Position numbers and translations under genes: made by a program | Shown here: positions 1-43,667 of the stretch, piece by piece | Numbering within the stretch: position 1 is the first letter of the stretch | Layout: each line of letters opens with the position of its first letter | Assembly (NCBI GenBank): GCA_022447525.1 | Contig: JAKVBA010000038.1 | Coordinates: 1-43,667, forward strand | DNA: 43,667 nt | Reading direction: 5' to 3' | From: Gammaproteobacteria bacterium | GTDB lineage: Bacteria > Pseudomonadota > Gammaproteobacteria > Arenicellales > Arenicellaceae | Notes under the pieces: model-generated | What the model was told of the DNA's origin: nothing | Databases searched by the model: none | The model's input: only the letters and a program-made list of their open reading frames with translations

Positions 1-1
1 G

Positions 2-106
2 AATCGTAGTATTTACTATCAGTGGGTTGAGCTAGCTTTGCGGCAATCCGACTCTCTTGAGCTCAACAGTGGCAGTTACTCTTTTGAAGTTTCATCTTTA
101 GACTAG
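2..106 (+). CDS. C-terminal fragment of an unidentified protein (5' end outside window)
   Basis: Frame 2 is open from the window edge for 34 codons and ends in TAG at 104-106, just before a strong terminator hairpin. The fragment reads NRSIYYQWVELALRQ and onward and ends in SSLD. It is too short for me to assign a family. The position directly before a terminator, with a convergent gene on the other side, supports it being the true end of a + strand gene. The frame could still be a chance opening. Confidence 0.5.
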   Translation, partial: NRSIYYQWVELALRQSDSLELNSGSYSFEVSSLD

Positions 107-108
107 TC

Positions 109-140
109 AAAAAAAAGAGCCTCTAGAGAGGCTCTTTTTT
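109..140. terminator. Bidirectional rho-independent terminator
   Basis: A 7-bp GC-rich stem (GAGCCTC at 117-123 with GAGGCTC at 128-134, loop TAGA) is flanked by a run of A on the left and six T on the right. It therefore reads as an intrinsic terminator on both strands. It lies between the stop of the partial + strand gene at 106 and the stop of the convergent S9 peptidase gene at 163, so it can serve both. Confidence 0.9.
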
Positions 141-162
141 ATTATGCTGTATCTAAAAAATT

Positions 163-2103
163 TTAGATTGAAGCAGGGTTATATTTGTCAAGAAAAGCGT
201 CAATTTCCTGGATCATTTGAAGTCTTGTTTCGCTTCTTGAGAGCCAATGGTCTTCGCCCTTAAGAACAACGTATTTGGAGTCTTTTTTCGCTTTTTTCAT
301 GGCCGAATGCATAATTTTGCTTTGATAAAGCGGAACAACCGTGTCGTCGTCACCGTGCAAAATCAGCATTGGAGCTGCCACGTTATCAACTGAATTAATA
401 GGTGAAGTACGTTTTAGTTTGCCGGGATCATCCTTAGATTCGCCCATCAGTGTTTGCCAGTGTCTAACGATCCAATGGCTACCTGCATTGTTCTTTGTTC
501 TGGCTAACATTTGATGGATGTCAGAAACACCCGCAACCGCCACAGAGCACTTGTACAGTTCGGGAGTGAAGGCCGCGCCCGCGAAGGCCGCGTAGCCACC
601 ATAAGAGGCACCCATAATGCATACTCTGTCTTTATCCGCATAGCCAGCTTCAATCATTGCCAATACGCCATCGCTAACGTCATCTTGCATTTCTTGGCCC
701 CATTTGCCATGACCTGCTTGCGTATGCGCCCAGCCAAACCCTGTTGATCCACGGAAGTTGGGTTGAAGAACCAGATACCCTTTGTTCGCTAGGAACTGAG
801 ACCACCAATCGAAACGGACAGTATCGTGGGACTCAGGGCCGCCGTGCGGCAACACAATTAGGGGTAAATTCTTCTTCTTTTCCGGTGTGTCGGCGCCGAC
901 TGGCCATGTTAAGACCGCTGGTATTGTCATACCGTCTCGTGCTTTGTACTCGATGCTTTGTATCAGGCCGATATCGTCTTTTTTAATATTTGGATAACGT
1001 GAGGCCGCCTGCACTAAACGATTGCTTGTTTTGTCATAAATCAAGTATGACCCTGGTAGGTCACTGCCAGAGACGGATAAAACCAGTTTGTTTTTGTCTT
1101 CGGTTTGTCCAATGATGTTGACAGCGCTGTTTGGATAGAGACCTCTGAGCATGTCGTAGGTAGCTTGCCTGTCAGAATCCAAATATTTATTGAAAGGACG
1201 CAAGCCGGTATATCGAATGCCTGAAAACACTTCGTCGCCGCCAGTGAGTAAACCAGAAGGAACTTCGCCTTCTAACAGGTCTGTGTACGGTGCAGTTTTA
1301 CCATCTGTGAGATCTACAGTGAATACGCCTTCGTTGTCGATCACAATCAAGCTTTTTTGATCCGGCATTAATGCGACTGAGTCGACTTCGGGTCGAAACG
1401 ATTTTTTAGTAAATACCTGTTTTTCTTTTTTGTCCAACAAAGAAAAAATTCGAAACTCTTGTTTGGCGCTGTGGTAGTCAATTCTTGCCTTAAGTTCGTT
1501 GTCGCCGTTAAGAATCCAGCTAAGAGTGTGAGACGTACCCCGTGCATAGCGTTTGCCTTTGCCGGTGATTAGATTAACTTTATATAGGTTTATCGGGTTG
1601 TTGGAGCCATAAAAGCCCTCCAGTGCGTTCATATAAGCGATCTCGGCTTTGCGATCGATCCTAGCGATGCCCGAATTACCCGCTGACCCTGGGGACAGGC
1701 CCTCATTGTCCTTCAACATAATCTTAGATTTGCCTTTCTCTATGTTGTAGACGAAGGTTGCTGTTAATTCTGTGTCAGAATCTTGGCCTCGAAAGCGAGT
1801 TGTTTCGGACCCAACAAACAGTACCAAGTTCTCCGAGATGAAATCGAGGCCTCGCGTTTTCATTTTGCCGAAGCGTGTGCCGCCAATCAGTTTTTTGGTT
1901 TCGGTGTCTATTACAATTACCGAGCGTTCGCCTTCGATATCTCGTATATAGGCGGCTCGCTTGCCACTGGGAGATAGGCTCATATCAGTCAGCTGAGGAA
2001 GATTTCCATAATCTTCTATGGTTGGTTTTGCTTGCGCTGCTTGAGTCAAAGACAACAACAGTAAAGCGAAAAACCACTTTTGGATATTCGTGATTGTTTT
2101 CAT
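163..2103 (-). CDS. Secreted prolyl-oligopeptidase-family (S9) serine peptidase
   Basis: This 646-residue protein starts with a clear signal peptide (KWFFALLLLSL followed by QAAQA, about residues 10-25), so it is probably periplasmic or secreted. Residues about 30-380 look like the beta-propeller domain of the S9 family. The C-terminal third is an alpha/beta hydrolase with the motif GASYGG (nucleophile Ser500), HGDDDTVVP (acid Asp about 586) and GEDHW (His619), so the catalytic triad is complete. S9 enzymes with this order (acyl-aminoacyl or dipeptidyl peptidase type) cleave short peptides. The exact specificity cannot be read from sequence. It stands alone, convergent with the gene on its left and 155 bp from rsgA, so it probably has its own promoter. 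Confidence 0.9.
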   Translation of the reverse strand: MKTITNIQKWFFALLLLSLTQAAQAKPTIEDYGNLPQLTDMSLSPSGKRAAYIRDIEGERSVIVIDTETKKLIGGTRFGKMKTRGLDFISENLVLFVGSETTRFRGQDSDTELTATFVYNIEKGKSKIMLKDNEGLSPGSAGNSGIARIDRKAEIAYMNALEGFYGSNNPINLYKVNLITGKGKRYARGTSHTLSWILNGDNELKARIDYHSAKQEFRIFSLLDKKEKQVFTKKSFRPEVDSVALMPDQKSLIVIDNEGVFTVDLTDGKTAPYTDLLEGEVPSGLLTGGDEVFSGIRYTGLRPFNKYLDSDRQATYDMLRGLYPNSAVNIIGQTEDKNKLVLSVSGSDLPGSYLIYDKTSNRLVQAASRYPNIKKDDIGLIQSIEYKARDGMTIPAVLTWPVGADTPEKKKNLPLIVLPHGGPESHDTVRFDWWSQFLANKGYLVLQPNFRGSTGFGWAHTQAGHGKWGQEMQDDVSDGVLAMIEAGYADKDRVCIMGASYGGYAAFAGAAFTPELYKCSVAVAGVSDIHQMLARTKNNAGSHWIVRHWQTLMGESKDDPGKLKRTSPINSVDNVAAPMLILHGDDDTVVPLYQSKIMHSAMKKAKKDSKYVVLKGEDHWLSRSETRLQMIQEIDAFLDKYNPASI

Positions 2104-2258
2104 GGTGTTTTATAGAGTGTAGTTATTAGAATTGTCTGGCTGCGCCGCCAAACTTAGCCTTATCTTAATCTGAAATGTTTTGGTTTTGTAGATAAGATCT
2201 TCACCTTTGCGAAATTCAGCCCATCTAACTTGAAGCGACTGGTTGCTGAGTGTCGGTT

Positions 2259-3311
2259 TTAGCTCTGGCCGAAACGCTTTTGTTGCTCGATGATAGCGGC
2301 TTTGATGCGTTCGTAGCTGTCAAACCTGATTTCCTCTATTTCCCCAGTCTCGACAGCGGCTAAAATGGCGCAGCCGGGTTCCTCCTCATGTTTGCAGTCG
2401 CGGAATCGGCATAGCCCTATTCGGCTCGCTATTTCAATAAACCCTTGTTGTAGTTGCTGAAGGTCAATATGCCAGAGGCTGAAGTCTCTTATGCCTGGTG
2501 AGTCAATCAATTGTCCACCCGATGGAAGATGGAATAGTTTTGCTTGTGTGGTGGTATGTGTGCCTTCGCCAGTAGCGGCAGAGAGGTCTCCAACCGCGAG
2601 CTTCGCTTCAGGCAGTAGCGTATTTATTAACGATGATTTGCCAACGCCTGACTGCCCCACCACGATGCTAACTCGTCCATCAATCAATTGTGGTAGCTTA
2701 CCAAGCCGAGTTTCTAGGTGTCTGGAGCTGACCACTGAGACGGAAATGTAGCCAAGATTTTCATACACAGCCAATAACCCAGCGATTAGTTCTGCGTTAT
2801 CTTGATTAATCAAGTCGATTTTGTTGATAACTATGATTGGCTTCACGCCTAGCAGCTCTGCGGCAACAAGGTAGCGATCGATTAAATTTGGTTGGGGGCT
2901 GGGTTCAGGCGAAATAACAATCAGCATTTGATCAATATTTGCAGCCACCGCTTTCAATCGGCCAAAATTGTCTGGTCTTTCTAGCAGGCTGAATCTTTTT
3001 AATCTACTTTCAATCACACCGGTTCCATCTGATCCTGCTCGCCAGATGACTTTGTCTCCTGCTACTATATTTCCAAGATTGGTGCGACAAACGCAGTTGT
3101 GTATTTTGCCTTTATCCTCGCCTTCCAATGCCTCGACTTCAAAGTGTTTGCTGAAGCGGCTTATTACTAGGCCCTGCTGTTCGCTGCTTAGTTCCCCGGA
3201 CTGATATTGTCGGCTCAGGTTTCGTTCTTTTCTTTGCGCTCGCTCCTTACGTTCCTGTTGGATTTTCTCGGCTCTCCACGTTTGGCGACGATTTAGTTTT
3301 CGATTGCTCAT
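2259..3311 (-). CDS. rsgA: Ribosome small-subunit biogenesis GTPase RsgA
   Basis: RsgA is a circularly permuted GTPase that acts late in 30S subunit maturation. The 350-residue product has the expected order. There is a basic N-terminal tail (residues 1-40), then an OB-fold (about 45-105). The GTPase motifs follow in permuted order: NKID at 163-166 (G4), the P-loop GQSGVGKSS at 219-227 (G1) and DSPG at 270-273 (G3). A C-terminal zinc site uses Cys301, Cys306, His308 and Cys314. Its ATG overlaps the stop of the upstream GIY-YIG gene by 4 nt (ATGA), so the two are probably translationally coupled. Length and motifs are normal for the family. Confidence 0.97.
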   Translation of the reverse strand: MSNRKLNRRQTWRAEKIQQERKERAQRKERNLSRQYQSGELSSEQQGLVISRFSKHFEVEALEGEDKGKIHNCVCRTNLGNIVAGDKVIWRAGSDGTGVIESRLKRFSLLERPDNFGRLKAVAANIDQMLIVISPEPSPQPNLIDRYLVAAELLGVKPIIVINKIDLINQDNAELIAGLLAVYENLGYISVSVVSSRHLETRLGKLPQLIDGRVSIVVGQSGVGKSSLINTLLPEAKLAVGDLSAATGEGTHTTTQAKLFHLPSGGQLIDSPGIRDFSLWHIDLQQLQQGFIEIASRIGLCRFRDCKHEEEPGCAILAAVETGEIEEIRFDSYERIKAAIIEQQKRFGQS

Positions 3312-3556
3312 GAGCTAAATAATTGTTCTTTTTGTGCTCGTGTTAACTTTTTTATCGCCGATTCTCGTTTGCATGCACTTGCCCTGTCTGGATGATTTTC
3401 CGCATAAATTAGCTTAACTGGTCGGCGACTACGAGTGTATTTTGCTCCTTTTGTTGAGCAATGATTATGTTCATTTACTCTTCTTTGTATGTCAGTCGTA
3501 ACGCCAGTATACAAGCTGTCGTCACTGCATTTGAGGATGTAAACGGACCAGTTCAT
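3308..3556 (-). CDS. GIY-YIG nuclease-superfamily protein (YhbQ/UPF0213 type)
   Basis: The product is an 82-residue single-domain protein. It begins with the GIY-YIG core (VYILKCSDDSLYTGVT, residues 5-20), followed by the conserved R-R-x-x-x-H helix and the GAKYTRSRRPV segment typical of the YhbQ/UPF0213 group. Family members have been linked to DNA repair, but I infer no specific role here. It overlaps rsgA by 4 nt and is the first gene of a two-gene unit. Confidence 0.9.
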   Translation of the reverse strand: MNWSVYILKCSDDSLYTGVTTDIQRRVNEHNHCSTKGAKYTRSRRPVKLIYAENHPDRASACKRESAIKKLTRAQKEQLFSS

Positions 3557-4026
3557 AAGGTATTTTGACGTATTTACGACGTAGAAATGTATTTTTTTTA
3601 GAAACTTAAGCCACAGAATCGACTTAGCGAAGTTTTTTATTTAACAAATATATCTCGATGATGTATGTTATAAGATCTAAAGAATATAGATAACAACAAT
3701 TTAAAAGAACAACCTGCCAATTCGCCCGATGTTTCTGGCGAGACTATAAGATTCTCGGAATTGAACCATAACCAGGGTCAACAGTAAGGCGGGTATTAGC
3801 GTGTTAGGCATAACAAGCTATTGAAAACTAACCAAGTGTTGCTCTAAACCGATCTGTATGTAGTGGGGTTGCAATGATCAGATCAAGCTTATTCGGTGAT
3901 CGATGAAGCGAACCGGGTAAAAAGGTTTAGGGTATTAGTTCGACGCTGGTGTGCGAGCGTTTGCCGGCTAACCGCCGATAATCATCGCGTATTATTCATA
4001 TTTGTGTATTGAGGCAACGGGTTTAT
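3557..4026. other. 470-bp noncoding region between divergent yhbQ-like gene and pilG
   Basis: No convincing reading frame is present on either strand. The region separates divergent genes, so it must hold promoters for both directions. The left part (about 3590-3680) is AT-rich. One weak + strand candidate is TTAACA at 3641-3646 with TATGTT at 3664-3669 (17-bp spacer), but it lies over 350 nt from pilG. I see no terminator or tRNA. Confidence 0.6.
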
Positions 4027-4440
4027 ATGTCAGGAAATAGTCAGTCTGCAGAGTCGAGCGACCAAGCATCGGACAAGCCAGTCGCGAAGGTGATGGTAAT
4101 AGATGACAGCAACACCATACGAAAGACGGCCGAGACTATTCTTAAAAAAGAGGGGTACGAAGTTTTTACCGCCACCAATGGGTTTGAAGCAATGTCCGTT
4201 ATCACAGATACTCGCCCTGATATTATATTCGTCGATATCATGATGCCGCGGCTCGATGGATATCAGACCTGTAAGTTGATTAAAAATAATAGCTATTTCA
4301 AAAACACGCCGGTCATCATGCTCTCCAGCAAAGACAGTCTTTTTGATAGAGCACGAGGCCGAGTTGCTGGTTCAGAGCAGCACATTAATAAACCATTTAC
4401 CAAGAGTGAATTGCTAGAGGCGATACACAGATACGTGTGA
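4027..4440 (+). CDS. pilG: Response regulator PilG of the Chp (twitching) pathway
   Basis: This is a stand-alone receiver domain of 137 residues. The acidic pair is Asp26/Asp27, the phosphoacceptor is Asp70 in FVDIMMPRLDGYQTC, and the conserved lysine is Lys122. The segments RKTAETILKKEGYEVFTATNGFEA and NTPVIMLSSKD closely resemble PilG of Pseudomonas. There PilG is phosphorylated by ChpA and promotes type IV pilus extension. I chose the ATG at 4027 over a TTG at 4009: GAGG at 4011-4014 lies upstream of the ATG, although 12 nt away, whereas nothing resembling a ribosome site precedes the TTG. It is the first gene of a six-gene cluster running to 15436. Confidence 0.95.
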   Translation: MSGNSQSAESSDQASDKPVAKVMVIDDSNTIRKTAETILKKEGYEVFTATNGFEAMSVITDTRPDIIFVDIMMPRLDGYQTCKLIKNNSYFKNTPVIMLSSKDSLFDRARGRVAGSEQHINKPFTKSELLEAIHRYV

Positions 4441-4489
4441 AGCAAAGCGATAATGCTCGAATTTTGTAACAAACCGAACCACTTTCATT

Positions 4490-4858
4490 ATGTCCAGTAA
4501 AACAATCTTAGTCGTAGATGACTCAAAAACGGATTACCTCTATGTCAAAAACATTCTAGATCATGGCGGATATAACGTTGAGTATGCCTCTTCTGGTGCA
4601 GATGGCATCGAAGCCGCAAAACGTTTAAAGCCTGATTGCATTTTGATGGATGTGGTTATGCCAGAAATGAACGGTTTTCAAGCTACGAGAGCTATTTCCA
4701 GAGCGCCAGAGACAGCTTCTATACCGGTTTTGATCTTAAGCTCTAAGTCGCAAGAGACAGACAAAGTATGGGCAGAGCGTCAGGGTGCCACAGACTATGT
4801 GGTCAAACCAGCTAATCCTAAATTGCTTTTGAGTAAACTGCGCTCACTGCTTCAATAG
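4490..4858 (+). CDS. pilH: Response regulator PilH of the Chp pathway
   Basis: This 122-residue single receiver domain has the acidic pair Asp10/Asp11, phosphoacceptor Asp54 in CILMDVVMPEMNGFQATR and Lys106 in YVVKP. The DDSKTDYL start and WAERQGATDYVVKP segment are typical of PilH. In Pseudomonas, PilH is the second ChpA output and favours pilus retraction or acts as a phosphate sink. It lies 49 bp after pilG, with the same strand and order as the known cluster, which supports the PilG/PilH assignment over a generic CheY. Confidence 0.94.
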   Translation: MSSKTILVVDDSKTDYLYVKNILDHGGYNVEYASSGADGIEAAKRLKPDCILMDVVMPEMNGFQATRAISRAPETASIPVLILSSKSQETDKVWAERQGATDYVVKPANPKLLLSKLRSLLQ

Positions 4859-4920
4859 CGCTGAAATGATATGGGTAAATCTGTAGATTGCAAATTTAAG
4901 GCAAAGATTGGAGAGTTTAA

Positions 4921-5463
4921 ATGACACAAAATGCCCCATTTGAACTATTGAAGAGTATGCGAGATGCGGCTGTCAGTCTTGCCGCTGAGGGCCTTACATA
5001 TTCGAGTCAGTCTGCTGGTGTAAAGAATATTGCGTACCGAGTGGGTGGCGTTAATTTTTATTGCGATGCACGGGATGTTAAAGAGGTGTCCACTTGTGAG
5101 AGCTTGATGACCATTCCGCAAACAAAAGATTGGCTCCGTGGGCTAGTTAACTCGAAAGGTGTCTTGTATTCGGTCACGGATCTTTCGCTTTTTGCGGGAT
5201 TTGGGCGTCCAATACAAACCAATAAAGGACATTTATTACTGCTTAATGACCTAGATGCACAGAGCTCATTGTTGGTTTCTCGCGTGATCGGTTTTCGTTA
5301 CTTTGAACAAGACGATAAGATTCAAGATTTAGAAGGCGTGATAGACGCTGTAGATGGTTTGGCGCCGTTCGTTGAAGAGGCTTTTCATGTTGACGGCGAA
5401 AATTGGTTTCAATTAGATGTGGTTAAGTTGCTCAACGCCGAACAATTCAGAGAGGTTCAGTAG
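4921..5463 (+). CDS. pilI: CheW-like adaptor PilI
   Basis: The product is a 180-residue CheW-fold protein. After about 35 variable residues comes the CheW domain (YRVGGVNFYCDARDVKEV, then WLRGLVNSKGVLYSVTDL and LLVSRVIGFR). CheW proteins join receptor signalling tips to the histidine kinase. The position between pilH and the receptor gene matches pilI in Pseudomonas. A GGAGAG ribosome site lies about 6 nt before the ATG. Confidence 0.9.
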   Translation: MTQNAPFELLKSMRDAAVSLAAEGLTYSSQSAGVKNIAYRVGGVNFYCDARDVKEVSTCESLMTIPQTKDWLRGLVNSKGVLYSVTDLSLFAGFGRPIQTNKGHLLLLNDLDAQSSLLVSRVIGFRYFEQDDKIQDLEGVIDAVDGLAPFVEEAFHVDGENWFQLDVVKLLNAEQFREVQ

Positions 5464-5576
5464 AGCGCCACTATGTTTTGTAGATTAGATTTGGACTGCT
5501 TGTAGCTGCAATCAGTCTGTTATAAAAGCCGCCATACTGAATAGAGCGGGTCAATAGAAAAAAGAAAGGTGGAAGC

Positions 5577-7742
5577 ATGGGTGATCCAAAACAAGATGTA
5601 AACGACTTAGCTGACCTAGACAGCATTTCGGACGAGTCACTAGAAGAGCTAGAGGCGTTGTACGAAGCAGAGGCTGCCGAGTACGAATCCATTGAAGAAG
5701 AGGATGACTACGAAGAAGAAGTGCCCGAAGCCACAAAGGCTGCACCTTCATCGGGCCGTGGTTGGTTAGTTTTGACGGTATTCTCATTCACGCTGGCATT
5801 GGCTTCGACACTGGTTCTAACCCCGGCTGTGACGGTACAAAAGGATCGGCTCAATAAAGCAGTGAATGCGGCCAACAAAGCAAATTTGGCTACTACAATT
5901 GCTGCTCAGGCTTTAACTCAAGGCGGTTCATTTGCACCACTAGAGAAGAATATCAACGACGTAGAGTTGGCTGTAACTCAGTTGGTGTCAGGGTCGTCTC
6001 TGCAGGCACAAATGGCAAATGCGTTGTTTGCAAATGACAGTTTTAATCAAGATGTCTTACAAAAATTTGCCACGTATAAAGCAGACAGTGCACAATTTGC
6101 GCTCAGTGATGACGACGTGACGGCTGCAAAACGTGAGGTGGCTGGCGTGGCTGACCAGCTCTCCAGGACATTGGGTGATTCGATAAACTTCGTAAAGGCC
6201 ATTGCGATTGAAGGTAGAAAGCAGTCTTCCGGAGAGAATAAAGATAAGTACTTATACCTAACCTCGGAGGCGTCTAACCTCAACGGTATTTTAGGAACGA
6301 TGATTGGCTCCATGCCTGGCTTTTTTGCAGGCGCAAACGCTAATCCGCAAGAGTCACTTGACCGGGTTAACGGTTTTATGGGCCGTTTGCAAGAGTCACT
6401 CGGTAGAATAGTAAGTAACTCAGCAGACGTTGTAGGGACGGCAGCAGAGCCATTGAGAGAACAGTACTCAAATATCGAATCGAGTCTGTCAACATTGGGT
6501 GACCGTGTTGGTCCTTTAGCTGATTCCCAAGCCAGTTTACAGAGACTTAGGGAAAGTAACCGAAGCTTGATTGAGTCGGTCGGTAGTGCAAGCAATCAAG
6601 GTGGAAACTTGCAGCTTGTCGCTAATGCATCACAGATCTTGCCGTTAATATTAGCGATTCTTGGTATTTTCGCCCTGTGGAGATTTTCACAAGCTCGTGC
6701 AAGTCAATTGTCGATTCGTGATGCCGGCCTAGAAGAAACGCTGGCTGAGCAACAAGAATCGATTTTAAAATTGCTGGATGAAATGAGTGCGCTTGCGGAT
6801 GGAGACTTGACAGTAGAAGCTGAGGTGACCGACCAGATTACGGGTGCGATTGCCGACTCCGTCAACTTCGCGGTAATTGAGATGCGTGAACTGGTATCGC
6901 AAATTAACCGTGCATCTATCGAGGTGGCCAACGAATCAGAGCTCGCGGTGTCAAACGCCCAAGAGGTATCCCAATCGAACGCGAGCCAAGCGCAACAAAT
7001 TTCCACTGCTGCGGAACAAATGCAACAGGTATCAGAAAGTATGCGCCAGATGTCAGAACAAGCGAATTCATCGTCTACGATGGCAGCTGAATCAATGCAG
7101 GTGGCAGAACGTGGTGCGCAAGCGGTACGCGATACTATCTCGGGAATGGAAGACATGCGTGAACAAATCCAAGATACATCTAAACGCATTAAGAGACTGG
7201 GTGAATCTTCTCAGCGTATTGGGGATATCGTAGCGCTGATTGATGATATTGCCGAGCAAACAAACATTCTGTCACTTAATGCAGCAATTCAAGCATCGAT
7301 GGCTGGTGAAGCCGGACGTGGTTTTGCGGTGGTTTCGGATGAGGTACAAAGTCTGGCGGAACGCTCAACAGAAGCGACAAAGAAAATTGCGGAACTGGTA
7401 TCAACAATTCAAAACGATACTAACGATGCGGTACTGTCGATGGAGAAAGCAACACAACAAGTGGTCAGTGGTACACGAGTTGCTGACTCCGCTGGGGCTG
7501 CATTGGCCGAGATTGAATCGGCTTCAAAACAATTGTCCGAGCTGGTTGAGGGTATTTCTAAAGGTTCGAATAAACACGCTGAGACGGTAACAGAAGTATC
7601 ACAACAGGTAACCCAAGTAAGCGACTCTTCAACAGAAACATCGCGCAAAGCACAAGATTCAGCTAACTCGATTGCGAAGCTATTAGAACTCGCGAAGGAT
7701 TTGGAAACCTCGGTTTCTCGATTCAAGTTACCAGCAAATTGA
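5577..7742 (+). CDS. pilJ: PilJ-type methyl-accepting chemotaxis receptor
   Basis: This 721-residue transmembrane receptor feeds the ChpA kinase. The first 60 residues are a strongly acidic cytoplasmic tail (many Glu/Asp between residues 9 and 49). TM1 spans about 62-85, and a periplasmic sensor region of about 265 residues follows. TM2 is about 355-372, then comes a HAMP-like segment (ALADGDLTVEAEV) and a long coiled-coil signalling domain. The hairpin tip (IAEQTNILSLNAAIQASMAG and then GRGFAVVSDEVQSLAER, about residues 558-600) is the PilJ version of the MCP tip. The ATG follows an AAAGG site. No methyltransferase or methylesterase gene is nearby, unlike Pseudomonas, where pilK follows pilJ. 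Confidence 0.93.
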   Translation: MGDPKQDVNDLADLDSISDESLEELEALYEAEAAEYESIEEEDDYEEEVPEATKAAPSSGRGWLVLTVFSFTLALASTLVLTPAVTVQKDRLNKAVNAANKANLATTIAAQALTQGGSFAPLEKNINDVELAVTQLVSGSSLQAQMANALFANDSFNQDVLQKFATYKADSAQFALSDDDVTAAKREVAGVADQLSRTLGDSINFVKAIAIEGRKQSSGENKDKYLYLTSEASNLNGILGTMIGSMPGFFAGANANPQESLDRVNGFMGRLQESLGRIVSNSADVVGTAAEPLREQYSNIESSLSTLGDRVGPLADSQASLQRLRESNRSLIESVGSASNQGGNLQLVANASQILPLILAILGIFALWRFSQARASQLSIRDAGLEETLAEQQESILKLLDEMSALADGDLTVEAEVTDQITGAIADSVNFAVIEMRELVSQINRASIEVANESELAVSNAQEVSQSNASQAQQISTAAEQMQQVSESMRQMSEQANSSSTMAAESMQVAERGAQAVRDTISGMEDMREQIQDTSKRIKRLGESSQRIGDIVALIDDIAEQTNILSLNAAIQASMAGEAGRGFAVVSDEVQSLAERSTEATKKIAELVSTIQNDTNDAVLSMEKATQQVVSGTRVADSAGAALAEIESASKQLSELVEGISKGSNKHAETVTEVSQQVTQVSDSSTETSRKAQDSANSIAKLLELAKDLETSVSRFKLPAN

Positions 7743-7829
7743 TCTGGAAACTAAATCATAAAACTAGCCGAGCTGAAGTTTGTTAAAAATAACTCTGCTT
7801 AGAAACTTGAACGAATACCGAGACCCGAT

Positions 7830-10800
7830 ATGGCCGTCTATTCTAATATAGATTTAGAAACATTTAAGTGGGTTCGCCGCGAGGTCGAGACGACGCTCGA
7901 TACGGCTGAGCAGGACTTACAAAAATTTGTCGTAAGTGACGATAAATCGATTCTGCTTTCATTAGGCACCCAGCTGCATCAGGTGGTTGGTTCACTTCAA
8001 ATGCTGGAAATGAAATCGGTTTCAGCCTTGATGATGGAGTCCGAGCGTTTAGTCGAGGATGTGGCTTCTCCAGAGAGTACAATTGGTAAATCAAGCTTTG
8101 TAGTTTTAGTAGATGGCTCTTTCAAAGCTCTGCAGAACACACTAAGACGCATAGAAAATGGGTTGCCTGAGAATCCCATAGACGTCGTAGAATTAATCAA
8201 TCAAATTCGTGCGCTGCGAGGCCAAGATGATATCGAGATATCGTCATTGTTCTCGCCAATGATCGAAGTGTTTCCCGAGGTAGATTCCTCCCAAGCACTT
8301 AAGGATGAAGATTACAAAAGGCGTGCCACCGCACTGCGAGCTCATTATCAATCCTTTCTACTTGCGTGGCTGAGGTCTACCGACGCCGGTGCGATTGATA
8401 AGATCGGCATGGTGTTCGATAAACTCAATAAGATGAGTGCTTTCGGTGCCGTCGCACGATTATGGTGGGTTGCTACTGCTTACACTGATTATGTTAAACA
8501 CAATGACTTGAACAACAAGTCCGTTCATAGTCGAATTTTCAGACAGTTAGACGATCGATTTAGGGAGCTAGAGAAATCTGGTGAGTCCGCTCTCGTACGA
8601 GACCCTGGTGATGAGCTCGTGAAAATCATGCTGTTCTACACCGGAGTTGGTGAAAAGCGAACAGAACGTATGGATAAGATTGTCAACGCGTTCAAGTTGC
8701 ATGAGTACTTCCCCGCATTAGATTTTCAGACTGAAGCAGTTGATTACGCTGAACTAGAGACAAAATTGTTGGCAATAAAGCAGGAGCACGACCTACCTTT
8801 GCCATTAATCCGTCAACTGGTATCAACGTATTTCGAAGAAGAGCAAAAAGACTCTAAGGGACTGGAAGAAGTCGTTTCCCACGTCAAATCAGTACATCAG
8901 AAAGTCGAAGGTAAGGATTTAGGGATTGTCGAGGATGTACTTGATGAGGTGCTGAGCGTTTTCGATGGCCTCGAAAAGGGAGTTTTGCAAAGGGACGAAG
9001 ACTCGGCCTTCCATGTTGCTTCTGCGTTGATGTTTGTCGAAGGTACATTTCTGCATCCAGCGAATTGCGATGACGACTGGCTGCAAAACGGGCAATTGAA
9101 ACATCGAGCATTGAAGGCATTAAGCAATCAAGAAGAGCTGACAGATGAAATGGATGGTTCTCATCTTACAGGCGGAGAACGCCAAGCTCTGCTTGATGTT
9201 GTTGGCAGCGAAGTAGAAGGCAGTTTAAAAGAGATCGAAGAGAGTCTAGAAAACTTCGCCAAGGATCGGACGCAACGAGCGCTACTAGCTGGTATTGACG
9301 GTAAGGTGAAGCAAATTAGAGGAGCCTTACAAGTATTGGGCGAACAAAAAGTTGGTCTACTACTGAAGATGGCTGAAGATCAGTTCACCGCAATTGAAGC
9401 TGGAGAAACTGACGCTTCGCCGAACATGGTTGAAGCCCTGGCAATAGCTGTGGGCACCATGGAAGAATACGTCAAGGGTCTACAAAATAATCGTACCGGT
9501 ATGGATGATCTGCTTGATCGCAGTATCACCGATTTAGAGGTTGCGATTGGTAAAAAGGTATCGCGTGATGACGTCGAAGACCTGCTCGATTCTGCCACCG
9601 GTTCTTTGTTTACTTGGTTGGGCAATCAGGGCGATATAGAGCTCTTCACAAGACTTAAATCAAGCCTTCGTGATCTTAATATTTTAGCAAAGAAAACCGG
9701 CTTAAACGAAGTTGAAGCGCTAGTTAGAGAGCAAGACCGATTAATCGATGTTATTGCTCAAGAGCCGGCGTTTTTAACCGACAATATTACCAGCAGCCTG
9801 CAAACCAATATGGTGAGCATTACTGAGCAGGTAATCACTTTATACGGCACCGAAGAATCCGAGTTAGAGCGGCAGTTGGATGAAATTGCTGCGCTAAAAC
9901 GTGCAGCAATTAAAAGTGATGAGGACGACAGTCAAAGATTTCATGATGATATGGATCTTGCTGAACTCGGGGAAGATCTCGCAGAAGACGCTGAGGGTCT
10001 TAGCTCTACTGAAATTGCTAAACAACATGCTGCCGCTGAACCTGAAATACCTGAGGTCGACGAAGCAATCCTAGAGGTATTTTTAGAAGAAAGTGAAGAG
10101 GTCTTAGAAGAGGCCGGTATCCAACATAAAATCTGTTCACGTGACCCGAACGATCGTGATGCGATTCGTGAGCTGCGTAGAGCCTTTCATACGCTCAAAG
10201 GGAGCTCACGAATGGTTGGTTTGAACAATGTCGGTGAGGTCGCTTGGTTCACAGAGTCTTTATTCAATTATGTCTTGGATACAGAGAAGCCACTGACTAA
10301 TGGAATCTTAAGTTTCGCAGACCAAGCCATACAAGAATTTGAAACCCAGGTAGGTAAAGGCTACAAAGAACAACACCTTATTGACACTGCTGCATGGGGA
10401 GCTAAAACCGAATTAGTCAACCTCGACGAAGACGTATCAGATGCTGAGCTAGCAAAAATAAGTGGAGAGCCTCAGCGAGAAGAAGAGCCTCAGCGAGAAG
10501 AAGAGCCTCAGCGAGATAAACAGCCTCAGCCAGAAACGGTCGATGTTGCCGATACTTTTTCCAGCGATGCGCCCGCTACAGAGGAGCTCTCATTAATTGA
10601 GGATCACGAAGAACCTCTAGAACTCGAGCCGCAGACTATAGTATTAGATGGTGATGACCACGCGATTGAGCCGCTAGAGGTCAATCTTGATGATGTCGAT
10701 TTATCATTTACAAGCTCTGATGATGAAACTGATCTTGACAACGATGAGCTCGAGTTATCGGTTGAACTTAGTGAAGAAGAAAGCTTCCCTGAATTCGCAG

Positions 10801-13800
10801 AGGACATAATCCTCTCAGCTGACGATAGCGACGCGCCAGATACATCGGTTGAAATCGATTTCGATGATGATCTAGAAGCCGCATCGTTTTCAATTATCGA
10901 AAACGATGAAATGCGCGCCATCTTTACCGAAGAGGCACGTGCTAATTTGAAAAAATTTGAGGATGAGTTAGCGCGGGGGCAAATAAAAATTGAGCCCGAG
11001 GACACAATCTCGATAGCAGTGCATACCCTTCTGGGTAACGCAAGAACTCTCGGTATAGATGAAGTTGCTGCTGCCTATGACGAGGCTGAAAAGTTACTGT
11101 TTTTAAAACAAGAAAGTGGCGGGACTCTGACTCAAACAGACCTCTTGCATCTTAACTCCTTGTTAGAAATTAGTCGTAGAACAATTGTCGATGGATCTAA
11201 TAAACCACCGTTTTATACCTTAGAGCCTGAGGAGTGGGCATCAACTACTTCGGAATTGTCTAAATGTCGGGACGCCGAGACTGATCGGATGCGTGTTGGC
11301 CACCTGCCGGACAAAGAAATAGAGCAAGAATCAGAACCAGCGTCGGTAGACTCTGATGATGGCAGTTTGCTGACTGAATTATCAGATATTGATTTGGACG
11401 TTGTCGAAGTAGATCTTACCGAACAAACCGAAGAAGTTATCGAGTTTGACCTTGATACTCATGGCGAAATTGAACTATCACTTGATGACGATGAGGTTCT
11501 AGATTTCGATATAGAGGACGCAATAGAGTTAGATACGCAAGGTTCGGAAGAGGCTGAATCTGCTTCTAAAGACGCTTCCGATCAAGTGGCTGCTGTTTTA
11601 GACGGGATCGAACCAATTGACGATCTTGTTGAAATTGACCTAAGTGATGATTTGACTCTTGAGGTAGGTGAAGATGAGCTACTTAATTTAGAGGAATCAC
11701 TCGAGTCCTTTAATCGTGAACGAGATACGAAAGATCGCAATGTTAAGCCTGATTCAAGCGAGCTAGAGACCAATGAGCAATCAACCGTTGACCTGGCTGA
11801 TATCTCAATCGAAGATCTGTCATTCCCAGAAGATGAATCCTTGGAGACCTCTTTTGATTCTGGGGAAATAAATGAGCTCGAAATTGAGGATCCAAGGCTA
11901 GTCAACGAAGAGCAAGAAAAGCAAAGTCTGATACCAGACGAGCTTACAAATTTAGTAGACGAGGACGGGCTGAATATCGAAACTGGTTTGCTGTCGCCAG
12001 CACTCGATGCTGAGCCAGAACTAGAAACAGAGCTAGAGCCAGAACCCGAACTACAGCCAGAACCCGAACTACAGCCAGAGCCCGAACTAGAGCCTGAGCC
12101 CGAACTAGAGCCAGAGCCAGAATCCTTGGACGAGGATGAGGAAGACGAGCTTGCGGCTGAATTGCGTGGCATTTTCGTGGACGAAATGCGTGGTTTGCAG
12201 CATGAGCTAGACGAGGAAGTCGCAAATCTTGCCAGCCTGGAGGATATGGCGCCCGCCATGGCTAATGTAATGCGACATCTTCATACCATCAAAGGTAGTG
12301 CTTTGATGGCAGAAGCAAACGAGCTAGGTAATTTGACTCACCAAACAGAGACGTTTTTAGAGACTAATTTCATCCGTAGCGAAGACGATTTACGTAGCGT
12401 ACGTAGTACTCTTGGACAATTTATTGATGCTCTGGATCAAGCCACTGATAATTTTAAGGCTAAAAAACCCTTCACTGCTCCGGTCAGCTTATTGAGTGCT
12501 CTTGGTGTTGACAGTGCGAATGAAGAGGTCCTCAGCGCCGAAACTGCGGCTGTAATCATTCCTGGTGCTGCGGTCGAGGAGGATACACTTAGCGCAGTAG
12601 AAATTACTGAACGTGTGGAGCAACTTAGTGCCAAGGTGGCTGATATTTCTGCTAACTGGAAGTCAGCTCGAGGCTGGGCAAAGATTCAACCTCAATACGA
12701 AGAGCAATTGTCTAATTACATCGATCTAGCGAACGAGGCTGACATTCATAATGATAGTCTTAGCCAGATCGCATTAGCCACGCAAGGTTATGTGGTCAGC
12801 TTGAAGATGAGTAAGGTTGCTCAATTCAAAGCAAGCAAACCTATCATCGAAGAAGCTTTTGATGTGATCGCCGCTGGTCTGAATAGCGTAGCGACAGGTA
12901 ATCCATTAGATGTTCCTGCAGAGCTCGTTTCGGCGTTGATTGGTTCAGCTGAGACGCAATCAGAAGAGGCGGATAAAACGGGTGCTCAAGCGTCACCTAA
13001 ACAAGCCAGGGTGTTGTCTAAAGCTAAAAAAGTAGAGGCTGGAATTTTTGTGCCTGGTTCTACTGAACTTAGCGAATCGGAACAAAAAGACGTAGACAGA
13101 CAGGAGAAGGCTGCCAAAGACCGCGCTGCGGCCTTGAGAATCAACACCAATACTCTCGACAGTCTGACCAACTTCGTTGGTGACGTGAGTATGAACCGGT
13201 CGCAAATGCGAGAAGACGTTGTAACGATTAAGACTGTTATTGACGATCTTTACGACAATGTGCAGCGCTTCAATAGTCAATTGCGTGAGTTGGAGATTGA
13301 GGCTGACTCGAAAATTACTTCACGTACCAATGAGTCTTTCAAACTCGATAGCGGCGAGTTTGATCCGCTGGAAATGGATCGCTACACCAAGCTTCAGCAA
13401 CTTTCTCGTGGTTTGGCAGAGAACTTGGACGAATTGGGTACGATTCAAAACACCCTGAGTGGTTTTGTGTACAAAGCTGAAACCAATCTGCAGAAGCAAG
13501 AACGATTGAATCGTGAATTGCAAGACGAAATTATGCAGGTTCGCTTGGTTACCTTCGGTGGTGTCGCTCCGCAGTTACGCCAAGTCGTGCGAAGAACAGC
13601 CAGAGAGTTGAGTAAAGAGGTAGAACTTGAGGTTGTAGGTGCAGAGGTAAAGCTGGATAAATCCATTCTAGATGGTGTGGTTCCAGCACTGGAACACATG
13701 CTGAGAAATGCCGTTGACCATGGTGTCGAGAGCGCCGCTGATCGCAAAAAAGCCGGTAAAAATCAGATCGGCAAGGTAACGGTTGAGTGTCGTCAGGTGG

Positions 13801-14948
13801 CAAGGGAGATTATCATATCCGTTCGTGATGATGGTAAGGGACTCGACCTCGATAAAATTCGCAAGAAGGCAATTGAAGATAACCTACTGTCTGAAGATCA
13901 ACCGCTAAATCCCGAAGACATGATGATGTACATCTCGCAGAGTGGCTTCAGTACGGCGCAAAAACTGACTCAGATTTCCGGACGAGGTGTTGGTATGGAC
14001 GTAGTTCAGGCAACCATCCGCAGAATGTCAGGCAGTATTTCCTACGACTTAGAAAACGAAAACACAGGTTCACACTTCATTATACGTTTACCTATTTCGC
14101 TAGCGGTATCAAGCGCGATGTTTGTTAACTCAGGTGAAGGTTCATTTGCTATCCCTGCCCGCACCATTGAGCGAGTTGTGAACATCGATGCTGAAGAATT
14201 GGTAAAACGTTTAAAAGCAGATAAACCAACGATTGAGACTGGCGATCAAGTTTATACATTGATTGATTTGGCTGACTATCTTGGTTACGAGTCTAAGTTA
14301 CCCATATTGAGTGGCAAGGTTTCGGTAGTGCTCGTTAACGCGGGCCTACAGAACATCGCCGTGATAGTCGAGGAGCTATTGGATACCCAAGAAATTGTGG
14401 TTAAAAACCTCGGCGAGCACCTTGGTCGAATTCCAATTTTCGCTGGCGCAACGGTTCGAGCCGATGGTTCGGTTGTTTTATTGCTTGATTTAGTTGGCAT
14501 CTCATACTACGAGTCGATCGTAAGTGTGTCTGAGCAAAATGTGAATGTAACTCATGCTATTCCAACCGTGATGGTTGTTGATGATTCACTCACAGTACGC
14601 AAGTCGGCCGAGCGAGATATAACCGGCTTGGGTATCAATTCTGTGCTAGCAAAAGATGGATTGGACGCTCAGATACAATTACGTCAAGAAGCCCCAGACA
14701 TGATCCTACTCGATATAGAGATGCCTCGTATGGATGGTTTCGAATTGCTGGAGTGGGTTAAATCTGAGGATAGCCTCAAGCATATCCCTGTGATAATGAT
14801 TTCGTCTCGAGCGACGGAGAAGTACGTAGACAAAGCGACTGCTCTTGGGTGTACGGCTTTCTTAGGTAAGCCTTATCTTATTGATAGCCTGGTGGCTCTG
14901 TTTAATGAGCACCTCAAGCTAGATGCACCAATTGAATTAGGTCAGTAA
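7830..14948 (+). CDS. chpA: ChpA/PilL hybrid chemotaxis histidine kinase
   Basis: This giant CheA-type kinase (2372 residues) controls type IV pili. Phosphotransfer domains come first. LHQVVGS (His50) is in an N-terminal FimL-like segment. A degenerate site has Lys494 at the histidine position (VKQIRGALQ). Then come HTLKGSS (His787), HTLLGNA (His1065) and HTIKGSA (His1485). The ATPase has its N-box at Asn1960, G1 DDGKG at 2000-2004 and G2 GRGVGMD at 2051-2057. A CheW-like domain follows. The C-terminal receiver has Asp2251/2252, phosphoacceptor Asp2295 and Lys2347. Between the phosphotransfer domains run long Asp/Glu-rich linkers, two of them built of 18-bp tandem repeats. Length is close to Pseudomonas ChpA. 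Only a weak ribosome site (GAG) precedes the ATG. Confidence 0.96.
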   Translation: MAVYSNIDLETFKWVRREVETTLDTAEQDLQKFVVSDDKSILLSLGTQLHQVVGSLQMLEMKSVSALMMESERLVEDVASPESTIGKSSFVVLVDGSFKALQNTLRRIENGLPENPIDVVELINQIRALRGQDDIEISSLFSPMIEVFPEVDSSQALKDEDYKRRATALRAHYQSFLLAWLRSTDAGAIDKIGMVFDKLNKMSAFGAVARLWWVATAYTDYVKHNDLNNKSVHSRIFRQLDDRFRELEKSGESALVRDPGDELVKIMLFYTGVGEKRTERMDKIVNAFKLHEYFPALDFQTEAVDYAELETKLLAIKQEHDLPLPLIRQLVSTYFEEEQKDSKGLEEVVSHVKSVHQKVEGKDLGIVEDVLDEVLSVFDGLEKGVLQRDEDSAFHVASALMFVEGTFLHPANCDDDWLQNGQLKHRALKALSNQEELTDEMDGSHLTGGERQALLDVVGSEVEGSLKEIEESLENFAKDRTQRALLAGIDGKVKQIRGALQVLGEQKVGLLLKMAEDQFTAIEAGETDASPNMVEALAIAVGTMEEYVKGLQNNRTGMDDLLDRSITDLEVAIGKKVSRDDVEDLLDSATGSLFTWLGNQGDIELFTRLKSSLRDLNILAKKTGLNEVEALVREQDRLIDVIAQEPAFLTDNITSSLQTNMVSITEQVITLYGTEESELERQLDEIAALKRAAIKSDEDDSQRFHDDMDLAELGEDLAEDAEGLSSTEIAKQHAAAEPEIPEVDEAILEVFLEESEEVLEEAGIQHKICSRDPNDRDAIRELRRAFHTLKGSSRMVGLNNVGEVAWFTESLFNYVLDTEKPLTNGILSFADQAIQEFETQVGKGYKEQHLIDTAAWGAKTELVNLDEDVSDAELAKISGEPQREEEPQREEEPQRDKQPQPETVDVADTFSSDAPATEELSLIEDHEEPLELEPQTIVLDGDDHAIEPLEVNLDDVDLSFTSSDDETDLDNDELELSVELSEEESFPEFAEDIILSADDSDAPDTSVEIDFDDDLEAASFSIIENDEMRAIFTEEARANLKKFEDELARGQIKIEPEDTISIAVHTLLGNARTLGIDEVAAAYDEAEKLLFLKQESGGTLTQTDLLHLNSLLEISRRTIVDGSNKPPFYTLEPEEWASTTSELSKCRDAETDRMRVGHLPDKEIEQESEPASVDSDDGSLLTELSDIDLDVVEVDLTEQTEEVIEFDLDTHGEIELSLDDDEVLDFDIEDAIELDTQGSEEAESASKDASDQVAAVLDGIEPIDDLVEIDLSDDLTLEVGEDELLNLEESLESFNRERDTKDRNVKPDSSELETNEQSTVDLADISIEDLSFPEDESLETSFDSGEINELEIEDPRLVNEEQEKQSLIPDELTNLVDEDGLNIETGLLSPALDAEPELETELEPEPELQPEPELQPEPELEPEPELEPEPESLDEDEEDELAAELRGIFVDEMRGLQHELDEEVANLASLEDMAPAMANVMRHLHTIKGSALMAEANELGNLTHQTETFLETNFIRSEDDLRSVRSTLGQFIDALDQATDNFKAKKPFTAPVSLLSALGVDSANEEVLSAETAAVIIPGAAVEEDTLSAVEITERVEQLSAKVADISANWKSARGWAKIQPQYEEQLSNYIDLANEADIHNDSLSQIALATQGYVVSLKMSKVAQFKASKPIIEEAFDVIAAGLNSVATGNPLDVPAELVSALIGSAETQSEEADKTGAQASPKQARVLSKAKKVEAGIFVPGSTELSESEQKDVDRQEKAAKDRAAALRINTNTLDSLTNFVGDVSMNRSQMREDVVTIKTVIDDLYDNVQRFNSQLRELEIEADSKITSRTNESFKLDSGEFDPLEMDRYTKLQQLSRGLAENLDELGTIQNTLSGFVYKAETNLQKQERLNRELQDEIMQVRLVTFGGVAPQLRQVVRRTARELSKEVELEVVGAEVKLDKSILDGVVPALEHMLRNAVDHGVESAADRKKAGKNQIGKVTVECRQVAREIIISVRDDGKGLDLDKIRKKAIEDNLLSEDQPLNPEDMMMYISQSGFSTAQKLTQISGRGVGMDVVQATIRRMSGSISYDLENENTGSHFIIRLPISLAVSSAMFVNSGEGSFAIPARTIERVVNIDAEELVKRLKADKPTIETGDQVYTLIDLADYLGYESKLPILSGKVSVVLVNAGLQNIAVIVEELLDTQEIVVKNLGEHLGRIPIFAGATVRADGSVVLLLDLVGISYYESIVSVSEQNVNVTHAIPTVMVVDDSLTVRKSAERDITGLGINSVLAKDGLDAQIQLRQEAPDMILLDIEMPRMDGFELLEWVKSEDSLKHIPVIMISSRATEKYVDKATALGCTAFLGKPYLIDSLVALFNEHLKLDAPIELGQ
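10467..10520 (+). repeat. 18-bp tandem repeat inside chpA (EPQREE units)
   Basis: The unit gagcctcagcgagaagaa occurs twice perfectly (10467-10484 and 10485-10502) and a third time with changed last bases (10503-10520). A partial unit follows. It stays in frame and encodes EPQREE repeats in the charged linker after the His787 phosphotransfer domain. Confidence 0.9.
12036..12125 (+). repeat. Five 18-bp tandem repeats inside chpA (EPEPEL/QPEPEL units)
   Basis: Five consecutive 18-bp units of the form gagccagaacccgaacta, with a few substitutions, encode alternating Glu-Pro hexapeptides (EPEPEL, QPEPEL). They form an extended Pro/Glu linker just before the His1485 phosphotransfer domain. The near-identity at DNA level suggests copy number can change by slippage without breaking the frame. 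Confidence 0.92.
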
Positions 14949-14962
14949 CGCCAGGATTAATC

Positions 14963-15436
14963 ATGAGTTCAGAAAGTTTAGATTGTTATATACTTCCAAC
15001 AACACCGAGTCCATTGCTGTTGCCGATGGAGTGTATCGCTGAAGTTGTTTCAGAGCCCGTCATTGAAAGTTATGAGTCTGCTCCAGCAAAGTGGATGTCA
15101 GGTCACGTGGCTTGGCGTAACCAGCGACTGCCGGTAATGGATTTTTCAGGTTTGCATGCTTTTGCCGATGATTCAGAAAAAAGTGAAGCTCCTAAAGATA
15201 AAGGCACTAGGTTGTTAGTGGTTTTAAATCCTATTCCTGGCGCTGCGCGAAAAGCCTATTCGGGCTTATTATGTTATGGTGATGTTCAACAAATCTCCGT
15301 CGAACCCAATCTGGAATTCACTGACATGCCTACCAATTTAGATAAACGTTATATTGATGGCACGATCGATATTGACGGCAAGGCTTTCATCGTTCCAAAG
15401 TTAACGGCAATAGCAGTTGCTTTCACTTATTTCTAA
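14963..15436 (+). CDS. chpC: CheW-like protein, ChpC type
   Basis: This is a 157-residue CheW-fold protein (YILPTTPSPLLLPMECIAEVV at the start, WMSGHVAWRNQRLPVMDF in the middle). It begins 14 bp after the chpA stop and is therefore probably co-transcribed. In Pseudomonas a second CheW protein, ChpC, sits at the end of the cluster and is thought to couple further receptors to ChpA. The position and the weak similarity to PilI support ChpC. chpB, which would lie before it, is absent. Confidence 0.82.
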   Translation: MSSESLDCYILPTTPSPLLLPMECIAEVVSEPVIESYESAPAKWMSGHVAWRNQRLPVMDFSGLHAFADDSEKSEAPKDKGTRLLVVLNPIPGAARKAYSGLLCYGDVQQISVEPNLEFTDMPTNLDKRYIDGTIDIDGKAFIVPKLTAIAVAFTYF

Positions 15437-15744
15437 AGCTCAGTAAACAGTTTTTTAAGGTGTTGTTATTTAAAGATTGTCGCTTTTGGGCGAAATCTAA
15501 GCCTAGAGCTATCTTAATCTTTAAAAAACGCTTTTTTGCCAAGGAAAATTTGGGCATATTTGTTATATTACCGTCAAATTTCAGCCATACAGAGGTCGAT
15601 GAGACCAAGGTTAAGGTCAATTCCTCAACCGCCACTCAAATTTCTGCCAAAAGCGCAATTTTAACCGCTGATTTATTTGCCGAAATTCCTTCTCACCCGA
15701 CTTTGTATCAAACATTCTTTCCTTAAATACTCGGAGACTACTCG
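15437..15744. other. 308-bp noncoding leader between chpC and tkt
   Basis: A GTG-started frame at 15460-15726 and an opposing frame are open here, but neither resembles a protein I know or has a good ribosome site, so I treat the stretch as noncoding. It contains a perfect 10-bp inverted repeat (TTTAAAGATT at 15469-15478, AATCTTTAAA at 15516-15525). It also holds a longer-range 16-bp imperfect pair (15481-15496 with 15640-15655, 14 of 16 matching). GGAG at 15733-15736 is the tkt ribosome site. No clear T-tailed terminator is seen. Confidence 0.6.
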
Positions 15745-17745
15745 ATGTCATCGACAAACCGTCAATCTCTAGCGAACGCGATTCGCGTACTTAGCGCTGA
15801 TGCCGTACAGCAGGCAAATTCAGGGCACCCTGGCGCTCCAATGGGCATGGCTGACATTGCCGAAGTTCTGTGGAACGATTTTTTAAGTCATAACCCCACC
15901 AACCCAAACTGGCCGAATCGAGACCGCTTCGTATTATCGAATGGTCATGGCTCGATGTTGATCTACAGTCTTTTGCACCTCAGCGGTTATGACGTATCGG
16001 CTGATGATTTAAAGAACTTTCGACAATTGCATTCCAAAACACCAGGGCACCCTGAATATGGCTACACCCCGGGGGTAGAAACAACTACTGGCCCACTTGG
16101 TCAAGGTATTGCTAACGCAGTAGGTATGGCAATCGCGGAGAAAACCCTTGGTGCTCAGTTTAATACCAATGACCACAAAATTGTCGATCACAACACCTAC
16201 GTATTTATGGGTGATGGTTGCATGATGGAGGGTGTATCTCATGAGGCATGCTCTTTGGCAGGAACACTGGGTCTTGGTAAGTTAGTAGCTTTCTGGGATG
16301 ACAATGGAATTTCCATTGATGGTGAAGTTGAAGGCTGGTTTACCGATGACACCGCCAAGCGATTTGAGTCTTATGGTTGGCACGTAATAAAAGGTGTTGA
16401 TGGACACAATGCAGAAGAATTGGTAGCAGCGATTAATGAAGCTAAAGCTGAAACGGCAAAGCCAAGCCTGATATGTTGCAGAACAGTAATCGGTAAGGGT
16501 TCTCCAAACAAAGAGGGTTCTGAGAGTTGTCATGGAGCACCTTTAGGAGTCGATGAAATTGCCCTTGTTCGGAAAGGCCTGAATTGGGAAGCAGAACCAT
16601 TTAAGGTCCCTGCGGATATCAAAGCGGCTTGGGATGCGACCAGTAAAGGTGCAGAGGCCGAGGCGAAATGGCAACAATTATATGAGGAATACACAGCGGT
16701 TAATCCTGAAAAGGCAGCAGAATTCAGCCGCCGTTTGAACGGTGATTTACCTGCTAATTGGACGGAAGAGACGAATAAACTGATAGCTGCTGCGGATCAA
16801 GCTGCGGTTACCGTTGCCACTCGAAAAGCGAGCTTGAATTCTTTAAACCAGTTAGGCCCTATGTTACCTGAGTTGATCGGTGGTTCTGCCGACTTGGCTG
16901 GTTCAAACTACACTATTTGGAGTGGATCGAAAGGCATTTCAGCCGAAGATGCCTCTGGTAACTATCTATACTTTGGCGTTCGTGAATTCGCAATGGCGGC
17001 AATTAGTAATGGTGTGGCACTTTATGGTGGGTTTAAAGCCTACGGCGGCACCTTTCTAGTGTTTGCTGATTACATGCGCAACGGCATGCGTATGTCGGCG
17101 CTTATGAAACAGCCTGTTGTTTACGTTCTTACTCATGATTCTATTGGTCTTGGCGAAGACGGTCCAACACATCAGCCAGTCGAGCATGTCGCCAGTTTGC
17201 GCTTAATTCCAAATATGTCGGTCTGGAGGCCTTGTGATGCAGTAGAGTCGTTAGTTGCGTGGAAAGTTTCATTAGAAGCTAATGATCAGCCAAGTAGCTT
17301 GGTATTCTCGCGTCAAAATTTGCCTCATCAACAAAGATCTTCTGAGCAGCTCTCAAATATAGCAAAAGGCGGTTACGTACTAAAAGATTGTGAAGGTGTT
17401 CCTGAAGTCATTCTTATTGCCACCGGCTCCGAAGTGGCTTTGGCAGTCGAGTCAGCTGCGCAGCTAAGCAAGCAAGGTAAAGCAGTTCGAGTCGTTTCTA
17501 TGCCATCTACCAATTTATTTGATCAACAAGACGATGATTACAAAGAGTCGGTGTTGCCATCCTCGGTAAAAAAACGTGTTGCGATAGAAGCCGGTAGTTC
17601 AGAGTACTGGTACAAGTACGTTGGCCTTGATGGGGCGGTTGTGGGCATGAATAGTTTTGGTGAATCGGCCCCTGCCAGTGTACTTTTTGAGCACTTCGGT
17701 TTTACCGTTGACAATGTAATTAATACCGTAAACCAGTTGGGGTAA
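15745..17745 (+). CDS. tkt: Transketolase
   Basis: Transketolase moves two-carbon units between sugar phosphates in the pentose-phosphate pathway, using thiamine diphosphate. The 666-residue length is normal. Visible signatures are SGHPG with His28, NGHGS with His68, and the thiamine-diphosphate/Mg motif starting GDG at 156-158 and ending near Asn187. The C-terminal half has [14 protein letters not shown], a substrate-binding signature. A GGAG site precedes the ATG. It is followed 8 bp later by pgk; the gap or epd gene often found between them in proteobacteria is missing. Confidence 0.98.
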
Positions 17746-17753
17746 AGCACACC

Positions 17754-18929
17754 ATGGCAGTATTGCGAATGAAGGATCAGGATCTTGCGGGAAGGCGTGT
17801 GCTAATACGCCAAGATCTGAACGTGCCATTGAAAGATGGTGAAGTGAGTAATGACGCGCGTATTCGCGCCTCATTGCCGAGCATTAGAATGGCTCTAGAA
17901 AACGGCGCTAAAGTCATGCTGATGTCACATTTAGGAAGACCAACTGAAGGTGAGTTTGTCGCCGAGTATTCCTTGGCACCAGTGGCAACACATCTATCAG
18001 AGCTGCTTGGGTTGCCGGTACGTTTGGAAAAAGACTGGCTAGACGGAGTTGATCTTGTCGAAGGTGAGGTCGTGCTTTGTGAAAATGTCCGTTTTAACAA
18101 AGGCGAAAAGACTAACGATGATACGCTTGCTAAGAAAATGGCGAGTTTGTGCGATGTGTTTGTTATGGACGCCTTTGGCACAGCTCATCGAGCACAAGCA
18201 TCAACTCATGGTGTCGCGAAATATGCGCCAATTGCGTGTGCCGGTCCTTTGTTGGCAAATGAATTAGATGCTCTAGCTAAAGCTTTAGATAATCCGGCTA
18301 GGCCTATCGTTGCTATTGTTGGTGGCTCTAAGGTATCGACAAAGCTAACAGTGCTAGAAACCCTTTCGGAAAAAGTAGATCAGCTTATTGTGGGTGGCGG
18401 TATTGCTAATACTTTCATCGCCGCTGCTGGCCATACAGTTGGAAAATCTCTATACGAGCAAGATTTGATCGAAAAAGCAAATCAGCTTACTGCACAAGCA
18501 AGATCCATCGATGGCGATATTCCCGTGCCGACTGATGTGGTTTGTGCTAAAGCGTTTTCTGAGTCTGCTGAGGCGACAACTATGTCGATAAGCGATGTAG
18601 CTGATGACGATATGATTTTTGATATAGGCCCGCAAACAGCAAAACAGTTTTCAGAGTTGCTAAAAGGGGCTGGAACTATTTTATGGAACGGACCTGTCGG
18701 TGTATTTGAGTTTGATCAGTTTGGGGAGGGTACCAAGGCCTTGGCTCAAGCAATCGCTGAATCGAGTGCGTTTTCGGTCGCTGGTGGTGGGGATACCGTC
18801 GCTGCAATTGACAAATATGGAGTAGCCGACCAGGTGTCGTATATTTCTACGGGTGGTGGTGCATTCCTAGAATTCCTTGAAGGCAAGATATTGCCAGCTG
18901 TCGAGATACTCGAACAAAGAGGTACTTAA
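17754..18929 (+). CDS. pgk: Phosphoglycerate kinase
   Basis: This glycolytic enzyme (391 residues) transfers phosphate from 1,3-bisphosphoglycerate to ADP. Signatures include [16 protein letters not shown] near the start, the substrate-binding [10 protein letters not shown], the [12 protein letters not shown] segment, and the nucleotide-binding NGPVGVFEF and GGGDTVAA motifs toward the end. The ATG lies 8 bp after the tkt stop, and the GGGG at the end of tkt can act as its ribosome site, so the two are an operon. Confidence 0.98.
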
Positions 18930-19078
18930 AAAATAATACAACTATATTGTTTTAATGACGAAGACAAGCAGTGAGTCTGGCCTAACATTGGGGTGGTCCC
19001 CAGATCACAAATAGGTTACTGTCGATTAAGCGCTTAACATAAATAAAAGAGGGTGGGAGCGTAGGAGAGTCGAGATAA

Positions 19079-21118
19079 ATGTGCGATAAGCAAAGCTTGT
19101 TTAATCAGGGTTCGGTGTTGGAGAGTTGTCAGAATCAAGGCCTTGAAATAAACAGAAAGTTAAATTCTGAGAGACCTGAGCAAACTAGATTGTTTTCTGT
19201 GTTGACGCTTGCCAAACGTTTGCCGCTGGTCTTGTTTTCGATTTCAATTCTACTGCCCAATAGCTTGCTTGCTCTAGGCTTGGGTGGCGTAGAGACCAAA
19301 TCCTATATCGGTCAGCCACTTCTGGTTGAAATCCCTTTGTATAATGTCGAATCTCCAAGTGGCTTAAAGATCAAGCTTGAGCGCGTTGACGGTGAGTCCT
19401 CCGAAGGTCTAACTGCAAATCTAAGTAGAGAAAATTCGCAATTGTCTGTTGTCATTCGTTCTGACGACATTGTGAATGAGCCTTACTTTAATTTCGCACT
19501 CAACTTAGACGACCAAGGTAATTTCTTTAGGAAGGAGTTGACGGTTTTATTGGATTTGTCGCCCACTCAAAATGCTTTGCTTCAAAGCCCTAAGGCGGTG
19601 CCATCCAACACAAAAGATCAAGCTAATTCAGCTCTCGTCACGGGAATAGATACTGGTAACTCAGACACTATGGGACCATATGACTGGGCTCAGGCTGGGG
19701 CAATTCCTAAACGCTTTGGTGCGGTATTGGATGGGCAGGCCCTATGGAGAGTGGCGCGTAGAATTAGTCCTGCAATGGGTGTCAGCAATAACCAAATGAT
19801 GTGGGCCCTATATAATGCCAACCCGTCAGCGTTTGCTAACGATAAAATCGAAAGCCTTAAAGCGGGTGTATATCTCGATATACCCAATGAGTTGTTGGTT
19901 AAATCAGTAAGTGACGCTCAGGCAAAACAGTTATTAAACGACATAAAACCTAGCCGACTCGTCGAGACCGAGGTTGTAAATCCATCACCTCAACCGGAGC
20001 AAGTCGAGACTATCGATAACCAACCCGATCTTTCTATAGATGAGCTTATCGTAGCCAGTGCGGCAGACAGTGCACCTATAGTAGAAAGATTTCAACTCAC
20101 AGGATTAGAAGAAAGAGTCAGTTCAGACGGCGCGCTGATTGGTGCTCAAGACAGTGGTTCTCAAGAAATCATAAATTCTCTTGCGCAAACTGTGTCGAGT
20201 TTGACTGAGCAGTTATCCAAGAAAGACAAACAGATAATTGCACTTCAAGAGCAAGTTATTGAATTAAAATCTTTTATTCAAGCCAGTGAAGATTTACCAA
20301 TTGAATCATTGCAGTTGGCAAGTCGGGTGGCTGCTATTGAGGAGCTTCAAGCAGGCCCCCAAAATAGTCGTCAACTGAGTTCCATTCAACCGGCGCCTGG
20401 AGAAAATCAGCAAAGATTGTTTGCTGAAAACTGGAATATGCTGCCTTGGTTGTTATTTGGTATTCTGGTAGCAGTGGTATTTCTTATGCGAGATCGCTTC
20501 GTTGGATTTTGGAGGACTCTAAACTATTCGGGAAGAAACGACGGAGTTGATTTCCAAGGCAGTGATGTGACAAAGCATTCGCTTGTATCTCATGCCGCAG
20601 AGGACGAAACTCACGAGCGCTATAAATCAGCTAAATGGCGAACCGAGGAAGCATATGAACGTATCCTAAATCGACCATCCGCGTCCCACGGTGACGAAAT
20701 GGACTTCGCGTCTTTTGAAGACACATCTTTTCATATGAGTGAGTCTGAGTTTAGTAGTAGCGAATTTAATCTCGAAGATTACAGTGAAATGGCTCTTGAT
20801 GAGGACGAAGCGCCAGCGTACGAGCCAGCAAGTGATGAGCCAGCAGTGAGTTTTCAAGAACGCTTTGGACAATTAATAGCTCAAGGAGACTCAGAATTAG
20901 CGAGTCAGTTACTGGATCTCGCACGAGGGAATCAAGTATCAGCATTTACATATCATTACCATAAGCTGCAGTTGCTGAGCTTGGAAAAGAGCCAAGATCC
21001 TTTCTATAGTTATTATGGCGAGATCGAGCCCGATCTCGCAAAATTCCCCAAAGACCTACAGACTGATATTTCGAAATTAGTCGTTAGAATGTCTCAGAGG
21101 AGCTATGATTTTGGTTAG
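19079..21118 (+). CDS. fimV: FimV-like peptidoglycan-binding inner-membrane protein
   Basis: FimV-type proteins sit in the inner membrane at the pole and link peptidoglycan to type IV pilus assembly and Chp signalling. The 679-residue product has a hydrophobic signal segment (about 48-65) and then the FimV N-terminal domain (LGLGGVETKSYIGQPLLVEI). A LysM-like segment spans about 218-272 (QALWRVARRISPAMGVSNNQ) and a coiled coil lies near 375-400. One membrane helix (WLLFGILVAVVFLM, about 454-470) leads to an acidic cytoplasmic part ending in a short conserved region. It is shorter than Pseudomonas FimV (about 920). The start at 19079 has AGGAG 11 nt upstream but leaves 45 residues before the signal segment. 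A GTG at residue 41 is an alternative. Confidence 0.87.
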   Translation: MCDKQSLFNQGSVLESCQNQGLEINRKLNSERPEQTRLFSVLTLAKRLPLVLFSISILLPNSLLALGLGGVETKSYIGQPLLVEIPLYNVESPSGLKIKLERVDGESSEGLTANLSRENSQLSVVIRSDDIVNEPYFNFALNLDDQGNFFRKELTVLLDLSPTQNALLQSPKAVPSNTKDQANSALVTGIDTGNSDTMGPYDWAQAGAIPKRFGAVLDGQALWRVARRISPAMGVSNNQMMWALYNANPSAFANDKIESLKAGVYLDIPNELLVKSVSDAQAKQLLNDIKPSRLVETEVVNPSPQPEQVETIDNQPDLSIDELIVASAADSAPIVERFQLTGLEERVSSDGALIGAQDSGSQEIINSLAQTVSSLTEQLSKKDKQIIALQEQVIELKSFIQASEDLPIESLQLASRVAAIEELQAGPQNSRQLSSIQPAPGENQQRLFAENWNMLPWLLFGILVAVVFLMRDRFVGFWRTLNYSGRNDGVDFQGSDVTKHSLVSHAAEDETHERYKSAKWRTEEAYERILNRPSASHGDEMDFASFEDTSFHMSESEFSSSEFNLEDYSEMALDEDEAPAYEPASDEPAVSFQERFGQLIAQGDSELASQLLDLARGNQVSAFTYHYHKLQLLSLEKSQDPFYSYYGEIEPDLAKFPKDLQTDISKLVVRMSQRSYDFG

Positions 21119-21143
21119 TGTGAGCTAATCAATGATCTAGATT

Positions 21144-21653
21144 TTGGCGGCATTTCCTCCTTTACTCGGCGATAAGCCCATCACCCTGATATTGGGCTCA
21201 ATGCCCGGTCAAGCGTCCCTAAATGCAGGTCAATATTACGCTCATCCACGCAATACTTTTTGGTTCGTAATGTCCCGCTTTTGCGATTTTGAAGACGGGA
21301 TTAGGTATCAAGATGCAGTCAAAGCGGTTATCGACAAGCGTATTTGCGTCTGGGATGTTTTGTTGGATTGTGATAGGAAAGGTAGCCTTGACAGTAATAT
21401 CCAGCGCAAAACCGAATTGCCAAATGATTTCGCAACCTTTTTCGATAAATACCCTAGTATCAGGGTTGTAGGGTTTAATGGTATGGCTGCAAGAAAGATA
21501 TTCACACGTCACTTTGGCTCTCTAATACCCAAACTCAGTCATGTGAGCTGGGTCGACTTACCATCAACAAGTCCCGCACATGCCGCGCTTAATAAACAAG
21601 AAAAAGCGAAATTGTGGATTGAGAGACTTGAGGCAGTAGAGCTTGGAGAATAA
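21144..21653 (+). CDS. Mug/UDG-superfamily DNA glycosylase (hypoxanthine-DNA glycosylase type)
   Basis: This 169-residue single-domain protein has the uracil-DNA glycosylase fold. The glycosylase motif is LGSMPGQASL (17-26), followed by YYAHPRNTFW (31-40) and, near the end, LPSTSPAHA (139-147). These match the family that removes hypoxanthine (deamination product of adenine) and related bases from DNA. A stop codon lies at 21138-21140, so the only start that keeps the whole domain is TTG at 21144 (or ATT before it). The first ATG, residue 20, would cut into motif 1. No obvious ribosome site is seen. It lies 25 bp after fimV and 6 bp before the next gene. Confidence 0.88.
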   Translation: MAAFPPLLGDKPITLILGSMPGQASLNAGQYYAHPRNTFWFVMSRFCDFEDGIRYQDAVKAVIDKRICVWDVLLDCDRKGSLDSNIQRKTELPNDFATFFDKYPSIRVVGFNGMAARKIFTRHFGSLIPKLSHVSWVDLPSTSPAHAALNKQEKAKLWIERLEAVELGE

Positions 21654-21659
21654 TGTTAT

Positions 21660-22118
21660 ATGAATGACAAAGTTGATGATGAGCGCTTTTGGGAGAGTAA
21701 AACGCTATTCGAAATGACTCATGAAGAATGGGAGTCGATTTGTGATGGATGCGCTAAATGCTGTTTGACCCAATTGCAAGATGATGAAACAGAGCAGCTC
21801 GTATTCACCAATATTGCCTGTGATTTACTCAATGATAATACCTGCCTTTGTCAAGACTACGATAATCGCAGTGATATTGTTCCCAGTTGTGTGACAATGG
21901 ACGCTGGCAATGTGGAGCAAGCCGCTGAGTTTGCCCCTCCAACTTGTTCATATAGGCTGTTGCTGCAGGGCGAAAGTCTGCCAGAGTGGCACCACTTGAT
22001 CACAAAAGATAAAAATACCATTCACGATAAAAATAGATCGGTTCAAGGTAGAGTGGTGTTCCAACGCGAGGTAGAGGAAGACGATTACGAAGATCACGTC
22101 GTCGAATGGCCGGTGTAG
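21660..22118 (+). CDS. YcgN-family (UPF0260) cysteine-cluster protein
   Basis: The product is a 152-residue soluble protein. Cysteines at 28, 31, 34, 35, 54, 62, 64, 77 and 96 are arranged as in the YcgN/YkgJ families (CDGCAKCC first, then CLCQDYDNR). Such clusters are thought to bind zinc or an iron-sulfur centre; the function is unknown. It follows the glycosylase gene by 6 bp, with GGAG inside that gene's end as ribosome site, so they are likely co-transcribed. Confidence 0.92.
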   Translation: MNDKVDDERFWESKTLFEMTHEEWESICDGCAKCCLTQLQDDETEQLVFTNIACDLLNDNTCLCQDYDNRSDIVPSCVTMDAGNVEQAAEFAPPTCSYRLLLQGESLPEWHHLITKDKNTIHDKNRSVQGRVVFQREVEEDDYEDHVVEWPV

Positions 22119-22149
22119 TTTCTGCCAGATATAATTTCCCTGAGGGGAC

Positions 22150-22800
22150 TTATTCTAGACCCAGATAGCTAGATAAATTAGTCAGCGTCTCTTCAATCAC
22201 AGTACTGTTTGTGCAGTCGGCCGAATGTATTGTAAAAGACTCTGAGTAGTGCATTTCAATTACGGCAAACAGCAAGTCTAAAGTGTACGGTAAAGCCACA
22301 GCGGGATTGCTGTGAGCCACCTCGTCGATTCGTTCACCCATCATTTCCATTAAATGTTTATGGAGAGTCTGGTATACCAGCTCATGCTGCGACTTTAACT
22401 CTGGGCTGTACTCACAAATCGCGATTTTCGCTTTATGCCGCCAAGGGATTTCTTCATTCAGTGCAAAAGAGACTTCTAAAACGCCCCTGATGATCTCAGC
22501 AATTTTAGCACCTTGCCATCGCTCCTTTTGGCAGCAAAGCTCAATAAGAGCGTGAATGTCCTCGTATATTCGCTGATACAGCGCTAGGATCAATGTGTGC
22601 TTGTCCTTGAAATGATGATACAAGCCACCAATTGACAGATTGGCTCCTTTGGCGATGTCCGACATTGAAGAATCGCCTATTCCTCTGGTAGCAAATAGTT
22701 TCTCAGCTGAGTCAAATATTTTTTCTTGGGTAGCCTGAGACCTCGACTGACTCGTTTGTCGCACCCAATGTAAGTCCGATACCCAATGGCTTTTCTTCAT
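22150..22800 (-). CDS. TetR-family transcriptional repressor
   Basis: This 216-residue regulator has a TetR DNA-binding domain (about residues 21-75). It carries ATQEKIFDSAEKLFATRGIG, then MSDIAKGANLSIGGLYHHF as the helix-turn-helix. The remaining 140 residues form a ligand-binding helical domain I cannot assign to a ligand. It is divergent from the iorAB-like genes with 142 bp between start codons. A 21-bp palindrome in that gap is a likely binding site for control of both directions. Confidence 0.93.
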   Translation of the reverse strand: MKKSHWVSDLHWVRQTSQSRSQATQEKIFDSAEKLFATRGIGDSSMSDIAKGANLSIGGLYHHFKDKHTLILALYQRIYEDIHALIELCCQKERWQGAKIAEIIRGVLEVSFALNEEIPWRHKAKIAICEYSPELKSQHELVYQTLHKHLMEMMGERIDEVAHSNPAVALPYTLDLLFAVIEMHYSESFTIHSADCTNSTVIEETLTNLSSYLGLE

Positions 22801-22813
22801 CGTTTTTCTCTTT

Positions 22814-22834
22814 TCAAACTTTGTAAAAGCTTGA
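22814..22834. promoter_or_regulatory. Candidate TetR operator (21-bp imperfect palindrome)
   Basis: The arms TCAAACTTT (22814-22822) and AAAGCTTGA (22826-22834) are inverted copies with 8 of 9 positions matching around a GTA centre. The right arm overlaps the -35 box of the predicted iorA promoter, and the left arm starts 13 bp upstream of the tetR start codon. Size, symmetry and position fit a TetR-family site. Binding itself is inferred. Confidence 0.55.
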
Positions 22835-22860
22835 CCTGAATTTGAATTTTACTCTATAGT
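22831..22860 (+). promoter_or_regulatory. Predicted sigma-70 promoter of the iorAB-like operon
   Basis: TTGACC at 22831-22836 (5 of 6 to consensus) and TATAGT at 22855-22860 (5 of 6), spaced by 18 bp, precede a leader of about 75 nt. GGAGGA then lies about 6 nt before the ATG at 22943. Confidence 0.6.
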
Positions 22861-22942
22861 CGGCTAAAAGCGAATCAATATTCTGTTTTTAATTTCTGTT
22901 TAGATAATTAACTATTCATCGCACAATCTTTCGGAGGAACTC

Positions 22943-23404
22943 ATGAAGCTGAACATAAACGGGGAAGAGCGCGAGGTCGAAGTCCCTAATGAAATGCCTT
23001 TATTATGGGTGTTGCGTGATGAACTTGGGTTGTCTGGAACAAAGTACGGTTGCGGGATAGCCCAGTGCGGCGCTTGTACTGTGCATTTAAATGGGATGGC
23101 GGTCAGATCTTGTCAGATACCCGTAGGAGCTATTGGAACTAGTTCAGTTACCACGATTGAAGGAATCGGCACTCCAGATGAACCCCATCCTGTCCAGCAG
23201 GCCTGGATAGACGATCAAGTAGCGCAATGCGGTTACTGTCAGTCCGGACAAATTATGCAGGCTGCTTCGATGTTGAAAATGAATCCAAATCCCAGCGATG
23301 AAGATATAGATAAAGCTATGAGCGGTAATTTATGTCGATGCGGCAGTTATCCTCGTATCCGCGAGGCCATAAGAAGAGCAGTCAAAAATATCACGGAGGC
23401 ATAG
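22943..23404 (+). CDS. iorA: (2Fe-2S) subunit of molybdenum hydroxylase, IorA type
   Basis: This is the small iron-sulfur subunit of a xanthine-oxidase-family hydroxylase, 153 residues, as usual. A plant-type [2Fe-2S] cluster is bound by Cys37, Cys42, Cys45 and Cys57. A second is bound by Cys96, Cys99, Cys131 and Cys133 (QCGYCQSGQ and [12 protein letters not shown]). It passes electrons from the molybdenum site to an outside acceptor. A strong GGAGGA ribosome site fixes the start. The large subunit starts 2 bp after its stop. The iorA name reflects the best-known two-subunit homologue; the true substrate is unknown. Confidence 0.9.
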
Positions 23405-23406
23405 CC

Positions 23407-25608
23407 ATGGGTAAGTTGAAAACAATTACTCGCCGCGGTTTTCTTGTTGGATCTGCCGCCATAGCCGGTGGCGCCGCTTTTGGAGTGTATAACTTTAAAA
23501 CTCCCATCAAAAATCCTTTGTTAGCGGATCTAAAGAATGGTGAGGTCGCGCTGACGCCTTTTATTAAAATTACTTCAGATGGTGTGACCTTAATTACGCC
23601 CAGGGCGGACAAAGGTCAAGGCTCTTATTCAATGCAGATGTATCTACTTGCCGAGGAGCTAGACGTTGACCCCTTGACCGTGCAACAGACGCCCGGCAAG
23701 CCCGATGCGGCTTATTACAACGGCGTGGTAATCGATGAGGGTGCTCCTGGCTTGGGTGAAATCGTTGGCAAGCTCACTGGCATGCAAATTACTGGTGGTT
23801 CATCTACTGTGCCTGATATGTTTGTGCGCCTGCGTTATGCAGGCGCTGTTGCAAGGGAGACGTTAAAGCTGGCTGCCGCCAATAAATTTGGTGCTGATGT
23901 GGCCTCGTTAAAGACCGAAAATGGCAGTGTGGTGCTCGCTGATGGGCGGCGTGTTCCTTACACAGAACTAGCCTCGGCCGCCGCCAGTATTGAGCCTGTG
24001 CAAGACGTCACTCTGCGTGACGAGAAGCAATGGCGATATCTGGGCAAAAATATGCAAAGAGTCGATATCACACCCAAGTCCACTGGTACGGAGCAATACG
24101 GTATCGACAAGCGCATGAAGGGAATGCTTTTTGCCACGGTAAGAGCTAATCCCGCAATGGGTGCAGGCGTCGCTAGTTATGACGCGAGTAAAGCCGAGCA
24201 GATGTTAGGGGTTGAAAAGGTTGTATCTATTCAAAGCGGAGTTGCAGTGATCGCGACCAATACATGGTTAGCGTTTCAGGCGGCGAATGCTATTGATATT
24301 GTTTGGAACAACGGCTCTTTTCCATCGAGCTCGGCTGAAATGTGGCGTGTCCTAGAAGATCATGCCAAGCCCGAGTTTCAAAATGTTCAGCGTAAATCTG
24401 ATGGTGATGTTGATGTCGCGTTTGAGTCTGGAGAAGTATTGGAAGCAGAATATCGAGCCCCCCATCTTGCGCACGCTCCATTAGAGCCAATGAATGCGGT
24501 GGTTTTGGTGACAGACGAGGCAATTGATATTTGGACTGGAACACAAATACCTCGATTTATCGAAGATCATGTTGCAGCAGCAACTGGACGAGACAAAACG
24601 GAAATTCGTCTGCATGTCGAACCAATGGGTGGTAGTTTTGGTCGTCGCTTAGAGGATACTTACGTTTTGCAGGCGGTCGAGATAGCTCAGGCAATGAAGG
24701 GTACGCCTGTCAAAATGACGTGGTCGCGCGAAGAAGATATGGCACACGATTATCCTCGACCAATGGCGTTAGCCAAGGCTAAAGGCAAGGTCAGCGGTAA
24801 ACAAATTGATGCCCTTAAATTGGATTTAGTTTCGGCCTCTTTAATGGGTTCTCAAATGGGGCGACTAGGTTTACCAGCCGCGGGTCCAGATGCCATGCTA
24901 ACCACCGGTGCTGATGATCAACCTTTTGCATTTAATCACTATCAAGTCACTGGTTATAAAGCTCCGGAGATGGTGCCAATTAGTTCTTGGAGGTCTGTGG
25001 CTGCATCTCAAAATGGCTTTTTTCATGAGTGTTTCATTGACGAGTTGGTCAGCCAAGCAGGCGCGGACCCAATTGCTGAGCGGATCCGCTTATGCAACGA
25101 TGAGGTGTCACGCAAAGTGCTAGAGGAAGTTGCCCAAATTTCGGCGTGGAGCGGAGCTAATCCCGAGCAGGGGAGAGGCCGCGGGGTGGCGTTTGTTAGA
25201 TCGTTTGGTGTGCCTGTTGCCGAGGTGATTGATGTGACAATGACTGACGATGGTATTCGTATAGATAACGTTTTTGTCGTTGCCGATGTCGGTAAGGTAT
25301 TGGATCCGATAAATTTTGAGGCGCAGGTCTATGGCGCAGTAATTTATGGCTTAGGCCATGCGATTAACTCTGAGCTCACTTACGAAAATTATAAGCCACA
25401 GCAAACGAATTACCACACTTACCAAGGTATGCGTTTATATCAAACGCCCAATATTGTGGTGAAGGGTTTAGAGAACGCAGAAAAAATTAGAGGTATCGGT
25501 GAGCCAGGTTTACCGCCAGCCGCTCCAGCACTCGCAAATGCTATTTTTGCGGCTACCGGAAAACGTATGAGAGAAATGCCTTTTAATAAGCACATTGATT
25601 TTGTGTAG
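23407..25608 (+). CDS. iorB: Molybdopterin-binding large subunit, IorB type, with Tat signal
   Basis: This is the catalytic subunit (733 residues), holding a molybdopterin-cytosine-dinucleotide cofactor that hydroxylates aldehydes or N-heterocycles. It begins with a twin-arginine signal (TRRGFLVGSAAIAGGAAFG, Arg9-Arg10), so the folded complex is probably exported to the periplasm, with IorA carried along. GGSFGRR (408-414) is a cofactor-binding segment and GIGEPGLPP holds the probable catalytic Glu699. I chose the ATG at 23407, 2 bp after the iorA stop, over an upstream in-frame start inside iorA, because the Tat motif then sits at the N-terminus. No cytochrome c subunit or XdhC-type maturation gene is adjacent. 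Confidence 0.9.
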   Translation: MGKLKTITRRGFLVGSAAIAGGAAFGVYNFKTPIKNPLLADLKNGEVALTPFIKITSDGVTLITPRADKGQGSYSMQMYLLAEELDVDPLTVQQTPGKPDAAYYNGVVIDEGAPGLGEIVGKLTGMQITGGSSTVPDMFVRLRYAGAVARETLKLAAANKFGADVASLKTENGSVVLADGRRVPYTELASAAASIEPVQDVTLRDEKQWRYLGKNMQRVDITPKSTGTEQYGIDKRMKGMLFATVRANPAMGAGVASYDASKAEQMLGVEKVVSIQSGVAVIATNTWLAFQAANAIDIVWNNGSFPSSSAEMWRVLEDHAKPEFQNVQRKSDGDVDVAFESGEVLEAEYRAPHLAHAPLEPMNAVVLVTDEAIDIWTGTQIPRFIEDHVAAATGRDKTEIRLHVEPMGGSFGRRLEDTYVLQAVEIAQAMKGTPVKMTWSREEDMAHDYPRPMALAKAKGKVSGKQIDALKLDLVSASLMGSQMGRLGLPAAGPDAMLTTGADDQPFAFNHYQVTGYKAPEMVPISSWRSVAASQNGFFHECFIDELVSQAGADPIAERIRLCNDEVSRKVLEEVAQISAWSGANPEQGRGRGVAFVRSFGVPVAEVIDVTMTDDGIRIDNVFVVADVGKVLDPINFEAQVYGAVIYGLGHAINSELTYENYKPQQTNYHTYQGMRLYQTPNIVVKGLENAEKIRGIGEPGLPPAAPALANAIFAATGKRMREMPFNKHIDFV

Positions 25609-25622
25609 CATCCGAGAGAGGC

Positions 25623-25811
25623 ATGAAGACACAGCCCCTGACCTACTTCCCGGCGCTGTATGTGATCTTGCATGCTGTTTCCTCCGAGACAAGGTTAACG
25701 ACACATTTCCCGGGGGCTAAGCTGGCATGCTATGTGACAGCGACACTAATTTTATTGCGTGTTTGGTGGACACAATATCTGCATTGGCAACAGGAGAATC
25801 ATAATGAATAA
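25623..25811 (+). CDS. Possible 62-residue small protein (doubtful)
   Basis: An ATG 12 bp after the iorB stop is preceded by GAGAGAGG, a good ribosome site. The product has one hydrophobic stretch (LACYVTATLILLRVWW, about residues 34-49) and resembles nothing I know. Its end overlaps the next gene's start by 8 nt. The ribosome site and placement favour a real gene. The amino-acid makeup of the first half and lack of recognisable similarity argue against it. Confidence 0.3.
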   Translation: MKTQPLTYFPALYVILHAVSSETRLTTHFPGAKLACYVTATLILLRVWWTQYLHWQQENHNE

Positions 25812-26136
25812 CAGTAAACTAATGTCATGGTCAGGAATCGCTATCGCCGTTTCAGGCGTGCTTCACTGGCTAGCTATTTTCACCGGCCCCGCAGGCTTAT
25901 CAACCATTGCATTACTGGCTATTGGTGCGGTGTATCTCGCCTTTGGCTACGGATTAAATCAACAAAAAAGAAGTCTGGCCTACCTGTGTTTTATTATCAT
26001 GCTGATGGGATCGGTCGTAGCCCTCGCCGCAAGTTTTGAAAGCTGGGCGTTCGGCTTAATCGCTGTGGCCGATACAAGTGCGGCAATATTTTTGTTTCTT
26101 GCGCTCTGGCAAAATCGATCGCAGCCAACCGGGTAA
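25804..26136 (+). CDS. Small hydrophobic membrane protein of unknown function
   Basis: This 110-residue protein is mostly hydrophobic, with about four predicted membrane helices: GIAIAVSGVLHWLAIF, STIALLAIGAVYLAFGYG, LAYLCFIIMLMGSVVALAA and WAFGLIAVADTSAAIFLFLAL. The ATG at 25804 is chosen because AGGAG lies about 7 nt upstream. A longer frame from 25759 lacks such a site. I do not recognise a family. It follows iorAB on the same strand and may share its transcript, but a functional link is inference. Confidence 0.75.
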   Translation: MNNSKLMSWSGIAIAVSGVLHWLAIFTGPAGLSTIALLAIGAVYLAFGYGLNQQKRSLAYLCFIIMLMGSVVALAASFESWAFGLIAVADTSAAIFLFLALWQNRSQPTG

Positions 26137-26323
26137 TGAAGACATATCCTTAAAACCTCTGTTTTTCTACTGTTGTTTTAGTGACCTCGCGCAAGCTCAG
26201 CTGATAACTTATGGCAACTAAATGGTGAACAGCGCCTAAACCGTCCTATTTAGCATTCTTGGTGTATACTAAAAAAATTGGGTCACAAATATAAAAACAT
26301 AGGCCAAAGAGCCGGAGAATAAA

Positions 26324-26839
26324 TTGATTGCGAAAGGCTGGTATTGGTTAGGCTTCCTGGGCAGTTTGACTCTCGTTGCGGTAGCGTATTTCTATTTTGA
26401 AAAACACATGGGTCTAGCGCCCTGCCCTCTTTGCATCTTTCAGCGCGCGGCTCTACTTGGCGTAGCATTGTGCTGTTTTTTTGGCCTCATGTTCAATCCC
26501 GCTAAAGTGTGGTCTAAAGTTATCGCTTTTGGTGCCTCTGTTTTTTCAATGCTCGGTTTGGCCATCGCCGGCCGTCAAGTTTGGCTGCAACATCTGCCTG
26601 AAGATCAAGTACCTGAATGTGGTCCTGATCTTGCATTTATGTTGGATGTTTTTCCTCTGCAGGAAGTCATTAGCACGGTATTGCAAGGCAGTGGCGAGTG
26701 CGCTGAAGTACAGTGGACTGCTCTTGGTTTTAGCATGCCTGAGTGGATGGTTTTTATCTTCCTTGTCATGACACTACTTTGCCTGCGGCTATTGTTCAAA
26801 CGAGAGCGTAACTATTTCTCCGGGGCCCTTGGGCGTTAA
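26324..26839 (+). CDS. dsbB: Disulfide bond formation protein DsbB
   Basis: DsbB is the inner-membrane quinone reductase that reoxidises DsbA in the periplasm. The 171-residue product has four membrane helices. The first redox pair is Cys34-Pro-Leu-Cys37 followed by the conserved Arg41 (CIFQR). The second pair is Cys99 and Cys126 in the second periplasmic loop (VPECGPD and GSGECAE). The start is TTG at 26324, supported by GGAG at 26314-26317 with 6-nt spacing. No dsbA is present in the window. TATACT at 26265-26270 may be its -10 box. Confidence 0.95.
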   Translation: MIAKGWYWLGFLGSLTLVAVAYFYFEKHMGLAPCPLCIFQRAALLGVALCCFFGLMFNPAKVWSKVIAFGASVFSMLGLAIAGRQVWLQHLPEDQVPECGPDLAFMLDVFPLQEVISTVLQGSGECAEVQWTALGFSMPEWMVFIFLVMTLLCLRLLFKRERNYFSGALGR

Positions 26840-26851
26840 CAAGCGGATTAA

Positions 26852-26894
26852 AATAATAAAAAAGGCCGTCTTAGTGACGGCCTTTTTTATTATT
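26852..26894. terminator. Bidirectional terminator with perfect 19-bp stem
   Basis: Left arm 26852-26870 and right arm 26876-26894 pair perfectly: GC core GGCCGTC/GACGGCC, then A6/T6, then AATAAT/ATTATT, around the 5-nt loop TTAGT. It ends dsbB on the + strand and the DUF4399 gene on the - strand. The last bases of the right arm overlap the stop codon of the DUF4399 gene. Confidence 0.96.
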
Positions 26895-27354
26895 TTATGA
26901 TGATTGTGATTTTGTCAGACATCACTGGTGGGTTGTGAGGCACGTGATAGTGATTGCCGAGTAAAAGTTGTAGAGTGTGGGTTCCCTCAGTAAGCTCAAT
27001 AGTTGTCTCGGTTTGACCCTTACCGAAATGAACTATATTTTCAGTGCTTGGTAGCGGTATTTCCATATCGGGCATGTCTTCTAAATTTAGTAGGAGATGG
27101 TGGTGACCGGTGTGCTTTTGCTCTACTCCTGCCGGAGCCACACCCATGCCGCTTAAGCCGAATCTTACCAGTAATGGTGACTTAACTGTATCGCCATCTT
27201 GTAAGTCGATGAAATATACATGTGCGTCTTTTGGGGCGGCTGTGCGCAGGCCATCGGCACTTACGGAGTTCATCGACAGCAATAATAAAATGCCGAAAAG
27301 TAGTTTAGTAAACTGATTGTTAGCAGAATAAGTTTTAGCCCAAATAGATCTCAT
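26890..27354 (-). CDS. Secreted DUF4399-domain protein
   Basis: This 154-residue protein has a signal peptide (LLFGILLLLSMNSVSA, about residues 19-34) and is therefore periplasmic. It then has a beta-rich DUF4399 domain: VYFIDLQDGDTVKSPLLVRFGLSGMGVAPAG, GHHHLLLN and, near the end, GNHYHVPHNPPVMSDKI. The histidine-rich GHHH and HYH motifs could bind a metal, but no function is established. AGGAG precedes the ATG. It converges on dsbB, with which it shares a terminator. Confidence 0.92.
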   Translation of the reverse strand: MRSIWAKTYSANNQFTKLLFGILLLLSMNSVSADGLRTAAPKDAHVYFIDLQDGDTVKSPLLVRFGLSGMGVAPAGVEQKHTGHHHLLLNLEDMPDMEIPLPSTENIVHFGKGQTETTIELTEGTHTLQLLLGNHYHVPHNPPVMSDKITIIIK

Positions 27355-27704
27355 TTTCTCTCCTGTTGTGGTGTGGCACTATTTTGTTTTGTCGTATTAA
27401 TCCATCTAACCAAATCCGCATTGGGTCAGTTCTCAACCTGTGTGTCTGTGGTGTTTCTCTAGTTCGGTTAGATCCATAGCGGTAAGTGAAATAATCGGAA
27501 TCACAGCACTCGGGTATCACATCGTAGAATCTATCATTGATTGCGTGAAGCGCAAAACTACAGTTGATTTTGCCGTATGATCACTGATTTTTTCACCCAG
27601 AGCGATGCTTCTTAAGTTTAAGCTGATAAATCCTCGCTCAAGGGGCGTAAACCCGCAAAAACCTTGATACAATCGCGCGTTTAAACTGTATTTCTTGAGT
27701 AATC
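27355..27704. other. 350-bp intergenic region between divergent DUF4399 gene and cysS
   Basis: I see no gene here; a 61-codon frame on the - strand running through it shows no similarity I recognise. The stretch must carry divergent promoters. The AGGAG ribosome site of the DUF4399 gene is at its left end and the predicted cysS promoter at its right end. No riboswitch or T-box-like element is recognised. Confidence 0.6.
27664..27692 (+). promoter_or_regulatory. Possible cysS promoter
   Basis: TTGATA (27664-27669, 5 of 6) and TGTATT (27687-27692, 4 of 6) are spaced by 17 bp. If used, transcription would start only about 5-8 nt before the GTG at 27705. An overlapping TACAAT at 27668-27673 is an alternative -10 box giving a longer leader. 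Confidence 0.35.
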
Positions 27705-29078
27705 GTGAAGTTATATAACACCGAAACCAAAACTAAATCCGAGTTCGAGCCGATCAATCCTGAGCACGTGACAATGTATGTTTGTGGCCCCACGGTATAC
27801 AACTATTGTCATATCGGCAATTTTCGACCGCCAGTGGTGTTTGATGTTTTAGCTAGAGTACTTCGTGCCAAATACCCCAAAGTAACTTATGCACGAAACA
27901 TTACCGACATTGACGACAAGATTAATGCAGCGGCGGCAGAACAAGGCGTTGATATTTCGGTCATTTCGGAAAAATTTACACAGGCCTACCACGACGACTT
28001 AGACGTACTGGGCGTGCTTCCCACCGATGTTGAACCTAAAGTGACTGAGCATGTTACTGATATCCATGATCAAATTCAGTCTTTGATTGACGGCGGTCAC
28101 GCCTATGCGGCTGATGGACACGTTTTATTTAGCGTTGGTTCATACGAGGGCTATGGAGAACTCTCGAAACGCGACCCCGAAGAGTTACTTGCTGGTGCTA
28201 GAGTCGATGTGGCGGCTTACAAAAAAGATCCAGGGGATTTTGTGCTCTGGAAGCCTTCGGAGGATGATCAGCCTGGCTGGGATAGTCCGTGGGGGCGCGG
28301 TCGACCTGGTTGGCATATCGAGTGTACTGCAATGGCAGCTAAGCACTTAGGTGAATCGATCGATATCCATGGTGGTGGCAATGATCTCGTTTTTCCACAC
28401 CATGAGAATGAACGCGCTCAGTCTACCTGTTCTCATGGTAAAAAGTACGTCAATTATTGGATGCATAATGGCCTGATCAATATGAATCAAGAGAAAATGT
28501 CAAAGTCTCTTGGTAATGTTTTGCTTTTAAAGGATTTGGCTAAAGAGTTACCCGGAGAGGTTATTCGGTACGTCTTACTATCGGCTCACTACCGTGCGCC
28601 TTTGGACTGGAGTGATGACGCGGTTCAGCAAGCCAAGAGTAGTCTTGAGCGTTTATACGGAGCATTGAGAAAGATGGCTCATCTAGAAGTGCCCAACGAT
28701 ATTGGTAATCAAATACCAGCAGCCTTTGATGCAGCAATGTCGGATGATTTGAATACACCTAAGGCTTTAGCTGAATTGTTTGCATTAGCGAAACTTGCTA
28801 ATACGTCTGACTCAGATGATCAAAAGATAAAGATCAAAGCAGCATTGTTGCAAAGCGGTTATTGGTTGGGCCTATTACAGAACGATCCAGAAGCTTGGTT
28901 TGCCGGTGACAGTGACGATTCTGATGTATCTGAAATTGAAGGCTTGATTGCACAAAGAGCTGAGGCTAAGGCTAATAAAGATTGGGCTCGAGCCGATGAG
29001 ATCAGAGAAATTTTAGCCCGTAAAAATGTGGTTCTTGAGGACGGTCCTGAAGGCACTGTCTGGCGAATAGAGAGTTAA
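27705..29078 (+). CDS. cysS: Cysteinyl-tRNA synthetase
   Basis: This class I aminoacyl-tRNA synthetase (457 residues) charges tRNA-Cys. It has YVCGPTVYNYCHIGNFRP, with zinc ligand Cys27 and the HIGH-type motif HIGN at 36-39. WHIECTAMA and FPHHENERAQS supply the remaining zinc ligands, and KMSKS is at 264-268. The start codon is GTG at 27705, matching the family N-terminus (KLYNTETKTK); no strong ribosome site precedes it. It is the first of a long co-directional series. Confidence 0.98.
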   Translation: MKLYNTETKTKSEFEPINPEHVTMYVCGPTVYNYCHIGNFRPPVVFDVLARVLRAKYPKVTYARNITDIDDKINAAAAEQGVDISVISEKFTQAYHDDLDVLGVLPTDVEPKVTEHVTDIHDQIQSLIDGGHAYAADGHVLFSVGSYEGYGELSKRDPEELLAGARVDVAAYKKDPGDFVLWKPSEDDQPGWDSPWGRGRPGWHIECTAMAAKHLGESIDIHGGGNDLVFPHHENERAQSTCSHGKKYVNYWMHNGLINMNQEKMSKSLGNVLLLKDLAKELPGEVIRYVLLSAHYRAPLDWSDDAVQQAKSSLERLYGALRKMAHLEVPNDIGNQIPAAFDAAMSDDLNTPKALAELFALAKLANTSDSDDQKIKIKAALLQSGYWLGLLQNDPEAWFAGDSDDSDVSEIEGLIAQRAEAKANKDWARADEIREILARKNVVLEDGPEGTVWRIES

Positions 29079-29100
29079 GCTGGCGCACAGAGAGTTAAGT

Positions 29101-29526
29101 ATGAGCAGTATTGAACAAATCCAGTCAGAACTAGTTGACGAGTTTGAGATTTTCGACGATTGGATGTCGCGCTATGAACATGTCATCGATCTAGGCAAAC
29201 AACTGCCTGAGTTTCCGAGTGAGTGGAAAACTGATGATAATAAGATCCAAGGTTGTCAGTCACAAGTATGGCTGAATATGCGGTTGGAAAACCAGGTCAT
29301 GAAAATTGATGGGATAAGTGACGCGGCTATCGTGTCTGGTTTGGTGGCAATTGTACTCAGGGTTTATTCGGGACAAAAGCCGTCTGACATATTGAACGCA
29401 AAGCCTGATTTTATTAAAGATATAGGTTTTACCGATCATTTAAGTCCAACCCGCAGCAATGGTTTGCACTCAATGCTTAGAACCATATATCAAACTGCCG
29501 GTGCATTGCAGCATGCACAAGGTTAG
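29101..29526 (+). CDS. sufE: SufE-type cysteine desulfuration protein
   Basis: SufE accepts sulfur from a cysteine desulfurase on an active-site cysteine and passes it to iron-sulfur cluster assembly. The 141-residue product has the family signature KIQGCQSQVWL with Cys52, and the C-terminal GLTPTRSNG-like segment (HLSPTRSNGL). It sits alone between cysS and leuS with no sufABCDS genes in the window, so it could equally be a CsdE-type protein partnering a desulfurase elsewhere. Confidence 0.92.
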   Translation: MSSIEQIQSELVDEFEIFDDWMSRYEHVIDLGKQLPEFPSEWKTDDNKIQGCQSQVWLNMRLENQVMKIDGISDAAIVSGLVAIVLRVYSGQKPSDILNAKPDFIKDIGFTDHLSPTRSNGLHSMLRTIYQTAGALQHAQG

Positions 29527-29590
29527 ACAAAGCTAGCAATTAAAATTACCCATCAATTATACGAAGCAACCACCGCTTGGTTTATCAATC

Positions 29591-32182
29591 ATGCAAAACG
29601 AATACAAACCATCTGAAATAGAATCCCAAGTTCAGCGAATGTGGGAAGACAGCAATGCTTTCAACGTCTCTGAGGATAGCGACAAAGAAAAATTTTACTG
29701 TTTAGAGATGTTTCCTTATCCATCAGGTAAGCTGCACATGGGACATGTGCGCAATTACACCATTGGAGATGTAATCAGTCGCTATCAGCGTTTGCTGGGT
29801 AAAAACGTATTACATCCAATGGGTTGGGATGCATTCGGTCTACCTGCTGAGAACGCCGCAATTGCCAACAAAACTGCGCCAGCTCCTTGGACCGATGACA
29901 ATATCGAAAACATGCGTGGTCAATTAAAGCGATTAGGTTTTAGTTACGACTGGAGCCGAGAGTTTGCTACGTGTAAACCAGATTATTATCGCTGGGAACA
30001 GTGGTTCTTTACCAAGCTTTACGAGCGTGGGCTCGTTTATAAGAAAGAATCTGAGGTTAATTGGGATCCAGTTGATCAAACAGTACTCGCAAATGAACAG
30101 GTAGTTGATGGTCGAGGATGGCGTTCTGGTGCTTTGGTTGAGAAAAAAAAGATACCTCAATGGTTTATTAAGATCACTGCGTATGCTGAAGAGTTATTGA
30201 CTAGTTTAGATGATCTCGATGGTTGGCCAGATTCGGTCAAAACCATGCAGCGAAACTGGATTGGTAAATCCGTTGGGGCCGAAGTGGTATTTGACATCGA
30301 AGGTGAGCAAGCGCTGCGCGTTTTTACTACTCGACCAGATACTATTTTTGGGGTGACCTATTTGGCGGTGGCAGCCGATCATCCTTTAGCTATAAAAGCC
30401 TCTGAAGATAACGAAGCCATAGCCTCATTTCGAAAGCAATGCGCTCAAAGTTCTACTGCCGAAGCTGATATGGAAACTATGGAAAAGCTCGGTATTGATT
30501 TAGGTATCAAAGCGGTGCATCCCATTAGTGGAGAAAAAATATCGGTGTGGTGTGCGAACTTTGTACTAATGAGTTATGGTACCGGTGCGGTGATGGCCGT
30601 ACCCGCCCACGATCAACGCGATTACGAATTTGCGTCAAAATACGCCATTGATATTAAACCGGTGATTCATCCCATAGATGGGAACCTAGATATCAGTAAA
30701 GCGGCTTACACAGAATATGGTTTATTGAAGAATTCGGGTGAGTTTGATGGTCAAGGCTCAGAACAAGCAAAGGTCGCAATCACTCAATGGCTCAGTGAAA
30801 ATGGTAAAGGTAAAGAACAAATAAACTATCGCTTACGTGATTGGGGTGTTTCCAGACAACGATACTGGGGCTGCCCAATACCCTTTATATATGATGCCGA
30901 CGGTAATGCTATACCAGCTCGAGAATTCCCCGTAGAGCTGCCTACCGATGTGGTCATGGATGGAGTTGGCTCGCCTATAAAGAAGATGCCATCATTCATT
31001 GATACAGTACACCCTATTACTGGTGAGCCCGCGACAAGAGAGACCGATACTTTTGATACATTTTTTGAGAGCTCATGGTACTACGCAAGATACTGTTGTC
31101 CGGGTTTGGATACGGCTATGCTAGACGCGCGCGCCGATCATTGGTTGCCGGTTGATCAATATATTGGTGGTATAGAGCATGCTGTTATGCATCTGCTGTA
31201 CGCACGTTTCTTCCATAAGCTGATGCGCGACGTCGGACTGATCAATTCTGATGAACCTTTTAAAAACTTACTTACTCAAGGCATGGTTACTAAGGAAACC
31301 TACTTTCGTTTGGATGAAGCAGGTAAAAAAGAATACTTCTTCCCCACCGAAGTAAATCTCATTGAGGACGAGAAAGGTAAGGTGATTTCGGCTAAATTGA
31401 TCAGTGATGATCAGCCAGTTGAAATTGGTCCAATCGAAAAAATGTCTAAGTCGAAGAACAATGGTGTTGATCCACAAAGCATGATCGATAAGTACGGCGC
31501 TGACACGGTTAGATTGTTCACCATGTTCGCTGCGCCGCCGGAACAATCACTTGAATGGAACGATGATGCGATCGCTGGAGGGTCACGTTTCTTAAGGCGT
31601 GTTTGGGCCTTATTTGATAAGTATAATGCGGTATTAACCGAGACTCGATTAAAGCCACTAGCCAACCTTGAAAATGGTACGCGAGAAGCCAAAGCTCTAC
31701 GCTTACAGGTACATACCATCATTCAGCGCGCTATTTTTGATTACGAACGTCAGCAGTTTAATACAGTTGTTGCGGCTGCAATGGAATTAACCAACGCAAT
31801 TGAAAAAGCAGATCTGACCGCCTGCGGCGAAGCCGGTTCATCAGTGATTGCTGAGGCTTGTCACGCTCTCGTAAAAATTTTGGCACCTGTTACGCCTCAT
31901 TTATGCGAGCATCTCTGGCTTCAATATGGGAGCATTGATAGCTTGTCCGACAGCGGTTGGCTCTCGGTAGATGAGTCGGCGTTGGTGAAAGATGAAATTA
32001 CTTACGTTGTTCAGGTGAATGGAAAACTACGAGCGAAACTCGATTTTCCAGCATCGGCAAGTAAAGACGAAATCGAAGCTGCTGCTCAAGAGGATGAGAA
32101 TGTAAGGCGGTTCTTAGAGGGTGTTACGGTTAGAAAAGTGATCGTGGTGCCAAATAAGTTGGTGAATATTGTTGCGAATTAA
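29591..32182 (+). CDS. leuS: Leucyl-tRNA synthetase
   Basis: This class I synthetase of 863 residues, a normal bacterial length, charges tRNA-Leu. It has [19 protein letters not shown] with HMGH at 49-52. A large inserted editing domain (about 225-415) includes [17 protein letters not shown] and the [16 protein letters not shown] segment. KMSKS is at 617-621, followed by the anticodon-binding and C-terminal tRNA-binding domains. It heads the conserved leuS-lptE-holA order. Confidence 0.98.
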
Positions 32183-32251
32183 TACAAGCGCTATTCCCTT
32201 GAGCTAGAATTGACGCAGTAAGAATAATTAAAACAGAATAAAGGTACTACT

Positions 32252-32821
32252 ATGTTGTCAGGTTTGTTTACTAAAACATTTGCGGTCTCACATTTTTCCA
32301 AACTAGTATTGATTGCGGTCTTGGCGCTTGGTTTGACTTCGTGTGGCTATCATTTACGCGGCAATATTCCCTTATCTGAGGGTCTTAAAAATATGGCTTT
32401 AAATGCTCCTGAAGGATCATTTAAAGATTTGCTCGAGAAGCGGTTGACTAATTTAGGTGCAAATTTAGTGGAAGAAAGTGCTGCCGATGTGCTGCTTGAG
32501 GTAACAAGTGTTAAATCAGACCGAAAAGTAGGCACCTTAGATGAGCGCGGTAAAGCAAATAGTTACAATATCAATCTACGCGTGAACTACATATTGAAAG
32601 ATACAGCTGGTAATGCCATTCGACCAAGTAAGATGATCAGAGAATCTCGACGATATAATTTTGATCCAGATGCTGTGGTAGAGGCTGAATCTGAAGAAGC
32701 GGACTTAATTGAAGACATGGAAGAAGAGGCGGTGCTTAAATTGATACGTCGCTTGTCATCCATAACGGATTTCGATCCAAGCGCTGTCGAAAACAAAGCC
32801 GCAAGCGAATCAAGCGAGTAA
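32252..32821 (+). CDS. lptE: LPS-assembly lipoprotein LptE
   Basis: LptE is the outer-membrane lipoprotein that plugs the LptD barrel and helps insert lipopolysaccharide. The 189-residue product has a lipoprotein signal (LVLIAVLALGLTSC, lipidated Cys31) followed by the family hallmark GYHLRG. The rest is a short alpha/beta domain with an acidic tail. Location between leuS and holA is the standard place for lptE in gammaproteobacteria. Confidence 0.95.
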   Translation: MLSGLFTKTFAVSHFSKLVLIAVLALGLTSCGYHLRGNIPLSEGLKNMALNAPEGSFKDLLEKRLTNLGANLVEESAADVLLEVTSVKSDRKVGTLDERGKANSYNINLRVNYILKDTAGNAIRPSKMIRESRRYNFDPDAVVEAESEEADLIEDMEEEAVLKLIRRLSSITDFDPSAVENKAASESSE

Positions 32822-32843
32822 CGAGTCGTCACGCTGTGCTAGT

Positions 32844-33887
32844 ATGAAAGTAGCCATTGAAGATTTAGGGAAGCGTCTTAAATCGTGCGAATCTTCGACG
32901 CTTCCGAAAATCATACTGCTCAATGGTAGTGAGCCTCTTTTGATAGAAGAGGCGCTTGATGAGTGTCGCCAACAGCTTAAAGAGAAGGGTTTTTCCGAGC
33001 GCATCAAGTATCAAGTAGAGACAGGCTTCAATTGGTCTACTTTAACCGGAGCCGGTCAAGCCATGTCTTTGTTTGCTGAGCAGCGAATCTTAGAGTTGAG
33101 GGTGCCAAAGAGCCTGGGTACCGCTGGCACAAAGGCGGTCACCGAATATTGTAATAATCTCCCCGATAATGATGTACTAATCATCATCATGCCCCTGCTT
33201 GATAAACGACAAAGATCGGCCAAATGGTTTAAAACATTGGAAGCAATAGCTTGGGTGATTGATGCTTATGAAATACCTGCACAGCAGTTTCTAAGGTGGA
33301 TTAAGCAGCGCTTTCAAAGTAGAGCATTACGCGTAGAAAGCGGTGTTGCTGAGCTCTTATCCGACCAAACAGAGGGGAACTTATTGGCTGCGGCGCAGGA
33401 GATCGACAAGCTTCAGGTGCTGGCGCCCGACGGTTCGGTAACCTTGAACCTAATCGAGCGGAGCTTGGCTGATCAGGCTAGGTTTGATGTCTACGCACTA
33501 ACCGACGCTGCATTGCTTGGAGATTTCAATCGTGTGTCACGAATTAAAGCTCGCCTGCAAAGCGAGGGAGTTGAACCTGTTATTCTGGTTTGGTCGTTGG
33601 TCAAAGAGGTGAGAATTGTAGCCGCTATTGCCGCTGCACTAAGCATGGGGCATCAGCGTTCGCAATTGTATAAAGAGTACAGAGTTTGGAAGAAACGAGA
33701 ACCAATTATTGGCGCAGCACTCAACCGACTGACTCCTCAAGTGGCTTCTGAGATACTTGAGCAGGCGGCTAGACTCGACCAAACCGTAAAGGGGCAACGA
33801 TACCAAGAGGTGGGCGACATCTGGTATCAAATAGAGCAACTGTGTGCGCGACTGTGTTCAGTGCCGGTCTGCAGTTTGGCGAATTGA
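32844..33887 (+). CDS. holA: DNA polymerase III delta subunit
   Basis: HolA is the clamp-loader subunit that opens the beta sliding clamp. The 347-residue length is usual. The N-terminal AAA-like fold is recognisable by LNGSEPLLIEEALDECRQ and later DVLIIIMPLLDKRQRSAKWFK, with EIPAQQFLRWIKQR and LLAAAQEIDKLQ in the middle, all typical of HolA. It lies 22 bp after lptE and 31 bp before proA. Confidence 0.95.
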   Translation: MKVAIEDLGKRLKSCESSTLPKIILLNGSEPLLIEEALDECRQQLKEKGFSERIKYQVETGFNWSTLTGAGQAMSLFAEQRILELRVPKSLGTAGTKAVTEYCNNLPDNDVLIIIMPLLDKRQRSAKWFKTLEAIAWVIDAYEIPAQQFLRWIKQRFQSRALRVESGVAELLSDQTEGNLLAAAQEIDKLQVLAPDGSVTLNLIERSLADQARFDVYALTDAALLGDFNRVSRIKARLQSEGVEPVILVWSLVKEVRIVAAIAAALSMGHQRSQLYKEYRVWKKREPIIGAALNRLTPQVASEILEQAARLDQTVKGQRYQEVGDIWYQIEQLCARLCSVPVCSLAN

Positions 33888-33918
33888 GTTTTACATGAGT
33901 CCGAAGTAAGAGAAGAAA

Positions 33919-35181
33919 GTGAATACCCAAGAAGTAAAAATACTAATGCAAACCTTAGGTCAGCAAGCGAGATTTGCATCTCGAGGTATGGCCATGGCCA
34001 CTAGGGCCGATAAAGACGCTGCAATACTGGCTATTGCTGATGAGCTGGAAGCTAATGTTACTAAATTAATTGATGACAATAAGAAAGATTTAGAGGCAGG
34101 TAAAGATAAAGGTTTGGATGCAGCATTGCTCGATCGTTTGGCTATAACTGAGGGCGGTGTTGCGGCTATGGCTGAGGGTTGTCGCCAGGTGGCGGCATTG
34201 GCAGACCCAATTGGTGAGGTTGCCGATATGAGTTACTTACCCAGTGGTATACAAGTCGGGAAGATGCGCGTTCCGCTTGGTGTGATCGGAATTGTGTACG
34301 AATCCCGACCTAACGTTACCGTTGACGCCGCTATTTTGTGTTTGAAGTCAGGTAATGCAACGATATTACGCGGTGGGTCCGAAGCGATCTATTCGAACAA
34401 AGCCATAGCTACTTGTATAGCATCGGCCTTAGCAAAAACTGGGTTACCTGAGCATGCAGTGCAGGTGGTTGGTACCACCGATCGGACCGCTGTTGGTGAG
34501 TTGATAACGATGCCAGATTATGTTGACGTCATCGTTCCAAGAGGCGGAAAAGGCTTAATTGAAAGAATCAGTCGCGACGCATCTGTCCCCGTTATTAAAC
34601 ATCTAGATGGAATTTGTCATGTTTATTTAGATAACGAAGCTGATTTTACCAAAGGCATGGCCATCGCAGTTAACGCCAAGACTCATCGCTACGGTGTTTG
34701 CAATGCCATGGAGACTCTTTTGGTTCACGAGGATCGAGCTTCGGAGTTTTTGCCGCCGTTGTGCCAAGAATACCTTGCTAGAGGCGTTGAATTGCGAGGA
34801 TGTGCTAGAACAAGACGAATTGTGACTATGAACGTAGCCACAGAAGAGGATTGGCAAACAGAATATTTGGCACCAATTTTATCGATCAAAGTGGTGACAA
34901 GCATCGATGAGGCTATAGAACACATAGCACGTTACAGTTCGGCACACACTGAAAGTATCGTTACTGAGAACTACACAAGCAGTCGTCGGTTCATTCAGCA
35001 AGTGGATTCAAGTTCTGTGATGGTAAATGCTTCGACTCGTTTCGCTGATGGTTTTGAGTATGGTTTGGGCGCTGAGATTGGTATCAGTACAGATAAGCTG
35101 CATGCGCGCGGGCCAGTGGGTCTACAAGGTCTAACCTCACAAAAATACGTGGTTTATGGAGATGGTCATATTCGCCAATGA
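33919..35181 (+). CDS. proA: Gamma-glutamyl phosphate reductase
   Basis: ProA makes glutamate-5-semialdehyde in proline synthesis. The 420-residue product is an aldehyde-dehydrogenase-fold enzyme with [13 protein letters not shown] (127-139), [10 protein letters not shown] (151-160), and the catalytic Cys261 in [19 protein letters not shown]. The start is GTG at 33919, with AAGAGAAG just upstream as ribosome site. The partner proB is not in the window. proA beside nadD is common in this part of gammaproteobacterial chromosomes. Confidence 0.97.
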
Positions 35182-35239
35182 TCGATAGTTCAATCTTCAA
35201 AAGCTTAATGTCCAAAAGCTTCAAAGAGATAAAAAGCTC

Positions 35240-36298
35240 ATGATTGGTATCTTCGGTGGCACGTTTGATCCGGTGCATCTTGGCCACCGCAAAGCGATCG
35301 ATCAACTTTGTGATGAGGTTACATTTGACAAGGTTTACTGGGTACTGAGCGCGAGGCCGCCGCACAAAAATCAGGTGACGGCTGACATTTCTCACCGATT
35401 TGAAATGTTGAAACTCGAGTTGAGCGATAACTCACTTTATCAGGCCGACGATACGGAAATTAAGCGTGCAACCAAGTCTTATACGATAGATACAGTTGAA
35501 GCCTTCAAGCACCGCTTTCCAGATCAAGGTCTCGTTGTCATTATTGGTGGTGATAGCTTGCAGAACTTATATTCTTGGCGTCAATATAAGAAATTAATGG
35601 CGTCAGTGAACTGGATAGTGTTGAATCGACCCGGTTATTCGACGAAAGTGCCTAGCGATTTGCGATCGCGTTTGGTAGAGTCGCCCGCCGACTTAGAAAA
35701 ACACGCTAATGGTGCTATCTGGCTGTATGAAGGCAGTGAGTTTGCGATCTCTTCAACTCAGTTGCGTAAGGAATTGAACTGTGGATCTGAGACACCACTG
35801 AGTCATATGTATCTGTCGGCAAGAGTGAAAGACTATATAAGAGAAAACAGGCTTTATCAGTCTGTGGTCGGTAGCACCGATGAACAAACAAACCTGTATA
35901 CTAGAGCCGAACGCTCTGCAGTGGATGAATCTATGAATTCTGATCAAATTAAAAACCAAGTTGTTGAAGCTCTTGAAAACGTCAAAGGCCAAGACATTAA
36001 AGTATTGGACATAGCGGAAATATCCGATTTTGCTGATTTTATGATCGTGGTTAGTGGCACATCAGATACTCATGTTAAAGCTTTAGCTCGCTCAGCGTCA
36101 GATCAATTGAGATCACAGGGAGTAAAACCTTTGAATGAAGATGGATCTGATGTTGGCGAATGGGTGTTGGTCGATTTTGGTGACGTTGTTCTTCACGTTA
36201 TGAGGCCCGAAGTTCGTGTTTACTATGATCTCGAGAAATTATGGGATGAGGACGTGCGTAAAATGGTTGAGCAACACCGAGAAGAGAGAGATCAGTAA
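35240..36298 (+). CDS. nadD-rsfS: Fused nicotinate-nucleotide adenylyltransferase (NadD) and ribosome silencing factor (RsfS)
   Basis: One 352-residue frame joins two proteins that are usually separate neighbours. Residues 1-210 are NadD, which makes nicotinate adenine dinucleotide in NAD synthesis: GGTFDPVHLGH (6-16), IIGGDSLQNLYSWRQ (101-115) and FAISSTQLRKEL (168-179). Residues about 232-352 are RsfS, which binds ribosomal protein L14 and blocks subunit joining in starvation: ISDFADFMIVVSGTSDTHVKAL, then GEWVLVDFGDVVLHVM. A hydrophilic linker of about 20 residues lies between. Met232 (ATG at 35933) sits exactly where a free RsfS would begin, with only a weak upstream GTGGATG as ribosome site. 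So either a true fusion or an internal start is possible. Confidence 0.93.
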   Translation: MIGIFGGTFDPVHLGHRKAIDQLCDEVTFDKVYWVLSARPPHKNQVTADISHRFEMLKLELSDNSLYQADDTEIKRATKSYTIDTVEAFKHRFPDQGLVVIIGGDSLQNLYSWRQYKKLMASVNWIVLNRPGYSTKVPSDLRSRLVESPADLEKHANGAIWLYEGSEFAISSTQLRKELNCGSETPLSHMYLSARVKDYIRENRLYQSVVGSTDEQTNLYTRAERSAVDESMNSDQIKNQVVEALENVKGQDIKVLDIAEISDFADFMIVVSGTSDTHVKALARSASDQLRSQGVKPLNEDGSDVGEWVLVDFGDVVLHVMRPEVRVYYDLEKLWDEDVRKMVEQHREERDQ

Positions 36299-36334
36299 GG
36301 TTTCAAGTTGCGTAGCTTTTAAGTCCATTCGATC

Positions 36335-36808
36335 ATGCGAATTAAATTATTAGCTGTTGGAACGAAAATGCCTCAGTGGGTAGAAACTGGCTATCGCGAG
36401 TATGCCCAACGAATGCCAAGCTTATGTCAGATAGACTTGATCGAAATTCAGGCAAAGAAACGTGGTAAAAATGCTGATACGGTACGAATTTTGCGGGACG
36501 AAGCCCAGGCTTTGCAAGATGCTGTACCAAAAGGTGCGTTAACAATCGCTCTGGATAGAAAGGGAAAACATATTACTACTGAAGATCTGGCGAGAAATTT
36601 ACAATCCTGGATTGACGATAGCCAAGATGTTGCCATCCTAATCGGTGGTCCCGAGGGTATCGATCCAAACTTTTTAGCAAAAGCCCAGACGAAATGGTCA
36701 CTGTCAGCAATGACTTTTGCGCACCCTGTTGTAAGGGTGATGCTGGCTGAGCAGTTGTATCGAGCCTGGAGCATTAATGCTAACCTGCCCTATCACCGAG
36801 GTGACTAA
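36335..36808 (+). CDS. rlmH: 23S rRNA pseudouridine-1915 N3-methyltransferase
   Basis: This SPOUT methyltransferase (157 residues) modifies pseudouridine 1915 of 23S rRNA in helix 69, using S-adenosylmethionine. It shows MRIKLLAVGTKMPQWVETGY at the start and the SAM-binding LIGGPEG (about 102-108). LAEQLYRAWSINANLPYHRGD makes up the knot and the C-terminus. Family proteins usually end at YHR; here two residues (GD) follow. It lies next to the RsfS half of the previous gene, the usual neighbour. Confidence 0.97.
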   Translation: MRIKLLAVGTKMPQWVETGYREYAQRMPSLCQIDLIEIQAKKRGKNADTVRILRDEAQALQDAVPKGALTIALDRKGKHITTEDLARNLQSWIDDSQDVAILIGGPEGIDPNFLAKAQTKWSLSAMTFAHPVVRVMLAEQLYRAWSINANLPYHRGD

Positions 36809-36810
36809 CA

Positions 36811-37413
36811 ATGTTGAATCCTAAAGATGTAATGTCTACTAGGCGTCTGGTTTTGGCATCCGCCTCACCGCGACGACGTGAGCTATTGACTGCGATGGGT
36901 GTCGATTTCGATATTTGTGTTGCCGATATCGATGAGTCAAGAATTGAAGACGAGCTCGCCGAAGACTTCGTAATTCGTTTGGCTAGAGAAAAGGCTCAGA
37001 AGATCTGCGCCCAAATATCTGATGAAAACGTAGCGATATTAGCAGCGGACACAATAGTCGTCCAAGGTGAAAGAGTATTTAGTAAACCCAACGATGAAAA
37101 ACACGCTCGTCGCATTTGGCAGGCACTGAGTGGCAATAAACACCAAGTGATGACTGCCGTGTGTTTATTAAATAAGGGTAAGAACCAAATAAGATTAAGT
37201 AGTACTGATGTCGAATTTGGTCGGATTACAGACGATCAAATGACCCGTTATTGGTCTACCGGCGAACCAAGTGACAAGGCCGGAGCCTATGCGATTCAAG
37301 GCTTTGCTTCAGCTTGGGTTAAGCAAATCAATGGTAGTTATAGCAATGTTGTTGGTTTACCTTTGCGCGAAGTTAATCAACTTTTGGCTGAAGTTGGTCT
37401 CAATTGGTTGTAA
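36811..37413 (+). CDS. maf: Maf/YhdE-type nucleoside triphosphate pyrophosphatase
   Basis: Maf proteins hydrolyse dTTP, UTP and modified nucleotides to monophosphates, probably as house-cleaning enzymes. The 200-residue product has SASPRRR (17-23), AADTIV with Asp80, and the GEPSDKAGAYAIQG segment of the YhdE branch. The ATG lies 2 bp after the rlmH stop. GAGGTG at the rlmH end is a well-spaced ribosome site that favours this start over an in-frame ATG seven codons later. Confidence 0.94.
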   Translation: MLNPKDVMSTRRLVLASASPRRRELLTAMGVDFDICVADIDESRIEDELAEDFVIRLAREKAQKICAQISDENVAILAADTIVVQGERVFSKPNDEKHARRIWQALSGNKHQVMTAVCLLNKGKNQIRLSSTDVEFGRITDDQMTRYWSTGEPSDKAGAYAIQGFASAWVKQINGSYSNVVGLPLREVNQLLAEVGLNWL

Positions 37414-37482
37414 TTTCAAGGCGGAATTCGCAAGCATTCTGAGGTCGACCATTTTGGTCTCCAATCTAATGATAGCGATAAC

Positions 37483-38961
37483 ATGGCGAGCAAAGAAGAA
37501 ATCTTAATTAACGTTACCCCAAGGGAAACTAGGGTAGCCGTGATTGAAAACGGTGTGGTTCAAGAGTTGCACTTGGAGCGAACGTTATCTAGGGGAATTG
37601 TCGGAAATATCTACAAAGGTAAGGTGGTGAGAGTCCTGCCCGGTATGCAGGCTGCCTTTGTCGATATTGGCTTAGACAAAAATGGTTTTTTGCATGCTGC
37701 GGATATTGCTCGAACTGATCCAGCTTTTGCCTCTGAACAACACAAAGAAGTGCCGCCTATTCAAGATTTAGTGCATGAGGGTGAGTCGGTGTTTGTGCAA
37801 GCATTGAAGGACCCTATTGGCTCCAAGGGAGCAAGACTCACCACTGAACTCAGCATCCCCTCGCGTAATCTCGTTTATCTACCCAAGGGCGACATGATAG
37901 GGATATCGCAGAAAATAGAGAGCGAACAAGAGCGCGAACGTTTGCGATCGATAGTGCAGAACTGTATCGATAACCAATCTCTCCCCGGCGGCTTTATTAT
38001 TCGCACCCTAGCAGAATCGGCAAGCAAGGAAGATATCGAACACGATATGCTATTTCAGCAGCGTCTTTGGGATTTTGTGTCCGTATCGATGAAAACCGCC
38101 GCGCCAGCCAGTCTTGTGCATGAGGACGTGCCACTGGCGTTGAGAACCCTCAGAGATCTGGTTCACGAAAATGTTGAAAAGATTCGAATAGATTCAAAGG
38201 AAACTTGTGAGAAAGCGCATGAGTTTGCTAAAGAGCTTATTCCTGAAGCGGTATCGCTACTAGAATACTACCCCGGAGAACAGCCACTTTTTGGTCTCTA
38301 TTCGGTCGAAGATGAGATTGAAAACGCCATGAGTCGCAAAGTTATGCTCAAGTCTGGTGGAGACATGGTTATTGATCAGACTGAAGCCATGACCACCATT
38401 GACGTGAATACTGGCAGCTATGTCGGCAGACGTAATCTGGAAGACACCTTATTTAAAACAAATCTTGAAGCTGCCGGAGAAATAGCGCATCAAATGCGCT
38501 TGCGTAATTTGGGCGGCATCATTATTGTTGATTTTATCGACATGCAAAGTCGAAAACATAAAAAACAAGTCTTGGCTGCTCTCGAGACTGCAATCACCAA
38601 AGATCGTGTAAAGATCAACGTTACCGACATTTCCCCGCTGGGATTAGTCGAAATAACGCGAAAGCGCACCAGAGAAAGCCTTGAGCATACGCTTTGTGAA
38701 ACCTGCCCAACTTGTAATGGGCGCGGTATGGTAAAGACCGTGCAGACCGTATGTTACGAAATATTACGCGAAGTATTGCGCGAAGACCGACAATTTAAAG
38801 CCCAAGCCTATACTATCGTGGCTTCACCAGACGTTGTTGACTTGCTTCTCGACGAAGAGGCTAGCAGTCTGGCTGATCTTCAAGAATTTATTGATCGACC
38901 AATTAGCCTACAAGCTGATAGTCATTTTCTTCAACAAGACTATGAAATTGTGTTGGCTTAG
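37483..38961 (+). CDS. rng: Ribonuclease G
   Basis: RNase G is an endoribonuclease of the RNase E family that matures the 5' end of 16S rRNA and starts decay of some mRNAs. The 492-residue length is usual. The S1 RNA-binding domain covers about 35-125 (GNIYKGKVVRVLPGMQAAFVDIG). The catalytic region has the metal-binding Asp307 (TIDVNTGSYVG) and Asp350 (IIIVDFIDM), and the zinc link CETCPTC is at 405-411. The order maf-rng-yhdP is widely conserved. Confidence 0.97.
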   Translation: MASKEEILINVTPRETRVAVIENGVVQELHLERTLSRGIVGNIYKGKVVRVLPGMQAAFVDIGLDKNGFLHAADIARTDPAFASEQHKEVPPIQDLVHEGESVFVQALKDPIGSKGARLTTELSIPSRNLVYLPKGDMIGISQKIESEQERERLRSIVQNCIDNQSLPGGFIIRTLAESASKEDIEHDMLFQQRLWDFVSVSMKTAAPASLVHEDVPLALRTLRDLVHENVEKIRIDSKETCEKAHEFAKELIPEAVSLLEYYPGEQPLFGLYSVEDEIENAMSRKVMLKSGGDMVIDQTEAMTTIDVNTGSYVGRRNLEDTLFKTNLEAAGEIAHQMRLRNLGGIIIVDFIDMQSRKHKKQVLAALETAITKDRVKINVTDISPLGLVEITRKRTRESLEHTLCETCPTCNGRGMVKTVQTVCYEILREVLREDRQFKAQAYTIVASPDVVDLLLDEEASSLADLQEFIDRPISLQADSHFLQQDYEIVLA

Positions 38962-38986
38962 TATCAGAAACTATTGATAGAAAACT

Positions 38987-41900
38987 TTGAAACGACTTTT
39001 TAAAATCACCTTTGGCCTATTGTTACTCTACTGCTTATGTTGGGTGGGTATTGCGCTGACTTTTTCTTATTCTGAAAGGTACAAAGCAACTGTTGAAGAA
39101 AAGTTAACCAGTCTATTTGATCGACCAGTTCAAATTGATGCCCTCGAGACGCATTGGGTCGGAACCATCCCTTGTTTGAATATCAAAGGGTTCAAAGTGG
39201 CCTCCGATCTGGCGGGAGCGACTGCACTGTCCTTTGATCAGGCCACCGTTATGGTGAGTCCTCTATCCTTGCTTGCATTTTGGCCGAGGTTCACTGAATT
39301 CGTCATTGAAAAGCCAAGCATTGAGGTCGTTACTTTACCAAATAATAGACTTCAGATAGCCGGAATAACACTTTCTGGTTCCAAGGGACGAGGCGTAGAT
39401 CGTGAGCGATTGCTGTCATGGTTGCTAGAGCAGGACAGTGCCGCATGGCATCAAGGCGAGATTCGTTGGAGAAAATCGGACGGCACTGTTCAAAGGTATT
39501 CTGATATTTCCTTTGTTTATGACAAAAGTGATGAGATTCGAGTTGTTAAAGGCACTATCTCAGCACCCAAAGGAGCCCTAGCTGCTAAAGTTGAAATCCA
39601 AGGCAATCCTCTTTCAGCCCAAGATTGGGACGCGAAAGTGGAACTAATTGATGGGGACGCTAAGCAATGGATAAAACCAGGTGATCTTTCTTTTACGGTG
39701 GAAGATGGCCGAGGAAAATTTAGATTAGCTCAATTAAACATTGATCTTATTCGAGACTTTTTATCACTCAGTGGATTGGCGGAGAAAACCCGTTGGATTT
39801 TGGATGCTCAACTTGCGGGTGTATTGCATGACGTCAATTTTGACTTCAGTGGCGCGTTATTAGATTTGCGAGACTGGTCTTTATCTGCCTCAGCTACCGA
39901 TGTAGCCTACAGATCAGTTGACAGTTTACCTGCCTTGAACAATTTGAGTGGCGAACTTAGAGCATCTGCTGGTAAAGGCAGTTTTACGTTCGAGGCCTCT
40001 GATTCAGTGTTTGATTGGAATGACTTTTATGACAATAGTTTTCCAATCAATGAGGTAAGTGGCAGATTCACTTGGCAGATTGATGAACGTGGTGATGTTT
40101 CGGTCAGTTTGCATCAAGCCAAGTTTACCGACCCCAATTTATCAATTGATAGCCTCAATGTAGACCTTACCTTTGAGCGTCGTCTTACTAAGGTTTCCAG
40201 TTTTGGTGAATTGTTTAAAGTAGATTCCCTGCAAGATCTTGACTACAGCGATGGCAATGTCATCGTTGCCGAAACCGATAGCGGAAATCGACCAGTAAAA
40301 ATCGATGCATCGGCTAACTTTAAGGTTCCCAATATGAGCGGTCTCTACGCTTACTTACCGAAGGTCAAAAAGTTTGATGCGTTTAGAAATTGGTTAACAG
40401 GGGCATATAAAACGGGTAAATTGAGCAACGGGCGGGTGAGTTACAGAGGTCGTCTAGCTTCTCAATCCATGAAATCGGGTGATGCTAATTTGCGGGTAAG
40501 TTCTGACTTTGACTCGGTTACGGTGGACTACGCGCCAAAAAATGATTGGCCGCCTGTGACAAATGGAAAAGGCAGCTTTACATTGGAAAACGATTTTCTC
40601 ACCGTCGTCCCTGAGGAGCTAAAGCTAAATGGTGATCCAGTTACAAATGGTTTGCTTACCATCGAAGATCTTTTTTCACGAGATATACTACTAAAGTTGC
40701 GTGGCAAAACCACCACCAGCCTCGATAAAGGCTTGGCCTTTGTTTTCCAAGGGCCGCTGATCAAAAAGGAAAATCGACCGAAGACTCTTCCGGTGCAGCC
40801 GCAAGGGGGGCAGGTTGATATTGACGTTTCACTTTCATTGCCCCTCAATAAGGTTAGCGCGGTAAAAGTAAATGGAACTTCCACCATTCGTAATGGCAAG
40901 GTTCTTTTGACCGAGGGGGTACCGCTCTCAGATTTGGAAGCGGTAGTTTCGTTTACTGAAAAGCGAGTGACATCAGATGACATACGCGCTGTTTTCTTGG
41001 ATGGTGAGGCGCGTGCAAAGTTAACCACAACGGCAGAAACAGCGCCGCCTAAAATGCGGTTAACCGGTTCAGGTCTTGCCAACCTTGAATCTCTCACCCC
41101 ATGGGTTGGTGAGCATTTAATGACTTGGTTTTCTGGTCAGTCAGAGTGGCAAGGCTCGGTAGATTTTGATGGGACTAATATCGTTGTCAACGGTGAGTCT
41201 GACCTGGCTGGCGTGACTGTTTCTGCTCCTGAACCTTTAGCAAAATTGCAAGATGAAACCGCTTCATTTCGATTGTTTGTTGATTTAGGTGGTACCAAAG
41301 TTGATGGGCAGAATGTGCCGCAACGGATGCAGCTTGAGTACGATGACCTTTTGAGAGCTACTTTTCAGGCTGCCAAACCGAACTCAAATATAAGCTCAAG
41401 TAACACAGGCCAGGCAAGTCTGTTCGACAGAGCACTCGTTGAGGTTGGGCAAATAAAACAAAATCCGAGTACAGACATCAGTGATTTAGAGGGTGTCCAT
41501 TTTAAAATCGATCATCCTGAGCTAAATGTAGACGAGCTACTTGAGTCCGTTATTGATTTGGCCTCGTTTGAGCCAAGCGTACCAACTGAGAATACGGACT
41601 TTCTAGATGCATTGAGAAGTGTCTCTGTGAAAACCCCTAATGCTGTTGCCCTTAGTCGCCCATTTGGAGCACTCGAAATAAGAGCGGAGAGTAAGGATGG
41701 TTTGATTTGGAACGGTGATATCACCGGAGACAATGTCGCCGGCGCACTCTCTATGAGACCGCGAGCGGACGTTGGTTACTACGGGTTCGATTTAAGCCGG
41801 TTAGTCATTGGTGCAGAATCAGATAATCCTCCGGCCTTAGAGCCGATAGATAAGTCACTGCGACCTGTCGACTACCCAGCGATAAAGCTTACGGTCGATA

Positions 41901-42730
41901 GCCTAAGAATGGACGGACGCAATCTTGGTGCTTTGGATTTTTATGGTGAGCCCAAGAGTGATAAGTGGTCTTTAGAAAAATTTGCCTTAGTCCATAACGG
42001 TATCAGAACAACAGCAACCGGAGGTTGGGTCAATGATCAAGAGCAAGGCTCTTTAACGGCTTTCAACGTTAGCACAGCCATAGATGAGGCTGAAGGCGTA
42101 TTAACTGATATGGACTTCGATGGCTACGTTAAGAAAGGTAATGGTAGTTTGAGCGGTTTGATAGAGTGGCGAGGGGCACCGCATGAATTTGACTATTCGC
42201 GTCTGAACGGAAGGTTTGATCTGTTTGTTAAAGATGGGGAATTGGTCCAAGTTGAGCCAGGAACCGGGAAGTTACTCGGATTACTTAACTTCAATGCGAT
42301 TGCTCGGCGTTTAGTTTTCGATTTTCGAGATCTGTTTGCTAGTGGCCTTCAATTTGATCGCATGCGTTATCGTGGCTTATTCGCGAATGGTAAGGCGATT
42401 TTACAAGACGCTTACATACTTACTCCTGCGGTCTTTGTCCGAATGGAGGGGAAATTGGATTTAGATAAAGAATTGATTGATATGGATGTCCACATTTCAC
42501 CAGAATTGGGTGGTAACCTGACACTGTTAAGTGCATTGGCAAATCCAACGGCTGGGGCCGTGGTTTTTATAACTTCGCAGTTGTTCAAAGATGACATGAG
42601 AAGGGCAAGTTTTGTAAGTTATCAGGCCAAGGGAACGTGGAAAGATTTTGAAATGGTTGAAATTGATTCAGAGGGTGTGCCGCTTGATAAGCAGCAAGCC
42701 AAGTCCGAGCAAAGCGAAACTCGACCGTAG
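38987..42730 (+). CDS. yhdP: YhdP-type AsmA-like envelope protein
   Basis: YhdP is an inner-membrane-anchored AsmA-like protein, very long and beta-rich, that spans the periplasm and is implicated in phospholipid transport to the outer membrane. The 1247-residue product has one N-terminal membrane anchor (residues about 5-27, ITFGLLLLYCLCWVGIALTF). It then has extended repeating beta structure, with the AsmA-like C-terminal region (LSGLIEWRGAPHEFDYSRLNG, then GTGKLLGLLNFNAIARRL). Start is TTG at 38987, with only a weak ribosome site, chosen because it gives the normal short basic N-terminus before the anchor. It follows rng by 25 bp. Confidence 0.92.
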   Translation: MKRLFKITFGLLLLYCLCWVGIALTFSYSERYKATVEEKLTSLFDRPVQIDALETHWVGTIPCLNIKGFKVASDLAGATALSFDQATVMVSPLSLLAFWPRFTEFVIEKPSIEVVTLPNNRLQIAGITLSGSKGRGVDRERLLSWLLEQDSAAWHQGEIRWRKSDGTVQRYSDISFVYDKSDEIRVVKGTISAPKGALAAKVEIQGNPLSAQDWDAKVELIDGDAKQWIKPGDLSFTVEDGRGKFRLAQLNIDLIRDFLSLSGLAEKTRWILDAQLAGVLHDVNFDFSGALLDLRDWSLSASATDVAYRSVDSLPALNNLSGELRASAGKGSFTFEASDSVFDWNDFYDNSFPINEVSGRFTWQIDERGDVSVSLHQAKFTDPNLSIDSLNVDLTFERRLTKVSSFGELFKVDSLQDLDYSDGNVIVAETDSGNRPVKIDASANFKVPNMSGLYAYLPKVKKFDAFRNWLTGAYKTGKLSNGRVSYRGRLASQSMKSGDANLRVSSDFDSVTVDYAPKNDWPPVTNGKGSFTLENDFLTVVPEELKLNGDPVTNGLLTIEDLFSRDILLKLRGKTTTSLDKGLAFVFQGPLIKKENRPKTLPVQPQGGQVDIDVSLSLPLNKVSAVKVNGTSTIRNGKVLLTEGVPLSDLEAVVSFTEKRVTSDDIRAVFLDGEARAKLTTTAETAPPKMRLTGSGLANLESLTPWVGEHLMTWFSGQSEWQGSVDFDGTNIVVNGESDLAGVTVSAPEPLAKLQDETASFRLFVDLGGTKVDGQNVPQRMQLEYDDLLRATFQAAKPNSNISSSNTGQASLFDRALVEVGQIKQNPSTDISDLEGVHFKIDHPELNVDELLESVIDLASFEPSVPTENTDFLDALRSVSVKTPNAVALSRPFGALEIRAESKDGLIWNGDITGDNVAGALSMRPRADVGYYGFDLSRLVIGAESDNPPALEPIDKSLRPVDYPAIKLTVDSLRMDGRNLGALDFYGEPKSDKWSLEKFALVHNGIRTTATGGWVNDQEQGSLTAFNVSTAIDEAEGVLTDMDFDGYVKKGNGSLSGLIEWRGAPHEFDYSRLNGRFDLFVKDGELVQVEPGTGKLLGLLNFNAIARRLVFDFRDLFASGLQFDRMRYRGLFANGKAILQDAYILTPAVFVRMEGKLDLDKELIDMDVHISPELGGNLTLLSALANPTAGAVVFITSQLFKDDMRRASFVSYQAKGTWKDFEMVEIDSEGVPLDKQQAKSEQSETRP

Positions 42731-42887
42731 CAGCCAATTTATAAACGCCGAACAGCGAAAATACATTGTTAAAATGCCCTCACAACGATTATTTGCTCTG
42801 CTAATCTTCACTGCTGTAGCCATTTTCCTGCGTCTAATCGCCGCTCATGGTTGGTGCGACAGTCTTTATTTGATATGAGTTGAAATA

Positions 42888-43667
42888 GTGCGATTGTCTA
42901 GACCTATTAACGTGGCCTGCCTGCAAATGAACAGTGGCCCTGATGTGGCTTCAAATCTGGAGTTCATAAAGCATTCTCTGATCGAAGCCAATGATATTGA
43001 TCTGCTCGTTTTGCCAGAAAATTTCGCTCAAATTCCAGCAAATCGATCTGAACTCGTTACTGAGACTGATAGTCGTGAAATTAGCGAGGAGCCAACTCCG
43101 ATTCAAAATTTCTTGAAAGATTTAGCTGCAGAAAACCACATGGTTATTATTGCGGGCTCTTTGCCAATTACGGTCAAGGACGTAAACAAGCCCTATTCGC
43201 GCTGTCTCATTGTGACGCCAACTGGGATCATTGATTCATATGACAAGATACACTTATTCGATGTAGAGGTCACACGTGAGGATGGTCGGCAGCGATACCA
43301 TGAATCTGATACCTATCAAAAAGGTACTATTTCTCTGTCGAATCGAGCTGTGAAAGAATTGAATATTGGTGGAAATGATATTCGATTGGGGACGTCAATT
43401 TGTTATGATCTGCGCTTTCCTGAGCTTTACCGGGGCTTTGCCCAACAAGACGCGAATCTGGTTACGGTTCCCTCAGCATTTACCTATGAGACCGGTTTGG
43501 TGCATTGGGAGCTAATGTTGCGGGCTCGGGCTATCGAAAACCAGAACTTCGTGTTGGCTGCAGCCCAAGTTGGTGTTCACGCTAACCATCGCCGTACTTG
43601 GGGGCAGAGTATGATTGTTGACCCATGGGGTAAGGTGATTGCTCAAATGGAGCCTTTAGCTGATAAA
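42888..43667 (+). CDS. Nitrilase-superfamily (Nit) carbon-nitrogen hydrolase, 3' end outside window
   Basis: The frame starts at GTG 42888 and is open for 260 codons to the window edge. The Glu-Lys-Cys triad is complete: Glu44 in LPENF, Lys120 in YDKIHLFDV and Cys172 in SICYDLRFPELYR. The RARAIENQNFVLAAAQ and WGQSMIVDPWG segments place it in the Nit branch, whose members act as deaminated-glutathione amidases or omega-amidases. The RPINVACLQM start fits the family. A TTG two codons later is an alternative start. Position after yhdP is a common arrangement. The missing C-terminus is probably only about 20 residues. Confidence 0.92.
   Translation, partial: MRLSRPINVACLQMNSGPDVASNLEFIKHSLIEANDIDLLVLPENFAQIPANRSELVTETDSREISEEPTPIQNFLKDLAAENHMVIIAGSLPITVKDVNKPYSRCLIVTPTGIIDSYDKIHLFDVEVTREDGRQRYHESDTYQKGTISLSNRAVKELNIGGNDIRLGTSICYDLRFPELYRGFAQQDANLVTVPSAFTYETGLVHWELMLRARAIENQNFVLAAAQVGVHANHRRTWGQSMIVDPWGKVIAQMEPLADK

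Follow-up and report, generated by a model that had tools for sequence, protein, structure and literature searches.

The ribosome silencing factor RsfS is the same protein as YbeB, and Wolinella belongs to the phylum Campylobacterota. The closest described counterpart of the gene studied here is the NadD-YbeB fusion of Wolinella succinogenes, which, according to a 2011 paper (PMC3223725), carries the same two domains in the same named order on one chain, although the organism is distant and a shared ancestry of the two fusions would be hypothetical. The same paper reports that neither E. coli YbeB nor the Wolinella fusion showed detectable pyrophosphatase or NAD cleavage activity. Separate nadD and rsfS (ybeB) neighbours provide another comparison, as they comprise the same genes in the same order, but our locus lacks the stop and restart between them. 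NadD likewise forms the N-terminal half of the long NadD proteins of NF005519 / PRK07152. The protein encoded at our locus matches positions 3-185 of 361 of this model and scores 133.7 against a cut-off of 315, and its partner domain is RsfS, whereas the second half of the NF005519 / PRK07152 proteins is presumably a YqeK-like domain. We found no publication on an Arenicella NadD-RsfS fusion in open-access PubMed Central, using queries without the genus name. NadD-YbeB fusions are already in print, and the lineage-wide Arenicella case belongs to a known kind; what we add to the printed record is the spread of the fusion through Arenicella and its presence in more families.

A single-copy gene with a NadD and an RsfS domain

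We analysed a stretch of 43,667 nucleotides from a marine member of the genus Arenicella, hereafter the window, which carries the fused gene on its forward strand (Table 1). An earlier note on this DNA had claimed an in-frame NadD-RsfS fusion of 352 codons with a linker of about 20 residues and a methionine, Met232, at the domain border. All three points were borne out. The frame starts with an ATG, runs through 352 codons without an internal stop and ends with a stop codon, and both families were recognized above their cut-offs in NCBIfam (TIGR00482 NadD, 158.5 bits against 112.45; TIGR00090 RsfS, 114.1 bits against 56.9). Pfam placed CTP_transf_like at residues 4-177 (1.6e-23) and RsfS at residues 240-335 (PF02410, 6.6e-31; 106.9 bits against a cut-off of 21.6). 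Some narrower NadD models scored under their own cut-offs, for example NF000839 with 171.4 against 187. The NadD half matched the structure chain 1k4k (E=1.7e-30), which we take to be an E. coli-type NadD chain, and the RsfS half matched the RsfS chain 9q40 (E=1.4e-27). The linker measures 23 residues from one aligned domain end to the other, or 25 when counted after the LY motif at the end of NadD, and the Met232 codon was found where the border had been placed.

Table 1. Features of the fused nadD-rsfS locus in the window
Feature	Position	Strand	Remarks
nadD-rsfS fused gene	35240..36298	+	one open frame, 352 aa; ATG at 35240, stop codon ends at 36298
NadD domain, nicotinate mononucleotide adenylyltransferase	35240..35863	+	residues 1-208; TIGR00482 match 4-206
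Linker	35864..35932	+	residues 209-231
RsfS domain, ribosome silencing factor	35933..36295	+	residues 232-352; PF02410, TIGR00090
Met232 codon	35933..35935	+	lines up with the position where RsfS begins in separate relatives; candidate internal start

The fused gene lies between an upstream gene that reads, on our assumption, as proA and a downstream gene that reads as rlmH. In a profile search of the genome, RsfS gave a single match and NadD a single match above the cut-off; a second NadD-profile match on another contig (C147) reached 29.7 bits against the cut-off of 112.45. Each domain of the fused gene is therefore the only clear copy in the genome. Taken together with its occurrence in related genomes, described below, this is a real, inherited, single-copy two-domain gene.

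Spread of the fusion and history of the junction

We read the junctions of 18 Arenicella genomes frame by frame, of which 17 were readable. Fifteen carried the fused gene and two (G004 and G009) carried separate genes, and in the remaining genome (G010) a contig end cuts the junction. The earlier note had proposed such a comparison of related genomes; 15 of the 17 readable genus members have no stop between the domains. In G004 the stop codon of nadD overlaps the start codon of rsfS (TTATGA), and in G009 the two genes are separate and in frame, with three stops between them. Beyond the genus, in a family sample of 21 genomes, G018 was fused and G019 and G020 were separate. In the separate relatives that we read, nadD and rsfS lie side by side in the same order. 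The earlier note had regarded separate genes in close relatives as speaking against the fusion; such genes do occur, in two of the 17 readable genus members and in G019 and G020 of the family, and the frame itself was not shown to be erroneous by them. What they show is that family members can do without the fusion, as G004, G009, G019 and G020 do.

We extended the survey to larger samples. The counts there are lower limits, since they rest on the matches listed and mostly on those that cover both domains. In the order sample (109 genomes) at least 20 genomes were fused, comprising the 16 of the family together with G025, G035, G061 and G031. The class sample (370 genomes, of which 366 are not from Arenicella) yielded at least one further fusion (G458), and the phylum sample (397 genomes) at least four outside the class (G794, G586, G496 and G591), in each of which one match without a stop extends across the two domains, as direct reading confirmed. 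Altogether, directly read fusions amount to 25 genes from eight families, and second copies of two genomes (L031 of G013 and L032 of G006) were counted once. Two apparent cases illustrate the need for direct reading. At an Azospirillaceae locus (L033) the match covers both domains, but nadD and rsfS are two genes in different frames there, and open-frame length was rejected as a test of fusion, since G023 (L030) gives 386 aa for both halves despite a TAG between them. What had looked like a single odd frame is thus a genus-wide gene fusion that is also present in other families.

The junctions differ in length. In 11 of the 15 fused genus genes exactly four residues separate the final LY of NadD from the RsfS Met, and one genus member has PY instead of LY at the NadD end. 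Longer junctions were found in G002 and G013 (11 residues each), in G007 (20) and in the window (25), and across 21 measured fusions the linker ranges from 4 to 65 residues. The genus tree needs five spacing changes, including those to both separate genes; the spacing of G004, for which both 7 nt and, from its letters, 5 nt were obtained, does not affect this count. In-frame changes of the linker were not accepted as a sign of selection, since only fused genes can enter such a count and the argument is nearly circular.

A tree of 31 genes was built from the two aligned domains. It needs six changes between the fused and the separate state, at least three of which are forced by well-supported branches, gains and losses being counted together. 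G004 is nested within the genus among fused relatives and is probably a re-split of the fusion. G009 is basal in the genus with weak support (72/77), and its separate genes may be ancestral or a reversion. The simplest reading of the genus would be a single old fusion with a four-residue junction, followed by in-frame expansions. The genus fusion and that of G018 may share one origin, and the tree is compatible with either view.

NadD motifs and uL14 contacts in the fused protein and its relatives

Most of the family-defining residues that we tested are kept. The NadD half carries GGTFDPVHLGH (residues 6-16) and SSTxxR (residues 171-176, in ISSTQLR), and we take GGTFDPxHxGH and SSTxxR to be the nucleotidyltransferase motifs of NadD. 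F5-P11, H13, G15, H16, S171 and R176 are invariant in 14 fused proteins, and S172 is kept at 90% or more. For the RsfS half, a study of S. aureus RsfS names Glu70, Asp81 and Tyr98 as contacts to uL14 (PMC7125091). The equivalents of Asp81 and Tyr98 (Asp312 and Tyr329 in the window) are kept in 31 of 31 aligned rows. At the position of Glu70 (Asp301 in the window, 36140-36142), 16 of the 17 genus rows have Asp and the remaining one, G009, has Asn, while each of the 14 rows from other genera has Glu. Glu to Asp is a conservative change; alanine at the matching Glu of the M. tuberculosis protein reduces 50S affinity, according to the same paper (PMC7125091). The substitution may therefore alter RsfS binding, and it speaks against an RsfS that is simply unchanged. 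The change is independent of the fusion, because G004, with its separate genes, has it too.

On the ribosomal side, uL14 was read in seven of the nine genomes searched, numbered from its first residue with the S. aureus numbering assumed to fit, and the other two of the nine gave no uL14 match. All seven sequences have Arg97 and Arg107, and six of them have Lys113, which is replaced by Arg in G023, a genome outside the genus. We also observed that uL14 residues 109-110 are Asp-Asn in four genus members (L075-L078) and Glu-Arg or Glu-Lys in three relatives (L079-L081). These residues lie near the RsfS contacts in the sequence and are possibly co-varying with them.

RsfS from both E. coli and S. 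aureus has been prepared with an N-terminal His6 tag, the S. aureus protein in a 50S complex (PMC3400551 and PMC7125091), indicating that the RsfS N-terminus tolerates at least a short extension. In the predicted model of the fused protein the linker is the least confident part (block means of 32 and 30; pLDDT below 50 at residues 208-232), and the RsfS half is also low. These predictions used three aligned sequences only and reached a mean pLDDT of 64.9 and 69.7, which is too weak to judge domain docking.

Competing explanations for the fused gene

The window belongs to a draft assembly of 222 contigs, in which a sequencing or assembly error could hide a stop. However, the fusion occurs at the same place in 14 other genus assemblies, and we regard such an error as practically ruled out, because 15 of the 17 readable Arenicella members are fused. 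Whether the locus yields one product or two is a different matter. The earlier note had suggested that initiation at Met232 may give free RsfS in addition to the fusion; RsfS could then exceed NadD. In favour of this suggestion, the border Met is invariant in 17 of 17 genus rows, where columns 2-6 changed 2-4 times each, and the SD-like energy at Met232 of the window is -3.1 kcal/mol. However, 64 of the 121 RsfS columns (53%) are equally unchanged, and we therefore rejected the invariance of Met232 as proof of an internal start. An energy of -3 kcal/mol or lower was found at Met232 in just 2 of the 15 fused and in neither of the two separate genus genes. By comparison, this level is reached in the window by 34% of the 658 internal ATGs, whatever their frame, and at the first start of 13 of the 25 ORFs that are 150 aa or longer (this baseline is the window only, with energies above 0 set to 0). 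Conversely, the absence of an SD-like site was rejected as proof against an internal start and is weak evidence against initiation, because the separate rsfS genes of G004 and G009 also start without one (2.8 and -0.8), and the genus may need none. Outside the genus, the Met is missing at the aligned position in five of six gammaproteobacterial fusions, although alternative start codons lie close by in several of them. Codons 190-300 of the fused frame in G591 include neither ATG nor GTG nor TTG, and in that genome a free RsfS could therefore arise only from a non-standard start. Internal initiation at Met232 is possible but unproven, and we consider a locus with two products unlikely.

A functional reading goes further and holds that NAD status is tied to ribosome idling through the fusion, with the substrate state of NadD altering the access of RsfS to uL14. 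The frequent adjacency of nadD and ybeB (PMC5462765), the presence of fusions in eight families and the four-residue junction of most fused genus members, which brings the domains near enough to touch, are consistent with this idea. The range of linker lengths, however, speaks against a fixed contact, and the Wolinella fusion, which showed neither NAD cleavage nor pyrophosphatase activity, also counts against coupling, although that assay addressed activity and not regulation (PMC3223725). No link between NAD status and ribosome idling is among the results of this sequence analysis, and we consider the coupling very improbable. A more specific version would have the short Arenicella junction put NadD on the 50S intersubunit face, where NaMN/ATP occupancy would set the strength of RsfS silencing, and would take the Glu-to-Asp change together with Asp-Asn at uL14 109-110 as a retuned interface; we give this version slightly less credence still. 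We instead favour, with a probability of about 0.72, a fusion near the genus ancestor that gives one two-domain protein with two ordinary activities. The neighbouring operon genes nadD and rsfS would have been fused in or near the Arenicella ancestor through loss of the intervening stop, and a single two-domain protein would be made, fixing the two halves at a 1:1 ratio. Its NadD half would perform ordinary NaMN adenylylation, and the tethered RsfS half would bind uL14 on the large subunit in the ordinary way. The open frame, the single copies, the wide occurrence in the genus and most of the tested family-defining residues are observed directly; from these we infer that the chain would be made and stay intact, that both activities would persist and that the origin would be single and old. 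Rather than an NAD sensor, the fused gene is probably a near-neutral arrangement or a simple means of co-expression. If the coupling were true, NAD synthesis would be linked directly to ribosome hibernation. The fused genomes and their separate relatives form natural test pairs for cooperation between NadD and RsfS.

Elsewhere in the window, positions 7830-14948 encode a protein of 2372 residues that combines Hpt, ATPase, CheW and receiver domains; genes for an MCP (5577-7742) and for CheW (4921-5463) lie beside it.
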